A stretch of 64,000 nucleotides of DNA, from NCBI GenBank assembly GCA_015689645.1, contig WVSM01000003.1:248001-312000 (forward strand), read 5' to 3'. Under the pieces are notes generated by a model, which was not told the origin of the DNA, made no database searches, and saw nothing but the letters and a program-made list of their open reading frames with translations. Below are positions 1-64,000 of the stretch, one piece after another; position 1 is the stretch's first letter, and each line of letters opens with the position of its first letter. The translations under genes were made by a program, and so were the position numbers. This DNA comes from Rhodobacterales bacterium HKCCE4037 (GTDB taxonomy: Bacteria > Pseudomonadota > Alphaproteobacteria > Rhodobacterales > Rhodobacteraceae).

Positions 1-1223
1 GTTTCGAACGAGCGGATCTGGCCGCTCCGCCCATCCATCACGGGTTGGAAGTGGAATTCGAGGCCCTCGGTGTCGAGCGCGTGGATGAATTCCTCCATCA
101 TCGCGTTGTCGGCTTCCTGCCGGCTGTGAAGCTCGGCGTCGTAGCGGGCGATCGCGGGCGCGCCGGGGCGCTTGGCCTCGTAGAGCGCGAAATCGGCGGA
201 ACGGATCAGATCCTCAGCCCGGGCACCGGCGGTGTCGTTCAGCGCAAGCCCGATGGAGGCGTTGCATTCGACCGATGTGTCGTAGACGGAAACCGGGGTC
301 CGGATATGGTCGAGAAGCGCGTCAGCCAGGAGTTGCAACGCCTCGAAAGTCGGCACGTCCGGGATCGCGACAACGAATTCATCGCCACCGATCCGGCAGC
401 ACAGGCCGTCCGTCCCGGCAATGGCCGAGACGGCGTCCGCCACGTGACAGAGGACGCGATCGCCGACGGAATGGCCGTGGCTGTCGTTGACCGCCTTGAA
501 GCGATCGAGGTCGATGTAAAGGAGGCCGAGAGGCCGTAACGGCGCCCTCCCATCCGGATCCGCCATTGACTTTTCCACGTGGCGCAGGAAGGCACTCCGG
601 TTCAGCAGGCCGGTCAGGGCATCATGATCAGCAGCGTGGGAGAGAACGCCTTTCGCTTCCTCAAGTTCGCGCTCGCGCTGCACCTGGTGTGTGACATCGC
701 GCGACACGAGGACCACGCGCTGTTCGCCCGGTCGCGGTTCCACCACCGCTTGGCTGAATTCGTGCCAGAAACGTTCCCCGTTCGCGCGGACGTTCTGGCG
801 GCGGTGGAAGGTGCGAAACGTCTCATCCTCGGGGTCGAAACGGAAATCGGCGATTTCCTGATCCGTCATGCGATCCTCGGGCGGAAAACAGAATTCCTGC
901 GGCTTGCGGCCAACGATATCGGACAGCTCGCACCCCATGGTCCGGCAATAGGCCGGGTTGGCCCAGAGGATGTGCGCTTCCATGTCTTGGTAGACGAGGC
1001 CGTCGCTGGCGTTTTGGGCGACCGCGTGAAAGATCGCCTCCTGCGCGGCGACGTTATCGAGGGTTTTCCGGGCACGGCCCAAGTCCCGTTCTGCCTGCCG
1101 CGTGGCGCGAAATTTACGAAACAGCACGACCGCAGCGATGACGAGAAGAAAAAGCGGGAGGATATCGACGACCAGAAGATGCCAAAGGTCTTGGTAGCGT
1201 CCTGACAACGCTTCAACGATCAT
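1..1223 (-). CDS. PAS-GGDEF-EAL signalling protein (C-terminus beyond window)
   Basis: Reading the minus strand from 1223 gives about 407 residues that stay open to the window edge. Residues about 14-36 form one membrane segment. A PAS-like domain follows at about 60-180. A GGDEF domain then starts with the DALTGLLNRSAF signature and carries the intact catalytic motif IGGDEF at about 278-283. The last residues before the edge (EFHFQPVMDGRSGQ) are the usual beginning of an EAL phosphodiesterase domain. It is therefore predicted to make and possibly degrade cyclic di-GMP in response to a signal read by PAS. The ATG at 1223 has no clear ribosome binding site. A TTG at 1250, with GGGGGA upstream, would add nine residues and is a real alternative. 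Family assignment is secure; the signal is unknown. Confidence 0.88.
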   Translation of the reverse strand, partial: MIVEALSGRYQDLWHLLVVDILPLFLLVIAAVVLFRKFRATRQAERDLGRARKTLDNVAAQEAIFHAVAQNASDGLVYQDMEAHILWANPAYCRTMGCELSDIVGRKPQEFCFPPEDRMTDQEIADFRFDPEDETFRTFHRRQNVRANGERFWHEFSQAVVEPRPGEQRVVLVSRDVTHQVQRERELEEAKGVLSHAADHDALTGLLNRSAFLRHVEKSMADPDGRAPLRPLGLLYIDLDRFKAVNDSHGHSVGDRVLCHVADAVSAIAGTDGLCCRIGGDEFVVAIPDVPTFEALQLLADALLDHIRTPVSVYDTSVECNASIGLALNDTAGARAEDLIRSADFALYEAKRPGAPAIARYDAELHSRQEADNAMMEEFIHALDTEGLEFHFQPVMDGRSGQIRSFE

Positions 1224-1476
1224 TGCGTTTGGCGAGTGGTCGGCGTGCAAGCTGTCATGTCCCCCGGCGGCCAGTTGCCATTGTCCTAAAGCGCTAGCCC
1301 GAATTCCCCGTTAATCCCGCCCCAAGGGCCGAGCCTTTTCGTGGTGCATTTCATTAAAATGCTGTCGAAGCGGTCACACCGGAACTCACCGAAATCCGAC
1401 GTTCGCAAAAAACTGGTGGAGCGATCGCATCGCGGGGTGCTACGAGGCCCGTACCGCAACCCGGAAGGAGGCCATC
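1224..1476. other. Intergenic region between divergent transcripts
   Basis: About 250 bases separate the leftward GGDEF gene from the rightward small ORF. I see no coding frame with a convincing start. It must hold promoters for both directions, but I could not pick -35/-10 pairs with confidence. Confidence 0.4.
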
Positions 1477-1533
1477 ATGGCCATGTCCCGTTTCTATTTC
1501 CAACGCCCGACGGGCGTGAAGCTCGCCCCCTAG
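1477..1533 (+). CDS. 18-residue putative small peptide with strong ribosome binding site
   Basis: ATG at 1477 is preceded by a near-perfect Shine-Dalgarno, AAGGAGG at 1465-1471, and encodes MAMSRFYFQRPTGVKLAP followed by TAG. A second in-frame ATG lies at 1483. Forty bases after the stop comes a strong intrinsic terminator, so the peptide could be a free micro-protein or a cis-acting leader for the small gene at 1678. Three of four residues in RFYF are aromatic, but there is no long run of one amino acid as in classical attenuators. I do not recognise the peptide. It is called from the ribosome binding site and its position only. Confidence 0.4.
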   Translation: MAMSRFYFQRPTGVKLAP

Positions 1534-1572
1534 GCGCGGCCGAGAAACGGGTATTCACACCACCCCTTCCCG

Positions 1573-1602
1573 AAGGCCGCCCGCGACGCGGCCTTTCTTT
1601 TT
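1573..1602 (+). terminator. Intrinsic terminator
   Basis: AAGGCCGC at 1573-1580 pairs exactly with GCGGCCTT at 1588-1595 across a 7-base loop, followed by TCTTTTT. It lies between the 18-residue ORF and the small gene at 1678, so it either ends the short transcript or acts as an attenuator. Confidence 0.8.
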
Positions 1603-1677
1603 GCTTTCGACTTCCATCAGACGCAATTCGACCCAAGCCCTTCGCGCGGCGGCTTTCCGAACCAAGAGGAAAGACCA

Positions 1678-1887
1678 ATGCAAACCATTTCCGTTCTTCG
1701 CCCCCTGCCCCTTTGGCGCCGGTTCCAGCGCTGGATGGCGCGTCCGCTGGCGGAGTCGCAGACCCCTCCGGATGACGCGAATATTCCGGATTACCTGCGC
1801 CGCGACGTCGGGTTGATGCCACGGCACCGGAAGCCCGCCGGGCGGGCCAATGATCCACCCCCGGCGCCGCCGTTCAGGCTGTTGTAG
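1678..1887 (+). CDS. Small hypothetical protein (69 residues)
   Basis: The ATG has an AGAGGAAAG ribosome binding site six bases upstream. The product is short, basic and rich in Pro and Trp near the N-terminus, contains IPDYLRRDVGL at about 41-51, and ends in a Pro/Arg-rich tail. The DYLRRDVGL stretch resembles the C-terminal consensus of DUF1127-type small proteins only loosely, so no family is assigned. It is on the same strand as nadD and 88 bases upstream. It may be a small RNA-binding or regulatory protein, but that is a guess. Confidence 0.5.
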   Translation: MQTISVLRPLPLWRRFQRWMARPLAESQTPPDDANIPDYLRRDVGLMPRHRKPAGRANDPPPAPPFRLL

Positions 1888-1975
1888 GCATCGGGGCGGC
1901 GCTGGCGCAGTCGATTGACAGCTTGTCCGCGCCGCCCCATCAAGGCCTCCGGTTGAAAAACGGGAGCGTCCTTCC

Positions 1976-2575
1976 TTGCGCCACGAGTTGCCACATGCGT
2001 TGCCGGGCCAGGTGATCGGCCTGTTCGGCGGGTCGTTCGATCCGCCGCACGAGGGGCATGTGCATGTCAGCCGCGAAGCACTGAAACGCTTCGGGCTGGA
2101 TCGCGTTTGGTGGCTGGTGAGCCCCGGCAACCCGTTGAAGGCCCACGGTCCTGCGCCGCTCGAACGCCGGATGGCGGCGGCGCGCGCGTTGATCCGGCAT
2201 CCGAGGGTCGAGGCCACGGATATCGAGGCCAAGATCGGCACCCGCTACACGGCGGCGACGTTGCAGGCGCTGATGCGGCTTTATCCCGGCGTGCGGTTCG
2301 TCTGGCTCATGGGGGCCGACAACCTGACCCAGTTTCACCACTGGCAGCATTGGGACTGGATCATGGAGCATGTGCCGATCGGCGTTCTGGCACGGCCCGG
2401 CCAGAGGATCTCGGCCCGGACCAGCGTTGCGGCGAAACGGTATCAACACGCGAAACTGCCGGCGAGTGCGGCGACGTTGCTGGGGCGCGCCGCACCGCCG
2501 GCGTGGTGTTTCCTGAACGTGCCGATGCTGGACGTGTCGAGCTCGGCGATCCGGGCGCGAGGCGAGTGGAAATGA
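1976..2575 (+). CDS. nadD: Nicotinate-nucleotide adenylyltransferase
   Basis: The enzyme joins nicotinate mononucleotide and ATP to form deamido-NAD in the cytoplasm, the second-last step of NAD synthesis. The 199-residue product has the nucleotidyltransferase motif [11 protein letters not shown] at 19-29 (with the HxGH-type signature) and the SSSAIR motif at 188-193 that contacts the ATP phosphates. [11 protein letters not shown] and GADNL are also typical. The start is a TTG with a modest GGGAG upstream; it is chosen because the usual N-terminal stretch before [12 protein letters not shown] is then included. A GTG at about 2011 would be too short. The gene sits upstream of dacB, with an inserted opposite-strand exporter between them. 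Confidence 0.95.
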
Positions 2576-2579
2576 CGCC

Positions 2580-3416
2580 TTAGCGCCGTGCCAGCCCGGC
2601 GAGCCCCGAGGCCAGCAATACGACCAGCCCGATCAACGCCAGCCCGTCAGGCAGATCGCCGAAGACCACCGCGCCGAGCGCCGTGGCCCAGATCAGCTGC
2701 GTATAGACGAAGGGGGCCATGCGGCTGGCCTCCGCGCGGCGATAGGCGAGGATCAGGAGGAAGTTGCCGGCCATGGAGCAGAAGGCCGACAGAAGCGTCA
2801 GGCCCGCGATGCGGGGCGTGAGGGGCGGCAGGGCCGCGAGGCCGGGCAGGGCCAGGACCAGCGCCCCGATCACCAGTTGCGACAGCAGGAGCGCGCGCGG
2901 ACGGGCGACGCCGCCGATCCAGCGGCTCATGACAAGGTAGGCGCCATAGAAAAGCCCTGCCAGCACCGCAAAGCCGAGGCCCGGCGTCATGCCGAAGCCC
3001 GGTTTGACCACGAGAATGACTCCGACGAACCCGAGGCAGACAAGGCCGAGACGGAGGGCCGAGAACGGCTCCCGCAGGAGCCAGACGGACAGGAGCCACG
3101 AGAAGATGGGCCCGACGAAGAAGGCACCGAAGACATTTGCGATCGGCTCGGTCCTGAGTGCCGTCAGGATCGACACGATGCCGCCAACGATGAACAGCGC
3201 CCGGAGCCAGACGCGCCAGTCGGCGAACAGGCGCGGGCTGGTGGCCGTCAGCGCGAACGGTGCGATCATGAGCGCGCCAAGGGCAAAGCGGCTCCACGCC
3301 ACGAAGACCGGCGAGATGCCGGTGGAGGTCAGCAGTTTGCCCGCCGCATCGCCCGAGGGGATCAGCGCCATGGCCAGGACCATGAGAGGAAGGGCGCGCA
3401 GAGTTTGCTTGTCCAT
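2580..3416 (-). CDS. EamA/DMT-family membrane transporter
   Basis: The 278-residue product is almost entirely hydrophobic and shows the two-fold repeat of the drug/metabolite transporter superfamily, with about ten membrane segments. Typical pieces are ALFIVGGIVSILTALRTEP and FFVGPIFSWLLSVWLLREP in the first repeat and FVYTQLIWATALGAVVFGDLPD in the second. Family members export amino acids, metabolites or drugs; the substrate cannot be read from sequence. The gene lies opposite to its neighbours, ends four bases after nadD, and its promoter region is shared with the divergent dacB. Confidence 0.85.
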   Translation of the reverse strand: MDKQTLRALPLMVLAMALIPSGDAAGKLLTSTGISPVFVAWSRFALGALMIAPFALTATSPRLFADWRVWLRALFIVGGIVSILTALRTEPIANVFGAFFVGPIFSWLLSVWLLREPFSALRLGLVCLGFVGVILVVKPGFGMTPGLGFAVLAGLFYGAYLVMSRWIGGVARPRALLLSQLVIGALVLALPGLAALPPLTPRIAGLTLLSAFCSMAGNFLLILAYRRAEASRMAPFVYTQLIWATALGAVVFGDLPDGLALIGLVVLLASGLAGLARR

Positions 3417-3551
3417 GGAACGGGGAGCTATCCGGAAAGTTCAAGAGGGGAAAGCCCGCTTGACCGCTCACAAAAACCTGTCCGTTCGGGGGCTTGAGGG
3501 TTGCATGTCCGGCGCGCTATTCTGCGCCCAACTGCCGAATGACATGACGCC

Positions 3552-5033
3552 ATGATTTCCAGACGGATCTTTGCCAGCGGGCTTCTTGCAAGCACCGCGA
3601 CCGCCGCGTGGGGCAGCGCGCCAGAGCGTTCGCTCAGGCCGCAGGTGCGCCCGACAGGCTTCCTGATTCGCACGATCCCCGACGCCGCCGACCTGATCCG
3701 CGATGCGAACCTTGGCGGGCGCGTGGGCTTTGCCGTGGCCGATGCCGTCACCGGTGAGATGCTCGAGGTCGCGAGCCCGCTTTACCCACTGCCGCCCGCG
3801 TCTGTCGCCAAGGCCGTGACCTGTGCCTATGCGCTGGATCGCATCGGCCCGGCGCACCGGTTCCGCACCCGCGTGGTCTCGGACGGGGTGCTGGCGGACG
3901 GTCGTCTGGACGGCGATCTGTGGCTGGTGGGCTCGGGCGATCCGGTGTTCGACACCGATGCGCTGGCGGGCATGTGCGCGCAACTGACCGAGATGGGCGT
4001 GCGCGAGGTGACCGGCCGGTTCCGCGTCGCCACCGGCGCGCTGCCCGAAATCTGGCAGATCGACCCCGAACAACTACCGCATGTGGGGTATAATCCGGCC
4101 ATCTCCGCCCTGAACATGAACTTCAACCGGGTCCATTTCGAGTGGGAACGGGTGGGTGAGGATTACACGATCTCGATGGATGCGCGCTCGGCCAGCGTGA
4201 GCCCGGCGGTTCAGGTCGCGCGGATGCAGATCGCCGAACGGACAACGCCGGTCTACACCTATTCCGACGCCGAATCGCACGATGCCTGGACGGTCGCACG
4301 CGGCGCGCTTGGCAATGCCGGGTCACGATGGCTGCCGGTGCGCCGCCCCGCCGCCTACATGGCCGAAGTGTTCCAGACCCTGATGGGCGAACGTGGCGTT
4401 CGCCTGCCCGCCCCCGAATACGCCCGCACAGCTCCCGAAACCGCCCTTGTCCTGGTCGAGCATTCATCTGAGCCGCTGGAGGATATCCTGCGCGGCATGA
4501 TGCTGTGGTCCACCAACCTGACCGCGGAGGTCGTGGGGCTGATGGCGACGCAAACCGGCGGTCAGCAACCTGCGGGCCTGCCCGAATCAGGGGCCGCCAT
4601 GGCGCAGTGGATGACCGACCGTCTTGGTGCGCGGAACGTTCATTTCGTCGATCACTCGGGGCTCGGCGTCGGCAGCCGCATCCGGCCCCAGGACATGACG
4701 CGCGCCCTTGTCGCGGCCGGTCCGAACAGTCGCCTGCACAACCTGATGAAAGACATCCCCATGCGGGACCGCGATGGCAACGTGATCGCGGACCACCCGA
4801 TTTCGGTGGTCGCCAAGACCGGGACGCTGAACTTCGTCTCGGCCCTGGCGGGCTATGCGACGGCGCCGTCGGGGCGCGAACTGGCCTTTGCCATCTTCTG
4901 CGCTGACCTGGAGCGGCGCGACGCGATCCCCGAAGATCAGCTCGAGATCCCGCAGGGCACGCGCGCCTACAACGGGGCCGCGAAAAGCCTGCAACAGGCC
5001 CTGATCGAGCGATGGGGCACGGTCTACGCGTGA
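3552..5033 (+). CDS. dacB: D-alanyl-D-alanine carboxypeptidase/endopeptidase (PBP4 family)
   Basis: This periplasmic class C penicillin-binding protein trims and cleaves peptidoglycan cross-links. All three active-site motifs are visible in the 493 residues: SVAK (SxxK) at 84-87, STN (SxN) at 320-322 and KTG at 422-424. The N-terminus begins MISRRIFASGLLAS, which fits a twin-arginine (Tat) signal, a less usual export route for this family. The final codons overlap the start of an acetyltransferase gene, which suggests a polycistronic transcript. Confidence 0.94.
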   Translation: MISRRIFASGLLASTATAAWGSAPERSLRPQVRPTGFLIRTIPDAADLIRDANLGGRVGFAVADAVTGEMLEVASPLYPLPPASVAKAVTCAYALDRIGPAHRFRTRVVSDGVLADGRLDGDLWLVGSGDPVFDTDALAGMCAQLTEMGVREVTGRFRVATGALPEIWQIDPEQLPHVGYNPAISALNMNFNRVHFEWERVGEDYTISMDARSASVSPAVQVARMQIAERTTPVYTYSDAESHDAWTVARGALGNAGSRWLPVRRPAAYMAEVFQTLMGERGVRLPAPEYARTAPETALVLVEHSSEPLEDILRGMMLWSTNLTAEVVGLMATQTGGQQPAGLPESGAAMAQWMTDRLGARNVHFVDHSGLGVGSRIRPQDMTRALVAAGPNSRLHNLMKDIPMRDRDGNVIADHPISVVAKTGTLNFVSALAGYATAPSGRELAFAIFCADLERRDAIPEDQLEIPQGTRAYNGAAKSLQQALIERWGTVYA

Positions 5034-5539
5034 GCCGCGGTCACCGCTACAGCTTTCGCCCTGCCACGATGAATGATCTGCCGATGCTGACCGCGTGGCG
5101 CGCCCTGCCCCACGTGGCGGAATGGTGGGACGGTGCGGAGGTCTACGATGCCACAAAGCTGGCCGACCCGCGCCTGACGCTGAGCGTCGTGTCCTGTGAC
5201 GGCACCCCGTTCGCATTTCAGCAGAGCTACAGCGTCAAGGGTTGGGACTTCGACCACCATTTCGGCCACTTCCCCGACGGGTCCCGTGGGATCGACCAGT
5301 TCATCGGCCCGGAGGCGTGGTTGGGGCAAGGTCACGGCACGGCGTTCATCACGCAAAGCGTCGCGCAGATGTTCGCCGACGGTGCGCCGGTTGTGTGTAC
5401 GGACCCGCACCCCGACAATGCGCGCGCGATACGGGCCTATGAAAAGGCAGGATTCCGCGCCCATGGTGACGTGATGGACACGGAATGGGGCCTGATCCTG
5501 CCGATGAGCATCCGGGCACCGGAGGAAGGCGAGCCATGA
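5030..5539 (+). CDS. GNAT acetyltransferase resembling aminoglycoside 6'-N-acetyltransferases
   Basis: The product (about 169 residues from the GTG whose GTGA overlaps the dacB stop; an in-frame ATG at 5012 is the alternative) is a GNAT fold. The run of features HVAEWW, QSY, RGIDQFIG, GQGHGTAF (acetyl-CoA loop), TDPHPDNARAIRAYEKAGF matches, in order, the layout of AAC(6')-I enzymes. Substrate is inferred only: chromosomal relatives may acylate other amines. The coupling to dacB and to the following gene is by 4-base overlaps. Confidence 0.78.
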   Translation: MSRGHRYSFRPATMNDLPMLTAWRALPHVAEWWDGAEVYDATKLADPRLTLSVVSCDGTPFAFQQSYSVKGWDFDHHFGHFPDGSRGIDQFIGPEAWLGQGHGTAFITQSVAQMFADGAPVVCTDPHPDNARAIRAYEKAGFRAHGDVMDTEWGLILPMSIRAPEEGEP

Positions 5540-6162
5540 CGATGATTACCGAGGTCGAGACCTATTTCAGCGATGGATGCGGGCGGTGCGACCGCTTTGA
5601 GACCGACGCGTGCTCGTCCCGGAAATGGGCCGAAGGCCTGGCCACACTGCGCCGGATCTGCATGGAGGCGGGGCTGGAGGAAGACCTGCGCTGGGGCCAT
5701 CCGTGCTACCGGCACGCCGACCGGAACGTCGCCATCATCGGCGCGTTCCAAGACAACTTTCGATTGAGTTTCTTCGAGGCAGGGTTGCTGAAGGACCCGG
5801 AGGGCGTGCTTGAAAAGCAAGGGCCGAACAGCGGAACACCCGGCATGATCCGGTTCACGGACCAGGACGGGCCGGAGCGCATGGAGGGCACCATTCGCGC
5901 CTACCTTGAGGAAGCGATGGGCTACGCGGCGGAGGGGCTGCGCGCCCCGAAAGCCGACACCATGCCGGATTGGCCGGAAGAATTGACCGAGGCGCTTGAT
6001 GCAGATCCGGCACTGGCCGAAGCGTTCCATGCGCTGACACCCGGACGGCAGAAAAGCTACCTCATTCACCTCAATTCCGCGAAAGCCTCCGACACGCGGC
6101 GGCGGCGGATCGAGAAGGCACGCGACAAGATCATGGCCGGAAAAGGCGCGATGGAGCGGTAG
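5536..6162 (+). CDS. YdeI/OmpD-associated family protein with DUF1801-like domain
   Basis: The start is the ATG at 5536 that overlaps the upstream stop as ATGA; this removes a poorly coding 17-residue extension. The 208-residue product has an N-terminal DUF1801-like region (RWGHPCYRH, FRLSFFEAG) and a C-terminal YdeI segment (LTPGRQKSYLIHLNSAKASDTRRRRIEKA). Relatives are small cytoplasmic proteins of poorly defined, stress-related function. It is the third gene in the dacB chain. An N-terminal CGRC motif at about 13-16 is noticeable but its role is unknown. Confidence 0.8.
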   Translation: MTMITEVETYFSDGCGRCDRFETDACSSRKWAEGLATLRRICMEAGLEEDLRWGHPCYRHADRNVAIIGAFQDNFRLSFFEAGLLKDPEGVLEKQGPNSGTPGMIRFTDQDGPERMEGTIRAYLEEAMGYAAEGLRAPKADTMPDWPEELTEALDADPALAEAFHALTPGRQKSYLIHLNSAKASDTRRRRIEKARDKIMAGKGAMER

Positions 6163-6170
6163 TCGCGCAT

Positions 6171-6206
6171 GAAAAAGACCACCCGCGATGGGGTGGCCCT
6201 TCTTGT
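6171..6206 (-). terminator. Bidirectional terminator hairpin
   Basis: CCACCC at 6179-6184 pairs with GGGTGG at 6191-6196. On the minus strand the stem is followed by TCTTTTTC, so it ends the small membrane gene that stops at 6221. On the plus strand it can also end the dacB chain (tail CCCTTCTTGTG). Confidence 0.7.
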
Positions 6207-6220
6207 GTTCGGTGGTCGTG

Positions 6221-6409
6221 TCAGACCCGGATATCGCTGCCGCCTTTCGGCCCTGCGATGAGCCAGGCGATGAAGCCCAGAACCGGCAGGAGCAGGATCA
6301 CGAGGGTCCAGATCAGCTTGGCGGCGGTCGAGGCCGTCGAGGTCCAGGTTTTCACGATTGCGTAGATGTCGGCGATCAGAACGATCAGGCCAAGAATACC
6401 ATATTCCAT
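6221..6409 (-). CDS. PLDc_N-domain small membrane protein
   Basis: Sixty-two residues: MEYGILGLIVLIADIYAIVK, then a second hydrophobic helix (LIWTLVILLLPVLGFIAWLI) ending in AGPKGGSDIRV. This two-helix pattern with W and P in the second helix is the phospholipase D-nuclease N-terminal (PLDc_N) family, found as free-standing inner-membrane proteins of unknown role. The ribosome binding site AGAGGAAAG lies seven bases before the ATG. Confidence 0.85.
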   Translation of the reverse strand: MEYGILGLIVLIADIYAIVKTWTSTASTAAKLIWTLVILLLPVLGFIAWLIAGPKGGSDIRV

Positions 6410-6559
6410 TGTACTTTCCTCTCTGGGGCGAAGTTCGTTTCTGGTGGTGAAACGCGCACTGCCCCCGGAAAGGTTCCGAAAATTTTGTTGGGAACCGGAT
6501 GATTGGACAACTCGTTCTCCCCGCAGACACGATGAATTGAAGTTTGAAAGGAGATCACC

Positions 6560-6844
6560 ATGAAACCCGTTGGATGGATCGTCGCCGCCGTAGCTGTAGT
6601 CGCCATCGTTCTTGGCGTGACCTACATGGTCGACATTGACCAGACCGAGGAAGGCAGCCTGCCTGAAGTGAGCGTCGAGGGCGGCAACCTGCCCGAGTTC
6701 GATGCCGATGTGGGCGAGATCGAAGTTGGCACGACCGAGGAAGAAGTCACCGTTCCGGAGGTCGAGATCGACACCCGCGAAGCGACCGTGACCGTGCCGG
6801 ACATCGACGTGACGCCGCCGGAAGAAGAGACGGCCACGCAGTAA
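6560..6844 (+). CDS. Single-pass membrane protein with acidic repetitive exterior domain
   Basis: AAAGGAG precedes the ATG. The 94-residue product has one membrane helix at about 5-23 and then a very acidic tail rich in Val, Glu, Asp, Thr and Pro. The tail repeats a loose unit of VxVPExEID type (for example VTVPEVEID at about 63-71 and VTVPDIDV further on). No enzymatic motif is seen. With the helix as signal anchor the tail should be periplasmic. Similar small proteins are common in the family, but I know no function. Confidence 0.75.
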   Translation: MKPVGWIVAAVAVVAIVLGVTYMVDIDQTEEGSLPEVSVEGGNLPEFDADVGEIEVGTTEEEVTVPEVEIDTREATVTVPDIDVTPPEEETATQ

Positions 6845-6864
6845 TTGCACGAATGGACCTGATG

Positions 6865-6897
6865 AAAGGGCTGCCCGCCGGGCGGCCCTTTTCTTTT
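6865..6897 (+). terminator. Strong intrinsic terminator
   Basis: A 12-bp stem (6865-6876 with 6880-6891, one G-T wobble, 3-base loop) runs straight into a T-rich tail, TTTTCTTTT. It ends the acidic membrane protein gene. Confidence 0.85.
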
Positions 6898-6910
6898 GCG
6901 CCGGTTCATG

Positions 6911-6951
6911 GCGTTTCCAGTTTCTTTTGGATCGCCGAAAACTGGAAACGC
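6911..6951 (-). terminator. Long-stem hairpin at the end of the MATE gene
   Basis: GCGTTTCCAGTTT at 6911-6923 pairs perfectly over 13 bases with 6939-6951, with a 15-base loop. It begins two bases after the MATE stop codon on the minus strand. No T-tract follows, so it may act as a 3' stabiliser or boundary rather than a classical terminator. Confidence 0.55.
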
Positions 6952-6952
6952 T

Positions 6953-8344
6953 CTAACGCCGCAGATGGAACAGCGCATGCTGGCGCGCCTCGCGGGCGAA
7001 GGGTTCGCGGGCGACAGGGGCGCTCTGCTGCGCCATGATCCGGCGCACGAACACGAAGGACAGAAGGCCGAAGAGGACCCCGCCCACGGCCTGTCCGATC
7101 AGAACACCCTCCGCGCCGAACCACATCGAGAAGACAAGCACGAAGGGGATCGTCCCCAGCGTGTGCCGCCCCCAGTTGACGGCTGTGGACTGGTAGGGGT
7201 GCCCGAGATTGTTGAAACTGGCATTCGACACGAAAATCATGCCGTTGAAGAAGAACAGCAGCGCGAGGGGGCCGCAGAACAGGTAGAGAAGCTCGCGCGC
7301 CGTGCCGTCGGCTTCGAACAGCGCCGCGATGGGGCCGCGCAGCCCGTAAAGCACGGCAGAGACCAGCACGACCACGATGGCGCAGAACAGGAGCGCCTCG
7401 GTGTAGGTGCGCTTCACGCGATCCTGTTTTCCGGCGCCGAAATTCTGCCCGACGATCGGACCGACAGCCCCAGACAGCGCAAACAGGACGCCGAAGGCCA
7501 CCGGCGTCAGGCGGCCCACGATGGCCATGCCGGCCACCGCTTCTTCGCCGTAATCGGCCATGGCGCGGGTGACGTAGGCCTGCCCCACGGGCGTGGCGAG
7601 TTGCGTCAGGATCGCGGGGCCGGCCAGCGCCACGATGGGCGAGAGGTCGAGGCGCAGGTCGGCCCAGGCGGGCCTGTCGAAGCCGCCGTGAAACCGGACG
7701 ATGGGGATGATCGCCATGATTCCGATGGCGATGCGCGCACAGACCGAGGCGATGGCCGCGCCCGTCAGTTCGAGGTCCAGCCCGAAGATCAGGATCGGGT
7801 CGAGCACCGCGTTCACCACCCCGCCCCAGATCGTGACCATCATCGCGCGCCGTGCATCGCCATGGGCCCGCAGGATCGCGCCGCCGACCATGCCCACCAG
7901 CAGCAGCGGCAGCGACGGCAGGATGATGCGCAGGTAGGAGGTGGCCAGCGGTTGCGTCGTCTCGGAGGCGCCGAGCAGGCGGACCAAGGTGGGCACATTG
8001 GCCCAGACAACGGCGGCGAAGAGCGCACCGAAGACCACGCCGTAGAGCATGGTCGTCCCCGCACGACGGCGGGCCAGCGCCTCGTCCCCGGCTCCGAGCG
8101 CCCGGGCTACCAGCGCGCCGCCAGCGATCGCCATGCCGATCCCGAAGGACGAGGTGAAGAACAGCACCGCGCCGGCGTAACCGATGGCGGCGGCCAGCTC
8201 TTCCTTCCCAAGCATCGAGATGAACAGCATGTCGACGAAATCGACGAGGAAGACGGCCATCAGCCCAAGCGAGGCCGTCAGCGACATCACCGTAATATGG
8301 CGAAAGAGGGACCCTTCGAGGAAGACGGCTTGGGATTGGGCCAT
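6953..8344 (-). CDS. MATE-family multidrug/toxin efflux transporter
   Basis: The start at 8344 gives MAQSQAVFLEGSLFRHITVMSLTASLGL and 463 residues, the usual MATE length. The open frame continues upstream to 8485, but that segment is Arg/Pro-rich and not membrane-like. About twelve hydrophobic helices in two homologous halves are visible, with VARALGAGDEALARR and GQNFGAGKQDRVKRT at equivalent places in the two halves (the conserved ARxxGxG-type loop). Members export cationic drugs or metabolites using sodium or protons. The ribosome binding site is weak. Confidence 0.9.
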   Translation of the reverse strand: MAQSQAVFLEGSLFRHITVMSLTASLGLMAVFLVDFVDMLFISMLGKEELAAAIGYAGAVLFFTSSFGIGMAIAGGALVARALGAGDEALARRRAGTTMLYGVVFGALFAAVVWANVPTLVRLLGASETTQPLATSYLRIILPSLPLLLVGMVGGAILRAHGDARRAMMVTIWGGVVNAVLDPILIFGLDLELTGAAIASVCARIAIGIMAIIPIVRFHGGFDRPAWADLRLDLSPIVALAGPAILTQLATPVGQAYVTRAMADYGEEAVAGMAIVGRLTPVAFGVLFALSGAVGPIVGQNFGAGKQDRVKRTYTEALLFCAIVVVLVSAVLYGLRGPIAALFEADGTARELLYLFCGPLALLFFFNGMIFVSNASFNNLGHPYQSTAVNWGRHTLGTIPFVLVFSMWFGAEGVLIGQAVGGVLFGLLSFVFVRRIMAQQSAPVAREPFAREARQHALFHLRR

Positions 8345-8559
8345 GTGCGATTCTTGCCATGGCTTTCGTGGCCGACGCCAGTGAAATCGCCAAGGGGAGC
8401 GCCGCCCGTTTGGCGTCGCCCGGGGAAGCGCCGCGCGGGCCATCGAGCCCCTTACGGCGCTGGTGCCTCCGGCGGGCATTTTCACGGAACAAAGAGGAGG
8501 GGCTCAGGCGCGGCCAGCGCCAGGTCGGATTTGCGGAGGGTCGCGGAGGGTTTGACTGC

Positions 8560-9885
8560 CTAAAGCGACGGCTTCTTCTGCAACAGGCGCATCACGTCGG
8601 CCATTTCCGGCCCGCGCTCGCGCCCCGTGACGGCCTTGCGCAGCGGCATGAAGAGGCCCTTGCCCTTGCGGCCCGTGGCCTCCTTCACCGCATTGGTCCA
8701 GGTGCTCCACGTCTCGCCGTTGTAGGGGGCATCGGGCAGCATGGCGAAGGCTTCGGCCACGAAGTCGCGGTCCTCGTCGTCCACCAGCGGCGTCGCGCCG
8801 TCGCGGAACAGCGTCCACCATTCGGCCATCTCGGACTTGGCGGAGATGTTGGCGCGCGCGACCTCCCAGAAGGTCGGGGCAAGGTCGGACGGCACGCCGA
8901 GGGCGGCGATGTCGTCGGCCACCGCTTCGTAGGGCGTCTCGTGCAGGATGCGGGCGGTGAGCGGCCAGAGGTCTTCCACGTCAAACTTGGTGGGTGCGGA
9001 GCCGAAATGATCGAGGTCGAAGCCCTCGGCCAGTTCGTCGATGGAGCCCGCGAGTTCCACCGGCTGCGACGAACCGATGCGCGCCATGTGTGACAGGAGC
9101 GCCATCGGCTCCATCCCCTGCTCGCGCAGGTCACGCAGGGCCAGCGTGCCGAGACGTTTGGACAGAGCCTCGCCCTGCGGGCCGGTCAGCAGCGAATGGT
9201 GCGCGAAGGCGGGGTGGTCGTGGCCAAGAGCGGCCATGATCTGGATCTGTGTCGCCGTGTTGGTCACGTGGTCGGAGCCGCGCACGACATGGGTGACGCC
9301 CATGTCCGTGTCATCGACAACCGAGGCAATCGTGTAGAGCACCTGCCCGTCGGCGCGGATCAGGACGGGGTCGGAGACGCTGGCGGCGTCGATCGACAGG
9401 TGCCCGAGGATACCGTCCTGCCATTCGATCCGCTCCTGATCGAGCTTGAAGCGCCAGACGCCGTCGCCGCGTTCGGCGCGCAATGCCGCCTTCTCCGCGT
9501 CGGACAGTTTCAGCGCGGCGCGGTCGTAGACCGGGGGCTGGCCCATGTTCAGCTGCTTCTTGCGCTTGAGATCCAGCTCCGTCGGCGTTTCCCACGCCTC
9601 ATAGAACCGCCCCTTGGCGCGCAACTCGTCGGCCGCCGCCGCGTAGCGGTCGAAGCGGTCGGATTGCCTTTCAAGCTGGTCCCATTCCAGCCCGAGCCAT
9701 TCCAGGTCCTCCTGAATGCCGTCGGCGAAGGCCTGGGTCGAACGTTCCGGGTCGGTGTCGTCGAGGCGCAGGATGAACTTGCCCCCGGCCTTCCGCGCGA
9801 TCAGGAAGTTGAACAGCGCCGTGCGCAGGTTGCCGACATGGAGGTAGCCGGTGGGCGACGGGGCGAAGCGGGTGGTGACGGACAT
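8560..9885 (-). CDS. gltX: Glutamate--tRNA ligase
   Basis: Class I aminoacyl-tRNA synthetase that charges tRNA-Glu, or possibly tRNA-Gln as the first step of the transamidation route. The 441 residues start MSVTTRFAPSPTGYLHVGNLRTALFN with the HIGH-equivalent HVGN at 16-19; the KMSKS-equivalent is LSKRLG. The short length and the LSKRLG form resemble the second GltX type many alphaproteobacteria carry, so a second copy elsewhere would not be surprising. About 215 bases without a gene separate it from the MATE gene. Confidence 0.93.
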   Translation of the reverse strand: MSVTTRFAPSPTGYLHVGNLRTALFNFLIARKAGGKFILRLDDTDPERSTQAFADGIQEDLEWLGLEWDQLERQSDRFDRYAAAADELRAKGRFYEAWETPTELDLKRKKQLNMGQPPVYDRAALKLSDAEKAALRAERGDGVWRFKLDQERIEWQDGILGHLSIDAASVSDPVLIRADGQVLYTIASVVDDTDMGVTHVVRGSDHVTNTATQIQIMAALGHDHPAFAHHSLLTGPQGEALSKRLGTLALRDLREQGMEPMALLSHMARIGSSQPVELAGSIDELAEGFDLDHFGSAPTKFDVEDLWPLTARILHETPYEAVADDIAALGVPSDLAPTFWEVARANISAKSEMAEWWTLFRDGATPLVDDEDRDFVAEAFAMLPDAPYNGETWSTWTNAVKEATGRKGKGLFMPLRKAVTGRERGPEMADVMRLLQKKPSL

Positions 9886-9954
9886 CGGACGGCCTCATTG
9901 CAAATTGCGGCCCATCCTCTTTCACGGGGCGGCGGTTTTGTCCATATCGGGGCC

Positions 9955-10359
9955 ATGGAGTTCGCTGACCAGACCGCCCCCGACCTCGCCCGGATCGAAG
10001 AGATGGCCTATGCCGCGCGGGATGCCCTGCCCGCGCCATGGGCCGAGGCCGCTGCCAGCGTCGTGATCCGTGTCGAGGAGGTCGCCGATCCCGCAATGCT
10101 GGCCGAGCTCGAGATGGACGACCCGTTCGAGTTGACCGGGCTTTACGACGGCATACCGCTGACCCAGAAATCGGTGATGGACCAGCCCGAGGGGCCGGAC
10201 CAGATCTGGCTGTTCCGTCGTGCGATCCTCGATGAATGGGCGGACCGGGGAAACGTGACATTGGGCGAGTTGGTGACCCATGTGCTGATCCACGAGTTTG
10301 CGCATCATTTCGGGTGGTCCGACGACGATATCGCCTCGGTCGATCGCTGGTGGGAGTGA
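9955..10359 (+). CDS. Zincin-like metallopeptidase family protein
   Basis: The start ATG at 9955 gives 134 residues; the same frame is open far upstream but there it is antisense to gltX. The C-terminal third holds VLIHEFAHHFGWSDDD, an HExxHxxGxxD-type zinc site, and the remainder matches the compact MMP-like zincin family of small bacterial proteins. Substrate and partner are unknown. It is divergent from gltX. Confidence 0.88.
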   Translation: MEFADQTAPDLARIEEMAYAARDALPAPWAEAAASVVIRVEEVADPAMLAELEMDDPFELTGLYDGIPLTQKSVMDQPEGPDQIWLFRRAILDEWADRGNVTLGELVTHVLIHEFAHHFGWSDDDIASVDRWWE

Positions 10360-10375
10360 CGGGAACACGTGCCGC

Positions 10376-10810
10376 TCAGGTCGGGTGCACCGCCCATTTC
10401 GCGTCGAGGTCGCGCAGGCCGGCCCGGATCAGGTCTTTCAGAACGTCCGTGTCCACGTCCGCCAGTTTGGTGATGTAGAGGCAGGATTTGCCCATCTTGT
10501 GCTTGCCAAGTCGCGCGAGGATTTCGGAGTAATCCTGGTAGCCCGGCATGATGTAGACCGACAGGTTCGCCTTGCGCGGGCTGAAGCCGGTGGCGAGGAA
10601 GGAGCCTTCGCGGCCGCTGGCGTAGACGTAATCGTAGCGCCCGTAGCCCACGATGCTCGGCCCCCACATGCGCGGGGTGAAGCCCGTCACGTCGCGGAAC
10701 AGCGCATCGAGTGCAAGGCCGTCGGCCCGCCGGGTCGGATGCTCCACCGCTTCAAGAAACGCAGTGACATCCGCCCCGGTGACCTGTGTCTTGTTCTCGG
10801 CTTGCGCCAT
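10376..10810 (-). CDS. DUF1801 family protein
   Basis: The 144-residue product carries the DUF1801 pattern: MWGPSIVGYGRYDYVYASGREG, then ATGFSPRKANLSVYIMPGY, then LGKHKMGKSCLYITKLADVD. The fold is related to frataxin-like YdhG proteins, but the biochemical role is not established. A GAGGAGGAG ribosome binding site precedes the ATG. It ends head to head against the zincin gene, 16 bases apart. Confidence 0.85.
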   Translation of the reverse strand: MAQAENKTQVTGADVTAFLEAVEHPTRRADGLALDALFRDVTGFTPRMWGPSIVGYGRYDYVYASGREGSFLATGFSPRKANLSVYIMPGYQDYSEILARLGKHKMGKSCLYITKLADVDTDVLKDLIRAGLRDLDAKWAVHPT

Positions 10811-10850
10811 GGGATCTCCTCCTCAGGGCGCAAACCTAGCACGGATCATC

Positions 10851-11444
10851 TTATCCGGCGATCTTGCGGGTCATCTCGACCAGACGCTTGGCCTGGTGCT
10901 TGAGCGCGGTTTTGGCCTTGTCGGTCACGTTGCCTGCCGTGGCCACGGTGCCGTAGGGGTTGCCGCCTGCCTCGAAGACCGACTGATCGGTATAGCCGGG
11001 CTGGATGATGATCGCGCCCCAGTGCATCATGGTGGTGTAGAGGCCCATAAGGGTGGTCTCCATCCCGCCATGGGTGTTCTGGGCGGAGGTGGTGGCGGTC
11101 ACCGTCTTGTTCGCGAGCTTGCCTTCCATCCAGAGTGGGCCGAGCGTGTCGATGAACGCGCGCAGCTGGCTGGCGGAGACGCCGTAGCGCGTGGGCGCGG
11201 AGAAGAAATAGGCATCGGCCCATTCCATGTCCGCATGGGTGACCTCGGGGATATCGCTGGCCTTCTCGGCCTGTGCGGCCCAGGCGTCCTGTCCGGCGAC
11301 GACCTCGGCGGGCGCGGTTTCAGGCACGCGCAGAAGGCGCACTTCGGCCCCGGCTTCGCGGGCAGCTTCGGCGGCGACTTCGGCCATTTGATGGTTGGTG
11401 CCGTAGGTGGAGTAGAAGATGACGGCGACTTTAGGATTCGACAT
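10851..11444 (-). CDS. wrbA: NAD(P)H:quinone oxidoreductase, WrbA type
   Basis: Flavodoxin-fold FMN enzyme that reduces quinones by two electrons, protecting against semiquinone stress. The 197 residues begin with the FMN phosphate loop [12 protein letters not shown], then GTRYG-equivalent [18 protein letters not shown], and [13 protein letters not shown], all WrbA signatures. It lies 40 bases upstream of the DUF1801 gene on the same strand. Confidence 0.93.
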
Positions 11445-11545
11445 GGGATGACCCTCCGTTCGATGTGATGAAAGAAATGTAGGTCGTGTTGGTCGGACTT
11501 GCGCCCTCCCGGATCGCGCAGCGCGTGTTCAGGACTGCACAATGG

Positions 11546-13081
11546 TCAGACGCGCGCCCCGCTTGACAGTTTGCCAAGGAAGGCTTCCGCGCTTTCGAGC
11601 GTCGTCTTTTGCTTGTCCTCTCCCATCCGCTCCCACGTGCGATACATTTGCGCCATGCGGGGGTTACCCGAGAACCGGTCCGCGTGGCGGTCGAGGAATG
11701 CCCAGTAGAGGTAGTTGAACGGGCAGGCCCCCTCGCCCGTCTTGACCTTTACGTCGTAGGCGCAGCTTTTGCAGTAATCCGACATCTTGTTGATGTAGTT
11801 CCCGCCCGAGACGTAAGGTTTCGAGCCGACGATCCCGCCGTCGGCCCATTGGCTCATCCCGATGACGTTCGGTGCTTCGACCCATTCGTAGGCATCGGCG
11901 TAGACGGCGAGATACCATTCGTGGACCTCGTGCGGGTCGATGCCGGCCAGAAGCGCGAAATTTCCCGTCACCATCAGGCGCTGGATGTGGTGGGCATAAG
12001 CCTCGTCACGGGTTTGGGCGATGGCCTCGCTGAGGCAGGTCATGTCCGTCTCGGCATCCCAGTAGAAACCCGGCAGCTTGCGCTGATGGTTGAGCGCATT
12101 GCGGCGCGTGTAGTCGGGACCTTCAAGGAAATAGATGCCGCGCATGTACTCGCGCCAGCCGATGATCTGGCGGATGAAGCCCTCCACCGCATTCAGCGGT
12201 GCGTCGCCGTTGCGGTAGGCCTGTTCGGCGGCTTCACAGATCTCCTGCCACGTGAGCAGACCGGCGTTGAGATACATCGACACGACCGAATGGTAGAGGA
12301 ACCGCTCGCCCACCATCATCGCGTCCTGGAAATCGCCGAAACACGGCAGGGCGGTCTTGACGAAATGGGTCAGCGCACGGCGGGCCTGCCCGGTATCGGT
12401 GGCGAACCAGAAATCGTCGAGCGATCCGAAGTTGTTGTCGAAGCGCGACTTGACCAGTTCAAGGACTGCTTCGACCGTCTCGTCGGGCGTGAAGCGCATC
12501 GGCGCGGCTTCAACCGAGCCTGGGGGCGGTTTGCGGTTCTCGTGGTCGTAGTTCCACTTGCCGCCCTCGGGTTTGTCGCCATCCATCAGGAGGCCCGTCT
12601 TTCGGCGCATCTCGCGGTAGAAATACTCCATCCGCAGTTCCTTGCGGCCCTCGGCCCAGTCTTCGAACTCGGCATGGGAACAGAGGAACCGGTCGTCGGG
12701 AAAGACGTGGACGGGAACCGGCATCTCTTCCAGCGCCTCGATCAGGCGGAATTCGCCGGGTTCGGTGGCGAGCGCTTCCTCGGCACCGACGGCATCGCAG
12801 GCCCGCAGGATTTCACCGGGGATGGAGCCGGCGTTGTCGGGGTCATCGAGGGTCGTATAGCGGACCTGCCATCCGTCGCTTTTCAGCCGATCCGCGAACT
12901 TGCGCATGGCCGCGAAGAGGAAGGCGATCTTCTTGGGGTGGTGCGGGACGTAGGACGCTTCGTCAGCGACCTCGGCCATCAAGATCAAGTCACGGTCCTT
13001 GTCGGCCTCGCGCAGGGCCCGGATCTCGGGCGACAACTGGTCGCCCAGGATCAGGACGATACGGGGCTTGTCGCTCACCAC
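11546..13081 (-). CDS. FeS-type bacterial photolyase/cryptochrome (PhrB-like)
   Basis: The 511-residue product matches the bacterial (6-4) photolyase group that holds a 4Fe-4S cluster besides FAD. It opens with RIVLILGDQLS, as in these proteins, instead of the LVWFRxDLR of classical photolyases. The C-terminal part has GGNYINKMSDYCKSCAYDVK and CPFNYLYWAFLDRH, giving three of the four cluster cysteines together; a fourth candidate is the Cys in DMTCLSEA. Translation starts at a GTG at 13081 that overlaps the stop of the upstream SDR by seven bases. Function: light-driven DNA repair or blue-light sensing. Confidence 0.9.
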   Translation of the reverse strand: MVSDKPRIVLILGDQLSPEIRALREADKDRDLILMAEVADEASYVPHHPKKIAFLFAAMRKFADRLKSDGWQVRYTTLDDPDNAGSIPGEILRACDAVGAEEALATEPGEFRLIEALEEMPVPVHVFPDDRFLCSHAEFEDWAEGRKELRMEYFYREMRRKTGLLMDGDKPEGGKWNYDHENRKPPPGSVEAAPMRFTPDETVEAVLELVKSRFDNNFGSLDDFWFATDTGQARRALTHFVKTALPCFGDFQDAMMVGERFLYHSVVSMYLNAGLLTWQEICEAAEQAYRNGDAPLNAVEGFIRQIIGWREYMRGIYFLEGPDYTRRNALNHQRKLPGFYWDAETDMTCLSEAIAQTRDEAYAHHIQRLMVTGNFALLAGIDPHEVHEWYLAVYADAYEWVEAPNVIGMSQWADGGIVGSKPYVSGGNYINKMSDYCKSCAYDVKVKTGEGACPFNYLYWAFLDRHADRFSGNPRMAQMYRTWERMGEDKQKTTLESAEAFLGKLSSGARV

Positions 13082-13740
13082 GGGACCTCGGCGCCGGAGT
13101 AGTCGTAGAAGCCGCCGGTCTGGTCCGTGTCCAGCCGTTCCATCACGTCGCAGAGCAGCTTCGCCGTCTCATCGGCGGGCGTCGTCTTGTTGCGGGCGGC
13201 GTAATCCTCGGTGAACGGCGTGGCGACGGTGCCGGGATGCAGCGCGACGGCGATGGCATCGCGGTGGGTCCGCTTGAGTTCGATCGCCGCGCCATGGACC
13301 AGCATGTTGGCGGCCGCTTTCGACGCGCGGTAGCTGTGCCAGCCGCCGATCCGGTTGTCGCCGATGGACCCGACGCGGGCGGTCAGCACCCCGGTGACGG
13401 ACCGGCCCGTCTTCGGCAGCAGGCGCGGCAGGTGGCGCAGGATGTTGGCGGTGCCGATGGTGTTGACGGCAAGGACCTGCGCCATGGCGTCGGCGTCGAT
13501 GGCGGAGAGCTGCTTTTCGGGCGCGCCGCCCTTGGGCGCGAGGATGCCGGTGGCCACGAAAATCGTCTGGAATGGGCCGTCGAGCGCGCCGAGGATCTCG
13601 TCCACGCTTCCCGCGTCCGTCACGTCCAGCCCGTCGGCGCTGCGCGAGAGCTTGGTGACGCTGCCGCCGCGCGCCTCCATCTCGGCCACCATGGCCTGCC
13701 CGATGCCGCCAGAGGCGCCGATGACAAGTGCATTGATCAT
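13075..13740 (-). CDS. SDR-family oxidoreductase (C-factor-like)
   Basis: The ATG at 13740 gives MINALVIGASGGIGQAMV, the Rossmann GxxxGIG motif at the extreme N-terminus, so upstream frame extension is rejected. The 221 residues hold the catalytic YRASK (YxxxK) motif and an NTIGT segment replacing the usual NVxGT. The substrate is unknown. Relatives are often placed next to photolyase genes, and here the stop overlaps the photolyase start, so the pair is translated together. Confidence 0.88.
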   Translation of the reverse strand: MINALVIGASGGIGQAMVAEMEARGGSVTKLSRSADGLDVTDAGSVDEILGALDGPFQTIFVATGILAPKGGAPEKQLSAIDADAMAQVLAVNTIGTANILRHLPRLLPKTGRSVTGVLTARVGSIGDNRIGGWHSYRASKAAANMLVHGAAIELKRTHRDAIAVALHPGTVATPFTEDYAARNKTTPADETAKLLCDVMERLDTDQTGGFYDYSGAEVPW

Positions 13741-13817
13741 GACAGGGCGAGGTAAGGCCGGACGTACTTGCGTCAAGCCGCAGGGCCATGGGAAGAGGCG
13801 CAGGAAGGAGAGACGAC

Positions 13818-14465
13818 ATGGGCGAACTGATCCTTGTCCGGCACGGGCAGGCGAATACCGGGGCGACAACGGAAGAGGATTACGACCGGCTGTCGGCGCT
13901 TGGCCATCGTCAGGCCGGCTGGCTGGGAGAGTGGTTCGCCGCGCAGGAAGCGCCGTTCGACACGGTCTATCGCGGCACGATGCGGCGGCACCGGGAGACC
14001 GCCGAGGGCATCGGCATCGGCGACGCGCAGGCGGATGAGCGGCTCAACGAACTCGATTACTTCGCGCTGGCCCGCGACATGGAGATCACCCACGGGATGC
14101 CCCTGCCCGCCAGCCAGCAGGATTTCGCAGATCATATTCCCCAGACGTTGAAGGCATGGCACGCGCAGGAGATCAACGGCTCGGAACCCTTCGCCGCCTT
14201 CGAGGCGCGGATCAGGACCGTGCTGGCCGAGGCGGCGGTGCCGGGCCGCCGGGTGCTGTGCGTCACCTCTGGCGGCGTGATTGCCATGTCGCTCAGGATC
14301 GCGCTCGGGCTCGACATGGATCGCCTCGCACAGGTGCTGCTGCCGATCTACAACTCGTCGGTGCACCGCTTCCGGGTGGTCGAAGGCGGCACGTTCCTGA
14401 CCAGCTTCAACGCCGTGCCGCACCTGGAAGGCCCCGAACGGGAAGCCGCACGCACCTGGGTGTGA
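13818..14465 (+). CDS. Histidine phosphatase family protein
   Basis: The start at 13818 follows AGGAAGGAG and yields MGELILVRHGQANTG, which has the catalytic LVRHGQ motif at residues 6-11. The second conserved part, VLCVTSGGVIAMSLR, replaces the usual second histidine with Ser-Gly-Gly: in the family this position reads as GH or THG, so here the acid/base His is not obvious. Phosphoglycerate-mutase-like fold; substrate unknown. Confidence 0.85.
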   Translation: MGELILVRHGQANTGATTEEDYDRLSALGHRQAGWLGEWFAAQEAPFDTVYRGTMRRHRETAEGIGIGDAQADERLNELDYFALARDMEITHGMPLPASQQDFADHIPQTLKAWHAQEINGSEPFAAFEARIRTVLAEAAVPGRRVLCVTSGGVIAMSLRIALGLDMDRLAQVLLPIYNSSVHRFRVVEGGTFLTSFNAVPHLEGPEREAARTWV

Positions 14466-14534
14466 CCCGACTTATGGAACCTCGTCTTTCGTGATCCGTT
14501 TTCCCTGCATCACGCGAATGACGGGAAGGGAAAG

Positions 14535-15263
14535 ATGGCCAAGACGGCAACGATCTATCGCATGGTCATGGAGGATCACGTTTGTCCTTACGGCCTGAAA
14601 GCGCGCTACCGGTTGCAGACCGAAGGCTACGACATCGACGACCATTGGCTTGAAACGCGCGAAGAGACGGACGCCTTCAAGGAAAAGCACAACGTCGAGA
14701 CCACGCCACAGATCTGGATCGGCGACGAACGGATCGGCGGGTTCGACGCGCTGCGCGAATACTTTGGTGACGACGTGGCCGACGACAGCGATACCTCCTA
14801 CCAGCCGGTGATCGCGATTTTCGCGGTCGCCGCCCTGTTGGGCGCCGTCGTCGGGTGGACGGCCGGGGCGGTCCGGATGTTCGAATTGTTCATCGCGTTT
14901 TCCATGGTGATGCTCGCCGTCCAGAAGCTTCAGGATGTCGAGCAATTCTCGACCATGTTCCTGAACTACGACCTGCTGGCAAAAAGATGGGTGCCATACG
15001 GCCGGATCTACCCGTTCGGCGAGGCGCTGGCCGGTATCCTGATGGTCGGCGGCCTGTTGCCGTGGGTGTCCGGGCCGGTTGCCCTGTTCATTGGGACCAT
15101 CGGGGCGGTTTCGGTCTTCAAGGCCGTCTACATAGACCAGCGCGAACTGAAATGCGCCTGCGTCGGAGGGGCGTCGAACGTGCCGCTCGGGTTCGTGTCG
15201 CTGACCGAAAACCTGATGATGATGGCCATGGGCACCTGGACCCTGCTGAAATTCGGCCTCTGA
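14535..15263 (+). CDS. Glutaredoxin-MauE fusion membrane protein
   Basis: Residues 1-80 form a glutaredoxin domain with a CPYG redox motif at 17-20 and the TTPQIWIGDERIGG loop. After a short linker, residues about 90-240 form four to five membrane helices of the MauE/DoxX type, including LNYDLLAKRWVPYGRIYPFGEALAGILM and the CACVGG pair of cysteines near the last loop. The fusion predicts direct electron transfer from cytoplasmic glutathione to a membrane dithiol carrier. GAAGGGAAAG precedes the start. Partner proteins are not evident nearby. Confidence 0.88.
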   Translation: MAKTATIYRMVMEDHVCPYGLKARYRLQTEGYDIDDHWLETREETDAFKEKHNVETTPQIWIGDERIGGFDALREYFGDDVADDSDTSYQPVIAIFAVAALLGAVVGWTAGAVRMFELFIAFSMVMLAVQKLQDVEQFSTMFLNYDLLAKRWVPYGRIYPFGEALAGILMVGGLLPWVSGPVALFIGTIGAVSVFKAVYIDQRELKCACVGGASNVPLGFVSLTENLMMMAMGTWTLLKFGL

Positions 15264-15328
15264 TCGGTCAGACTTTCTGACGTTCATTAGGGGTTTTCAA
15301 ATCGGGCCGGATCGGTCATTTCATTCCC

Positions 15329-15412
15329 ATGACCAAGCACACGCATATCCCGACCGACGCGGCTTTCGCCCGCGCGTCGCTGCTTGGCCTTCTTCTCCTT
15401 AGCCGCCTCTGA
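15329..15412 (+). CDS. leuL: leuA leader peptide (transcription or translation attenuation)
   Basis: An ATG at 15329 opens a 27-residue frame, MTKHTHIPTDAAFARAS followed by LLGLLLLSRL and TGA at 15410. Seven of the last ten codons are Leu (CTG, CTT, CTT, CTT, CTC, CTT, CTC). This is the signature of a leucine-sensing leader: ribosome stalling when charged Leu-tRNA is scarce changes the RNA fold upstream of leuA. There is no Shine-Dalgarno before the ATG, so the leader may be translated from a leaderless transcript, as known for other alphaproteobacterial leaders. Confidence 0.85.
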   Translation: MTKHTHIPTDAAFARASLLGLLLLSRL

Positions 15413-15453
15413 GCGTGCCTTTCGGCGCGACCGCTCAGGGGAGGAACAGCGCC
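15406..15453 (+). promoter_or_regulatory. Leader RNA hairpins of the leuA attenuator
   Basis: CCTCTGAGCG at 15406-15415 (covering the last leader codon and stop) pairs over 10 bases with 15432-15441, one wobble. A competing helix is possible between GGCGC at 15424-15428, inside the first loop, and GCGCC at 15449-15453. The two cannot form simply together, as expected of a switch. No T-tract follows, so the read-out may be Rho-dependent or act otherwise. Confidence 0.6.
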
Positions 15454-15484
15454 GGAGACACACCTCAACGCTAAGGAATGCGAT

Positions 15485-17044
15485 ATGACCTCTGAAAACC
15501 GAGTATTGATTTTTGACACCACCCTGCGCGACGGCGAGCAATCGCCCGGTGCGACCATGTCCCATGACGAGAAGCTGGAGATTGCCGGCCTGCTCGACGA
15601 GATGGGCGTCGACATCATCGAAGCCGGCTTCCCAATCGCCAGCGAGGGCGACTTTGCCGCCGTTTCCGAGATCGCCAAGAACGCGAAGAATGCTACGATC
15701 TGCGGTCTGGCGCGGGCGAACTTCAAGGATATCGACCGCTGCTGGGAGGCGGTGAAACACGCCAAATTCCCACGCATCCACACCTTCATCGGCACCTCGC
15801 CCCAGCACCGCGCCATTCCGAACCTGACGATGGACGAGATGGCCGACCGCATCCACGAAACGGTGACCCACGCCCGCAACCTCTGCGAAAACGTGCAATG
15901 GTCGCCGATGGACGCGACGCGGACCGAGTGGGATTACCTCAAGCGCGTCGTGGAAATCGCCATCAAGGCGGGCGCCACGACGATCAACATCCCCGACACC
16001 GTCGGCTACACCGCCCCGGTGGAAAGCGCCGACCTGATCCGCCGCCTGATCGCCGAGTGCGACGGTGGCGCGGACGTGATCTTCGCGACGCATTGTCACA
16101 ACGACCTCGGGATGGCGACGGCGAACTCGCTGGCTGCCGTCGCTGGAGGTGCGCGGCAGATCGAATGCACGATCAACGGCTTGGGCGAGCGTGCGGGCAA
16201 TACCGCGCTGGAAGAAGTCGTGATGGCGATGAGAACGCGCCACGATATCATGCCCTACGACACCGGCATCGACACGACGAAGATCATGCACATCAGCCGC
16301 CGGGTCGCCACCGTCTCGGGCTTCAACGTGCAGCCCAACAAGGCGATCGTCGGCAAGAACGCCTTCGCGCATGAGTCGGGCATCCACCAGGACGGCATGC
16401 TGAAAAGCGCCGACACGTTCGAGATCATGCGCCCCGAAGATGTGGGCCTCAGCGGCACGTCCCTGCCCTTGGGCAAGCATTCCGGCCGGGCCGCACTGCG
16501 CGCCAAGCTGGGAGAGTTGGGCTACGACATGATCGACAACCAGCTCAACGACCTGTTCGTGCGGTTCAAGGCGCTGGCCGACCGCAAGAAGGAGGTCTTC
16601 GACGAGGACCTGATCGCGCTGGTCACGGATGCGGGCAGCGACGGCGATGGTCATCTGGAGGTCAAGTTCCTGCGGGTAATCTGTGGCACCGAGGCACCTC
16701 AATCCGCCGACATCACCCTGCGCGTGGGCGACAAGGACAAGCAGGCCACAGCGCAAGGCGACGGCCCGGTCGATGCCGCGTTCAACGCCGTGAAAGCACT
16801 TTACCCCAACGAGGCGCGCCTGGCGCTCTACCAGGTCAGCGCCGTGACCGAGGGCATGGATGCGCAGGCGACGGTGACCGTGCGGATCGAGGAAGACGGG
16901 CGCATCGCCACGGGCCAGTCGGCGGATACCGATACGGTCGTCGCAAGCGTGAAGGCCTACGTGAACGCGCTCAACCGCCTGATCGTCCGGCGCGAGAAGA
17001 CCGGCGGGGATGTACGCGAGGTGAGCTACAAGGATGTGGGGTGA
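15485..17044 (+). CDS. leuA: 2-isopropylmalate synthase
   Basis: Condenses acetyl-CoA with 2-ketoisovalerate, the first committed step of leucine synthesis. The 519 residues begin IFDTTLRDGEQSPGATM (catalytic Arg and metal Asp in the TIM barrel), contain the metal-binding HCHNDLGMATAN and the NGLGERAGN motif, and end in the regulatory domain that normally confers leucine feedback inhibition. TAAGGA lies eight bases before the ATG. Expression is likely controlled by the Leu-rich leader peptide directly upstream. Confidence 0.96.
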   Translation: MTSENRVLIFDTTLRDGEQSPGATMSHDEKLEIAGLLDEMGVDIIEAGFPIASEGDFAAVSEIAKNAKNATICGLARANFKDIDRCWEAVKHAKFPRIHTFIGTSPQHRAIPNLTMDEMADRIHETVTHARNLCENVQWSPMDATRTEWDYLKRVVEIAIKAGATTINIPDTVGYTAPVESADLIRRLIAECDGGADVIFATHCHNDLGMATANSLAAVAGGARQIECTINGLGERAGNTALEEVVMAMRTRHDIMPYDTGIDTTKIMHISRRVATVSGFNVQPNKAIVGKNAFAHESGIHQDGMLKSADTFEIMRPEDVGLSGTSLPLGKHSGRAALRAKLGELGYDMIDNQLNDLFVRFKALADRKKEVFDEDLIALVTDAGSDGDGHLEVKFLRVICGTEAPQSADITLRVGDKDKQATAQGDGPVDAAFNAVKALYPNEARLALYQVSAVTEGMDAQATVTVRIEEDGRIATGQSADTDTVVASVKAYVNALNRLIVRREKTGGDVREVSYKDVG

Positions 17045-17051
17045 CCCTCAG

Positions 17052-17123
17052 GCGGCACGATTTTGCGAAATCGTGCCGCAACGCCTTTCGAAAGGCGTTG
17101 CGAAATGCCTTTCAAGACATTTC
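17052..17123. repeat. Three tandem palindromes downstream of leuA
   Basis: Hairpin one: 12-bp stem 17052-17063 with 17068-17079, TGCG loop. Hairpin two: a perfect 26-base palindrome at 17077-17102 centred on TTCGAA. Hairpin three: GAAATG at 17102-17107 with CATTTC at 17118-17123. GCCTTTC occurs in both the second and third units. None is followed by a T-tract. They occupy the gap between leuA and mreB and may end transcription or be mobile repeats. Confidence 0.7.
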
Positions 17124-17241
17124 CACCGGCAATCCTGCGCCGAACGCCGCACCCCCGCCCCTTGCCGCCAAGCCCACCTAACGTCTATATGCCGAGTCTC
17201 TGATGGGCGTCCCTTCAAGGGGGCGCCCCTTTATGAATTGA

Positions 17242-18300
<1,059 letters not shown>

Positions 18301-18327
18301 ACACCTGCAAACCCCGAGAGGCATTCG

Positions 18328-19275
18328 ATGGCCCGGGACAGCTATGACGCATCCTATACGCGACCCGTCCGGCGTTTGCTGTTGGCGGTGCTGGTGCTGT
18401 TCCTCGTGTCGCTGGTGCTGATCTGGCGGATCGACAACCCGCGGATGGAGCGCATCCGCGCCGCGATCGTCGACCGTTACGTGCCCAACATGGAATGGGC
18501 CATGGCCCCGATCACCGGGCTGGCGCGGATGGCCGAAGACTTCCAGAGCTATACGCGCCTGTTCGAGCAAAATCAGGAGCTTCGCCGCGAATTGCAGCAG
18601 ATGCGCGCGTGGCGCGAGGCGGCGCTTCAGCTGGAGCAGGAGAATGCGCGGCTGCTCGACCTGAACCGCGTGCAGCTCGACCCGGAACTGACCTTCGTGA
18701 CCGGCATCGTGATGGCCGACAGCGGCTCCCCGTTCCGGCGCTCCGTTCTGCTGAACGTGGGCGCGCGCGACGGCATCCTCGACGGGTGGGCCACGATGGA
18801 CGGGCTTGGCGTTGTCGGACGTATCTCGGGCGTGGGCGATTCCACGTCGCGGGTGATGCTCCTGACAGACGCCTCCAGTCGCATCCCGGTGACGATCCTG
18901 CCCTCGGGCCAGCAGGCGCTTCTGATGGGCGACAATTCCGCGAACCCGGTGCTGGATTTCGTGGAGGACCCCGAAGATATCGCGGCGGGCGACCGGATCA
19001 TCACCTCGGGCGATGGCGGACTGTTCCCGCCGGGTCTGCTGGTGGGACAGGTGGTGTTCACCTCGGACCGGTTGCTGCGAGCGCGCTTGTCGGCCGATCT
19101 GCAGCGGCTGAACTTCCTGCGCGTGATGCGCAGTCATCCGGGCACGACGCTGGATGATCCGGCAGATCTGATCGGTCCGCCATGGCCGCCCGCAGGGATG
19201 ATCGTGGACGAAGACGGCGCCATCGCGCCCGACCCCAATGCCCGAGCCGAGGCCGCTCCCCCGGCGGAGGAATGA
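18328..19275 (+). CDS. mreC: Rod shape-determining protein MreC
   Basis: Single-pass periplasmic scaffold linking MreB to the PBP2/RodA synthase. Residues about 12-35 are the membrane helix, residues about 70-115 are a coiled coil (EQNQELRRELQQMRAWREAALQLEQENARLLDLN), and the rest is the two-barrel domain with VGARDGILDGW, LLTDASSRIPV and GDRIITSGDGGLFPPGLLVG. The length of 315 residues is normal. It follows mreB by 27 bases. Confidence 0.95.
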   Translation: MARDSYDASYTRPVRRLLLAVLVLFLVSLVLIWRIDNPRMERIRAAIVDRYVPNMEWAMAPITGLARMAEDFQSYTRLFEQNQELRRELQQMRAWREAALQLEQENARLLDLNRVQLDPELTFVTGIVMADSGSPFRRSVLLNVGARDGILDGWATMDGLGVVGRISGVGDSTSRVMLLTDASSRIPVTILPSGQQALLMGDNSANPVLDFVEDPEDIAAGDRIITSGDGGLFPPGLLVGQVVFTSDRLLRARLSADLQRLNFLRVMRSHPGTTLDDPADLIGPPWPPAGMIVDEDGAIAPDPNARAEAAPPAEE

Positions 19276-19276
19276 C

Positions 19277-19804
19277 ATGAGCGCGCTATCTGCCCGCCAC
19301 GTCTGGACCTACCGATTGCTGTTCGTGCTGATCTGCCTCGTGCTCATCACGCTGAAACTCTTGCCATTGAACCTCGCGGACCGTGGTGTGCCGGGGCCGG
19401 ACCTGCTTCTGCTTCTGGCCTTTGCCTGGATGGTGCGGCAACCTGCGGTGGTGCCGCTCGGCATCCTTCTGTTGGTGTTCCTGCTGGCAGATTTCCTGTT
19501 CCAGCGCCCGCCCGGCCTCTGGACGCTTCTGGTGATCTTCGCCTCCGAATACCTGCGGCGCAGGCGGCTCGCGATGACGGAATTCCCGTTCCTGGTGGAA
19601 TGGGGCGCCGTCGCCATCGCCGTCATGGGCATGGTTCTGCTCAATCGGCTGGTTTTGTGGATTCTGCTGGTGGATCTCGATCCGCTGGGGCTTACCCTCG
19701 TGCAGGGCATTGTCACGATCGTGACCTACCCGATTGTCGTTGCCGTCTCGAAATATATCTTCGGATTGCGTAAACTCGGCCCTGCCGAGCTCGAAGCCCT
19801 GTAG
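19277..19804 (+). CDS. mreD: Rod shape-determining protein MreD
   Basis: The ATG at 19277, one base after the mreC stop, gives a 175-residue integral membrane protein with about five helices. PDLLLLLAFAWMVRQP and LADFLFQRPPGLWTL are typical of alphaproteobacterial MreD. It works with MreC in the elongasome. The position between mreC and mrdA supports the call more than the sequence alone. Confidence 0.92.
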   Translation: MSALSARHVWTYRLLFVLICLVLITLKLLPLNLADRGVPGPDLLLLLAFAWMVRQPAVVPLGILLLVFLLADFLFQRPPGLWTLLVIFASEYLRRRRLAMTEFPFLVEWGAVAIAVMGMVLLNRLVLWILLVDLDPLGLTLVQGIVTIVTYPIVVAVSKYIFGLRKLGPAELEAL

Positions 19805-19842
19805 AAGCCCTGTAACCGTCTGCCACCCCGTGAAGCCCGCCC

Positions 19843-21801
19843 ATGAAACGCACCCAACGTGAAATCGAGGACAGCGTCCGCACGATTACCCGCCGCAGTC
19901 TCGTGGTCGGGGGGCTTTTCGCGGGAACAGGTGCGGTTCTCGCCGGCCGGATGCGCTATCTGCAGGTCGAGCGCGCCGACGATTTCCGGCTTTTGGCCGA
20001 GGAAAATCGCATCAACCTGCGGCTTCTGCCGCCAGCGCGCGGGCTGATCTTCGACCGGCGCGGCGTGCTTCTGGCGGGCAACGAGCAGAACTATCGCATC
20101 ACCATCGTGCGCGAGGATGCGGGCGACGTGGACGCGGTGCTGGACGAGGTCGCGCGGCTCGTGAACCTTGACCTCGTGACGCTCGAACGCGCGCGCGAGG
20201 AGATTCGCAACCGCCCCTCCTTTGTGCCCGTGACGATTGCCGACCGCCTCAGCTGGGAGGAATTGTCCGCCGTCGCCGTCAACGCCCCCGCCCTGCCCGG
20301 CGTAAACCCCGAAGTGGGCCTCAGCCGCGTCTATCCGCTTGGCGCCGATTTCGCCCATGTGGTCGGCTACGTCGGCCCCGTCTCCGACTGGTACCTGCAA
20401 CAGACCGGTGACACCGACCCGGTCCTGCAGATCCCCGATTTCCAGGTCGGGCGCTACAATATCGAGGACAAGGCAGAAAGCATGCTGCGCGGTCGCGCGG
20501 GCACCAGCCGGGTCGAGGTCAACGCCTCCGGCCGGATCATGCGCGAGCTGGACCGCGACCCGGCAACCCCCGGCAGCGACGTGCAGCTGACGGTGGACGC
20601 AGGCCTTCAGAACTACGTCGAGGCGCGGCTGGAGGGCGAAAGCGCCGGGGCCGTCATCATGGATTGCCAGACCGGCGACCTCCTGGCGCTGGCTTCCGCC
20701 CCGACCTTCGACCCGAACCTCTTCGTACGTGGCATTTCCACGACCCAGTGGAACGGGTTGAACAACGATCCGTACCGCCCCCTGGCCAACAAGGCGACGC
20801 AAGGCCTCTACCCGCCGGGGTCCACATACAAGATGATCGTGGCGCTGGCCGCGCTGGAAGGCGGCTTTGTCACCGCGAACGAGACGGTGTCGTGCCCCGG
20901 CCATATGGAGGTCGGCAACCGGCGCTTCCACTGCTGGCGGCGCGGCGGGCATGGGCGCGTGGATATTGTCGGCGCGATCATGGAATCCTGCGACGTCTAT
21001 TTCTACGAACTCGCGCAGCGTGTCGGGATCGAGAACATATCGGCGATGGCGCGGCGGTTCGGATGCGGCGTCAGGCACGATCTGCCGATGAGCGGCGTCG
21101 CCGAAGGGCTGGCCCCGACGATGGAATGGAAGCGCCGCCGCTTCGACCAGGATTGGGTCGTGGGCGACACGCTCAACGCCTCCATCGGTCAGGGCTTCGT
21201 CCTGTCCTCGCCACTGCATCTCGCCGTGATGACTGCACGCCTCGCCACCGGAAGGATGATTGAACCAACCCTCGTCCGGTCGGTCAACGGTGTCCCCTCG
21301 GACCGGCCTGAACCGGAAGACCTCGGGATCAACCCCGACCATTTGGCCCTGGTGCACGAAGGCATGTGGCGCGTCACCAACAGCAGCCGCGGCACCGCCT
21401 ACCGGTATCGCGCCGACGACGAAGGGTTCGCATTCGCCGGCAAGACCGGCACTAGCCAGGTCCGCAACATCACCGCCGCCGAACGCGCGGCAGGCGTGAT
21501 CCGGAACGAGGATCTCCCGTGGGAGCGGCGTGACCACGGCCTGTTCGTGGGCTTCGCACCCTACAACAACCCACGCTACGCCGCCGCCGTCATCGTCGAA
21601 CATGGCGGCGGGTCCGCAGCCGCCGCCCCAATCGCCCGCGACATCCTGCTGCGCGCCCAGGTGGGTGACGTGCCCCCGCCCGAACTTTACCCCGTCAGCC
21701 TGCGCCGCAGCATCGAGGCCATGCATGGCGAGATGCGTATTTTCGATGCACCGCCGCAGCCATCCGGCCGCACCCCCGGCCACGGGGGGCAAGGCGCGTG
21801 A
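19843..21801 (+). CDS. mrdA: Penicillin-binding protein 2 (peptidoglycan transpeptidase)
   Basis: Elongation-specific class B transpeptidase. After one N-terminal membrane segment come the dimerisation domain (LPPARGLIFDRRGVLLAGN) and the catalytic domain with STYK at 327-330, SCD at 382-384 and KTG at 534-536. The length is 652 residues. Its stop overlaps the GTG start of rodA by three bases, so the two subunits of the synthase are made together. Confidence 0.96.
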   Translation: MKRTQREIEDSVRTITRRSLVVGGLFAGTGAVLAGRMRYLQVERADDFRLLAEENRINLRLLPPARGLIFDRRGVLLAGNEQNYRITIVREDAGDVDAVLDEVARLVNLDLVTLERAREEIRNRPSFVPVTIADRLSWEELSAVAVNAPALPGVNPEVGLSRVYPLGADFAHVVGYVGPVSDWYLQQTGDTDPVLQIPDFQVGRYNIEDKAESMLRGRAGTSRVEVNASGRIMRELDRDPATPGSDVQLTVDAGLQNYVEARLEGESAGAVIMDCQTGDLLALASAPTFDPNLFVRGISTTQWNGLNNDPYRPLANKATQGLYPPGSTYKMIVALAALEGGFVTANETVSCPGHMEVGNRRFHCWRRGGHGRVDIVGAIMESCDVYFYELAQRVGIENISAMARRFGCGVRHDLPMSGVAEGLAPTMEWKRRRFDQDWVVGDTLNASIGQGFVLSSPLHLAVMTARLATGRMIEPTLVRSVNGVPSDRPEPEDLGINPDHLALVHEGMWRVTNSSRGTAYRYRADDEGFAFAGKTGTSQVRNITAAERAAGVIRNEDLPWERRDHGLFVGFAPYNNPRYAAAVIVEHGGGSAAAAPIARDILLRAQVGDVPPPELYPVSLRRSIEAMHGEMRIFDAPPQPSGRTPGHGGQGA

Positions 21802-22937
21802 GTTTTCTCGAATACCACGTCAAATCCACGCCGACGGGCTGGCGCAAGATCCTGCACCTCAACTGGGCGCTGGCGCTTTTGCTGGTCACGGTCGCCTGCG
21901 TGGGCTTCCTGATGCTCTACTCGGTCGCCGGGGGCTCGTTCCAGCCTTGGGCCGAGCCGCAGATGGAACGTTTCGCGCTTGGCTTCACCGCGATGATCAT
22001 CGTGGCGCTCGTCCCGATTTGGTTCTGGCGCAACATGTCGGTTCTGGCCTACGCGGTCTCGATCCTGTTGCTGCTCTACGTGGAGTTCTTCGGGGCCACG
22101 GGCGGCGGCGCACAGCGCTGGATCGACCTTGGCTTCATGCGGCTGCAACCGTCGGAGATGGCGAAGGTCACGGTCGTGATGATGCTCGCGGCCTATTACG
22201 ACTGGCTCGACATCGACAAGGTCTCGAACCCGCTTTACGTGGCGATCCCGCTGCTCATCATTGGCCTTCCCGTCGGGCTGACCTTCATCCAGCCCGACCT
22301 CGGCACCTCGCTTCTGATCATGATGGGCGGCGGCGCGGTGATCTTCCTGGCGGGCGTGCATTGGCTCTATTTCGCCACCGTGATCGCCATGGGCGTGGGC
22401 GCGGTGACGGCGGTCTTCGCCAGCCGGGGCACGTCCTGGGCTCTGCTGGCCGATTACCAATATGCCCGGATCGACACCTTCCTCGACCCCACCCGTGACC
22501 CTCTGGGCGCGGGTTATCACATCACGCAGAGCCAGATCGCGCTCGGCTCCGGCGGCTGGACCGGGCGCGGCTTCATGCAGGGCACCCAGATCCGCGGCGA
22601 CTTCCTGCCCGAAAGCCACACCGACTTCATCTTCCCGACGCTGGCCGAGGAATTCGGATTCGTCGGCGCGGCATCGCTGTTGCTGCTCTACATCCTGATC
22701 CTCGTCTTCTGCATCGCCACGGCGCTGATGGCGCGCGAACGATATGCCTCGCTGGTGGTGATGGGCGTGGCCGTCACCTTCTTCCTCTATTTCTCGATCA
22801 ACATGGCGATGGTCATGGGGCTTGCGCCGGTTGTGGGTGTGCCCCTGCCACTGGTCAGTTATGGCGGCTCGGCGATGCTGGTGCTAATGGTGGCCTTCGG
22901 CCTCGTCCAATCAGCCCATATCCACAGAGCACGCTAG
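21798..22937 (+). CDS. rodA: Rod shape-determining protein RodA (SEDS glycosyltransferase)
   Basis: Polymerises lipid II into glycan strands for side-wall growth. The start is a GTG inside GTGA at the mrdA stop. The 379 residues make about ten helices with the SEDS signatures GGAQRWIDLGFMRLQPSEMAK, LIQPDLGTS (written here as FIQPDLGTSLLI), LPESHTDFIFPTLAEEFGFVG and VGVPLPLVSYGGSAML. One base separates it from the next gene. Confidence 0.97.
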   Translation: MSFLEYHVKSTPTGWRKILHLNWALALLLVTVACVGFLMLYSVAGGSFQPWAEPQMERFALGFTAMIIVALVPIWFWRNMSVLAYAVSILLLLYVEFFGATGGGAQRWIDLGFMRLQPSEMAKVTVVMMLAAYYDWLDIDKVSNPLYVAIPLLIIGLPVGLTFIQPDLGTSLLIMMGGGAVIFLAGVHWLYFATVIAMGVGAVTAVFASRGTSWALLADYQYARIDTFLDPTRDPLGAGYHITQSQIALGSGGWTGRGFMQGTQIRGDFLPESHTDFIFPTLAEEFGFVGAASLLLLYILILVFCIATALMARERYASLVVMGVAVTFFLYFSINMAMVMGLAPVVGVPLPLVSYGGSAMLVLMVAFGLVQSAHIHRAR

Positions 22938-22938
22938 A

Positions 22939-23883
22939 ATGTCCGACCCTGTTATCCTGTTCGCCGCCCGGCCTGACCGGTGGCCCGTCTACGAGGCGCC
23001 GTTGCGCCGCGCCCTTTCCGCGGCCGGAGTATCCGACGCCGGCCTGACGCTGGAGGCCGCGCCCGAGACGGTCGACTACATCGTCTACGCCCCGAATTCC
23101 GAGGTGCAGGATTTCGCCCCCTATACTCGCCTGAAGGCTGTGCTGAACCTCTGGGCCGGGGTGGAGCAGATCGTAGGAAACGAGACGCTCAAGGTGCCGC
23201 TGGCCCGCATGGTCGATGTCGGAATGACCGACGGCATGGTGCAATGGTGTGTGGGCCATGCGCTGCGCCATCACCTCGGGATGGATGTCCATATCCTCGG
23301 GCAGGACGGCGAATGGCGCAACGACGCGCCGCCACCGCCCTTGCCGCAAGACCGATCCGTCGTGGTGTTCGGCTTGGGCGAACTGGGCAGCGCCGTGGCA
23401 GAGACGCTGGTGAAGCTCGGCTTCGATGTCGCCGGTTGGGCGCGGTCCGAAAAGCAGATCGAAGGCGTGACCTGTTTCGCGGGAGAAGCCGGGCTGCCCG
23501 ACGCCTTGGCACGGGCCGAGATTGCAATCCTGCTGCTGCCCGATACGCCCGCGACGACGAACCTGCTCGATGCCGAGGCGTTGGCCCGGATGCCAAAAGG
23601 CGCTTTCATCGTCAATCCGGGGCGCGGTCCGCTGATCGACGACGACGCTTTGCTGGCGGCGCTGGACGCAAGCCAGATCGGCCACGCGACGCTCGACGTC
23701 TTCCGCGTCGAGCCGCTGCCGAAGGAGCACCCGTTCTGGGCGCATCCGGGCGTGACGGTCACGCCCCATGTCGCGTCGGAGACACGGCCCGATACCGCCT
23801 CCCAGGTGATCGCGGAGAACATCCGTCGCGGTGAGGCGGGAGAGCCCTTCCTGCATGTCGTGGACCGGGACGCGGGCTACTAA
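22939..23883 (+). CDS. Glyoxylate/hydroxypyruvate reductase A-like 2-hydroxyacid dehydrogenase
   Basis: The 314-residue product is a D-2-hydroxyacid dehydrogenase of the GhrA subgroup: LNLWAGVEQIV and VDVGMTDGMVQWC near the catalytic domain, the NAD(P) loop VVFGLGELGSAVA, FIVNPGRGPLIDDDAL with the catalytic Arg region, and a terminal HVASETRPDTASQVIAENIRR carrying the catalytic His. It reduces glyoxylate or hydroxypyruvate with NADPH. It follows rodA by one base but is functionally unrelated; its end overlaps the convergent SseB gene by four bases. Confidence 0.9.
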   Translation: MSDPVILFAARPDRWPVYEAPLRRALSAAGVSDAGLTLEAAPETVDYIVYAPNSEVQDFAPYTRLKAVLNLWAGVEQIVGNETLKVPLARMVDVGMTDGMVQWCVGHALRHHLGMDVHILGQDGEWRNDAPPPPLPQDRSVVVFGLGELGSAVAETLVKLGFDVAGWARSEKQIEGVTCFAGEAGLPDALARAEIAILLLPDTPATTNLLDAEALARMPKGAFIVNPGRGPLIDDDALLAALDASQIGHATLDVFRVEPLPKEHPFWAHPGVTVTPHVASETRPDTASQVIAENIRRGEAGEPFLHVVDRDAGY

Positions 23884-24653
23884 CGCAGGCGCGGCGGCTG
23901 GTTCGGGTCGGTTCCGGGGGCTTTCATTGCCACGGGCTCTTCCGGTTGCGGCAGGTCGAAGCGCAGCCCCACCTTCGCGAGACGAGCGCAGAACGGGTCA
24001 CTGGCACGGAAGAAGCCGACGTCCAGACTGGCCGCTTCGAGACCCGAGAACGTCAGCGCCTCGCCCACCATCCGCGCCAATGCGCCCTCTGCGCCGGGGG
24101 CCGGATCGATGAAGGCAAGAAGGTGGCTTTGGCGGCCGCCGGAGAACCGGGTGCCGACGAGGTAGGCCATCGTCGCGCGGCCCGTCGCGGAGGCGAGGCG
24201 CAGGTCCAGTGCGGTCAGAAGCGCCTCGGGCAGGTTCTTCGGCGGCAGGACTTCCTCTGGCTGATCCTCCACCTCGGCAGGTTCGGCGGAGAGGACGCCA
24301 GCGAGCCAGGCCATCGCCTCGTTCTCCAGCACTGTTTCCGACGCCGCGCCGAGGTTGATGCCGAGGCCAAGGCCCGCGTCCTTCAGCATCCCCGCAAGCG
24401 CGCGGCCCGACATCGCGGCGTAGGGCGCGCCGGCGCCGGCGAAATCGGCCAGCCGTTCGTCGCGATCGAAGGCGAGCACGAGGTCGGCCCCTTCCACCGT
24501 GAAGACACGAGGGCGAATGCGGTCGCCGTCGGCCTCGTCCTCCAGCAGCAGAACCAGTTCCGAGGCGGCGAGGCGGTCGAACCACGCGAGCCGCGCGGCG
24601 GTGTCGTCGGGGTTCTCGGACATGGCGGCGAAAGCGGTGTCGAGTGGCGTCAT
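23880..24653 (-). CDS. SseB family protein
   Basis: The ATG at 24653 overlaps the upstream glycosylase stop by four bases, which sets the start; the frame remains open farther upstream but is there out of phase with the glycosylase gene. The 257 residues resemble SseB N-terminal domain proteins: FTVEGADLVLAFDRDERLADF, PYAAMSGRALAGML, GLGLGINLGAASETVLE. The function of these stand-alone cytoplasmic proteins is not known. Confidence 0.82.
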   Translation of the reverse strand: MTPLDTAFAAMSENPDDTAARLAWFDRLAASELVLLLEDEADGDRIRPRVFTVEGADLVLAFDRDERLADFAGAGAPYAAMSGRALAGMLKDAGLGLGINLGAASETVLENEAMAWLAGVLSAEPAEVEDQPEEVLPPKNLPEALLTALDLRLASATGRATMAYLVGTRFSGGRQSHLLAFIDPAPGAEGALARMVGEALTFSGLEAASLDVGFFRASDPFCARLAKVGLRFDLPQPEEPVAMKAPGTDPNQPPRLR

Positions 24654-25246
24654 TCGGACAGGACCTCGGCGATGCGGGTGCGCAGGACGGGCAGAAGCTC
24701 GGCCTCCAACCACGGGTTTTTCTTCAGCCACGCGGTATTGCGCCACGAGGGATGAGGCAAGGGGAAGACGGCGGGCGCGTGGTCGCGCCACGCGGCAACT
24801 GTTTCGGTGACGCCGGACCTGGTTCCGAGGTGCCATTTCTGGGCGTAGCCGCCGATCAGGAGGGTCAGGCGGATGTCGGGGAGCGAGGCCAGCACGTCCG
24901 CGCGCCACGTCTCGGCGCAGATTTTCGGGGGCGGCAGGTCGCTGCCCTTGGCGTCGTAGCCGGGGAAGCAGAAGGCCATGGGGACGATGGCGACGCGGGA
25001 GCGGTCGTAGAAGGTGGCCTCGTCCACGCCCATCCAGTCGCGGAGGCGGTCGCCGCTCCGGTCCCAGAAGGGCGTGTTGGCTTCGTGGACCCGCATGCCC
25101 GGCGCCTGGCTGGCGATCAGGATGCGGGCGCCGGGCCGGAACCAGACCACCGGATTGGGCCTGTGCCGGGTGGCCGTGGCGACGAATCTGTCGGCGCAGA
25201 TGCGGCAGGATTTCAAGACGTGAGCAAGGTTGCACCGGTCGGTCAT
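24650..25246 (-). CDS. Uracil-DNA glycosylase family protein
   Basis: The start at 25246 (MTDRCNLAHVLKSCRICADRF) is chosen over a longer one because AAGGA lies just before it. The 198 residues fit the small UDG superfamily members: PVVWFRPGARILIASQAPGMRVH (motif 1, with the GQAPG-type loop as SQAPG), then VAIVPMAFCFPGYD, and a LPHPSWRNTAWLKKNPW motif 3 with the HPS-type intercalation loop. Cysteines at the N-terminus (CNL, CRIC) hint at a metal site but the spacing differs from the well-known FeS families. Repair activity is inferred. Confidence 0.87.
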   Translation of the reverse strand: MTDRCNLAHVLKSCRICADRFVATATRHRPNPVVWFRPGARILIASQAPGMRVHEANTPFWDRSGDRLRDWMGVDEATFYDRSRVAIVPMAFCFPGYDAKGSDLPPPKICAETWRADVLASLPDIRLTLLIGGYAQKWHLGTRSGVTETVAAWRDHAPAVFPLPHPSWRNTAWLKKNPWLEAELLPVLRTRIAEVLSE

Positions 25247-25285
25247 GGTCCTTGAATTACGGTTAACTACCAACAAAACAAGGGG

Positions 25286-25328
25286 GTTGCATTATTTCTA
25301 TATTTCTATAAATGTCGAAACATGCAAC
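25286..25328. promoter_or_regulatory. Candidate ArsR operator/promoter region
   Basis: An AT-rich stretch with two copies of ATTTCTATA (25293-25311) sits directly before the arsR ATG. The block is flanked by GTTGCAT at 25286-25292 and its inverted copy ATGCAAC at 25322-25328, the latter covering the start codon. ArsR-type repressors bind such short AT-rich dyads. No Shine-Dalgarno is seen before the ATG. Confidence 0.45.
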
Positions 25329-25687
25329 ATGTGATCCTGCCCGATGATGTCGACCCCGAAACCGCCGCCGAGGAGGAGCGCGTCTGCGTTGCCGCGGCCT
25401 TTGCAGCCCTCGGATCGGAGGCGCGCCTGGGTATCGTCCTGCGCCTCGTGCGGGCGGGTCCTGCCGGCATGGCGACCGGTGACCTGGGCGAGGCCGTGGG
25501 CATCGCCGGGTCAGTCCTGACCCATCACCTGAAACAGCTTACCGCCGCTGGCCTCGTCTACCAGCGCAAGGACGGACGGCGCATCCTGTCGTTCGTCGAT
25601 CACGAATTCATCGAGAACCTGTCGCATTTCCTGCTCGCGGAATGCTGCGCCGATATGAATGCCCTGAAAGGACACCGTCATGGCTGA
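25322..25687 (+). CDS. ArsR-family metal/metalloid-responsive repressor
   Basis: A 121-residue winged-helix protein: AALGSEARLGIVLRLVRAG, the recognition helix GIAGSVLTHHLKQLTAAGLVYQRKDGRRI, then a C-terminal helix with LLAECCADM. The vicinal cysteine pair near the C-terminus is a likely metalloid sensing site, as in some ArsR proteins that carry their cysteines there. The stop lies inside the start of the permease gene (8-base overlap), so the two form an auto-regulated operon. Confidence 0.88.
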   Translation: MQHVILPDDVDPETAAEEERVCVAAAFAALGSEARLGIVLRLVRAGPAGMATGDLGEAVGIAGSVLTHHLKQLTAAGLVYQRKDGRRILSFVDHEFIENLSHFLLAECCADMNALKGHRHG

Positions 25688-26705
25688 CCAGAGCGTCACC
25701 CCCCGCCTGATCCCCGACCTGTGGTCGCGTGTCGACAAGGTGGCCCTCACCGGTGCGCTGATCGTCGCGGTTCTGGCCATCTCGGACAGTAGCGCGGTCG
25801 TTCCGACCCTTCAGGAGACCGCCGATCACTGGCTCGGCACCCTGCCCTTCATCCTGTTCGCCGTCTTCGCCATCGGCGTGATGAAGGCCACCGGTTCAGA
25901 ACGGCTGCTCGACGGCGTGTTCGAGGGGCGTGAGACGCGGATGATCATTCTGGGCGCGCTGGCGGGCGGGCTGTCGCCGTTCTGTTCGTGCCAGGTGATC
26001 CCCTTCGTGGCGGCCCTTCTGGCGGCGGGTGCACCGCTGAGCGCGGTCATGGCCTTCTGGCTCGCCTCTCCGCTGATGGACCCTGCGATGTTCTCGATCA
26101 CGGCAGGCGGCATCGGCTGGGATTTCGCCGTGGCGAAAACCGTGGCCGCCGTGGGCCTTGGCGTCTTCGGCGGGCTGACCGTGAAACTCATGGCCAATTC
26201 GCCGGTCTTCGCCGACCCGCTGCGCGTGCAACCGAAGATCGGCGGCTGCTGCGGGTCGAAGAAACTGACTCTGAACTGGCGGTTCTGGGAAGAGAGCGAC
26301 CGGCGCGGCATCTTCGCGCGGACGACGTGGGAGAACTTCGTCTTCCTCGGGAAATGGCTGCTGCTGGCCTACCTGCTGCAATCGCTGATGATCGCCTATG
26401 TTCCGGCGGAACTGATCTCGACCGTGATAGGCGGCGACGGGCTTGGCCCGATCCTTCTGGGCGCCCTGGTCGGTGCACCGGCCTACCTGAACGGCTACGC
26501 GGCCGTGCCGCTGATTGCCGGGCTGATGGAACAGGGGATGAGCCCCGGGGCGGCGATGTCCTTCATGATCGCGGGCGGCGTGAGCTGCATCCCGGCGGCG
26601 GTCGCGGTCTGGGCGCTGGTCAAGCCGCGCGTCTTCGCGGCCTACCTCGGGCTGGCGCTGTCCGGCGCAGTCATCGCCGGGATCGTCTGGGGCGTCGTGG
26701 CGTGA
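25680..26705 (+). CDS. Permease of the ArsP/YraQ family
   Basis: The 341-residue membrane protein has eight to ten helices in two halves. The first half carries SPFCSCQVIPF, the conserved cysteine pair of ArsP-type permeases; a cytoplasmic loop has GGCCGSKK; the second half has LVGAPAYLNGYAAVPLIAGLMEQGMSPGAAMSFMIAGG. ArsP exports methylated or aromatic arsenicals; other family members move unknown solutes. With the ArsR gene the role is probably metalloid resistance. No arsC, arsH or arsM is seen nearby. Confidence 0.85.
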   Translation: MADQSVTPRLIPDLWSRVDKVALTGALIVAVLAISDSSAVVPTLQETADHWLGTLPFILFAVFAIGVMKATGSERLLDGVFEGRETRMIILGALAGGLSPFCSCQVIPFVAALLAAGAPLSAVMAFWLASPLMDPAMFSITAGGIGWDFAVAKTVAAVGLGVFGGLTVKLMANSPVFADPLRVQPKIGGCCGSKKLTLNWRFWEESDRRGIFARTTWENFVFLGKWLLLAYLLQSLMIAYVPAELISTVIGGDGLGPILLGALVGAPAYLNGYAAVPLIAGLMEQGMSPGAAMSFMIAGGVSCIPAAVAVWALVKPRVFAAYLGLALSGAVIAGIVWGVVA

Positions 26706-26723
26706 TCCGTCGCGCCGCCGTCT

Positions 26724-26785
26724 GAGCCGGCGCGGGCGGGGATTTCTTCAGAAATCCCACCCGGAAAACTCCAGTTTTCCGGCTC
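26724..26785. repeat. Tandem perfect hairpins after the permease gene
   Basis: GGGATTTC at 26739-26746 pairs with GAAATCCC at 26751-26758 (loop TTCA), and CCGGAAAACT at 26761-26770 pairs with AGTTTTCCGG at 26773-26782. The outer GAGCC/GGCTC (26724-26728, 26781-26785) could close both. No T-tract follows. They resemble the hairpins after leuA and after the MATE gene in build: perfect arms with A/T blocks next to the loop. Confidence 0.65.
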
Positions 26786-26898
26786 CCCTCTCTGCAAGTG
26801 CCCCATTTGAGGGCAATCTCGGCCCCGTGATGGCCCGCCCCATGGACGGCCCGATCATATTTCGGTAACCAATCCAAGAGGATCAGGGGAGAGACCGC

Positions 26899-28197
26899 AT
26901 GTATCGCGTTTGGGATTTCATCACGGGCTATTCGATCCTGCTGATCAGTGGCGCCCTGATCGCCCTGGTCTGGGCCAACCTCGATCTCATCGCGCCGGTT
27001 GCGGGCAACAGCCATTACTGGGCCGATCTCTACCACAACTTCGTCGATTACATCATCTGGCACGACGCGCCGATCGGGCATCTGCATGACGATGGCGCGG
27101 GCCATGTCGTGCGCGACCTGACGCTGCATTACCTCGTCAACGACGTGCTGATGGCGCTGTTCTTCGCCATCGCCGCGAAGGAGGTCTGGGAGGCCGTGAT
27201 CCTCGACAACGGGAGCCTGCGCGGCAAGAAGGCGGCCACGCCGCTGGTCGCCACGGCAGGCGGCATGTTCGGCCCGATCGCTGTCTACCTCGGCATCGCC
27301 TATTTCCTTGGCTCGGACACGTACAATGCGGTGGCGAACGGTTGGGCGATCCCCACGGCGACCGATATCGCGTTCTCCTACCTCGTCGGACGGCTTGTGT
27401 TCGGTGGCGGACACCCGGCGGTGCGGTTCCTGCTGCTTTTGGCCATTGCCGACGACGCGGCAGGCCTGCTGATCCTGGCGATCTTCTACCCGTCGGGCGA
27501 CCTTGCGCCAGTCTGGCTGTTGTTGTCGCTGGGGGCAGCCGTGGCCGTCTTCGTGCTGTTCAACTGGCTGCCGCGCCGTCTGGACCGGGGCGACCAGTTG
27601 CGGCGCCGGTCGACCTGGGTTCGCACCAAGCTGTCGTTCTGGCCCTACCTGATCGCCGCCTGCGCAAGCTGGTACGGCTTCATGATGTCGGGCCTGCATC
27701 CGGCCCTGGGCCTGCTGCCCATCGTGCCGACGATCCCCCACGCGGACCGGGCCTTCGGCATCTTCTCGGCCGCGGAGGAGCATTTGCACGACCTTCTGAA
27801 CGAGATGGAGCACGCGCTGAAATACCCCGTCGAGATCATCCTGGGCCTGTTCGGCCTGATGAATGCGGGCGTGGCCTTCAGCGCCATGGGAGACGCGACG
27901 TGGCTGGTTCTGGCGGGCCTGCTGATCGGCAAACCGGTGGGCGTGTTCCTGTTCGGCTGGTTCGCGGTCGTGGTGCTGAGGCTGGGGCTGCCGCAAGGGA
28001 TGCGCTTGGTCGACCTGATCGTGATCGGCTTCGTTGCCGCCATTGGCTTTACCGTGTCGCTGTTCGTGGCCTCGGTCGCCTTCGATCCGGGTCCGGTGCA
28101 GGATGCGGCGAAGATGGGGGCGCTGTTCAGCTTCGGCGCGGCCGTGGTTGCCATCGCATCGGGGTGGATCACGCGGGTGCAGAAGCAGGAGATGTGA
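26899..28197 (+). CDS. nhaA: Na+/H+ antiporter NhaA
   Basis: Exports sodium against protons at the inner membrane. The 432 residues contain the discontinuous-helix motif IPTATDIAF at 151-159 and the ion-binding aspartates in AIADDAAG at about 182-189, equivalent to the Asp pair of the E. coli protein. FMMSGLHPALGLLPIVPTIPHA is also characteristic. A sizeable insert after helix one (NFVDYIIWHDAPIGHLHDDGAGH) is longer than in E. coli and His/Asp-rich. AGGGGAGAG precedes the start. Confidence 0.95.
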   Translation: MYRVWDFITGYSILLISGALIALVWANLDLIAPVAGNSHYWADLYHNFVDYIIWHDAPIGHLHDDGAGHVVRDLTLHYLVNDVLMALFFAIAAKEVWEAVILDNGSLRGKKAATPLVATAGGMFGPIAVYLGIAYFLGSDTYNAVANGWAIPTATDIAFSYLVGRLVFGGGHPAVRFLLLLAIADDAAGLLILAIFYPSGDLAPVWLLLSLGAAVAVFVLFNWLPRRLDRGDQLRRRSTWVRTKLSFWPYLIAACASWYGFMMSGLHPALGLLPIVPTIPHADRAFGIFSAAEEHLHDLLNEMEHALKYPVEIILGLFGLMNAGVAFSAMGDATWLVLAGLLIGKPVGVFLFGWFAVVVLRLGLPQGMRLVDLIVIGFVAAIGFTVSLFVASVAFDPGPVQDAAKMGALFSFGAAVVAIASGWITRVQKQEM

Positions 28198-28203
28198 GCC
28201 TGT

Positions 28204-28229
28204 GCCCGCGACCGGTGCGGGCGGCTTTT
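28204..28229 (+). terminator. Terminator-like hairpin after nhaA
   Basis: GCCCGC at 28204-28209 pairs with GCGGGC at 28217-28222, followed by GGCTTTTG. It starts seven bases after the nhaA stop. Confidence 0.6.
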
Positions 28230-28365
28230 GCCGAAAATTCCCTGTATTTACTTCGGGGTTTGCGACATAATGCTGCCCAAAAGGGCCGGTATGTTTCCAG
28301 AATGGTGACGTGACGCGATTAAGAACGCACGCGCCTTGAGTAGGCTTAGTTTGGGCGGCACAGCA

Positions 28366-29019
28366 ATGTTGGAGTTTTCAGGGGTCTCGAAGTCCTTCTG
28401 GACCGGGGAACGCCGCAAGGTGATTCTGGACCGTGCATCGTTCCGCGTCGATATCGGGTACTCCCTTGGCATTCTGGCGCCCAACGGAACCGGCAAAACC
28501 ACCCTGATCAAGATGATGTGCGGGCTGGAGAAGCCCGATGAGGGCTCGATCACGCGCGATGCGCGGATCTCGTTCCCGCTGGGGTTCATGGGCGGGCTGA
28601 TCGGCAAGCTCTCGGCGATGGAGAACAGCCGTTACATCGCGCAGCTCTACGGGCTCGACCCCGATTACGTGGAGGCGTTCTGCCGCTGGGTCTGCGGGAT
28701 CGAGGAATATTTCGACATGCCGCTGGGGACGTATTCAAGCGGCATGCGGGCGCGGTTCAATTTCTCGCTGCTTCTGGCGCTGGAATTCGATATCTACCTG
28801 ATCGACGAGGGGATGCCGGCCTCCACCGATGCCGAGTTCAACCGGCGCGCGGGAAATATCCTGGCCGAGCGGCTGAAGAACGCGACGGTGGTGATCGTGT
28901 CGCACCAGGCCCAGACCCTTGAGAAATTCGCGCGGCGTGCAGCGGTCCTGCGGGACGGTAAGCTGCATATGTTCGACACGCTGGAAGAGGCGAAGCAGCT
29001 TTATGACTACCAAACCTAA
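28366..29019 (+). CDS. kpsT: Capsular polysaccharide ABC exporter, ATP-binding subunit (KpsT type)
   Basis: The ATPase energises export of lipid-linked capsule polysaccharide. The ATG at 28366 gives MLEFSGVSKSFWTGERR; a TTG at 28336 is an alternative. Walker A is APNGTGKTT at 38-46; the signature is the KpsT form YSSGMRARFNFSL; Walker B is FDIYLIDEGMPASTD. RISFPLGFMGGLIGKLSAMENSRYIAQLYG is a hallmark of the polysaccharide exporters. The partner permease KpsM is not in the window. The gene overlaps kpsE by 17 bases. Confidence 0.92.
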   Translation: MLEFSGVSKSFWTGERRKVILDRASFRVDIGYSLGILAPNGTGKTTLIKMMCGLEKPDEGSITRDARISFPLGFMGGLIGKLSAMENSRYIAQLYGLDPDYVEAFCRWVCGIEEYFDMPLGTYSSGMRARFNFSLLLALEFDIYLIDEGMPASTDAEFNRRAGNILAERLKNATVVIVSHQAQTLEKFARRAAVLRDGKLHMFDTLEEAKQLYDYQT

Positions 29020-30769
29020 GGCCCGGAAATTCCGTATCCGCCGCAGCGATGCGGTGGCCCCGACGGGTGAGACCCGCGCGGCGCAGGCAGCCGATGGCCA
29101 GGCCGGTCGGTCGCAGGCGAACCCTGCCCCGTCGCAGGAAGAGCTCGACAATGCCCTGCCCAACGTCACCGAGGATGGGTTCGGCGACATGGCCCTGCCC
29201 GGTTCGACCGCCCATGACCGGGCGCAATCCGCCCAGGGCACAAGCGGGACGGGTGGCGGTGCACAGAGCGTGGAAGAAGAGCTTGCCGCGATCCGCGCCG
29301 AGGGGCTGACGGGCCGCCAGTTGCGGATGGCACGCCGTCTCGCCCAGAAGCACGGGTTGCACCCGGCTTCCGATTTCGACGCGGTGCGTCAGTTGCGCAA
29401 TCGCGGGCTCGATCCGTTCAACCAGTCGAGCATGCTGGAACTGGTCGTGAGCGACGCGGGCCACGGTAGCGGCCTTGGCGGGCCGCCAGCGGGTGGCGGC
29501 GGAGTGGCGGCGGCGGGGGCCGCTGGCAATACGCTTCCGGTGCGCGCCGCGACGGCGAAAGTGCCAGCGACGCAGGCGGACGCCCCGGCCCCTCCGCAAC
29601 CGGGCGGTGCCTATTCCGCCGAACAGCGCGCCGAGGAAATCATGCGCGTCCAGCGCGACATCGCCGCGCGGCGTCGCCGCAAGCTGATCCAGCTGGCCAC
29701 CCGCCTTGCCTGCTTCGTGTTCCTGCCGACGATCCTCGTCAGCTATTACTTCTACGTCGTCGCCACGCCGCTTTACGCCACGAACACCGAATTCGTGATC
29801 CAGAAGGCCGAAGCCTCGGCCTCCGCCGCCAGCGGGCTTGGCAGCCTTCTGGGCGGCAGCAGCTTTGCGACGGTGCAGGAATCGATCACGGTCCAGAGCT
29901 ACCTCGAAAGCCGAGAAGCGATGCTGCGGCTGGACGAGGAAGAAGGCTTTCGCGCGCATTTCTCGGGCGACAACATCGACCCCTTGCTGCGGCTCGCACC
30001 CGATGCCTCGGACGAGCAGATGTACGATACCTACCTGCGCTCGCTGACCACCAGCTACGACCCGGTCGAAGGCATCATCCGCATGGAAATGCTCGGCGCG
30101 GACCCGCTGAGCAGCCAACGGTTCTCGGAAGCATTGATCGGCTATGCGGAGGAACGCGTTGACCAGATGTCATCGCGCCTGCGCGCCGACGGTATGGCCG
30201 GAGCGCAGGAGGCCTTCGACGAGGCCGAGGAGCGAGCGGCGCAAGCGCAGTCGCGGGTTCTGGACCTGCAACAGCAGCTTGAAGTCGTCTCGCCCGAAGC
30301 GGAACTGAACCTGGTCTTTTCGCAAATCTCGAACCTCGAAGCGCGGCTGACCGAAGAGCGTCTGCGCCTCGCGGAGATGAGCGCGGCCAGCCGGCCGAAT
30401 CCCGGCCGTGTCGCCGCATCGGAAGCGACGATCGAACGACTGGAAGAACAGGTGCGCGAGTTGCGCAGCACCCTGACCGGCGGCGAGGTTTCGCTGGCGC
30501 GGGTGCAGTCGGAACTGGTGATCGCACAGGCCGACCTCGAAACCCGTCGCCTGATGCTGACCGAGGCGATGCAGGCCCGTGAAGCCGCCCGGATGGAGGC
30601 CAACCGCCAGACGCTCTATATCTCCATGGGTGTCTTCCCTGTGGCCCCGGACGAGGCGGCCTATCCGAAGGCTTTCGAGAATACCCTGCTTGCGTTCGTG
30701 GTCTTTTCTGGCATCTACCTTCTGATATCAATGACAGCCTCGATCCTGCGCGAACAGGTCAGTTCCTGA
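29003..30769 (+). CDS. kpsE: Capsule polysaccharide export inner-membrane protein (KpsE type) with long N-terminal extension
   Basis: The ATG at 29003 lies inside the end of kpsT. The 588 residues have three parts. Residues 1-225 are a cytoplasmic, low-complexity extension rich in Ala, Gln, Gly and Pro, with one structured patch (EEELAAIRAEGLTGRQLRMARRLAQKHGL). Residues about 231-255 form a membrane helix. A periplasmic coiled-coil region with the PCP-type build (TPLYATNTEFVIQKAEAS, then QAQSRVLDLQQQLEVVSPEAE) follows, and a second helix lies near the C-terminus (NTLLAFVVFSGIYLLISMTAS). KpsE-like proteins link the ABC exporter to the outer-membrane channel. The usual length is nearer 380. Confidence 0.88.
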   Translation: MTTKPKARKFRIRRSDAVAPTGETRAAQAADGQAGRSQANPAPSQEELDNALPNVTEDGFGDMALPGSTAHDRAQSAQGTSGTGGGAQSVEEELAAIRAEGLTGRQLRMARRLAQKHGLHPASDFDAVRQLRNRGLDPFNQSSMLELVVSDAGHGSGLGGPPAGGGGVAAAGAAGNTLPVRAATAKVPATQADAPAPPQPGGAYSAEQRAEEIMRVQRDIAARRRRKLIQLATRLACFVFLPTILVSYYFYVVATPLYATNTEFVIQKAEASASAASGLGSLLGGSSFATVQESITVQSYLESREAMLRLDEEEGFRAHFSGDNIDPLLRLAPDASDEQMYDTYLRSLTTSYDPVEGIIRMEMLGADPLSSQRFSEALIGYAEERVDQMSSRLRADGMAGAQEAFDEAEERAAQAQSRVLDLQQQLEVVSPEAELNLVFSQISNLEARLTEERLRLAEMSAASRPNPGRVAASEATIERLEEQVRELRSTLTGGEVSLARVQSELVIAQADLETRRLMLTEAMQAREAARMEANRQTLYISMGVFPVAPDEAAYPKAFENTLLAFVVFSGIYLLISMTASILREQVSS

Positions 30770-30815
30770 CCCGGCCCGCGCCACACCCGGGGCAACACGG
30801 GCCCCGGAGGTGGAT

Positions 30816-31649
30816 ATGAAACAGGTGGATATCGGATCGCTGGCGGTGTCGAACGCGGCGCCCCTGACCGTTATTGCAGGCCCTTGCCAGTTGGAAAGCC
30901 TCGACCATGCGCGGATGATCGCGGGTCACATGGCCGAGATCTGCGCCGGGGCGGGCGCACAATTCATCTTCAAGGGCAGCTACGACAAGGCCAACCGCAC
31001 GTCGCTGAAAGGCAAGCGGGGGCTTGGCATGGATGAGGGGCTGCGCATCCTCGCGGCGATGCGCGACGAATTCGGCTGCCCGGTGCTGACGGACGTGCAC
31101 GCGCCCGAGCAATGCGCCCCGGTGGCCGAGGCGGTCGACGTTCTGCAAATCCCCGCCTTCCTGTGCCGCCAGACCGACCTTCTGCTGGCCGCGGGCGAGA
31201 CGGGTGCTGCCATCAACGTGAAGAAGGGGCAGTTCCTTGCTCCATGGGACATGGCCAACGTGGCCGACAAGGTGGCGAGCACCGGCAACGCGCGGATGCT
31301 GCTGACCGAACGCGGCGTGTCCTTCGGATACAACGCGCTGGTGGCCGACATGCGGTCGCTGCCGGAGATGGCCAAGACGGGCTATCCGGTCATCATGGAT
31401 GCGACCCACGCCGTCGCGCAGCCCGGCGGGCTTGGCGGGTCGAGCGGCGGGCAGCGCGAATTCGCGCCGGTGCTGGCCCGCGCCGCCGTGGCCGTGGGCG
31501 TCGCCGGGGTGTTCCTTGAAACCCATCAGGACCCGGACAATGCGCCAAGCGACGGGCCGAACATGATCCGGCTGGAGGACATGGGCGGGCTGATCGACAC
31601 GCTGATGGCCTTCGACAAGGTCGCCAAGGCGGCACCGGTGGCGCTGTGA
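30816..31649 (+). CDS. kdsA: 3-deoxy-8-phosphooctulonate synthase
   Basis: Condenses phosphoenolpyruvate with arabinose 5-phosphate to Kdo-8-phosphate, the precursor of the Kdo that joins lipid A to core and also primes many capsules. The 277 residues contain IAGPCQLES, FKGSYDKANRTS, VLTDVHAPEQ, INVKKGQFLAPWD and VFLETHQDPDNAPSDGPNM, all KdsA motifs. CGGAGG at 30805-30810 sets the ATG at 30816 over the GTG at 30810. Its place after kpsTE suits a role in capsule as well as lipopolysaccharide. Confidence 0.95.
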   Translation: MKQVDIGSLAVSNAAPLTVIAGPCQLESLDHARMIAGHMAEICAGAGAQFIFKGSYDKANRTSLKGKRGLGMDEGLRILAAMRDEFGCPVLTDVHAPEQCAPVAEAVDVLQIPAFLCRQTDLLLAAGETGAAINVKKGQFLAPWDMANVADKVASTGNARMLLTERGVSFGYNALVADMRSLPEMAKTGYPVIMDATHAVAQPGGLGGSSGGQREFAPVLARAAVAVGVAGVFLETHQDPDNAPSDGPNMIRLEDMGGLIDTLMAFDKVAKAAPVAL

Positions 31650-32983
31650 TGCGGCGCGTGCGGGCGGCCCTGATCGGTTTCGCGGCGCTGATTGCCGTTG
31701 CATTGGCCGGTCCGGTTGCGGCGCAGACGACCGGGGCGCAGCCGGACGGAGAGATTTCGGTCGAAAGCGACCGGGCCCAGGATTTCGCGGTGCGCGACCG
31801 GATCATGGCGATCCTCGGCCAGCTGGACGGCTACGACGATGTGCGCGCGACCGTGTCGAACGGCATCGTCACGCTGCGCGGCACGGTGGTGGACGGCAAC
31901 CGGATCCAGACGCTGAACGAATTGGTGGCGCGCGTCGAAGGCGTGGTGGCGATCGAGAATACGGTCACGGAAAGCACCGACGTGGTGGAGCGGCTGAACC
32001 CGGCGATCGAGCGGATGCGCGACCGGTTCGAGCAATTCGTCGCCTTCTCCCCCCTGATCCTCGTGGCGGCGGGGGCCGGCGTTCTGACATGGCTTCTGGG
32101 CTTCTGGCTGGCGGCCCGGAGCTGGCCCTGGGACCGGATCGCGCCGAACGCCTTCATCGCGGACATCTACCGGCAGGTGGTGCGGCTGGTGTTCATCGTG
32201 GCGGGCGTCGTGCTGGCGCTGGACCTGCTGAACGCGACGGCGCTGCTGGGGACGATCCTGGGGGCTGCGGGGATCGTGGGCCTCGCCATCGGTTTCGCGG
32301 TGAAGGACACGGTGGAGAATTTCATCTCGTCCATCATGCTGTCGATCCGGCAACCGTTCCGGCCCAAGGACCTGGTGGAGATCGAGGGCGATACGGGCCA
32401 CGTGATCCGATTGACCAGCCGGGCGACGATCCTGCTGAGCCTGGACGGGAACCACATCCGCATTCCGAACTCGACGGTCTTCAAGGCGAAGATCATCAAC
32501 TACACGCGCAATGACGAGCGGCGGTTTACCTTCCTTCTGGGGATCGATCCCAATGCTGATATCGCCGAGGCGCAGCGGATCATCCTTGCGGCGTTGCAGG
32601 AATTGCCCTTCGTGCTGAGCGCGCCAGCGCCGGCGGTCTGGGTGGAGGGGCTTGGCGCGTCCACCATCGACATCACCGCCGCAGGCTGGATCAAGCAGCA
32701 CGAGACCGGGATCGGCATGGCGCAGGGCGAGGCGATCCGCGTGGTCAAGGCACGGCTTGAGGAAGCGGGGATCGGCTTGCCCGAGCCGACCTACCGGCTG
32801 ATCGGTGCGGGTCTGCCGGGCGTGGAAGAGAGCCCGCGCAAACGCCCTGCCCCGCCGCCCCAGCAGGTCGAGGCGCAGGACGTCGGCACCCAGGAAGTCG
32901 CCGCCCTGGAGGAGATCATCGAGGCCGAGCGCGAGGCGCTGCCCGACAAGGATCTTCTGCGCCACGAGGCCCCGCAGGAATAG
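31649..32983 (+). CDS. BON-domain mechanosensitive channel (MscS family)
   Basis: The ATG at 31649 shares one base with the kdsA stop; a GTG at 31646 is also possible. A cleavable signal peptide (ending AGPVAAQ) is followed by a periplasmic BON domain at about residues 45-110 (VRATVSNGIVTLRGTVVDGNR), then three membrane helices. Next comes the MscS pore helix and beta domain (ALLGTILGAAGIVGLAIGFAVKDTVENFISSIML; IRIPNSTVFKAKIINYTRND) and a cytoplasmic cage ending in an acidic tail. It should gate on membrane tension in osmotic shock. BON domains bind membranes or periplasmic ligands. Confidence 0.9.
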   Translation: MRRVRAALIGFAALIAVALAGPVAAQTTGAQPDGEISVESDRAQDFAVRDRIMAILGQLDGYDDVRATVSNGIVTLRGTVVDGNRIQTLNELVARVEGVVAIENTVTESTDVVERLNPAIERMRDRFEQFVAFSPLILVAAGAGVLTWLLGFWLAARSWPWDRIAPNAFIADIYRQVVRLVFIVAGVVLALDLLNATALLGTILGAAGIVGLAIGFAVKDTVENFISSIMLSIRQPFRPKDLVEIEGDTGHVIRLTSRATILLSLDGNHIRIPNSTVFKAKIINYTRNDERRFTFLLGIDPNADIAEAQRIILAALQELPFVLSAPAPAVWVEGLGASTIDITAAGWIKQHETGIGMAQGEAIRVVKARLEEAGIGLPEPTYRLIGAGLPGVEESPRKRPAPPPQQVEAQDVGTQEVAALEEIIEAEREALPDKDLLRHEAPQE

Positions 32984-33010
32984 CGGGAATCCTTGCCGAT
33001 AAATCGTATT

Positions 33011-33028
33011 CGGGGGCTTGATCCCCCG
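33011..33028 (+). terminator. Hairpin after the MscS-like gene
   Basis: CGGGGG at 33011-33016 pairs with CCCCCG at 33023-33028 across a 6-base loop. No T-tract, so termination is uncertain. It separates the channel gene from tRNA-Gln. Confidence 0.45.
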
Positions 33029-33058
33029 CGCGCCGCGTCGTATCTGCACCGGCACGGT

Positions 33059-33133
33059 TGGGGTGTAGCCAAGCGGTAAGGCAGCGGTTTTTGGTACCGT
33101 GTACCGTAGGTTCGAATCCTACCACCCCAGCCA
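33059..33133 (+). tRNA. tRNA-Gln (anticodon UUG)
   Basis: The 75-base cloverleaf is complete. Acceptor arms TGGGGTG and CACCCCA pair at 33059-33065 and 33123-33129; the discriminator G is at 33130 and CCA is encoded at 33131-33133. The anticodon stem GCGGT/ACCGT encloses loop TTTTGGT with anticodon TTG at 33091-33093. The T-loop GGTTCGAATCC is intact. Confidence 0.97.
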
Positions 33134-33211
33134 ATCCAACCGACATGATGACGTGATGAATGCGGTGACCCGGAAGGTTGCCGATGTGCTCTGGTTGTTT
33201 TCCGCCCTTTC

Positions 33212-33229
33212 GGGTGCGCGACCGCACCC
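33212..33229 (-). terminator. Hairpin after the xylFHG operon
   Basis: GGGTGC at 33212-33217 pairs with GCACCC at 33224-33229, 12 bases past the xylG stop on the minus strand. The following bases are purine-rich, not T-rich. Confidence 0.5.
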
Positions 33230-33241
33230 AGCCAGCGGGAT

Positions 33242-33997
33242 TCATGGACCGGATTGTTCGCCCGGTGCCTTGCCGAGGATGATCATGCCGAGCAGTTCGT
33301 CATCGGTCACGTCGGCGACGTTCACCGTGCCGACAAGCTGACCGTTCTTCATCACGCTCGCGCGGTCGCACAGGTTCATGACCTGGTGCACGTCATGGTC
33401 GATCAGGAAGATGCCGATGCCTTCCTTCTTCAACTGTTCGATCAACTCGGCCACCATTTTTGTCTCTTGCGGCCCAAGCGCCGCCGTGGGCTCGTCCATG
33501 ATCAGGATGCGGGCATCGAAATAGACGGCTCGGGCGATGGCAACGGATTGGCGTTGACCACCCGAAAGGGCCGAAACCGGCGCGTTGAATTTCTGGAAGT
33601 TCGGGTTGAGGCGCGCCATGATCTTGCGTGTCTCGGCCTCCATCGCGGCGTCGTCGATGAAGCCCAGGGGTGTCACCAGCTCGCGCCCGAGGAACAGGTT
33701 GGACGCGGCGTCGAGGTTATCGGCCAGGGCGAGCGTCTGGTAGATCGTCTCGATATTGTACTTCCGGGCATCACGGGGCGATTGGATGAAAGCTTTTTCG
33801 CCGTTGATGTAGATCTCGCCACTGTCGGGCGTGTAGGCGCCCGAGAGCATCTTGATCAGCGTGGATTTCCCGGCGCCGTTGTGGCCGAGGAGGCCGACGA
33901 CTTCACCCGGGTAGAGATCGACCGAGACGTCATCGACCGCGTGGATGCCGCCGAACGAGATCGACATGTTGCGCATTTCGACCAATGGCGTGTTCAT
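33242..33997 (-). CDS. xylG: Xylose ABC transporter ATP-binding protein
   Basis: The ATG at 33997, one base upstream of the xylH stop region, gives [21 protein letters not shown]. The 251 residues hold one ATPase domain only: Walker [10 protein letters not shown], signature LSGGQRQ, Walker [14 protein letters not shown], switch His in LIDHD. E. coli XylG has two ATPase halves (about 510 residues), so this belongs to the single-domain type found in alphaproteobacterial sugar transporters, presumably working as a homodimer with XylH. Confidence 0.9.
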
Positions 33998-33998
33998 G

Positions 33999-35297
33999 TC
34001 ACTTTGCCCCCATGCGCTTGCGGTAGAGAATGTCGAGGAACACCGCCAGCACCAGCACGGCACCCACGACGATGTTTTGATACGGTGTCGGGGTGCCGAT
34101 CATTGCCATGCCCGATTGCAGGCTCTGCATGATCAGCGCGCCGAGAATGGCGCCGAAGATCGTTCCGGCGCCACCGGACAGGGCCGTTCCGCCGATGACC
34201 GCGGCGGCAATCACGCGCAGCTCGTCCAACGTGCCGATATCGTTGGTGTGGTTCGCCAGCCGGGCCGATGCGACCACTGCCGAGAGGGCGCAGAGCGCCC
34301 CCATGATGGCGAAGATCTTCACGGTCAGCAGGCGGGTGTTGATACCGGACAGCTCCGCCGCGTCAGGATTGCCGCCCGTGGCGAAGATGTAGCGGCCCAG
34401 ACGCGTGCGCTTGGCCACGATGGTCATGCAGATCGCAACCGCGATCAGGACAAAGACCGAGACCGGAAGGCCGTAGGCCTCGGTATATCCCTCGGGCATG
34501 ATCTCGCCGCGATCCTCGAACATGCGCTCTAGCCTGCGTTCGGGGATGAGGTAGGAATTCAGGACCCAGATGAAGCCCATGATGACCGCCACGGCGAGCG
34601 CGGACAGCACGGCCTCTGCCCAGACCGGTTTGACGGGGAAGTCATGGCTCAACTTGGCGCGGCGCGACGACCACATGCCGGCGACGGCGGCGAGCGCAAG
34701 GACCGCGCCGATGATCCACGACGCCGTGGAGCCAAGCGTGCCGTTGGTGCCGCCGAAAATCAGGAAGACGGGGTCGAGCGGCCCGATGGTCTGGCCGTTC
34801 GTCAGGAACCACGCCACGTTGCGCCAGACGAGGAAGCCGCCAAGCGTCACGATGAAGGCCGGGATCGTCAGGTAACCGATCATCCAGCCCTGGAAGGCGC
34901 CGATCATCGTGCCCGCGATCAGGCCCACGATGATTGTGATCACGCCTGTCATCGGGTGGTTGAGGCCCAGTCCCATCATGTCCGGCAGGATCTCGGTCTG
35001 GGTCATGGCCATGATGGCCGAGCAGGTCGCCAGAAGCGCGCCGACAGACAGGTCGATGTGGCGGTTGACGATCACGAAGACCATGCCGCAGGCCATGATG
35101 GCGACGGAGACCGTCTGGATCGTCAGGTTGAAGATATTGCGCGGGGTCAGGAAGCGGCCATCGGTCAGGATATTGAACCCGATGCACAGGATCACGAAGG
35201 CGGCCACCATGCCCAACAGGCGCGTGTCCAGCTCCAGCTGCTGAAACGGCGTTCGTCGCGGTTTTGGACGGCTGGCGGCAATCGTGGGCTCGGTCAT
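33999..35297 (-). CDS. xylH: Xylose ABC transporter permease
   Basis: The 432-residue membrane protein carries the carbohydrate-uptake-2 permease motif: [67 protein letters not shown] and [24 protein letters not shown]. The length and the insert between helices are as in XylH rather than RbsC. It ends one base before the xylG start and begins 114 bases after xylF, with stem-loops in that gap. Confidence 0.92.
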
Positions 35298-35329
35298 GTC
35301 AGATCCAGACTCCGGAGGTCACTTGGAAA

Positions 35330-35391
35330 GAATGCGCCCGGTTTCCGGGGCGCATTCGCTTCGCTTGGAGGTCTGCGCAATCGGGCGCAGA
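35330..35391 (-). promoter_or_regulatory. Two intercistronic stem-loops between xylF and xylH
   Basis: GAATGCGCCC at 35330-35339 pairs perfectly with 35348-35357 (10 bp, 8-base loop), and TCTGCGC at 35372-35378 pairs with GCGCAGA at 35385-35391. They lie between the binding-protein and permease cistrons, where such structures usually protect the upstream message and give more binding protein than permease. Confidence 0.75.
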
Positions 35392-35411
35392 TCAGGGAGA
35401 GAAAGTGCGCC

Positions 35412-36440
35412 TCAGTTACAGGGCGCCGGACCGTCGGTCACACCCTGGCACAGGGCGTCGAGTTCGATCCAGCCTGCGTCCACGACAACCGACAGGTTCT
35501 CGGCCGTGATCGGCACAGGCGTCAGGAACATGGATGTCATCGTCGTGCCACCGGGCGAGGTCCATTCGACAGCGCCCTCGATATCCGACATCGCGGTCCC
35601 GTTGGCCAGGGCCACGGCGATTTCTGCCGCTGCAGTGCCCAGATCGCGGGCATCCTTCCAGACGGACACGGTCTGCGTGCCAAGGGCCACACGGTTGAGG
35701 GCCGCATGGTCGCCGTCCTGCCCGGAAACAGGAATGCCATCCATGCCCTGCGCGGCCAGTGCCGCAACCACACCGCCGGCCGTGCCGTCGTTGGAGGCCA
35801 CGACGGCGTCAACTTCGTTGTCCACCGCGGTCAGGATCTGTTCCATGTTGCGCTGCGCGTTCGCGGGCAGCCAGCCATCGGTATAGGCCTCGCCCACGAT
35901 GGTGATCGCGCCGGAGGCGACGGCCTCGGCAAGGATCTCATCCTGGCCGCCGCGCAGGAAATCGGCGTTCGGATCGGTCGGCGAGCCCATGATCATCACG
36001 TAATTGCCCTCGGGCTGAGCCGCGAAGACCTCGCGCGCCTGCATACGGCCAACCTCGACGTTGTCGAAGGTCAGGTAGAACGCGCGCTCGTCTTCGATCA
36101 GGCGGTCATAGGCGATCACGGGAATGCCCTCGTCAGCGGCAAGCTGCACGGCCGGACCAATCGCGGCGGCGTCCTGCGCAAGGATGATCAGCGCATCGAC
36201 ACCCTGGGCGATCAGGCTCTCAACGTCAGAGAGCTGGCGCGAGGCCGAGGATTGTGCGTCCGCGGACAGGTATTCCGCACCGGCGGCTTCGAGGGCTGCG
36301 ACGATCGCTGCCTCGTCGGTTTGCCAGCGCTCCTCCTGGAAGTTGGACCAGCTGACGCCAACGGTGATGTCCTGGGCCATGGCCGCAGTCGACATCGTCG
36401 CCGCAAGCGCACCTGCGGCCATGAGTTTGATGAATTTCAT
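35412..36440 (-). CDS. xylF: D-xylose ABC transporter substrate-binding protein
   Basis: Periplasmic type-1 sugar-binding protein. It has a signal peptide (MKFIKLMAAGALAATMSTAAMAQ), then ITVGVSWSNFQEERWQTDE, DALIILAQDAAAIGPAVQLAADEGIPVIAYDRLI and DAVVASNDGTAGGVVAAL, as in XylF. Length 342 residues. GGGAGGAAC precedes the ATG. It is first in the xylFHG operon and faces the divergent regulator across a 152-base region with operator-like repeats. Confidence 0.94.
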   Translation of the reverse strand: MKFIKLMAAGALAATMSTAAMAQDITVGVSWSNFQEERWQTDEAAIVAALEAAGAEYLSADAQSSASRQLSDVESLIAQGVDALIILAQDAAAIGPAVQLAADEGIPVIAYDRLIEDERAFYLTFDNVEVGRMQAREVFAAQPEGNYVMIMGSPTDPNADFLRGGQDEILAEAVASGAITIVGEAYTDGWLPANAQRNMEQILTAVDNEVDAVVASNDGTAGGVVAALAAQGMDGIPVSGQDGDHAALNRVALGTQTVSVWKDARDLGTAAAEIAVALANGTAMSDIEGAVEWTSPGGTTMTSMFLTPVPITAENLSVVVDAGWIELDALCQGVTDGPAPCN

Positions 36441-36508
36441 TTGTTCCTCCCGAACTTTTTTGACCGTCTCCGCTCCACGAAAGAGGCCATATCAAAAGAC
36501 TACCAGAG

Positions 36509-36594
36509 TTTTTTTGGATATCAAATTAAATCGGGGGCGCGGCCTGCGCGGGCGCTGATCGCAGTTGCGCATTTAATTTTGTTAGGGAAATAAT
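36509..36594. promoter_or_regulatory. Divergent xylF/xylR promoter with candidate XylR operators
   Basis: ATTTAATTT occurs on the minus strand at 36531-36523 and again on the plus strand at 36571-36579, so the pair forms an inverted repeat. Each copy is followed after 7-8 bases by an A-rich block: AAAAAAA at 36515-36509 and AAATAAT at 36588-36594, the latter touching the xylR start. A related AT-rich element precedes xylB. Such dyads fit ROK-type xylose repressors. Confidence 0.6.
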
Positions 36595-37822
36595 GGGCAT
36601 GCCAAAGGATCGCATCACGCATTTCGAGACCTCCGTGCAGTCGCAGGATCCGCGCGAGGGCAACCGCCAACAGATATTCGAGGCGATCCGCCAAGCGGGT
36701 CGAATCGCGCGTATAGACATTGCGAAGATTGCCCAGGTCAGCCCGGCAACCGTCACGGCGGTCGCGACCGAATTGCTGACGGCGGGCCTGATCGAGGAAG
36801 TCGAGCCGGATGGCGATACGGAGCAGGTCAGGCGGGGTCGTCCGCGGGTGTCCCTGAAGATCCGCGGTGACGCGCATCTGATCGCGGGCATGAAAATCGC
36901 CGACCGGCATATTACTGCGATCCTCGTCGATTTCGAGGGCACGACGCTCGCCGATCACACGCTTCCCATCGTCTCGGCGCCCCTGCCGGCAGCAGAGATC
37001 ACGGCCTTGGTCCGGCAGACGCTGACCGCGCTATGCGCCAAGGCGGGCCGTGCGTTGGAGGAGCTTGCGGGCGTTGGCCTGGGGATGGCCGGTCTGGTCG
37101 ATGCGACCCGCAACTTCGTCTATTGGTCACCGTCCCTCGATCAGCGCAACGTCGAGATCGGCGCGGCGCTGGAAGCCGATATGCCGTTTCCCTTCTTCCT
37201 CGACAACGACGCCAACCTCGTTGCCAAGGCCGAGCAATTGTTCGGCAAGGGCCGCGATGCGTCGGATTTCATCGTCATCACGATCGAACAGGGCGTGGGC
37301 ATGGGGATCGTCATCGACAACCGCATCTATCGCGGCGGGCGCGGATGCGGGGCGGAGTTCGGGCATACCAAGGTGCAGCTGGACGGCGCGATGTGCCGTT
37401 GCGGGCAGCGCGGATGTCTGGAGGCCTACGTGGGGGACTATGCCTTGCTTCGGGAGGCCGCCGTTCACGGACACAAGGGCGACCTTGCCGCGCTTTATGC
37501 GCGGGCCAAGGACGGCGACAAGCTGGCGAAATCCATTTTCGACCGCGCGGGGCGCATGTTCGCCATGGGCCTCGTGAACGTCATCAATTTCTTCGACCCC
37601 GGGCTGGTGATCCTGTCGGGCGAACAGATGGCGCTCGACTTCCTCTACGAGAAGGAGGTGCTGGAAAAGGTTCAGGCGTCGGTGGTTCAGGTGGACGCGC
37701 CGCTGCCGGAAATCCAGGTGCACAAGTGGGGCGACCTGATGTGGGCGAAGGGCGCCGCTGCCTATGCGATCGAGGCGGTGTCGACCCAGACGATCCGGAA
37801 GATGGCACGTAATGCGGCTTGA
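36593..37822 (+). CDS. xylR: ROK-family transcriptional regulator of xylose genes
   Basis: The 409-residue protein has an N-terminal winged helix (REGNRQQIFEAIRQAGRIARIDIAKIAQVSPATVTAVATELL) and a C-terminal ROK sugar-kinase-like domain. It shows the zinc-site cysteines C268, C270 and C275 in GAMCRCGQRGCLEAY and the upstream His in AEFGHTKV. ROK XylR proteins repress xyl genes until xylose binds. Its position between xylFHG and xylBA, with dyads in its own promoter, supports this. The end overlaps the next gene by 11 bases. Confidence 0.9.
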   Translation: MGMPKDRITHFETSVQSQDPREGNRQQIFEAIRQAGRIARIDIAKIAQVSPATVTAVATELLTAGLIEEVEPDGDTEQVRRGRPRVSLKIRGDAHLIAGMKIADRHITAILVDFEGTTLADHTLPIVSAPLPAAEITALVRQTLTALCAKAGRALEELAGVGLGMAGLVDATRNFVYWSPSLDQRNVEIGAALEADMPFPFFLDNDANLVAKAEQLFGKGRDASDFIVITIEQGVGMGIVIDNRIYRGGRGCGAEFGHTKVQLDGAMCRCGQRGCLEAYVGDYALLREAAVHGHKGDLAALYARAKDGDKLAKSIFDRAGRMFAMGLVNVINFFDPGLVILSGEQMALDFLYEKEVLEKVQASVVQVDAPLPEIQVHKWGDLMWAKGAAAYAIEAVSTQTIRKMARNAA

Positions 37823-39314
37823 GGTTCTTGTGTGTCTGGTCGCGGCGACGCCGCTTGCCGCCGAGCCGCTGTTCGCGCCGGTGGAGGTGCCATTTCATAC
37901 TTACGAGGGCGGATGGGAGCATTTCGTGGGTGGCGGGGTGGCGACGTTCGATTGTTCGGGCGACGGTTTGCCCGAGGTGTTCGCGGCCGGCGGCTCCAAC
38001 CCGTCGCAACTTTTTCTGAACCAATCCCGGCCCGACGAGGACATCACCTTCAGCCCATTGCCAGCCTTGGCGATAACCGGCGTGATCGGCGCCTACCCCC
38101 TCGACATCGACAGCGATGGCATACTGGATCTCGCGATCCTGCGGGTTGGTGAAAACCAGCTGATGCGCGGGCTGGGAGAGTGCCGGTTCGCCGAGTTCGA
38201 CTCGCTCGGGTTCCAGACCGATGACCGTTGGACCACGGCCTTTTCGGCCACGTGGGAGGATGGCGCGACCCTGCCCACCCTCGCATTCGGCAATTACGTG
38301 GACCGGACCGACCCCGACGGGCCGTTCGGCACCTGTGACACCAACCTGCTTTATCGGCCCGAGGGCGAAACCTACGCGCCCCCGATCGCGCTGGAGCCCG
38401 GGTTCTGCGCCCTTTCGATGCTGTTCAGCGACTGGGGCCGCCTGGGGCGCGCTGACCTGCGCGTCTCCAACGACCGCCATTACTATGTGCGCGGCGGGGA
38501 AGAGCAGATGTGGGCCATGGAGGCGGCGCCACGCCTTTTCGATGAACGCGACGGGTGGAACAGCCACCAGCTCTGGGGCATGGGAATTGCGTCACGCGAT
38601 CTGGATGGTGACGGTTTGGCGGAAGTGATGCTGACGTCCATGGGCGACCAGCGCCTGCAGGTTCTGGACGGCGACGGCCCCGGCTTCGTCGACGTGAGGT
38701 TCGAGCGCGGCACCACCGCACACCGGCCCTACACTGGCGGCGACGGGCGTCCCTCCACCGGCTGGCATGCCGCCTTCGGGGATGTGGACAACGACGGGTT
38801 CGAAGACCTTTTCATGACCAAGGGTAATGTCGAGCAGATGCCCGGCAGCGCCATGGACGACCCGAACAACCTGTTGATGGGGAGCGCGGACGGCACCTTT
38901 TCGGAGGCCGGTCTTGAGGCCGGCGTCGCCTCGCTGCACCGCGGTCGCGGCGGTGCGTTGGTTGACCTGAACGGCGACGGATTGCTGGATATCGTCGTGG
39001 TCAATCGCCACGCGCCGATGGAGGTTTTTCGGAACGTCAGCACCGATACGGGTGCGTGGCTGGCCGTCGACGTCGCCCAAGCTGGCGCCAACCCCTTCGC
39101 GGTCGGCGCATTTGTCGAGTTGCGGGCGGAGGGTCGACTCTGGACGCAGGAAATCACCGTTGGGGGTGGCCATGCCGGCGGCAGCGCGGGACCGTTGCAT
39201 TTCGGCCTTGGCACCCCCGATACGGTCGAGGCCCGCGTGATCTGGCCGGATGGCGAAGCGACGGACTGGGCCGAAGTTTCAGTCAATCAGCGCACGACGC
39301 TAAGCCGCGATTAG
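37812..39314 (+). CDS. Secreted FG-GAP/VCBS-repeat protein, CRTAC1-like
   Basis: The ATG at 37812 lies inside the xylR end and begins a signal peptide (MRLEVLVCLVAATPLAAEPL). The 500-residue product contains several calcium-binding FG-GAP-type blades: DCSGDGLPEV, DIDSDGILDLAIL, DLDGDGLAEVML, DVDNDGFEDLFM, DLNGDGLLDIVVV. It then has a C-terminal ASPIC/UnbV-like domain (GAFVELRAEGRLWTQEITVGGGHAGGSAGPLHFGLG...VIWPDG). It should be a periplasmic beta-propeller. About a dozen Trp residues are present. Its end overlaps the convergent MauG-like gene by four bases. The role in xylose metabolism is unknown. Confidence 0.85.
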   Translation: MRLEVLVCLVAATPLAAEPLFAPVEVPFHTYEGGWEHFVGGGVATFDCSGDGLPEVFAAGGSNPSQLFLNQSRPDEDITFSPLPALAITGVIGAYPLDIDSDGILDLAILRVGENQLMRGLGECRFAEFDSLGFQTDDRWTTAFSATWEDGATLPTLAFGNYVDRTDPDGPFGTCDTNLLYRPEGETYAPPIALEPGFCALSMLFSDWGRLGRADLRVSNDRHYYVRGGEEQMWAMEAAPRLFDERDGWNSHQLWGMGIASRDLDGDGLAEVMLTSMGDQRLQVLDGDGPGFVDVRFERGTTAHRPYTGGDGRPSTGWHAAFGDVDNDGFEDLFMTKGNVEQMPGSAMDDPNNLLMGSADGTFSEAGLEAGVASLHRGRGGALVDLNGDGLLDIVVVNRHAPMEVFRNVSTDTGAWLAVDVAQAGANPFAVGAFVELRAEGRLWTQEITVGGGHAGGSAGPLHFGLGTPDTVEARVIWPDGEATDWAEVSVNQRTTLSRD

Positions 39315-40636
39315 CGCGGGACGGTCAGACCACTGGGGACCGCGTCGGGAATTCCGAGGCGTCCGGAAAGCGATGTCTCATCCGTCAGGGCATTCAGGAA
39401 GGCTATCAGGTCGGCGATCTGTGCGTCGGTCAGGTCGGATGGCTGCAATTCGTTGGCGGCGGCAATCGCGGCCAGCACTTCGGGATCATCCATCACGCGC
39501 CAATCCCGCGCGCCGGGCAGGTCGGGCAGCAGAACCTGGGTTCGGTCATACGCATGAAGCGCGGCCACGGGGTCGAGATGGTGCCGGATGACGCCTTCCA
39601 AAGTCGCGTAGGCACCTGAGTGGCCGTAGGGCGCCGTGCGGGCGACGTTGCGCAGGGACGGTGTTCGGAACGCATAGGCATCGGCCGGGTCTCCGGTGAC
39701 GTGCATGCGCCCCTCGTCCAGCGCATGATCTTCGAACCGCGCGGCCTTGCCCGGGCCCAGTTGCGGCATGGCGATCGCGTGAAAGTCGTGGTCGGTCTGA
39801 AACCGGCCCGCATGGCACGCCGCGCATCCCGCATCGCCATAGAACAGGTCCATGCCCCGCATCGCCTCATCGCTGAGGGTTCCCCCTTCGAGGTAGCGAT
39901 CGAACGGGCTATCGTCGGCGCGCCATTCGGCGATGATGAACTCGGCCACCATGTCCGAGATCGCGGTGAAGGTGATCTCAGCGTCGGCACCGAGCACCGC
40001 ATCGAAGCGCGTACGATACCCGGGAACCGCCGCGACACGGGCCGCGATCTGGTCCCACGCCCCGCCTGGAAGCGAAAGCTGCCCCAGGCGCACGCTTTGG
40101 CCGATCGGGTTCTCGGAATAATGCCCGGCCATTTCATCGGGGGACAGGACCGGGAACATCGCCTGCGCCGACAGGACCGAGGCAAAGCCTTCGGCCATCG
40201 CGTCCCCCAGCGGGGTGCGGATGCCGTTGGGGCGAGTGGCATCCGCCTCCAATCGCCCATCGTGAAACATCACGGAGAACTCTTCCGCGCCAAGGTTGAA
40301 CAGCGCGGGCGAATTGCGCGGAATGCGTTGCTCCGGCAGGTTGTCGGGGTCTATCACGCGGTCCGGGCCGAGGCCCACGCCGCCATCGCCCAACCCGAGC
40401 GATACCCCGTCAGACGTGGCAAAGCGCGGATGATGACACGTTGCACAGGCCACGGTTTGGCTGCCCGACAGGATGGGGTCGTAGAACAGAAGCTGCCCCA
40501 GGGCGACCCGGTCAGGATCGACCTCCGCAAAGTTGGGCGGATCGAAAGTGAGGGGAAGGTCGGACATATCCGCCAGAAGCGGCAGCGGCAGAAGGGCCAG
40601 CGCCGCCCAACGGAACGGATGCCCCCACCGCGCCAT
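39311..40636 (-). CDS. Di-heme cytochrome c peroxidase/MauG-like protein
   Basis: A signal peptide is followed by two c-type heme sites, CATCH at 64-68 and CAACH at 271-275, in a 441-residue protein of the bacterial cytochrome c peroxidase/MauG superfamily. VALGQLLFYDPILSGSQTVAC, IPRNSPALFN and FRTPSLRNVARTAPYGHSG are family signatures. Members reduce peroxide or oxidise amino acids in a partner protein. The start codon follows the xylA stop with no gap, so it is the third gene of xylB-xylA. Confidence 0.9.
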   Translation of the reverse strand: MARWGHPFRWAALALLPLPLLADMSDLPLTFDPPNFAEVDPDRVALGQLLFYDPILSGSQTVACATCHHPRFATSDGVSLGLGDGGVGLGPDRVIDPDNLPEQRIPRNSPALFNLGAEEFSVMFHDGRLEADATRPNGIRTPLGDAMAEGFASVLSAQAMFPVLSPDEMAGHYSENPIGQSVRLGQLSLPGGAWDQIAARVAAVPGYRTRFDAVLGADAEITFTAISDMVAEFIIAEWRADDSPFDRYLEGGTLSDEAMRGMDLFYGDAGCAACHAGRFQTDHDFHAIAMPQLGPGKAARFEDHALDEGRMHVTGDPADAYAFRTPSLRNVARTAPYGHSGAYATLEGVIRHHLDPVAALHAYDRTQVLLPDLPGARDWRVMDDPEVLAAIAAANELQPSDLTDAQIADLIAFLNALTDETSLSGRLGIPDAVPSGLTVPR

Positions 40637-41950
40637 TCAGACGAACCGATTGACGACGTTTTCCAAGTATTCCTGGCGTCCCGAAACGGGTTTGGGTTGC
40701 GCATCCGTCGCCATGACTTTCGCCGCGATCTCTTCCAGCGAGCGTTCTCCGTTCAGCATGGCAACCGCTTCCGGGTCGTTCCATCCGGCATAGCGATCCG
40801 CAACGAATTGCGGCAAGGTGCCATCCTCGATCATCGCGGCTGCCGCCTTCAGGGCACGGGCACAGACATCCATACCGCCGATATGGGCGATCAGCAGATC
40901 GTCGGGCTCGATCGACTGCCGGCGCAACTTGGCATCGAAGTTCGTGCCTCCGGATTTGAAGCCACCGTCCTGCAGGATGTGGTAGTAGGCCAGCGCGACC
41001 TCGGGCACCGAATTGGGGAACTGGTCGGTATCCCAGCCCGATTGGTAATCGTTCCGGTTCATGTCGATGGAGCCGAAAATGCCAAGGGCCGTCGCCATTG
41101 CGATTTCATGCTCGAACGTGTGACCGGCAAGGATCGCGTGGCCCTGCTCGATATTGACGGTGACTTCGTCTTCCAGCCCGTGGCGCTTGAGGAACCCGTA
41201 GACCGTGGCCACGTCGTAATCATACTGGTGTTTGGACGGCTCCTGCGGCTTGGGTTCCACCATGATCTGGCCCTTGAAGCCGATCTTGTGCTTGTGCTCC
41301 ACCACCATGTTGAGGAAGCGGCCCATCTGCGCGTCTTCTTGTGCAAGATTGGTGTTGAGAAGCGTTTCATAGCCCTCTCGCCCGCCCCAAAGGACGTAGT
41401 TCTCGCCGTCAAGGCGATGCGTGGCCTCAAGGCAGGATTTCACCAGCGCGGCGGCGTAAGCGAAGATCTCCGGATCCGGGTTGGTGGCCGCACCTGCGGC
41501 GAAGCGCCGGTTGCCGGTCAGGTTCGCGGTGCCCCACAGTAGCTTCACGCCCGTCTCGGACATCTTTCCTTCGAAGTAATCGCAAATCGCCATCAGGTCG
41601 CGATGGTTGTCGGCGTAGCTGTCCTGATCGGGGCGCACGTCGAAATCATGGAAGCAGAAGTACGGTACGCCGAGGGCCGCGAACATCTCGAACGCCACGT
41701 CGGCCTTCTGGCGGGCAAGGTCCATTGTGTCGGCCGGGAACCACGGGCGCTGGAAGGTCTCGCCGCCAAAGGGGTCCGTGCCGGGCCAGACGAAATTGTG
41801 CCAGTAGCACACGGCGAACCGCAGATGATCCTCCAGCCGCTTGCCCATGACCATCTCATCCGGGTCGTAGTGCCGAAACGCAAGGGGGTTGCTGCTGTCG
41901 GGGCCCTCGAACGGGATCTTGCCGATATCTCCGAAAAAGCCGGTACTCAT
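40637..41950 (-). CDS. xylA: Xylose isomerase
   Basis: Interconverts xylose and xylulose in the cytoplasm. The 437 residues carry the catalytic [10 protein letters not shown] (active-site His and metal ligands), [47 protein letters not shown] and [17 protein letters not shown], as in the long class II enzymes. The start overlaps the xylB stop as ATGA. Confidence 0.97.
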
Positions 41951-43398
41951 GTCAGGGCTGCCTTGATGCTGGGGTAAAGAGCGCGGTAGCGCCCGTATCG
42001 GGTTTCAAACTGCTCGGTCAGATCGGCGCGGGGCTCGATCGTTTCCGCAATGGCGGGTCGGGTCATGATGTCGTTCGGCGCCAGACCTGTGGCGGCCATG
42101 CCAAGGCGGGCCGCCCCCATTGCCGCCCCGAATTCCCCATCGGCCGGGATCTGGAGGGGAAGGTTCAGCGCGGTGGCAAGGCTTTCCAGCCAGAACCGGG
42201 ACCGGGTGCCGCCACCGATGGCCAGCAGCGTGTCCAGTTGTGCCCCGGTCGCGCGAAGAGCTTGGAGCGAGTCCCGCTGCGAAAAGCAGACGCCTTCCAT
42301 GACGGCCCGGGTCAACGCCTCGGGCGTGGTCGCGATGTCGAGGCCGACGAAAGCGCCGCGCATGGCGGCATCGTTGTGCGGTGTCCGTTCGCCCGACAGA
42401 TAGGGCAGGAACAACACATCGGAGGGTTCGTCGATCTTGTCCGGCAGCGCGCTGGCCAGTGCTCGCGGTGTCGACCCCAAGGTTCGCGCAAGCCAGTTCA
42501 GGCAATCCGTTGCGGCCAGCGTCACGCCCATCTGGTACCACTTTCCCGGCACCGCGTGGCAGAACGTGTGCACGGCGGTTTCCGGGGCGGGCGCAAAGGA
42601 CTCCCGTGCGGCCAGCAGCACGCCCGACGTACCGAGCGAGACAAACCCCTCGCCCTCCTGCAGACAACCGACCCCGCACGCGGCGGCCGCGTTGTCGCCG
42701 CCGCCGCCCGCGACGATGACCGGATTGGACATGCCCCATTCCGAGCGCAGCTCGTCGCGCAGGGCACCCGATGCGTCGGTGCCCTCGACCAGATCCGGCA
42801 TCTGATCGCGCCGCATGTGCCCTGCATCGAGCAAGGCGTCCGACCAGTCCCGCGCTCCGACATCCAGCCAGGTAGTCCCGGCCGCGTCCGACATCTCGGC
42901 GACGTGCTCACCGGTCAGCCACAGCCTGAGGTAATCCTTGGGCAGCAGAACCTTGGCGATCCGCGCGAAAATCTCGGGCTCGTTCTCGTCCACCCAGAGC
43001 AATTTCGGCGCGGTGAAGCCGGGGAAAACGATATTGCCGGACAGCTCACGCACACGGGGCGTCGTGTCCAGTTCCTTCGCCTGCGGGGCAGAGCGTGTGT
43101 CATTCCATAGGATGCAGGGCCGCAGAACCTCATCATTTGCGTCCAGCAAGGTCGCGCCATGCATATGACCCGAAAGACCAATCGCGCGGGTCGCGGCAAG
43201 GGCAGGGCCGTGGGCCGCTCGAAGGCTGTCCATCGCGCGCCGGCAACTTGCGATCCAATCGGACGGGGTCTGCTCGCTCCATCCGGGTAAAGGATGTGCG
43301 ACGTCATGATCCGCCTCGGCGCTGCCGATCACTGCACCATCGCCGTCGACAAGGACAGCGCGAAGCCCGGATGTGCCAAGGTCCAATCCAAGAAACAC
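41947..43398 (-). CDS. xylB: Xylulokinase
   Basis: Phosphorylates xylulose to xylulose 5-phosphate, feeding the pentose phosphate pathway. The 483 residues show the FGGY-kinase N-terminal [18 protein letters not shown], the substrate loop [13 protein letters not shown], the FGGY signatures and the late ATP site [18 protein letters not shown]. The start is a GTG at 43398 with GGGAGG seven to eight bases upstream. It leads the xylB-xylA-MauG operon. Confidence 0.96.
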
Positions 43399-43429
43399 CG
43401 GGCACCTCCCTGTCCAGATGGCTTCACAG

Positions 43430-43461
43430 ATTAATTATTTTATGTATCGAAATAAAAATGG
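43430..43461 (-). promoter_or_regulatory. AT-rich operator-like element before xylB
   Basis: In this otherwise GC-rich DNA a 32-base AT-rich block holds ATTATTT and, nine bases on, AAATAAAAA, an imperfect dyad. It resembles the ATTTAATTT...AAATAAT elements in the xylF/xylR promoter and lies about 30-60 bases before the xylB start codon. Confidence 0.5.
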
Positions 43462-43549
43462 ATCAGCGGACGAGTCAACCCCAATTGCGGCTTTCGCCGG
43501 CACTCAACGCGTCAACGGCCAAGGATCGTTCAGGCTGACCCGCAGCCCA

Positions 43550-45130
43550 TCACTTCGTCGCGTCGTCCTTGACGGTCGAGTCCTCCGGTGGCTTGCCGAT
43601 TGCCGACTCGACGCTTTCTTGCAGGTTTATTCCCACGGATTCTCCGATTTTCTTCAGAGCCGGCAATTGCACCGCCATATCCATGATCGCGTCCAGCGTC
43701 GCGTTCGTGGGGCTTCCGTCATTGCCGCGCCGGTCGAGGCCACTGAAGGTGTTGACGCTGATGCCTTTGATCTTCTCGGCGGGCTTCACCATTTCGGCGA
43801 TGATCTTCGGCAGAGCCGCAAGCCGCGCCTTCTCGATCTCCATCGCCACGATCGCTTCGGAGCGTGCATTCTCGGCGTCGATCCGGGCGCGTTCCGCCTC
43901 TGCCTCGGCAAAGCGCAGGGTCTTGAGAGCCTCGGCCTCCTCGATGCGGGCGGCTCTTCGATCTTTCGCGGTCGCTTTCTCGCTTTCCGCCGCGATCCGG
44001 CTTCGCGCTGCCGCGGCCTCGGCCTCTTCCTCGGCTTTCAGGAGTGCGAGGCGCTTGGCACGTTCCGCTTCTGCCATCTGACGCGCCGTCTGCACGGTTT
44101 CGGCGGCGGACACGGCTTCGGCCCGCGCGGCATCTGCCGCAGCCTGCGCGCGGCTTTCCTCCTGGCTCTTGGAGGCGACTTCGATCAGGCGATCCTGCTC
44201 GGCGCGTTCCAGTGCGCTCGCCAAGGCAATCTCCGCTCGGCGGATGGTTTCCTCGCGTGTGAGGTCCGCGGCCTGGATCTTCTGTTCCATGTCGATACGG
44301 GCCTGGGCCGCCGCAAGTTCACCCTCTGCCTTCTTGCGCGCGACATCCGCCAATTGCGCGGCCATCAGGCTTTCGATTTCGCGCATCTGGTCGATCTCGG
44401 CACGCCGTTCTTCCAGATCCAGTTCCAACCGCTTCTTCGCGGCCTCCATCGACGAGCGGCGCAGGCTGACTTCGCTTTCGGCTTCAATTTCGGCGCGCTG
44501 CTTGCGGGAGGTCGCGATGACTTCGGCCAGTTTGCGCATTCCCTCGGCATTGAAGGCGTTATTTTCGTCAAGCGCGGAAAACGGGGTCTGGTCGAGCGCG
44601 GTCAATGATACGCTGTCGAGTTCCAGCCCGTACCGGTTGAGGGTTCCGGCGAGCGCGTCGCGCACTTCCGCCACGAAGGCCGCGCGGTTCTCGTGCAATT
44701 CTTCCATCGTCAACCGGGCCGCGACCGACCGGAGCGCATCAATCATCATCCCGTCGATCAGGGCCTTGAGTTGATCGGGCTGAAAGGTGCGGCGCCCTAG
44801 CGTCTGGGAGGCGCGGGCGATTGCGTCCGCCTCGGGGATGACGCTCGCATAGAATTCCGCGCCGACATCGACGCGGAGCTTGTCCTTGGTAATCAAGGCC
44901 TGGTCACCGCTTCGCGTCACATCCATGCGGATCGTCTGCATGTTCACACGGGAAATCTCGTGAAAGTAGGGGATCGCCAGGGTGCCGCCGTCGATGATGA
45001 CACGCCGCCCGCCGACACCTGTCCGGACCAGGCTGACCTCGTTCGTGGCGCGCTCGTAGAAAACGGCGGCCAGCACGATGAGCGCAGCAAGAACGAGAAG
45101 GGCGAGAATGATCCAGCCAAGGGGTCCCAT
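43550..45130 (-). CDS. Flotillin-like band 7 protein
   Basis: The 526 residues start with a membrane segment (GWIILALLVLAALIVLAAVFY), then the SPFH/band 7 domain (GGTLAIPYFHEISRVNMQTIRMDVTR; ALITKDKLRVDVGAEFYASV) and a very long Ala/Glu coiled coil at about 190-430, then ALPKIIAEMVKPAEKIKGISV, the flotillin C-terminal motif. It should oligomerise at lipid domains. AAAGGAGAG precedes the ATG. It lies 30 bases after an aldehyde dehydrogenase and may share its transcript, though a functional link is not obvious. Confidence 0.92.
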   Translation of the reverse strand: MGPLGWIILALLVLAALIVLAAVFYERATNEVSLVRTGVGGRRVIIDGGTLAIPYFHEISRVNMQTIRMDVTRSGDQALITKDKLRVDVGAEFYASVIPEADAIARASQTLGRRTFQPDQLKALIDGMMIDALRSVAARLTMEELHENRAAFVAEVRDALAGTLNRYGLELDSVSLTALDQTPFSALDENNAFNAEGMRKLAEVIATSRKQRAEIEAESEVSLRRSSMEAAKKRLELDLEERRAEIDQMREIESLMAAQLADVARKKAEGELAAAQARIDMEQKIQAADLTREETIRRAEIALASALERAEQDRLIEVASKSQEESRAQAAADAARAEAVSAAETVQTARQMAEAERAKRLALLKAEEEAEAAAARSRIAAESEKATAKDRRAARIEEAEALKTLRFAEAEAERARIDAENARSEAIVAMEIEKARLAALPKIIAEMVKPAEKIKGISVNTFSGLDRRGNDGSPTNATLDAIMDMAVQLPALKKIGESVGINLQESVESAIGKPPEDSTVKDDATK

Positions 45131-45160
45131 GGTTTCTCTCCTTTGTAATGCCAGACGGTC

Positions 45161-46633
45161 TTAGAAAACCGGCGGGAAGGGGCGACCGCCCCGGTCAAAC
45201 GTGATCCAGCGGGTTTCGGTGAAGGTTTCGAGCGACCAGCGCCCACCATGCCGGCCAAGCCCGCTGGCCTTGGTGCCACCAAAGGGCACGTGCGGTTCGT
45301 CGTTCACCGAAGAGCAGTTCACATGGCACATGCCGGTTTCCATCCGACGGGCCATGGACAGCGCGCGTTCCTCGTTGCGGGTGAAGATGCCCGACGACAG
45401 GCCGTATTCCGTGTCGTTGTTCAACGCGATGGCCTCGTTGTCGGTGCGGAAGGGCACAACGGGGACGACGGGCCCGAAGGTTTCATCGCGCCAGACGTCC
45501 ATGTCCGGCGTGACGCCGGTCAGGATGGTCGGTTCAACGAACCGGCCCGAGACGCCGCCGCCCAGAACGGCGCGCGCACCGCGGGCCAAGGCGTCGTCAA
45601 TCTGCCCCTTCACGCGGACAACCTGACGATCATTGATCAGAGGACCGATGACATTCGAGGTGTCCCTCGTGTCCCCCACTTTCAGCTTCGAGGCGCGTTC
45701 GACGAATTTCTCGAGGAAATCGGAGTAGATGGATTCATGTACAAGAATTTTCTCGACACTCATGCAGATCTGGCCCTGGTGCATGAAGCTGCCGAAGTTC
45801 GCGGCCTGAACGGCGCGATCAAGGTCGGCGTCTTCCAGAACGATCAACGAATCCTTGCCGCCTAGCTCGACGCAGCATTTCTTCAGGTGCGCGCCCGCCT
45901 TGGCGGCGATGGCGCGGCCGACCGGCGTGGACCCGGTGAATGAGATGCCTTTCACGCGCGGGTTCTCGATCAATTCGTCACCCATCTCGGCGACGCGGTC
46001 GCGAGAACAGGTCACGACGTTGAAGACGCCAGCGGGAATCCCCGCCTCTTCCAGCACCTCGGCAAAGAACAGCCCGCCGCAGTAGGGGGTATCCTCGGAC
46101 GGTTTCAGGACGATGGTGTTGCCGGCGGCGAGCGGGAATGCAAATCCGCGCGCGGTCAGGACGCCGGGGAAGTTCCACGGGCTGATGACCGAGACAACGC
46201 CCATCGGGTAACGCACGGCCGTCGAGACCTTGTTATAGGCCGACGGAAGCACCTCTCCGATGGCCTGGTAGGTGGAGGCGGCAGCGGCGCGGAAGACATC
46301 GGCCACGTAATGCGTCTCGAACCCGCCCTTGCCTACCCAACCGCCGCCTTCGCCCTGCATGGCGGCGATGAAATCCGGCGCGCGCTTTTCCCAGACCTCG
46401 GCGATCTTAAGAAGGTATTCCGCCCGTTTCACGAAAGGCTGGTCGGCCCAATCGCGGAAGGCAGAATGAGCAGCGTCGATGGCTTGGGCCGCCTCGGCCC
46501 GCCCGCCATCCGGCATCGTTGCCCAGACCGAGCCGTCGGACGGGTTCAGATCTTCGAACGTGCCGGAGCCTTGGGTCCACCGTCCGCCGATGAACATCCC
46601 CTTCACGCTGTGTCCGGTGGTCATGTCGAGCAT
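45161..46633 (-). CDS. Aldehyde dehydrogenase (aromatic-aldehyde type), copy 1
   Basis: NAD(P)-dependent oxidation of an aldehyde to its acid. The 490-residue protein has the Rossmann-like FTGSTPVGRAIAAKAG, the general base in VELGGKDSLIVLEDADLD, the nucleophile Cys in FMHQGQICMSVEKI, and DETFGPVVPVVPF. The CVELGGKD, HQGQICMS and HVNCSSVNDEPHVPFGG combinations are those of vanillin/benzaldehyde dehydrogenases. It lies 16 bases after the ABC ATPase gene, in the aromatic cluster. Confidence 0.9.
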   Translation of the reverse strand: MLDMTTGHSVKGMFIGGRWTQGSGTFEDLNPSDGSVWATMPDGGRAEAAQAIDAAHSAFRDWADQPFVKRAEYLLKIAEVWEKRAPDFIAAMQGEGGGWVGKGGFETHYVADVFRAAAASTYQAIGEVLPSAYNKVSTAVRYPMGVVSVISPWNFPGVLTARGFAFPLAAGNTIVLKPSEDTPYCGGLFFAEVLEEAGIPAGVFNVVTCSRDRVAEMGDELIENPRVKGISFTGSTPVGRAIAAKAGAHLKKCCVELGGKDSLIVLEDADLDRAVQAANFGSFMHQGQICMSVEKILVHESIYSDFLEKFVERASKLKVGDTRDTSNVIGPLINDRQVVRVKGQIDDALARGARAVLGGGVSGRFVEPTILTGVTPDMDVWRDETFGPVVPVVPFRTDNEAIALNNDTEYGLSSGIFTRNEERALSMARRMETGMCHVNCSSVNDEPHVPFGGTKASGLGRHGGRWSLETFTETRWITFDRGGRPFPPVF

Positions 46634-46649
46634 GGGTCGTCCTCCTTCA

Positions 46650-47789
46650 TCATTCGGCCGCGTCGCGGTCGGGTTTGTCCCCGCCGGCCCATCGGCGGTT
46701 CAGCTTGTCGCGGATCGGCTCGGGTCGGTGCCGTTCCAGTGTCTTGGGACCGGAGAACCGCTCGGGCGCGCACGCCGCAGCCGCAGTGCGCTCGATGGCG
46801 GCCAGCGCATTGCGCAACCGGTCACCATGGTCTTCCGTGCTGGCGTGGGGACTTGGCGCGCTGGTGGTCGCGGGTTTCGAAGGGACGTGCGTCTTCGCCG
46901 ACTGATTTGCGCGTGCTACGAGATCCGCAATCGACGCACCTGCGAGGCTATCGGCGGATTGGCGCGGCTGCGGGCGCGGGCGGAGTTCGACACGCTGCAG
47001 GGCGCTGGCCGCGAGTGCCGCAGGGGCGTTATCCGGCGAAGTCTGTGGGGCTTGTTCCGGGTTTTTCGGGGCGGCGGCAGCGCCTGCGCCAAGATAGGCG
47101 GCCTGCACGGCGGGATCACGGGCCAGTTTCGCGGCGGTGTCTTCGTGCACGATGTGGGCATTTTCCAGGAGGTAACCGCGATCCGCGATGGCGAGGCTCT
47201 GCTTGGCGTTCTGTTCCACCAGCAACACGCCAAGGCCCAGGTCGCGCACGGAGGTCAGGTTGCGGAACAACTCCTTGCAGAGCAGCGGCGAGAGGCCGAG
47301 CGAGGGTTCGTCCAGCGTCAGGATCTGCGGGCTCGACATCATCGCGCGGCCGATGGCGACCATCTGCTGTTCGCCCCCCGACATGGTGCGCGCGACCTGG
47401 CGTCGCCGTTCGGCCAGTTTCGGGAAGAGGGTGAACACGCGATCGAGGTTGGCCCTTTGATCGTCGCGGGCGCGGTCAGGGAAGGCACCAAGCGTCAGGT
47501 TCTCCTGCACCGTCAGATCGCCGAAAATCCCCCGCCCTTCCGGCACGAGGGCGACGCCCGCCTCGACGATCTGGTGCGGCGGTCGGCCGGTCAGTTCCTG
47601 CCCGTCAAGCGTGACCGAGCCGCTGACCTTCCCCTCGCAGATGCCGGATATGGCCTTCAGAAGGGTCGACTTGCCCGCCCCGTTCGCGCCGAGGATCACG
47701 ACGATCTCGCCGGGTTTCACGCGGGCAGAGACATCCTCCAGCGCGCGGTGTTGCCCGTAGCTGACCGAGATGCCGCGAACCTCAAGCAT
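46650..47789 (-). CDS. livF: Branched-chain-type ABC transporter ATPase (LivF) with long C-terminal tail
   Basis: Residues 1-234 form a complete LivF ATPase: GANGAGKST Walker A at 34-42, the MSGGEQQM signature at 136-143, LTLDEPSLGLSP Walker B and a C-terminal AVQAAYLG where LivF normally ends. A further 145 residues follow (235-379), Pro/Ala-rich at first and then more charged (RLRNALAAIERT; RHRPEPIRDKLNRRWAGG). The tail has normal codon use and no frame break. Its function is unknown. The start overlaps the livG stop by eight bases. Confidence 0.9.
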   Translation of the reverse strand: MLEVRGISVSYGQHRALEDVSARVKPGEIVVILGANGAGKSTLLKAISGICEGKVSGSVTLDGQELTGRPPHQIVEAGVALVPEGRGIFGDLTVQENLTLGAFPDRARDDQRANLDRVFTLFPKLAERRRQVARTMSGGEQQMVAIGRAMMSSPQILTLDEPSLGLSPLLCKELFRNLTSVRDLGLGVLLVEQNAKQSLAIADRGYLLENAHIVHEDTAAKLARDPAVQAAYLGAGAAAAPKNPEQAPQTSPDNAPAALAASALQRVELRPRPQPRQSADSLAGASIADLVARANQSAKTHVPSKPATTSAPSPHASTEDHGDRLRNALAAIERTAAAACAPERFSGPKTLERHRPEPIRDKLNRRWAGGDKPDRDAAE

Positions 47790-48513
47790 CGTCGTCCCCC
47801 AGGTAGGCGCGGATGACCTCCGGGTCGTTAAGGACCTCCGCCGGTGTGCCCTCGGCGATCTTGGTGCCGGAGGTCATGACGACGCAGCGGTCGCAAAGCG
47901 AGCGGATCGCATCCATCACGTGTTCGACGAGGATGATGGTGCGCCCCTCGTCGCGGAGCGACTTGATAAGTGTGATGCCGGTTTCCAGTTCAGACGGGTT
48001 CAGACCGGCGAGCCATTCATCGAGGAGCAGGATGCGCGGATCGCAGGCCAGGACGCGGGCCAGTTCGACGCGCTTTGTGTCGATGTAGGTCAGCTCTCCG
48101 ATCCGATTGTTCGCCCGTCCGGAAAGGCCGACCCGGTCCAGCAGCGCCATGGCCTTGTCGCGGGCCGCTTGACCCCAGGCGCGGCGATGCCCGAAGACGG
48201 CGCCCGCCATGACGTTATCAAGAACGCTCATCGACGGCAGCATCCGCACCAGCTGGAAGGTCCGAGCGACGCCCTTGCGGTTGATCTCCTGCGGCGCGAG
48301 TCCGGCGATCTCGGTGCCGTGAAGGGTGATCGACCCGGCCGTCGGTTTGAGAGCCCCCGAGATGAGGTTGAGCGTGGTGGATTTGCCCGATCCGTTCGGA
48401 CCGATCAGGCCCATGACTTCATGCTCCGTCACGTCGAAGTCGATGCCGTTGACCGCGACAAGGCCGCCGAAGCGCTTCGTGGCGCCGCGAAGGGAGAGGA
48501 CAGTCGCGCTCAT
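47782..48513 (-). CDS. livG: Branched-chain-type ABC transporter ATPase (LivG)
   Basis: The ATG at 48513 overlaps the livM stop by four bases and yields MSATVLSLRGATKRFGG, 243 residues. Walker A is GPNGSGKSTT; VARTFQLVRMLPSMSVLDNV is typical LivG. The signature position reads GELTYIDTKRVELARVL instead of an LSGGQ-like or LPYGQQRR motif, and Walker B ends DEWLAGLN rather than DEP. Catalysis in the heterodimer may depend on the LivF half, as known for asymmetric ABC ATPases. Confidence 0.88.
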   Translation of the reverse strand: MSATVLSLRGATKRFGGLVAVNGIDFDVTEHEVMGLIGPNGSGKSTTLNLISGALKPTAGSITLHGTEIAGLAPQEINRKGVARTFQLVRMLPSMSVLDNVMAGAVFGHRRAWGQAARDKAMALLDRVGLSGRANNRIGELTYIDTKRVELARVLACDPRILLLDEWLAGLNPSELETGITLIKSLRDEGRTIILVEHVMDAIRSLCDRCVVMTSGTKIAEGTPAEVLNDPEVIRAYLGDDDA

Positions 48514-49448
48514 GCGTAGCCCTCCCGCGCGCGGAGGCGGTGGCGGCCATCCTCGATGAGGCCGACAAACCCGCGTGGCAGGGCATAGACGATCACGAGA
48601 AAGGCGATCCCCAGGACCAGCGTGGTCTGGTTCGGGAAGGACGATGAAATCGCCTCCCACAGGAAGGTAAAGGGAATGACCCCGACGAGCGGCCCCCAAA
48701 GGCGACCCGGGCCGCCCAGAAGCGCCATGATGACCACCTGGAAGGACAGGATCGGCGAGAAGGCGAGCGACGGTTCGATGTAAACGTATCGCGGCGCCAG
48801 GATGGCCCCCGTCGCCGCCGCAACAAGGCCCGACACCATGAACAGCAAGACCTTCGCGCGGGCGGTGTTGATGCCGGAATGACGCGCGACTTCCTCGTCG
48901 TCGCCGATGATCCGAAGCGCGAAGCCAAGCCGCGAGCGCCCGATCAGCCAACCGGTCAGGAACACCAGCGCCGCAAGACCCACCAGCATCAGGTAGATCT
49001 CGGTCTCGCCGATATCCGTCAGCACGTAGAACCCCCTCTGGCCGGTGAGGTTCTGCACCCATGTGGTCAACTGCCGGACGAGTTCCGCAAGGCCGAGGGT
49101 GAAGATCACGAAATAGACGCCGGACAGGCGCAGCGTGGCGAGCCCGACGATCCCGGCAAGGGCTGCACCGATGGCGGCGGCGATGATGATGAGGAGCCAG
49201 AATGGGAGGCTCTCGAACCCGAGGCCGACGGTGTATGTGCCAAGCCCGAAGAAGGCCGCCGTTGCGAGCGAGATGTAATGCGTTGGCCCCGAGAACAGCG
49301 CCCAGGACGTGGACAGGACCGTGAACATCGCGATCGAAAGACCGATCCCCATCCAGTAGGAGCTCCCCGTCAGTGGAAGCATCGCTGCCAGCCCGAGCAG
49401 GAGCGCGGAGAAGGCCAACGCGGGAATATCGTCGCGCGACAGGTTCAT
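48510..49448 (-). CDS. livM: Branched-chain-type ABC transporter permease (LivM)
   Basis: The ATG at 49448 (MNLSRDDIPALAFSALLLG) overlaps the livH stop by four bases; the open frame upstream is antisense to livH coding. The 312-residue membrane protein has GPTHYISLATAAFFGLGTY, LRLSGVYFVIFTLGLAELVRQ, LRIIGDDEEVARHSGINTARAK and LGGPGRLWGPLVG, all LivM marks. The predicted cargo is an aromatic acid or amino acid. Confidence 0.9.
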   Translation of the reverse strand: MNLSRDDIPALAFSALLLGLAAMLPLTGSSYWMGIGLSIAMFTVLSTSWALFSGPTHYISLATAAFFGLGTYTVGLGFESLPFWLLIIIAAAIGAALAGIVGLATLRLSGVYFVIFTLGLAELVRQLTTWVQNLTGQRGFYVLTDIGETEIYLMLVGLAALVFLTGWLIGRSRLGFALRIIGDDEEVARHSGINTARAKVLLFMVSGLVAAATGAILAPRYVYIEPSLAFSPILSFQVVIMALLGGPGRLWGPLVGVIPFTFLWEAISSSFPNQTTLVLGIAFLVIVYALPRGFVGLIEDGRHRLRAREGYA

Positions 49449-50311
49449 GCCGAGGCCCGTCCGAACAGGCCCTGCGGGCGGAACAGCAGGATCAGGATGA
49501 AGAGGCCGTAAGCGGCGGCCAGCGTCAGGCCCGGGTCGATGACGGTCGCCACGAAGGTTTCGAGGATGCCGAGCATCAGGGCCGCCACGATGGTACCGCG
49601 CACGTCGCCGACGCCGCCCATGATGACCACGATCAAGGCCTTGAGCGTGAAAATCACCCCGGTCGAGGCATCGAGCGTCAGGTAGCTCGACACCAGCGCC
49701 CCGCCCATCGCGGTGATCGCACCGCCAAGGCCGAACGCGAGAGCCGAGCGCTGCGCCACGTCGATGCCCACGAGGCGCGCGCTTTCGGGGGCCACAGCAA
49801 CGGCCCGTAAACTCAGACCAACGCGCGAGCGGTTGAGCCAGAGATACACGAGGCCGCACAGGATGGCGGCACCTATGAAGGCCGACACGCGGTTGAGCGC
49901 GAACGTGTCACCCGCGATGGGCACCGATCGGGCGAGGTAAGAGTAGCTGAAGTAGTCGCCACCGAAGACCGCCAGCATCAGGCCCACGGCCACGAAGCTG
50001 AGCCCGAAGGTGGCGAGAATCGAGTCGACTTCGAGCTGACCGCGCGTTTTCGCCCGCCGCACCAGTGGCAGCAGCATGATGCGGTAGATCAGCCAGTTGA
50101 GGGCGAAAACGACCGGCGCCAGAAGGAAAATGGACAGGAAGGGACTCAACTCAGCGGTCGTGTAGAGCCAGAAGGCCACGAAGCCGCCGGCCACCAGCAT
50201 CTCGCCATTGGCGAGGTTCATGATCCGCGCGACGCCGTATTGGAGGTTCAACCCCATCGCGATCAGCGCGTAGGAGCCGCCCAACAACAGACCGGTGATG
50301 ATGATATACAT
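49445..50311 (-). CDS. livH: Branched-chain-type ABC transporter permease (LivH)
   Basis: The 288-residue protein begins MYIIITGLLLGGSYALIAMGLNLQYGVARIMNLANGEMLVAGGF, the usual LivH opening, and has MGGVGDVRGTIVAALMLGILETF near the C-terminus. It partners LivM. It follows the binding-protein gene by 74 bases that contain a strong stem-loop. Confidence 0.92.
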   Translation of the reverse strand: MYIIITGLLLGGSYALIAMGLNLQYGVARIMNLANGEMLVAGGFVAFWLYTTAELSPFLSIFLLAPVVFALNWLIYRIMLLPLVRRAKTRGQLEVDSILATFGLSFVAVGLMLAVFGGDYFSYSYLARSVPIAGDTFALNRVSAFIGAAILCGLVYLWLNRSRVGLSLRAVAVAPESARLVGIDVAQRSALAFGLGGAITAMGGALVSSYLTLDASTGVIFTLKALIVVIMGGVGDVRGTIVAALMLGILETFVATVIDPGLTLAAAYGLFILILLFRPQGLFGRASA

Positions 50312-50334
50312 GCCACTTCCGCTTGATGTCGTGC

Positions 50335-50367
50335 GTCCCGGGCGGGCGTGTGTTGCCGGCCCGGGAC
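50335..50367 (-). promoter_or_regulatory. Intercistronic stem-loop after the first LIV binding protein
   Basis: GTCCCGGGC at 50335-50343 pairs perfectly with GCCCGGGAC at 50359-50367, 18 bases past the binding-protein stop. It probably stabilises the upstream message or limits read-through to livHMGF. Confidence 0.75.
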
Positions 50368-50385
50368 AATTTCAATGCCCGATGG

Positions 50386-51588
50386 TCAGGTCCAGCCGTC
50401 CTTCACAACCGCGTCGACCGCACCTTCACGCCCGGTGGAGGCGACGCCGCGGAACAGGCCGTCCTGCCACTGCCCGACGGTCCAGTACTCGGGGTTGTTG
50501 TTGTGCTCATCGAAGGTGACAGGGCCATTGACCGTGTCGAACGTGGTTTCCTTCAGATGTGCGGACACCGCTTCGCGATCCGCGCCGACCGTTTCGATCG
50601 CGGCTTCGAGGATCTGAAGCGAGGCATACATCATCGCCGATGCCCAGAAATCCGGGGCTTGCCCGGCGACTTCCGTATGTGCGGCTGCATAGGCCTGGAA
50701 GGCTTCGGAGGTCGCGTTGACGCCCCCGGCGCCGAGGATGTTGTTGACCGCAGGCCCGAACCGTCCGGCATAGGCCGGGAAGGACGCGCCAACGGCGGTG
50801 TAGAAGGCCCCGACCTCCAGCTCTTCGATCTGCGCCTGTTCCGTCAGCCCGAAGGTGTCGGGCGGATAGGAGAAGCCGATGAAGGCGTCGGGTGCCGCAT
50901 CCTTCGCGCCGCGCATCACCGGGGACAGGTCCTGCGTCCCGAGTGGATAGGACGAGTCGTAGACGAGGTTGAACCCGGCGGCCTCCAGCGCGGGCCGGCC
51001 GGCGGCGGCCAGTTCGATCCCGAAGGCGTCGGCCACGTTGACCATTGCCACATTGCCACCGATCTGGCCCGCGTCGCGCATACCGGCGAGCACGCTCACG
51101 ATGCCTTCCGCCAGGCCGGTCGCACCGCCCAGAAGGAAGAACATGTTCGAGAACTGGCCGGAAAGGTCCACGACCTGGTCTGTAATGCAGGTCGAGGTGA
51201 TTTGCGGATACCCGAAGCGGTCCATCAGCGGTGCCGCCGCGATGTTCAATCCGGTGCCATAGGGTGCGAGAATGAAATCGACGTTGTCCTGGTTGGCCAG
51301 ACGCTCCACCGCGCGGATCGTTTCGCCGGGGTTGGTCTGGTCGTCGTATTCGATGATTTCGACGGGGCGCATCGTTCCGCCGACATTCAGGCCGCCGCGC
51401 TCATTCACCTGGCTCGACCAAAGGGCGATGTTCGGCCAGTGGCTGACCGCCGCACCGCCGGCAAGCGGGCCGGTCTTCGGCGCGACGGCGCCGATCCTGA
51501 TCGGATCGTTTGCGAAGGCGCGGCCGGGGATGATGGCGGGTGCCGCCAATGCCGCTGCACCAAGTCTCAGGACTGATCTGCGTTTCAT
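50386..51588 (-). CDS. LIV-type ABC transporter substrate-binding protein, copy 1
   Basis: The 400-residue periplasmic protein begins MKRRSVLRLGAAALAAPAIIPGRAFA, a Tat-like or Sec signal with twin arginines. It then has IRIGAVAPKTGPLAGGAAVSHWPNIALW and YDDQTNPGETIRAVERLANQD, the Leu/Ile/Val-binding fold. Context with aldehyde dehydrogenases and ring-cleavage genes suggests an aromatic ligand; this is inference. It starts the transporter section after the aldehyde dehydrogenase gene. Confidence 0.9.
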   Translation of the reverse strand: MKRRSVLRLGAAALAAPAIIPGRAFANDPIRIGAVAPKTGPLAGGAAVSHWPNIALWSSQVNERGGLNVGGTMRPVEIIEYDDQTNPGETIRAVERLANQDNVDFILAPYGTGLNIAAAPLMDRFGYPQITSTCITDQVVDLSGQFSNMFFLLGGATGLAEGIVSVLAGMRDAGQIGGNVAMVNVADAFGIELAAAGRPALEAAGFNLVYDSSYPLGTQDLSPVMRGAKDAAPDAFIGFSYPPDTFGLTEQAQIEELEVGAFYTAVGASFPAYAGRFGPAVNNILGAGGVNATSEAFQAYAAAHTEVAGQAPDFWASAMMYASLQILEAAIETVGADREAVSAHLKETTFDTVNGPVTFDEHNNNPEYWTVGQWQDGLFRGVASTGREGAVDAVVKDGWT

Positions 51589-51640
51589 GTGTCTTCCTCC
51601 TCCTCAGGTCACATGCGTGTGGCAGGGGTACACGGACCCC

Positions 51641-53014
51641 TCATATTCCGAGCGAAAGCTCGACCTTCGAATGATCGGCGATCCACCGCAACTCGGTGAA
51701 TTCGTCCAAGGCAGCCTTGCCGCCGAAGCGTCCGTAACCGCTCGCCTTCATGCCGCCGAACGGCATCGACGCGTCGTCGTGGACCGTCGGTCCGTTGATG
51801 TGGCACATGCCGGTCTCGAGTTGCTGCGCCACCCTCGCGGCCCGCGCCCCGTCCCGGGAAAAGACGGCGGCTGAAAGGCCAAGCTCGCTGTCGTTGGCGA
51901 TCGCGATCGCTTCATCCTCGTCGGCGACACGCAAGACTGCGGCGATCGGGCCGAAGATCTCTTCGTGGTAGATGCGCATGGCGGATGACACGCGGTCGAT
52001 GACCGCCGGCGCCATCCACGTTCCGTCAGACTGGCCGCCGATCAGAAGCTTTGCCCCCCACGTGCGGGCATCGTCGATCAATCCCGTCAAACGCAGCGCC
52101 GCATTGGCGTCGATCAACCGTCCGAGCCATGCGCTGTCACCGCGTTCATGGCGTTCCGTTAGGCTGCGGGTGCGTTCGACAAGCTTCACGACAAACGCGT
52201 CCGCCACCGGCTCGGTCACGATGATCCGCTCGGTCGACATGCAGATCTGGCCCTGGTTGAAGAAGGCCGAGAACGCAGCGGCGTCTGCCGCACGGTCCAG
52301 GTCGGCGTCGTCCAGCACGATCAAGGGGGCGTTGCCGCTGAGTTCCAGAAGACAGGGTTTGACATGTTCGGCTGCGATCCCGGCGACCTTGCGTCCCACC
52401 CGGGTCGACCCGGTGAAACTGATCCGTCGCACCGAGGGATCGGCAATAAGCGTCCGGACAGCGGCTTCGGTCTCCTCCGGCCTGGTCAGGACGGCTTCCA
52501 GTGCCCCGTCCGGCAATCCGGCATCCTGTAGCGCCTCGACCACCAGCGCATGCGTTTGTGGACAAAGCTCCGAGGCCTTGAGGACCACCGTATTGCCGCA
52601 GGCAAGGGGCGCGGCGACGGCGCGGACCGCAAGTGTCACGGGCGCATTCCAGGGGGCGATGCCAAGAACGACACCCACGGGATCGCGCCGCACGTGATGC
52701 TCCACACCCTTCCGGTCACGCCGTGTCTCGATCTCGCCGACATCATGGGCAAGGGGGCAGGCCAGGCGCAGCATGTCGCAGGCGATATCCACGTTGAAGT
52801 CGATCCAGGATGCGGATGCCCCGAGTTCCGCTTCGGCGATCTGGCGGAGGTCGGCACGCCTGCTGTCAAGGGATAGGGCTGCATTCTCGAGAACCGAAAC
52901 CCGATCCTGAGGCGATGTCTGCGACCAGCCTTCGAACGCGGCGGCGCAGGCCGCGACGGCTGCCTCGGCGGACACGGCATCATCCATATTGGTGCTGGCC
53001 AAAGCCGCAGCCAT
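51641..53014 (-). CDS. Aldehyde dehydrogenase (aromatic-aldehyde type), copy 2
   Basis: The 457 residues have the nucleophile Cys in FFNQGQICMSTERI, FTGSTRVGRKVAGIAAEH and EEIFGPIAAVLRV. The general-base motif reads LLELSGNAPLIVLDDADLD, with SGN for the common GGK, as in salicylaldehyde or vanillin dehydrogenases. The end MCHINGPTVHDDASMPFGGMKASGYGRFGG also fits that group. GGGAGG and GAGGAAG lie before the ATG. It is divergent from the AraC regulator and leads the operon. Confidence 0.9.
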   Translation of the reverse strand: MAAALASTNMDDAVSAEAAVAACAAAFEGWSQTSPQDRVSVLENAALSLDSRRADLRQIAEAELGASASWIDFNVDIACDMLRLACPLAHDVGEIETRRDRKGVEHHVRRDPVGVVLGIAPWNAPVTLAVRAVAAPLACGNTVVLKASELCPQTHALVVEALQDAGLPDGALEAVLTRPEETEAAVRTLIADPSVRRISFTGSTRVGRKVAGIAAEHVKPCLLELSGNAPLIVLDDADLDRAADAAAFSAFFNQGQICMSTERIIVTEPVADAFVVKLVERTRSLTERHERGDSAWLGRLIDANAALRLTGLIDDARTWGAKLLIGGQSDGTWMAPAVIDRVSSAMRIYHEEIFGPIAAVLRVADEDEAIAIANDSELGLSAAVFSRDGARAARVAQQLETGMCHINGPTVHDDASMPFGGMKASGYGRFGGKAALDEFTELRWIADHSKVELSLGI

Positions 53015-53142
53015 CGCTTCCTCCCCAATCCTCCCACGCGGAAATCAGCGTCTTCCCGGCACATTTCCATCCCGCGCATTCCCTGAGCATTCCGCGAACC
53101 GACCTTGCTTGAAATGTCACTTTGTGCCCTTCTCTTGTCATT

Positions 53143-54099
53143 ATGAGGGAATCCCGCACGACAGATCCGCCCCCAACTGTCACCGGCATCGGATCCGGCC
53201 TGCGGGAACGTCAATCGACCCTCGGCCAGCAATATCATGCAGAGGCCATTCGGCCCGGACTCCGTGCGCAGGTGATCGGAGGTCTTGTGCAACTTCCGGC
53301 CCGGTCGTGGCGGGCGACGTTTCTCGAAACCGGGCACGTAAGGTCCGCGGGAAGTTCTGGTAACCAGGTCCTTCGCGCGCCCTGTTTCGTATGGCGTCGG
53401 TGGGACCCCGACACTCGAATGCAGGCACATGCTGGCAGTCGGGGCGCGACGCTGTTGCTGAGCGACATGATGCTTGCCAATACAATCGGCCACAGGGCCG
53501 AGGCGGCCGATATCCGGTTGCTTCTCGACAAGGATTTTGACGTCAACCTCAGTGAAAATGCCGAGACCTGTGCCGGTCTCAAGGCCTCCTTCACGCGGGT
53601 CCTTGTGGAGCAGGCCCGCTACAGGAAGGGGTCGGCCGCCATTGTAGAGGCCCATGCAAGGATCATCACTGTCCTGATCTGGAGGCTCACGAGCGACCAC
53701 GACGCCCTAGCAACCGCAGGGCAGCGCAATTCGCGACTGCTTCAGCACTTCCGTCAACTTCTGGAAACTCATTTTCGCGAAAGGTGGCAAGTGACGCGAT
53801 ATGCGCGTGAACTCGGTGTCACGTCTGATCGGCTCAACGATATCTGCAGGCGCGCGCTTGGCCGGTCGCCCCGAGATCTTATACAGGATCGCCTGATGTA
53901 CGAGGCCCGGCTCTTGCTGGAGCGATCCTCCAGAACGAATGACGAGATCGCCGCGATGCTCGGCTTTTCCGACGTTGCCCATTTCTCGAAATCTTTCAGA
54001 TCCGTTGTAGGGGAACCGCCCGGACGCTACAGGCGCCGCCTGCAATCCGGGAGGCGGCAGACCGTCTCGGAAGAACGCAACTACGCTGACTGGCCGTGA
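53143..54099 (+). CDS. AraC-family transcriptional regulator
   Basis: The C-terminal 90 residues are two AraC helix-turn-helix units: WQVTRYARELGVTSDRLNDICRRALGRSP and TNDEIAAMLGFSDVAHFSKSFRSVVGEPPGRYRR. The N-terminal 220 residues would be the effector domain, without a match I can name. The ATG at 53143 has no clear ribosome binding site; a TTG at 53122 would add seven residues. Divergent from the aldehyde dehydrogenase operon and convergent with the dioxygenase, it is the likely aromatic-responsive activator of one or both operons. Confidence 0.87.
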   Translation: MRESRTTDPPPTVTGIGSGLRERQSTLGQQYHAEAIRPGLRAQVIGGLVQLPARSWRATFLETGHVRSAGSSGNQVLRAPCFVWRRWDPDTRMQAHAGSRGATLLLSDMMLANTIGHRAEAADIRLLLDKDFDVNLSENAETCAGLKASFTRVLVEQARYRKGSAAIVEAHARIITVLIWRLTSDHDALATAGQRNSRLLQHFRQLLETHFRERWQVTRYARELGVTSDRLNDICRRALGRSPRDLIQDRLMYEARLLLERSSRTNDEIAAMLGFSDVAHFSKSFRSVVGEPPGRYRRRLQSGRRQTVSEERNYADWP

Positions 54100-54130
54100 C
54101 CGGAATGGCGTAAACGACACGCAAGAACGG

Positions 54131-54155
54131 GACAGGCCGGTTCGACCCTGTCTTT
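54131..54155 (+). terminator. Intrinsic terminator after the AraC gene
   Basis: GACAGG at 54131-54136 pairs with CCTGTC at 54147-54152, followed by TTTAGTTT. It lies 32 bases after the regulator stop. Confidence 0.6.
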
Positions 54156-54164
54156 AGTTTCGAA

Positions 54165-54195
54165 CGTGGCGGGTAGCGAACGTTAGCTCGCCACG
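54165..54195 (-). terminator. Hairpin after the dioxygenase gene
   Basis: CGTGGCG at 54165-54171 pairs with CGCCACG at 54189-54195; inside the loop AGC and GCT can extend the structure. It is 52 bases beyond the dioxygenase stop, between two convergent genes. Confidence 0.5.
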
Positions 54196-54246
54196 CCGGT
54201 TGTAACCGAACAAGTCACAGGCCACTTAACCCCGCTGTTACGTCGA

Positions 54247-55140
54247 TCACGCTGCCTTCGTGTCCACCGGCGCAAGCACGAAGTCGTGTTCCACCTCGAC
54301 GAATGGCCCGTCAAAGCCCGCATCCGCACTGCGGGTTGGATCATCAACCGTGACGAGCTCGGCCATGAGACTCTCCTTCACACCAAAAACGGCGTCGGAC
54401 GCGATGTAAGGATCGTCGGGATCGAAGATATGCGTTGTCAGCGTCTCGAAGCCTTCTGCGCCGATAATGTAGTGAAGGTGCGCAGGCCGATATGGATGCC
54501 GCCCCAATGATGCAAGAAGCTTGCCCACGGGCCCGTCATCTGGGATCGGGTAGTACTTCGGCTTCACGCCGCGGAACCAGTATTCGCCCTTCTCGTTCGA
54601 CCGGAACACGCCGCGCAGGTTGAAATCGGGCTGGATGCCCTTCTGCTGCACGTCGTAGAAGCCTTCGTCGTTGGCCTGCCAGACGTCGATCTTCGCCCCG
54701 GCGATGGGCTGACCCTCGGTATCGAGGATGCGCCCGCGTACGAGCATCGGTTCCCCCTTCTGGTCGAGGCAGATGTTGGACCCCAAGGGCAGTTCCGGCG
54801 CGCCCTCCACGTGGAAAGGGCCGAGCACCGTGGATTCCGATGCGCCCGAGGGTTTGCGATTGTTGATCGCATCGACCAGCATCGACACGCCGAGCACGTC
54901 CGAAAGCAGGATGAATTCCTGCCGCCATTCGTTGCACATGTGGCCCGTGTCCGTGAGGAACATGATGGCGCGGAACCATTCTTCCTGCGTGGGTTCGATT
55001 TCCTTGACCGCCGCATGGAGGTGGCGGGTCAGGACCTCCATTACCTGCTTCAGGCGTGCATCCTGCGCGCCCGCGTTTCGCGCGACGACCACATCGGCCG
55101 ATGAGTCTTCGGTGAAGAACCCGCTTTCATGTGCGTCCAT
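54247..55140 (-). CDS. Hydroxyquinol 1,2-dioxygenase (intradiol ring cleavage)
   Basis: Non-heme iron(III) enzyme that opens hydroxyquinol to maleylacetate. From the ATG at 55140 (AAAGGG six bases before it) the product has 297 residues; an ATG at 55155 inside the upstream stop is an alternative. The iron ligands are visible: Tyr in DVWQANDEGFYDVQ, Tyr in KPKYYPIPDDGPVG, and His-x-His in YRPAHLHYII. The N-terminal helical domain (FRAIMFLTDTGHMCNEWRQEFILLSDVLGVS) is the dimer linker. Hydroxyquinol rather than catechol is inferred from the neighbouring maleylacetate reductase. Confidence 0.9.
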   Translation of the reverse strand: MDAHESGFFTEDSSADVVVARNAGAQDARLKQVMEVLTRHLHAAVKEIEPTQEEWFRAIMFLTDTGHMCNEWRQEFILLSDVLGVSMLVDAINNRKPSGASESTVLGPFHVEGAPELPLGSNICLDQKGEPMLVRGRILDTEGQPIAGAKIDVWQANDEGFYDVQQKGIQPDFNLRGVFRSNEKGEYWFRGVKPKYYPIPDDGPVGKLLASLGRHPYRPAHLHYIIGAEGFETLTTHIFDPDDPYIASDAVFGVKESLMAELVTVDDPTRSADAGFDGPFVEVEHDFVLAPVDTKAA

Positions 55141-55151
55141 GTCTTGCCCTT

Positions 55152-56933
55152 TCATTCAGCTGCCGCTGCAGCATGGGATTGGGGTTGCAGTATCGCGGTC
55201 AGAACACGCCGAAGTTCTGCCTCGGGGCCGTCGGCCATCTCGGCGACGCGGTAACAGACATGCTGGTCGGGTCGTATCATGACCGCGCCGCCGTCCCTGG
55301 TCTCACGAATGCGGGCCCAGTCACCGAGATGGTCCTGAACCGGCATCCGGGGACCGATCACGTGGGTCGTGATGTCCACCCCCATCTCATGACCCACGGT
55401 CTCGGCGGCGCGCGCCCAGGCCTCGCCACCGATGCCCGTGAGGATCGTCCAGCGCCCTTTGCCGCAGAGGTCGAGGGTGGAGACCTTGGTTCCGTCATCG
55501 CGGAAGAGCCAGCAATGGGGTACGCGCGCGCCGGGCCAGGTGGTCGGCTGATAATGCAGTTCGGCGTCACGCGTGAAGCCCGGATTGGGATGGTCGTCCT
55601 TCACGACCGCACCGCTGTCATACCGCTGGTTCATCTCGACGCCGTGGCAGTCGAATTCGTATTTCTTGAATTCGATGGCTTTTCGCAGCGCCTCGCGTTG
55701 GGCCTCGGCCTCGGCATCGGAGTTGCAGCGTTTGTCCATGTTCTGCTGCATCTTCACCGGGTCCACCGTGCCTGTCAGACCAAGCGCCTCGAAGATCGGG
55801 CCGAACTCGCCGATCGACTGGTTGGCGCGGGTCACGATCTGTTTGGCGATCGGGGCGCGTTCCTCGGAGTAGCTTTGCAGCAGCTCCGGGCCGGCGGCGC
55901 CTTTCACGACATGGGCGAGCTTCCACGCAAGGTTGAACGCGTCCTGGATCGAGGTGTTCGAGCCGAGCCCGTTCGACGGCGGATGCCGGTGCGCCGCATC
56001 TCCCATGATGTAGACGCGGTCGGTCTGCATATGGGTGGCGTACATGTTGTTCACGGTCCAGGTGTTGGCCGAGAGAAGCTCGATCTCAAGCTCAGGGTCA
56101 CCCACAAGCTGGCGCGCGACCTCGGTAGCGTAGGCTTCGTCGACCTCCGGCGCCGGTTCGTTGATGTCGTAGCCCCAGACGATCAGCCATTCGTTCCACG
56201 GACGCACCATCCGGACGAGGCCCATGCCGATGCCGCCGACATTGGCGCCGGGCTGCATGACCCAGTAAAGCACCGAAGGCCGATGCGCGACGTGACGCGA
56301 AAGATCCGCGCGGAACAGGATGTTCATCGAGCCGCCGACGCCCATCTGTCCTTCGAAAGGCAGGCCCGCGTTCTCGGCGACGAGTGAATTCCCGCCATCC
56401 GCGCCCACGAGGAACTTGGAGCGTATCGTGAATTCCCGGCCGTTCAGCCGGTCGCGGCAGGTGGTGGTGACGCCCTCGGCGTCTTCTTCGTGGCCGAGGT
56501 ACTCGGTCGACATGCGCGCCTGCGTGCCGCGAGAGCAGGCCGTCTTGAACAGAAGCGGCTCCATGAACGTCTGCGGCAGGTCGTTCATATGGCAGGGCGA
56601 GGAGATCTCGTGCTCGGCCTTGGATGCCGGCGCGTTGCCCCAGCTTTGCATCCGGCCGAGTTCTTCACCGGTCAGGCTCTCGCAGAAGACGTTGTTGCCC
56701 ATCAGGTCGCGTTCGGTCGCGAACAGGTAGGCCTCTTCCTCGACGTCGCGGCCAAGGTCGCGCAGCACCTCCATCGTGCGCTGGTTGGTAATATGCGCGC
56801 GCGGCGTGTTGGCCAGCCAGCGGTAGCGGTTGATCGCCATGTTCTCGACGCCGTAGCTCGACAGGAGCGCGGCGGTCGCGCTGCCCGCGGGTCCGGTTCC
56901 GATAATGAGAACGTCAGTCGTGATGTCGGCCAT
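55152..56933 (-). CDS. FAD-dependent aromatic hydroxylase (TfdB/phenol hydroxylase type)
   Basis: Class A flavin monooxygenase of 593 residues. It has the FAD loop VLIIGTGPAGSATAALLSSYG, the DG motif FLVGADGGNSLVAENAG, and the GD motif VYIMGDAAHRHPPSNGLGSNTSIQDAFNLAWKLA, followed by a C-terminal thioredoxin-like domain. The length and PRAHITNQRTMEVLRDLG are those of 2,4-dichlorophenol hydroxylases. It probably converts resorcinol, hydroquinone or a related phenol to hydroxyquinol for the dioxygenase whose gene follows directly. Confidence 0.9.
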   Translation of the reverse strand: MADITTDVLIIGTGPAGSATAALLSSYGVENMAINRYRWLANTPRAHITNQRTMEVLRDLGRDVEEEAYLFATERDLMGNNVFCESLTGEELGRMQSWGNAPASKAEHEISSPCHMNDLPQTFMEPLLFKTACSRGTQARMSTEYLGHEEDAEGVTTTCRDRLNGREFTIRSKFLVGADGGNSLVAENAGLPFEGQMGVGGSMNILFRADLSRHVAHRPSVLYWVMQPGANVGGIGMGLVRMVRPWNEWLIVWGYDINEPAPEVDEAYATEVARQLVGDPELEIELLSANTWTVNNMYATHMQTDRVYIMGDAAHRHPPSNGLGSNTSIQDAFNLAWKLAHVVKGAAGPELLQSYSEERAPIAKQIVTRANQSIGEFGPIFEALGLTGTVDPVKMQQNMDKRCNSDAEAEAQREALRKAIEFKKYEFDCHGVEMNQRYDSGAVVKDDHPNPGFTRDAELHYQPTTWPGARVPHCWLFRDDGTKVSTLDLCGKGRWTILTGIGGEAWARAAETVGHEMGVDITTHVIGPRMPVQDHLGDWARIRETRDGGAVMIRPDQHVCYRVAEMADGPEAELRRVLTAILQPQSHAAAAAE

Positions 56934-57001
56934 GGGGGCGTCCCTTTCCTATGAGCACCGGTCCGTCCGCGAAGATGTGGAACGGACCGGCAATGTCTGC
57001 G

Positions 57002-57544
57002 TCAGGTGTTGATCCAGTCGTAGCGGTCGGTGTCGTTGCCCGCGTAATCGGGATCGAGGTAGATGAAGAGCCGGGCGATGCGGCCATCCCGCACTTCGAA
57101 ACAATCGCAGAAACGGCCGGCGCCCCAGTCAGGCTCGCCCGCCATCCACGACCCGTCGCGATGTGTGCCTTCACTTGTGCCTTCCACCGCGAAACGATCG
57201 GTGCCCGTCATGTACCAGGTGAAGCCGTCATAGTGATGCGTGATGCCGCGAAGCGTGCCGCCTACGTCCGAGAACATCTGAGTTACCTCTTCGATGCCGC
57301 GCGCGACGCCCCATTTCGGGAAATAGACCTCGGCGTCTTCGGTGAAGTGGTCGAACAGGCCCAAGCCCGTCGTCGGCGACACGCCGCCCGCGTCGAGCGC
57401 CTTGAGGTAGCTTTCCGCAATGGCCTTGCGCGCCTCTTCATCGGCGTCTTGCGCTTTGGCCGACTGCGCCACCGTCGCCCCGAGCGTAACCGCAGCCGAC
57501 CCCGCCAGAACCTGCCGCCGCGTGGTTTTGTGCATGTCAGTCAT
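57002..57544 (-). CDS. Tat-exported SnoaL/NTF2-like protein
   Basis: The ATG at 57544 sits just after GGAGGAAAG. Residues 1-33 form a twin-arginine signal (TTRRQVLAGSAAVTLGATVAQSAKA). The remaining 147 residues are an NTF2-like cone fold: AIAESYLKALDAGG, GLFDHFTEDAEVYFPKWGVARGIEEV, GRFCDCFEVRDGRIARLFIYLDPDYAG. Cytoplasmic relatives are isomerases, cyclases or hydratases; an exported one in an aromatic operon is unusual. It lies between the permease and hydroxylase genes, so it probably acts on the imported compound or its precursor. Confidence 0.85.
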   Translation of the reverse strand: MTDMHKTTRRQVLAGSAAVTLGATVAQSAKAQDADEEARKAIAESYLKALDAGGVSPTTGLGLFDHFTEDAEVYFPKWGVARGIEEVTQMFSDVGGTLRGITHHYDGFTWYMTGTDRFAVEGTSEGTHRDGSWMAGEPDWGAGRFCDCFEVRDGRIARLFIYLDPDYAGNDTDRYDWINT

Positions 57545-57589
57545 CTTTCCTCCTCCTCGTTCCGTTGACCAACGCCTTCGATTCCCTTT

Positions 57590-58645
57590 TCACGAATTTC
57601 CCCGATCAGGCGTCACGAGCCGCCGTCTGACCGGGAAAAGCTGTATCCCTGTCCGGTCCGAAAACAGGCCCCAGAGGCCCCGTTGCGCGAAGAGCATGAT
57701 CGCAATGCCGAGCAGGCCGAGAACGATCAGGTAGACCGCCCCGAAATCGGCGAGGGCCTCCTGCAGGATGAAGAACACGAGGACGCCAATGATGGGCCCC
57801 TCGATGGTGCCAATCCCGCCGATCACGACGATGAAGATGACAAAGGCGGTCCATTGCGTGACGGCGAAGGCGCTGTCGGGGCTGATCCGTCCGTTCTGGA
57901 GGAAGATTAGGCCGCCCGCGATACCGGTGCCGAAGGCCGCGACCAGGAAGACGATCCACTTCATCCGGTTCGCGTCGACGCCCACCGACTTCGCGGCTTC
58001 GACATTGTCGCGCAGCGCCGCAAGGGCGAGGCCGCGGCGGGTGCGCAGGAACCAGTAGATCCCGCCGATCGTGGCCGCAGCGAGCGCCAGGGCCAGCCAG
58101 TAAGCGAGGATGTCGCGCGCCTCGGAAGACCGTACGTCGAAGAACACCTCGATCCATTCCACGCCCCACATCGCGTCCCGCGCGTCACGGGGCAACGAGG
58201 TGCCGGTGCCGCCGCCCACGGCCTGCCACTGGGCCACGCTCAGGCGCACGACCTCGGCCACCACCCAGGTGCCGATCGCGAAGTAGGCGCCGCTCAGCCG
58301 GAAGACGAAGAAGGCCGTGGGAATCGCGAGCAAAAGCGCGAAGAGGCCCGACAGCGCTAAAGCCGCCACCGGGTTCACGCCCCACAGAATCGTCGAACCA
58401 AAAAGCATGTAGGCCCCGAAGCCCACGAAAGCCTGCTGCCCGACACTCACCAGGCCTGTGTAGCCGGCAAGCAGGTTCCAGAACTGCGCGAGCGTCAGCA
58501 TCGTCAGGATGAAGAACAAATCCTGGATCAAGCTCCGCGAGGCGAAAGCCGGCAGGACAATAGCAACCGCAAGCAGGACGAGCGCAGCGATACCGCTGGT
58601 CGTGGCGGCGCGGGTGCGCGTGCTGATGGAGTGGGTTGCGGCCAT
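57590..58645 (-). CDS. livM: LIV-type ABC transporter permease (LivM), copy 2
   Basis: The ATG at 58645 shares one base with the livH stop and gives MAATHSISTRTRAATTSG, 351 residues. FWNLLAGYTGLVSVGQQAFVGFGAY, FRLSGAYFAIGTWVVAEVVRL, LRDNVEAAKSVGVDANRMK and GGIGTIEGPIIGVLVFF are LivM signatures. Part of the second, separately encoded LIV transporter. Confidence 0.91.
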   Translation of the reverse strand: MAATHSISTRTRAATTSGIAALVLLAVAIVLPAFASRSLIQDLFFILTMLTLAQFWNLLAGYTGLVSVGQQAFVGFGAYMLFGSTILWGVNPVAALALSGLFALLLAIPTAFFVFRLSGAYFAIGTWVVAEVVRLSVAQWQAVGGGTGTSLPRDARDAMWGVEWIEVFFDVRSSEARDILAYWLALALAAATIGGIYWFLRTRRGLALAALRDNVEAAKSVGVDANRMKWIVFLVAAFGTGIAGGLIFLQNGRISPDSAFAVTQWTAFVIFIVVIGGIGTIEGPIIGVLVFFILQEALADFGAVYLIVLGLLGIAIMLFAQRGLWGLFSDRTGIQLFPVRRRLVTPDRGNS

Positions 58646-59508
58646 CAGTCCACCGCCCTCGGAAACAGGCCGCGCGGGCGGATCAGCAGCACGACGAGGA
58701 AGGCCACGTGCCCCGCGAGGATCTGCCACTCGGGATTGATCGACGCACCGACGGTCTGCGCAACGCCGATGATGACGCCGCCGGCAAGCGTCCCCCAAAG
58801 CGATCCCAGACCACCGATGATCACCGCCTCGAAGGCGTAGATCAGCCGTGCAGGGCCGACATAGGGATCGAAATTCGAACGCGTGCCGAGATAGAGCGCC
58901 GCGATGGTCACCACGATCAGCGCAAGACCCATGGCACTTGCGAAGACGCGGTCAGGACGGATCCCCATAAGGCTTGCGGTGACAGGGTCGTCCGACGTCG
59001 CCCGGTAGGCGCGCCCGATGGACGTGCGGTAGAAGATCCAGTTCAGCCCGACGATCACGAGGATCGCCGAAGCGAATGTCAGGAGCGGCAGAAGGCCCAC
59101 GGTCACGGGCCCTGCGGATACCGAAGCCGTTTCGAGCGGGCCCATTGAAATGCGCTGACTGTCGGCCGAGAAGCCTTCGAGCAACGCATTCTGGATGACA
59201 ACCGAAAGGCCGAAGGTCACGAGAAGCGGCGGAAGGATATCCTCGCCGAGAGTGCGGTTCAGAACGCCCTTCTGAAGGATCCACCCGAAGACGAACATGA
59301 TCGGCGCCGCAATGACAGCCGCAACAAACGGGTTCAGCCCCAGAACCGAGACCACGACCAGGATGAGATAGGCGGCCATCACGATCAGGTCGCCATGGGC
59401 GAGGTTCACCAGCCGCATGATCCCGAAGACGAGGCTGAGGCCCGCGGCGAAAAGCGCATAAAGCCCCCCGAGAAGTACGCCCTGAACAATCGTGTCGATC
59501 CAGATCAT
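58645..59508 (-). CDS. livH: LIV-type ABC transporter permease (LivH), copy 2
   Basis: The 287-residue membrane protein starts MIWIDTIVQGVLLGGLYALFAAGLSLVFGIMRLVNLAHGDLIVMAAYL and has GGLGSLWGTLAGGVIIGVAQTVG near the end, typical LivH. GAAGGG precedes the start. It lies 22 bases after the LivF-like gene. Confidence 0.92.
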   Translation of the reverse strand: MIWIDTIVQGVLLGGLYALFAAGLSLVFGIMRLVNLAHGDLIVMAAYLILVVVSVLGLNPFVAAVIAAPIMFVFGWILQKGVLNRTLGEDILPPLLVTFGLSVVIQNALLEGFSADSQRISMGPLETASVSAGPVTVGLLPLLTFASAILVIVGLNWIFYRTSIGRAYRATSDDPVTASLMGIRPDRVFASAMGLALIVVTIAALYLGTRSNFDPYVGPARLIYAFEAVIIGGLGSLWGTLAGGVIIGVAQTVGASINPEWQILAGHVAFLVVLLIRPRGLFPRAVD

Positions 59509-59530
59509 TGCCCTTCGGCCTCCTGCCCCG

Positions 59531-60325
59531 TCATGCCTTGGCCCCGAAGTAGGCCGCGTGAATATCGTCCCGGCTGATGTCTTCCGGGCGACCTTCGAGC
59601 GTCACCCGGCCCTCCATCATGCAGTAGACACGGTCGGCCACCTTCAGCGCCTGGCCGATATCCTGTTCGACCACGATGACGCTTGTGCCGCCCTCCCTGA
59701 TCCGGGGCAGCGCGGCGTAGATGTCCCGGATGACCACCGGCGCGAGGCCAAGGCTGATCTCGTCGCAGAGCAGTATTTCGGGGTTCGACATCAAAGCGCG
59801 GCCGATGGCGACCATCTGCTGCTGCCCACCTGAAAGCGCTGTGCCGGGATTGTTCCGCCGCTCCTTCAGAACCGGGAAAATCTCGTAGATCGTGTCGAGG
59901 GTCCAGAGGCCCGTACCGTCGTGTCCGGCGGCCAAAGCCATCGGGTCTGGCGCACCGGTGAAGCGGCTTAAGAAGCTGTCGATCCGGTCACCGAGGTCGC
60001 GCCCGCCCTTGTGCTGGCCACCGATGAGCAGGTTTTCCTCGACGGTCAGCGAAGGGAAGAGCTTGCGCCCTTCCGGCACCATGACGACGCCCCGCTTCAT
60101 GATCGTGTCCGGCATGAGATGACCGATGGCCGTGCCCTTGTGCCGGATCTGGTCCGCCTGCCCCCGAAGGACGCCGGTGATGGCTCGCATCAGCGTTGTC
60201 TTCCCGGCGCCGTTCGCGCCGATGATCGCAACGGTTTCCCCCTGCTCGAGCCGGATATCGACGCCGAACAGGGCCTGGAAGTCGCCGTAATGCGCGGTGA
60301 GACCCTTTGTTTCAAGAAGCGCCAT
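59531..60325 (-). CDS. livF: LIV-type ABC transporter ATPase (LivF), copy 2
   Basis: The 264-residue ATPase has Walker A GANGAGKTT, signature LSGGQQQM and Walker B EILLCDEISLGLAP. An insert of about 30 residues (SRFTGAPDPMALAAGHDGTG, then LWTLDTIYEIFPVLKERR) precedes the signature and makes it longer than the usual 235. The start shares one base with the livG stop. Confidence 0.91.
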   Translation of the reverse strand: MALLETKGLTAHYGDFQALFGVDIRLEQGETVAIIGANGAGKTTLMRAITGVLRGQADQIRHKGTAIGHLMPDTIMKRGVVMVPEGRKLFPSLTVEENLLIGGQHKGGRDLGDRIDSFLSRFTGAPDPMALAAGHDGTGLWTLDTIYEIFPVLKERRNNPGTALSGGQQQMVAIGRALMSNPEILLCDEISLGLAPVVIRDIYAALPRIREGGTSVIVVEQDIGQALKVADRVYCMMEGRVTLEGRPEDISRDDIHAAYFGAKA

Positions 60326-61047
60326 CAGACCTCGATCCCCAGGTAGATTTCCTTCACTTCCCGGCTTTCCATGATCTCCGAAGGGTCGCCGATCCCGATG
60401 ACCCGCCCGAAATCAAGCACCAGAAGGCGCTCGACCACGGCGGTCAGCGCGTGCAGGACATGTTCGATCCAGATGATCGTCACGCCGTCGGAATGGAGCG
60501 CGCGGATCGTCTCGATCAGGGCGGTGCATTCGGCGTCGGTCAGCCCGCCCGCGATCTCGTCGAGCAGAAGCAGTTTCGGCTGCGTGGCCATGGCGCGGGC
60601 CAGTTCCAGGCGCTTGCGTTGCAGAAGGCTCAGGCCGCCTGCAGGTTTGTTCGCGACACTCATGAGTTCGGTGCGCTCGAGGACCTGTGCAACCTGGTCC
60701 ACGACATCGGACTCGCGCCGGTCCTGCCCGTGGGTCGCGGCAACGAGCAGGTTCTCGAAGACCGTCAGCCCGGTGAATGGCTGCGGAATCTGGAACGACC
60801 GCCCCATCCCGGCAAGGCATCGCTGCATGGGTGGGACACGCGTCACGTCGCGACCGAGATACTCGATACGGCCCGCGTCCGGTGCAAGGTTGCCGGTGAT
60901 CAGGTTGAAGAGCGTCGACTTGCCGGCCCCGTTCGGCCCGATGATGCCGAGCGCCTGCCCTTCGGGCAGGTCGAAGCTGATGGCGTCGGCCACCTTCAGG
61001 GCGCCGAAGCTTTTCGACACATCATGCAGCGACAGGATCGCGCCCAT
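60325..61047 (-). CDS. livG: LIV-type ABC transporter ATPase (LivG), copy 2
   Basis: The 240-residue ATPase has Walker A GPNGAGKST, GMGRSFQIPQPFTGLTVFENLL, the signature region GGLSLLQRKRLELARAMA and Walker B LLLLDEIAGGLTDAE. It is first among the transporter subunits after the binding protein, with GGAGGGAGG before its ATG and a stem-loop further upstream. Confidence 0.92.
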   Translation of the reverse strand: MGAILSLHDVSKSFGALKVADAISFDLPEGQALGIIGPNGAGKSTLFNLITGNLAPDAGRIEYLGRDVTRVPPMQRCLAGMGRSFQIPQPFTGLTVFENLLVAATHGQDRRESDVVDQVAQVLERTELMSVANKPAGGLSLLQRKRLELARAMATQPKLLLLDEIAGGLTDAECTALIETIRALHSDGVTIIWIEHVLHALTAVVERLLVLDFGRVIGIGDPSEIMESREVKEIYLGIEV

Positions 61048-61068
61048 GCCTTGAACCTCCCTCCGATC

Positions 61069-61098
61069 GGGTGGCCCGGCCGTCCCGCCGGGCCACCC
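61069..61098 (-). promoter_or_regulatory. Intercistronic stem-loop after the second LIV binding protein
   Basis: GGGTGGCCCGG at 61069-61079 pairs perfectly with CCGGGCCACCC at 61088-61098, an 11-bp stem with an 8-base loop, ten bases past the binding-protein stop and before the livG ribosome binding site. Confidence 0.78.
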
Positions 61099-61108
61099 TT
61101 TGCGCCTG

Positions 61109-62389
61109 TCAGGCCAAAGCTTCCATCACGCCTTGGGTCGGGATGTCGGGCGCAGTTGTGTTGTCGACAACGGCAAGCTCGAAACTGCCGTCGTCCTGCC
61201 GCCGCCACTGGCCGCCCACGAGCGGGGTCTTGCAGACGTTCTGCGCCGCGAACGGCGGCACGCCCTCGCCGTTCCATGCGATGCGGCCCACGATGGTCTC
61301 CAGGTCGGTGGCGGCGATGGTCTCGGCCACAAGGTCGGGATCGGTCGGGTCGTCGGCCCGTTTCACGACGTCCGCCGCCATCTCGAACAGCGAGTGGACG
61401 AAGCCGATGGGCTGTGTCCACGGCCGCCCCGTTGCCTCGGTGAAGGCGGCGGCGAGATCTCCGCAGCCCTGTCCGGTGAGGGACGAGGTGAAGGGGTGGT
61501 TCGCAGACCACCAGACCTCCGAGGACAGGTTGTGCCCCGCCTCGCCCAACGTTTCCACCGATTGCGGGAACAGGATCGCCTTCGCCACCGTGATCGCCTT
61601 GGGGCTGAACCCCTGCTGGAGGGCCTGGTTGCGGAATGTCGTGAAGTCGGGAGGGATCACCACGCCGGTCACGATCTCGCAATTGGCCTCGCGGAACGCG
61701 TTGATCTGAGCTGAGAAGTCGTCGGTCAGGTTCTGGTAACGGCCCGGATCGACGGTCGTGTAGCCCGCTTCGGCAAAGCCCGGCGCGACACCCACGTTCG
61801 GATCGCCCCACGCGTTGCCATCGGCATCGTTGGGGAAAAGCCCGCCAACCTGTTTGTTGGTGTCGAGCTGGTCCCACATGTTGGTGAAGACGGCGATGAC
61901 GTCCTCGAGACCCCAGAAATAGTGGAACGTGTAGTCGAAGGGCCGCCACGAATCCGGCGCGCCGGGATTGCCCTGCTGGCCGATGAACCACGGCTGCCAG
62001 GGCGCCTTGGTCGAGATCGTCGGTATCCCCTCGCTCTCGCAGACGGTCGAGACGGGGTTCGTCGTCTCGGGCGTGGAGGCCACCAGCATCAGGTGGATCT
62101 CGTCGTCGATGATGAGTTCCTGCGCCACGTCGGCCGCACGGTTCGGGTTTGACTGGCTGTCGCGCACCAGAACCTCGACGTTCAGACCTTGCTCCGCCGC
62201 AACGCGGTTGAACATCTCGATGGTAAAGGCGTCAGCTTCGGCGAAGCCCGCCAGCGGTCCGCTTTGTGGGCTTACATACCCGATGCGCACGGTCGTGCCT
62301 TGCGCGATTGCCGGCGCGGCCAGGCCGCCCGACGACAGGACGAGGCCACCGGCCGCGCCTGATTTCAGAAGTCGTCTTCTCGTGATCAT
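61109..62389 (-). CDS. LIV-type ABC transporter substrate-binding protein, copy 2
   Basis: The 426-residue product begins with a clear twin-arginine signal, MITRRRLLKSGAAGGLVLSSGG. It then has TVRIGYVSPQSGPLAGFAEADAF and a peripla-BP-6 core (DSQSNPNRAADVAQELIIDDEIHLMLVASTPETTNPVS). Pairs of tryptophans near KAPWQPWFIGQQG may line an aromatic ligand pocket (inference). GGGAGGACC precedes the ATG. It sits between maleylacetate reductase and livG. Confidence 0.9.
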   Translation of the reverse strand: MITRRRLLKSGAAGGLVLSSGGLAAPAIAQGTTVRIGYVSPQSGPLAGFAEADAFTIEMFNRVAAEQGLNVEVLVRDSQSNPNRAADVAQELIIDDEIHLMLVASTPETTNPVSTVCESEGIPTISTKAPWQPWFIGQQGNPGAPDSWRPFDYTFHYFWGLEDVIAVFTNMWDQLDTNKQVGGLFPNDADGNAWGDPNVGVAPGFAEAGYTTVDPGRYQNLTDDFSAQINAFREANCEIVTGVVIPPDFTTFRNQALQQGFSPKAITVAKAILFPQSVETLGEAGHNLSSEVWWSANHPFTSSLTGQGCGDLAAAFTEATGRPWTQPIGFVHSLFEMAADVVKRADDPTDPDLVAETIAATDLETIVGRIAWNGEGVPPFAAQNVCKTPLVGGQWRRQDDGSFELAVVDNTTAPDIPTQGVMEALA

Positions 62390-62418
62390 GGTCTTGGTCC
62401 TCCCTAATTCGTTGAAGT

Positions 62419-63483
62419 TCAGTCTGGCCGATTGCCCTCCCAGGCGGCCTGAAGCAGCGCCCGGATGTCCTCCTCCTGGAACGGGCGCGGATTTGAATAG
62501 CTGTTCTCGAGAGCGATGCCTGCGGCGCGGTCAAGATCGGCCTCGGTGAGGCCAAGATCCGACAGGCGCAACGGCGCGCCGAGATCGCTGGCAAAATCCC
62601 ACAGGCCGCCGCCGACGTTTCCGCCGAAAAGCCCCGCGACCGTGTCGAGCCGGTCGGTCGCAGCCGCGTTGAACCCGATGGTGTGGGGCAGCAGGATCGC
62701 GTGCGTCTCCGCGTGTGGTGTGCCGAAGCTGCCGCCGAGAACGTGGGCCAGCTTGTGATGCAGAGACATCGTCGTGTAGCCGAGCGCGGCAGAGCAGAGC
62801 CACGCACCATAGAGCACCTCGGCCCGCGCCGCCTTGTTCCCCGGTGCCGCCTTGACCGCCGGAAGTCCGTCGCGGATGGCGCGGATGGCATCGCCGGCCA
62901 TCAGGCTCGAAATCGGGTTCGCGTCCGGTGCATAGAGTGCTTCGAACGCGTGGGCGATGGCATTGAGCGCCGAGGTCACGGTCATCTGGGCGGGCAGACC
63001 CAAGGTGAGATCGACGTCATAGACCACCGTCTCAGGCCGGATCGACGGGTCGCGCCGCGTTGTCTTGCGGCCCTCCTCGGTCTCTCCGAGGATATCGGTC
63101 ATCTCGGATCCGGCGTAGGTCGTCGGGATCGCGACCTGATCCGCTCCTGTGCGCGTCGCGATGGCCTTGCCAAGGCCGATGGTCGATCCGCCGCCAAGCG
63201 CGACGACGCAGTCCGCGCCCGCCGCCTTATAGGCCGCAACGGCGCGCTCGGTCACGGCCACGGGTGTATGCATCTCGGCCTCGGCGAAGACTCCGACCGA
63301 AAGATCGCCAAGCTGGCCCGACAAGGCCTCGGCATCGCTGACTTGGTGAGGGGTCGACAACACGAGCGCACGACTGCGACCGAGGCGCCGGACTTCTTCC
63401 CCAATTTGGGCGAGCGTTCCGGACCCAAAAACGACGCGGGCCGGAATACCGGGAAAGACAAACTGGTCGGGCATGCTGCTCAT
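62419..63483 (-). CDS. Maleylacetate reductase
   Basis: Reduces maleylacetate to 3-oxoadipate with NAD(P)H, the step after hydroxyquinol cleavage. The ATG at 63483 overlaps the upstream stop (ATGA) and gives MSSMPDQFVFPGIPARVVFGSG, 354 residues. The iron-type alcohol dehydrogenase fold shows ALGGGSTIGLGKAIA, IPTTYAGSEMT and the His-rich SLHHKLAHVLGGSFGTPHAETHAILLPH, all maleylacetate reductase marks. Its presence fixes the pathway as the hydroxyquinol route. Confidence 0.94.
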   Translation of the reverse strand: MSSMPDQFVFPGIPARVVFGSGTLAQIGEEVRRLGRSRALVLSTPHQVSDAEALSGQLGDLSVGVFAEAEMHTPVAVTERAVAAYKAAGADCVVALGGGSTIGLGKAIATRTGADQVAIPTTYAGSEMTDILGETEEGRKTTRRDPSIRPETVVYDVDLTLGLPAQMTVTSALNAIAHAFEALYAPDANPISSLMAGDAIRAIRDGLPAVKAAPGNKAARAEVLYGAWLCSAALGYTTMSLHHKLAHVLGGSFGTPHAETHAILLPHTIGFNAAATDRLDTVAGLFGGNVGGGLWDFASDLGAPLRLSDLGLTEADLDRAAGIALENSYSNPRPFQEEDIRALLQAAWEGNRPD

Positions 63484-64000
63484 GCTGCGCCCTCCAAAGG
63501 CACCGCGCCGCCGGATACGGCACGCAAGATCCGCGAAAACTCGGCGCATTCGGCGTCGGACACTTCGTGCGGACGCCCGGGCAGGATATCGGACCGGACC
63601 CGCGCGCCGGCTGCGGCCAGTTCTCCGACGGCTTTCTGGAAGGCCCAGATCGGAATCCACGGGTCTGCGTCACCGCAAGTGGCGTAGATCGGCATTCCGG
63701 ACAGTGGCGCTCTTGCAAGCGTATCGGACGGCGCAGCGACGCGACAGCCGGTCAGCATCGCAGCGGCATCCGCGCGCCCGCCATGCATGAGGTATTCGAT
63801 CGTCATGCAGGCACCCTGCGAGAATCCCGCGACGATGATTGGAACGTCTGGACAGTCGCGCCGCGCGTCCTCGACTGCCCGCCGGACAATGCCAAGGGCT
63901 TCGGCAAGTTGCGTTTCCGTCATCTCGGTCATGTCATCGACGGCTTTCGCGTCGTACCAGCCTTCGCGCGGCGAACGCGGCAGCGCGAAGCGGAGGCCCG
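63480..64000 (-). CDS. Alpha/beta-hydrolase (carboxylesterase/phospholipase type), N-terminus beyond window
   Basis: The frame is open to the window edge, so the start lies beyond 64000. The visible 172 residues begin LRFALPRSPREGWYDAKAVDDM and contain the nucleophile elbow GFSQGACMTIEYL. A catalytic Asp is likely in YATCGDADPWIP and the His in LPGRPHEVSDAE. This is the small-esterase/phospholipase family. In this operon it may hydrolyse an aromatic ester before ring attack, which is inference. Its stop overlaps the maleylacetate reductase start. Confidence 0.85.
   Translation of the reverse strand, partial: GLRFALPRSPREGWYDAKAVDDMTEMTETQLAEALGIVRRAVEDARRDCPDVPIIVAGFSQGACMTIEYLMHGGRADAAAMLTGCRVAAPSDTLARAPLSGMPIYATCGDADPWIPIWAFQKAVGELAAAGARVRSDILPGRPHEVSDAECAEFSRILRAVSGGAVPLEGAA

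Follow-up and report, generated by a model that had tools for sequence, protein, structure and literature searches.

A CCP_MauG-family di-heme gene and a CRTAC1-type propeller gene linked to a xylose isomerase regulon

MbnP, the partner of the di-heme enzyme MbnH, is a copper-binding protein. For BthA the partner gene is phosA, a putative phosphatase according to the accessible part of the BthA paper (PMC6405878), which also describes parts of the CCP_MauG family as uncharted. The same portion of that paper reports that BthA Y463H, like MauG Y294H, lacks the NIR bis-Fe(IV) feature, that H2O2 reduction is retained by BthA Y463H, and that BthA has no inter-heme Trp, a residue that bis-Fe(IV) does not need. 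As for the bacterial CRTAC1-type proteins, we found no biochemical job assigned to them in the open-licence literature. Searches there for CRTAC1 with MauG or haloperoxidase, and for MauG with xylose isomerase, gave nothing on the locus described here; one related remark, in the accessible part of PMC12758564, concerns a CRTAC1 gene in other operons.

Our analysis places a CCP_MauG-family gene and a CRTAC1-type gene together in a sugar regulon. We give about even odds (roughly 0.5) to the reading that their products are a co-regulated pair in the periplasm, namely a peroxide-using CCP-type di-heme oxidase and its dedicated propeller partner, within a glucose/xylose uptake regulon. This reading builds on fold families, heme and pocket motifs, gene linkage, operator-like sites, and a propeller that stays constant while the enzyme gene next to it varies among three families.

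The locus and its two proteins

The window, i.e. the whole 64-kb stretch of DNA analysed, contains the following features:

33242..34063, minus strand: xylG-type ATPase with an uncertain start codon, identified by sequence and position only
33999..35297, minus strand: xylH-type permease, named in the same way
35412..36440, minus strand: xylF, sugar-binding protein of the ABC importer
36509..36530, no strand: operator-like palindrome in the xylF/xylR spacer, score 31.0, part of the training set
36573..36594, no strand: second operator-like site, at the xylR start and the end of the same spacer, score 23.5
36593..37822, plus strand: ROK-family regulator, XylR-like by position (xylR)
37812..39314, plus strand: bacterial CRTAC1-type FG-GAP propeller with a C-terminal ASPIC_UnbV domain, 500 aa, apparent signal sequence
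39311..40636, minus strand: di-heme CCP_MauG-family protein, 441 aa, apparent signal sequence
40637..41950, minus strand: xylA, xylose isomerase, immediately preceding the di-heme gene
41947..43398, minus strand: xylB, xylulokinase, heading the xylB-xylA-di-heme operon
43435..43456, no strand: operator-like site that precedes the xylB start by about 37 bp, outside the training set, score 24.5

The gene junctions are those given by the first-pass annotation. The di-heme ATG (40636-40634) adjoins the end of xylA (40637) with no spacer, the propeller ATG at 37812 lies within the end of xylR (to 37822, an 11-nt overlap) and in frame with a longer ORF (37764-39314), and at their 3' ends the two genes, on opposite strands, share 4 nt (propeller stop ending at 39314, di-heme ORF ending at 39311). 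The secretion signals proposed for both proteins also seem right, judging the N termini by eye. In a scan of six window proteins against NCBIfam, xylA, xylB and xylF each exceeded their equivalog cut-offs and, with the operator-like site they have in common, they delineate a xylose isomerase regulon at the level of sequence. The three best operator-like sites of the 64 kb (31.0, 24.5 and 23.5) head the xylF/xylR-propeller and xylB-xylA-di-heme groups, and the best unrelated site in the window scores 11.3. At three other loci (L083, L170, L182), such a site is found at the start of the di-heme gene or shortly before it. Mutant growth in Ruegeria pomeroyi links the xylFGH importer to glucose as well as xylose (PMC10130141, accessible part); we found no expression report for these genes in open-licence papers.

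The di-heme protein belongs to the CCP_MauG superfamily: it matches PF03150 (112.8 bits, cut-off 25.6), carries two CxxCH motifs (residues 64-68 and 271-275) and combines the CCP fold with a Gln/Pro/Glu pocket. The pocket residues Q158, P162 and E168 are invariant in 61/61 sequences and have identical counterparts in the aligned MauG-like proteins. The propeller matches PF13517 (FG-GAP, 78.9 bits against a cut-off of 26.9) and PF07593 (ASPIC_UnbV, 55.7 against 23.4), and its fold resembles animal CRTAC1 (9etn, Z 38.0), making it a bacterial CRTAC1. NCBIfam holds no family for it, and nothing therefore ties it to MbnP. Each protein gives the only match to its family in the 3.84 Mb genome (CCP_MauG at E up to 0.001, ASPIC_UnbV at E up to 1e-6).

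Conservation of the pair and exchange of the enzyme

The pair is widely kept among relatives. Counting also the loci at contig ends (L106, L110, L134, L142 and others), 71 of 102 propeller loci have the di-heme gene on the fetched stretch. The two genes are convergent in 68 of these 71, no more than 62 bp apart in 49 of the 68, and in one relative they are co-directional with a 4-nt overlap. Across 198 genomes, and among the matches listed, 77 of the 78 genomes with a di-heme of at least 483 bits (a cut of our own choosing) also have the propeller, and 77 of the 78 have xylA, which is present in 98 of 103 propeller genomes as well. Six further genomes fall just below this cut, at 453-474 bits among the matches listed. 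Two have the pair side by side (G058 at L111, G165 at L090), one is interrupted by a contig end (G147), and in two the di-heme is a paralogue located elsewhere (G192 and G076; L160 and L161); our inspection covered these five, the sixth being G181. Another set, the best 80 loci of a scan, overlaps the family set, as L168 and L043, which are on contigs of equal length, illustrate, and its 73/80 is not an independent count. One xyl-linked propeller (L067) is in a genome with no di-heme at E 1e-40 among the matches listed. The suggested co-occurrence of both genes with xyl genes is thus borne out, and conserved linkage over many genera, co-occurrence and the operator-like sites heading both operons tie the pair to the xylose regulon.

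The propeller is also found with other enzymes. In 16 of the remaining 31 loci a different enzyme gene lies directly upstream of it: a PAP2/vanadium-haloperoxidase-like gene, which could encode a phosphatase, in 14 of the 102 loci, and a DHOR di-heme in two, one of which (L137, left out of the Pfam scan) is DHOR-like solely by its 58% identity to L138. None of the 102 loci has two enzyme types on one stretch. Outside the family, DHOR-propeller pairs occur in three of nine propeller genomes, two of them with xylFGH; in five of the nine the oxidase queries match nothing on the fetched stretch, and in another a contig end interrupts the locus. L266 has a DHOR-propeller-xylFHG operon that adjoins an IlvD/EDD-type dehydratase, a sugar kinase and a KDPG-aldolase-like ORF, the latter two named by eye.

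That relatives keep the propeller while swapping the enzyme points to an oxidative step, as yet unstudied, that goes with sugar uptake. Three enzyme families alternating at one propeller leave a smaller range of functions that they could have in common, probably oxidation with peroxide. A wider and more tentative proposal, to which we give clearly lower odds than to the pair itself, is that alphaproteobacterial sugar-uptake regulons contain a modular peroxide-driven system. Interchangeable secreted oxidases (CCP-type di-heme, DHOR di-heme or vanadium haloperoxidase) would serve a fixed CRTAC1-type propeller in a periplasmic oxidation, not described to date, that is coupled to the import of glucose/xylose.

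The di-heme might instead provide plain periplasmic peroxide defence, reducing H2O2 with electrons from cytochrome c, next to an unrelated sugar- or surface-binding propeller that merely shares its regulon. This would fit its full peroxide pocket, its bCcP fold and its status as the only CCP_MauG match of the genome. Moreover, all 18 di-heme paralogues fetched (43-54% identity) lie in other loci without a propeller hit, so that this type of enzyme can work alone. Yet a bystander is not expected to stay in place while two further enzyme families replace the di-heme, nor to be present in nearly all di-heme genomes, even if shared ancestry inflates the latter figure. We thus regard peroxide defence as the strongest of the alternatives, and as unlikely.

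Heme ligands, propeller residues and oxidation chemistry

The first-pass annotation took the di-heme for a MauG-type maturase acting on Trp or Tyr in the propeller, whose oxidation would create a cofactor and yield a sugar-handling or redox-active protein made only in the presence of xylose. Several observations go in this direction: the enzyme has one dedicated partner gene, its fold is as near to MauG (3rlm, Z 28.3) and to a MauG-like copper-homeostasis protein (6e1c, Z 29.1) as to bCcP (1iqc, Z 29.0), and BthA makes bis-Fe(IV) without the inter-heme Trp (PMC6405878, accessible part). Family models give little sign of MauG identity. The di-heme scores 125.1 bits with the MauG model TIGR03791 (cut-off 443.85) and 125.1 with the MbnH model TIGR04039 (cut-off 362.85), whose Tyr ligand it also lacks. 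Its best NCBIfam hit, TIGR03981 (His-Xaa-Ser-associated MauG-like), reaches 262.4 bits of the 340 required, and a genome search for MauG at 1e-60 gave no match.

The ligand positions differ as well. At the axial Tyr/Met position the di-heme has H353, a His in 61/61 sequences (alignment A3) and in 71/72 of the family set; at the inter-heme Trp position it has H125 (61/61, and 66/72 in the family set). The ligand alignment, from which rows L259, L261 and L265 were dropped (wrong ORF taken), has an axial Tyr in the MbnH rows (L260, L262-L264) and in the MauG-like rows L255-L257, which also have the inter-heme Trp and themselves score below the MauG cut-off. Identity with canonical bCcP was likewise rejected: His353 stands where these enzymes have an axial Met on the high-potential heme, as in the bCcP-like row L258, and the di-heme was also aligned to 3o5c for this comparison. 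The axial His is common to 18/18 paralogues of other loci, so it does not set the xyl copy apart. Carrying His in place of the axial Tyr by nature, this enzyme is the native equivalent of two engineered variants, MauG Y294H and BthA Y463H, and the loss of the bis-Fe(IV) signal in those variants (PMC6405878, accessible part) argues against MauG-type chemistry here.

The propeller residues argue in the same direction. Described earlier as Trp-rich, the protein is only mildly so (12 Trp in 500 residues). W35, W140, W255 and W318 are invariant in 72/72 propellers adjacent to the di-heme, which speaks for the maturase view, but they are equally kept in the 14 propellers adjacent to a haloperoxidase-like gene (14/14 for the first three, 13/14 with one gap for W318). 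We found no Trp column in the propeller alignment that is kept solely beside di-hemes. The columns that do differ between the two groups include H37, H223 and Q280, although the haloperoxidase-linked propellers are largely one clade, which confounds clade with partner. Model scores, ligand positions and the conservation of Trp whatever the partner make MauG-like maturation of a propeller Trp less likely, and we consider it improbable, more so than peroxide defence. Of the original reading, the place of the pair in the xylose regulon stands; the Trp oxidation is not supported.

A periplasmic oxidation of the sugar itself by the pair (aldose to aldonolactone), in which the propeller would bind the sugar, is very improbable, since many loci also have XylA/XylB, which require unoxidised xylose, and since aldos-2-ulose dehydratase (4a7y; Z 24.6, rmsd 4.0, 366 aligned), which with the sugar importer loci and the gene company of L266 might favour it, is just one among many propellers of similar Z.

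The co-regulated oxidase-propeller pair, our preferred reading, would work as follows. Both proteins would be produced along with XylAB and XylFGH, the glucose/xylose importer. The di-heme likely has one His/His heme, its N-terminal heme would react with H2O2, and it would do so without the bis-Fe(IV) state of MauG. It would act with or on the propeller, most likely by oxidising something that the propeller holds or by reducing peroxide while docked to it; the building of a Trp-derived cofactor in the propeller is less favoured than these two actions. The tight, apparently regulated tie to a textbook sugar pathway offers a testable setting for both proteins in tractable marine bacteria. Laboratory strains of this kind are Phaeobacter inhibens DSM 17395 and Ruegeria pomeroyi DSS-3, which probably has the pair, as another R. 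pomeroyi strain (L186) does.

Comparison with described systems

The locus shares with MauG and pre-methylamine dehydrogenase the di-heme CCP fold, the Gln/Pro/Glu peroxide pocket and a dedicated partner protein, but differs in model score (125 against a cut-off of 444), in the axial His for Tyr, in the replaced inter-heme Trp and in its xyl context. Canonical bCcPs are similar in fold (Z 28-29), peroxide pocket and apparent secretion, whereas here His353 replaces the axial Met, His125 the inter-heme Trp, and the enzyme has a fixed protein neighbour and a sugar regulon. The MbnH/MbnP and BthA/phosA pairs also link a CCP_MauG-type enzyme to a single partner gene, but their axial ligand is Tyr and their partner is no CRTAC1 propeller. 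As far as the accessible part of PMC12758564 goes, hydrazine-synthase-like operons come close in placing a MauG-like di-heme homologue of the gamma subunit beside a CRTAC1-family FG-GAP gene, and in hydrazine synthase gamma itself His takes the place of the inter-heme Trp, as here; these operons belong to other lineages, encode further subunits and lack a sugar regulon, and their homologues of clades I-III have Trp at that position, unlike our di-heme. Finally, animal CRTAC1 (9etn) has the same fold as the propeller (437 residues, Z 38.0, rmsd 2.7) with 21% identity over the aligned residues, whereas the bacterial form is linked to oxidase-like genes and to sugar importers.

A convergent pair inside the xylose locus

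The xyl locus of the window is organized in three blocks:

xylG, xylH and xylF, minus strand, first block
ROK regulator gene (xylR), then FG-GAP propeller gene (37812..39314), plus strand, after xylF
CCP_MauG-family di-heme gene (39311..40636), xylA and xylB, minus strand, after the FG-GAP gene

The junctions described in the first-pass annotation (di-heme start abutting the xylA stop, propeller start inside the end of xylR, 3' ends of the pair overlapping by four bases) were all exact on re-reading, and a second genome of the genus (L244) has identical ones. Searches of the host genome (3.84 Mb) gave a single CCP_MauG match and a single ASPIC_UnbV match, which are this pair. The FG-GAP protein is a bacterial CRTAC1, in which an ASPIC_UnbV domain follows FG-GAP_3 repeats at the C terminus (Pfam); its AlphaFold2 model (pLDDT 91.6) is closest to murine CRTAC1 (Z 38.0, 437 residues, 2.7 A). 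The modelled di-heme protein (pLDDT 89.1) is about equally close to MauG-like, MauG and bCcP structures (Z 28-29).

We searched 198 Rhodobacteraceae genomes, one per genus, with three protein queries, and matched the propeller in 103, xylA in 125 and the di-heme protein in 121, a count that includes paralogues and that our own cut at 483 bits reduces to 78. Of these 78 genomes, 77 encode the propeller and 77 encode xylA. Fisher tests on such co-occurrence ignore kinship and are descriptive only. The sole propeller-less genome of the 78 (G124) has its di-heme gene 1 kb from a contig start. Conversely, xylA is present in 98/103 propeller genomes, and the propeller is absent from 27/125 xylA genomes.

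Among 102 propeller loci of relatives (L-numbers), 71 have the di-heme gene on the fetched stretch: 68 are convergent (22 overlapping, 49 within 62 bp), one is co-directional with a 4-nt overlap (L090), and in L093 and L102 the genes lie a few kb apart. Where xylR shares the propeller's strand (80 loci), the two genes overlap in 59, by 11 or 4 nt, with script-chosen start codons. A scan of genome_contigs placed the di-heme gene on the stretch in 73 of its best 80 loci. Phaeobacter inhibens DSM 17395 carries the pair on plasmid pPGA1_262, flanked by an aldose epimerase gene and ROK-xylF-permease-ATPase genes; in Ruegeria sp. TM1040 the propeller adjoins xylR without a di-heme alongside. In many relatives (L042, L043, L047 and others) an aldose-epimerase-like gene separates the di-heme gene from xylA; it is absent in the window.

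Exchange of the enzyme beside the propeller

In 14/102 loci, three of which also have xylF, the gene immediately upstream of the propeller gene, in the same orientation, encodes a protein of ~435 residues (tblastn gaps of about -1 to 109 bp). All eight of these proteins scanned with Pfam matched PAP2 and a vanadium-chloroperoxidase domain, the latter mostly below cut-off, and all seven checked had the KxxxxxxRP and PSGH motifs. The third haloperoxidase motif, as we wrote the pattern, matched in 0/7; one sequence inspected reads SR-x5-H, without the final Asp. A plasmid protein with 34.5% identity is annotated as vanadium-dependent haloperoxidase. Two further loci (L137, L138), with xylF on the stretch, have a DHOR-type di-heme in this position, and none of the 102 stretches combines two enzyme types. 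Partner type is largely inherited by clade, because partner labels need 14 changes on the propeller tree, compared with 29 on average when the labels are shuffled.

Across the class Alphaproteobacteria, 14/385 genomes encode the propeller, nine of them outside Rhodobacteraceae. DHOR is directly upstream in three of the nine (L266, L267, L271), two with xylFGH; L269 has xylFGH and no oxidase match, L268, L270 and L272 have other ABC transporter genes nearby, L253 has no ABC transporter neighbour seen, and L273 lies near xylAB at a contig end. The DHOR-propeller-xylFHG operon of L266 (4488-15768) adjoins an IlvD/EDD-type dehydratase, and a sugar kinase ORF and one resembling KDPG aldolase (both named by eye) are nearby; sugar breakdown there may run through aldonate in place of XylA/XylB. 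Propeller relatives at L252:2164-9693 and L253:1003-2685 score about 614 bits, the former convergent with an ABC operon whose genes include one for a solute-binding protein and one of the alpha-amylase family.

Our preferred reading, about an even bet (0.5), is that these genes encode an oxidase and its partner, in which the propeller would be the docking or substrate-holding part. Against such pairing, some di-heme paralogues occupy other operons without a propeller match, and some propellers lack an oxidase match. No partner was found in 15/102 propeller loci: seven have a di-heme of at least 499 bits elsewhere in the genome, L106, L110 and L134 are at contig ends, and L067, L139-L141 and L143 remain. 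L139, L140 and L141 have the propeller gene placed between xylF and xylR, and no oxidase was found close to it. Paralogues 43-48% identical lie downstream of a TRAP DctP-like gene (named by eye, model-tested in L156 only) without a propeller match in L148, L150, L151, L152, L156, L157 and L158; the L156 locus also holds PfkB kinase, tagatose-bisphosphate-aldolase-like and sulfoquinovose-isomerase-like genes. Another paralogue adjoins trmFO- and gluQ-like genes (named by eye) in L144, L145, L147, L153, L154, L160 and L161.

Operator-like sites

A palindrome consensus, TTAATTTTGATATCAAAATTAA, was trained on 145 xylF-xylR spacers, including the window's. Its best three sites in the 64 kb window, 36509 and 36573 (xylF-xylR spacer) and 43435 (~37 bp before xylB, outside the training set), score at least 23.5, and the next unrelated site 11.3. 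At threshold 12, passed by 29/1000 random 370-bp pieces, some of which may hold true sites, xylB has an upstream site in 70/125 loci. Sites are few before xylA (5/119), the propeller (5/182) and the di-heme gene (3/158), as expected if these are mostly inner operon genes; L083, L170 and L182 have one at the di-heme start or just upstream. These motifs suggest that the ROK regulator likely co-regulates both operons. The regulon may also serve glucose, since a Ruegeria pomeroyi study reports reduced growth of an xylFGH mutant on xylose and glucose (PMC10130141); in that study, the transporter was not picked out for xylose by pooled RB-TnSeq.

Chemistry of the di-heme enzyme

The first-pass annotation proposed that the di-heme enzyme oxidizes propeller tryptophans in the manner of MauG, and two observations make this less likely: an axial His replaces Tyr, and the conserved propeller tryptophans are equally kept beside haloperoxidase-like genes. 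W35, W140, W255 and W318 are invariant in 72/72 propellers beside di-hemes, and beside the 14 haloperoxidase-like genes are found in 14, 14, 14 and 13 (the miss being a gap). H37 (68/72) and H223 (67/72) are mostly kept beside di-hemes and are replaced in 14/14 beside haloperoxidase-like genes.

In the enzyme, Q158, P162 and E168 are invariant (61/61). MauG-like and bCcP-like proteins have Gln, Pro and Glu at the aligned positions, the peroxide-side residues given for MauG as Q103, P107 and E113 in PMC6405878. The inter-heme Trp position is His125 in 61/61 sequences (66/72 in the family set), and BthA is described in that source as functioning without this Trp (PMC6405878). The axial H353 is present in 61/61 sequences, 71/72 of the family set and 18/18 paralogues. 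Because of these pocket residues, the axial His and the Tyr-to-His variants of BthA and MauG, we expect, by analogy, a peroxide-using enzyme distinct from a MauG-type long-range Trp oxidizer. The H353 column is Met in bCcP and Tyr in MauG-like and MbnH proteins, and PMC6405878 describes for BthA Y463H a loss of the near-infrared bis-Fe(IV) feature, as reported for MauG Y294H, with H2O2 reduction retained.
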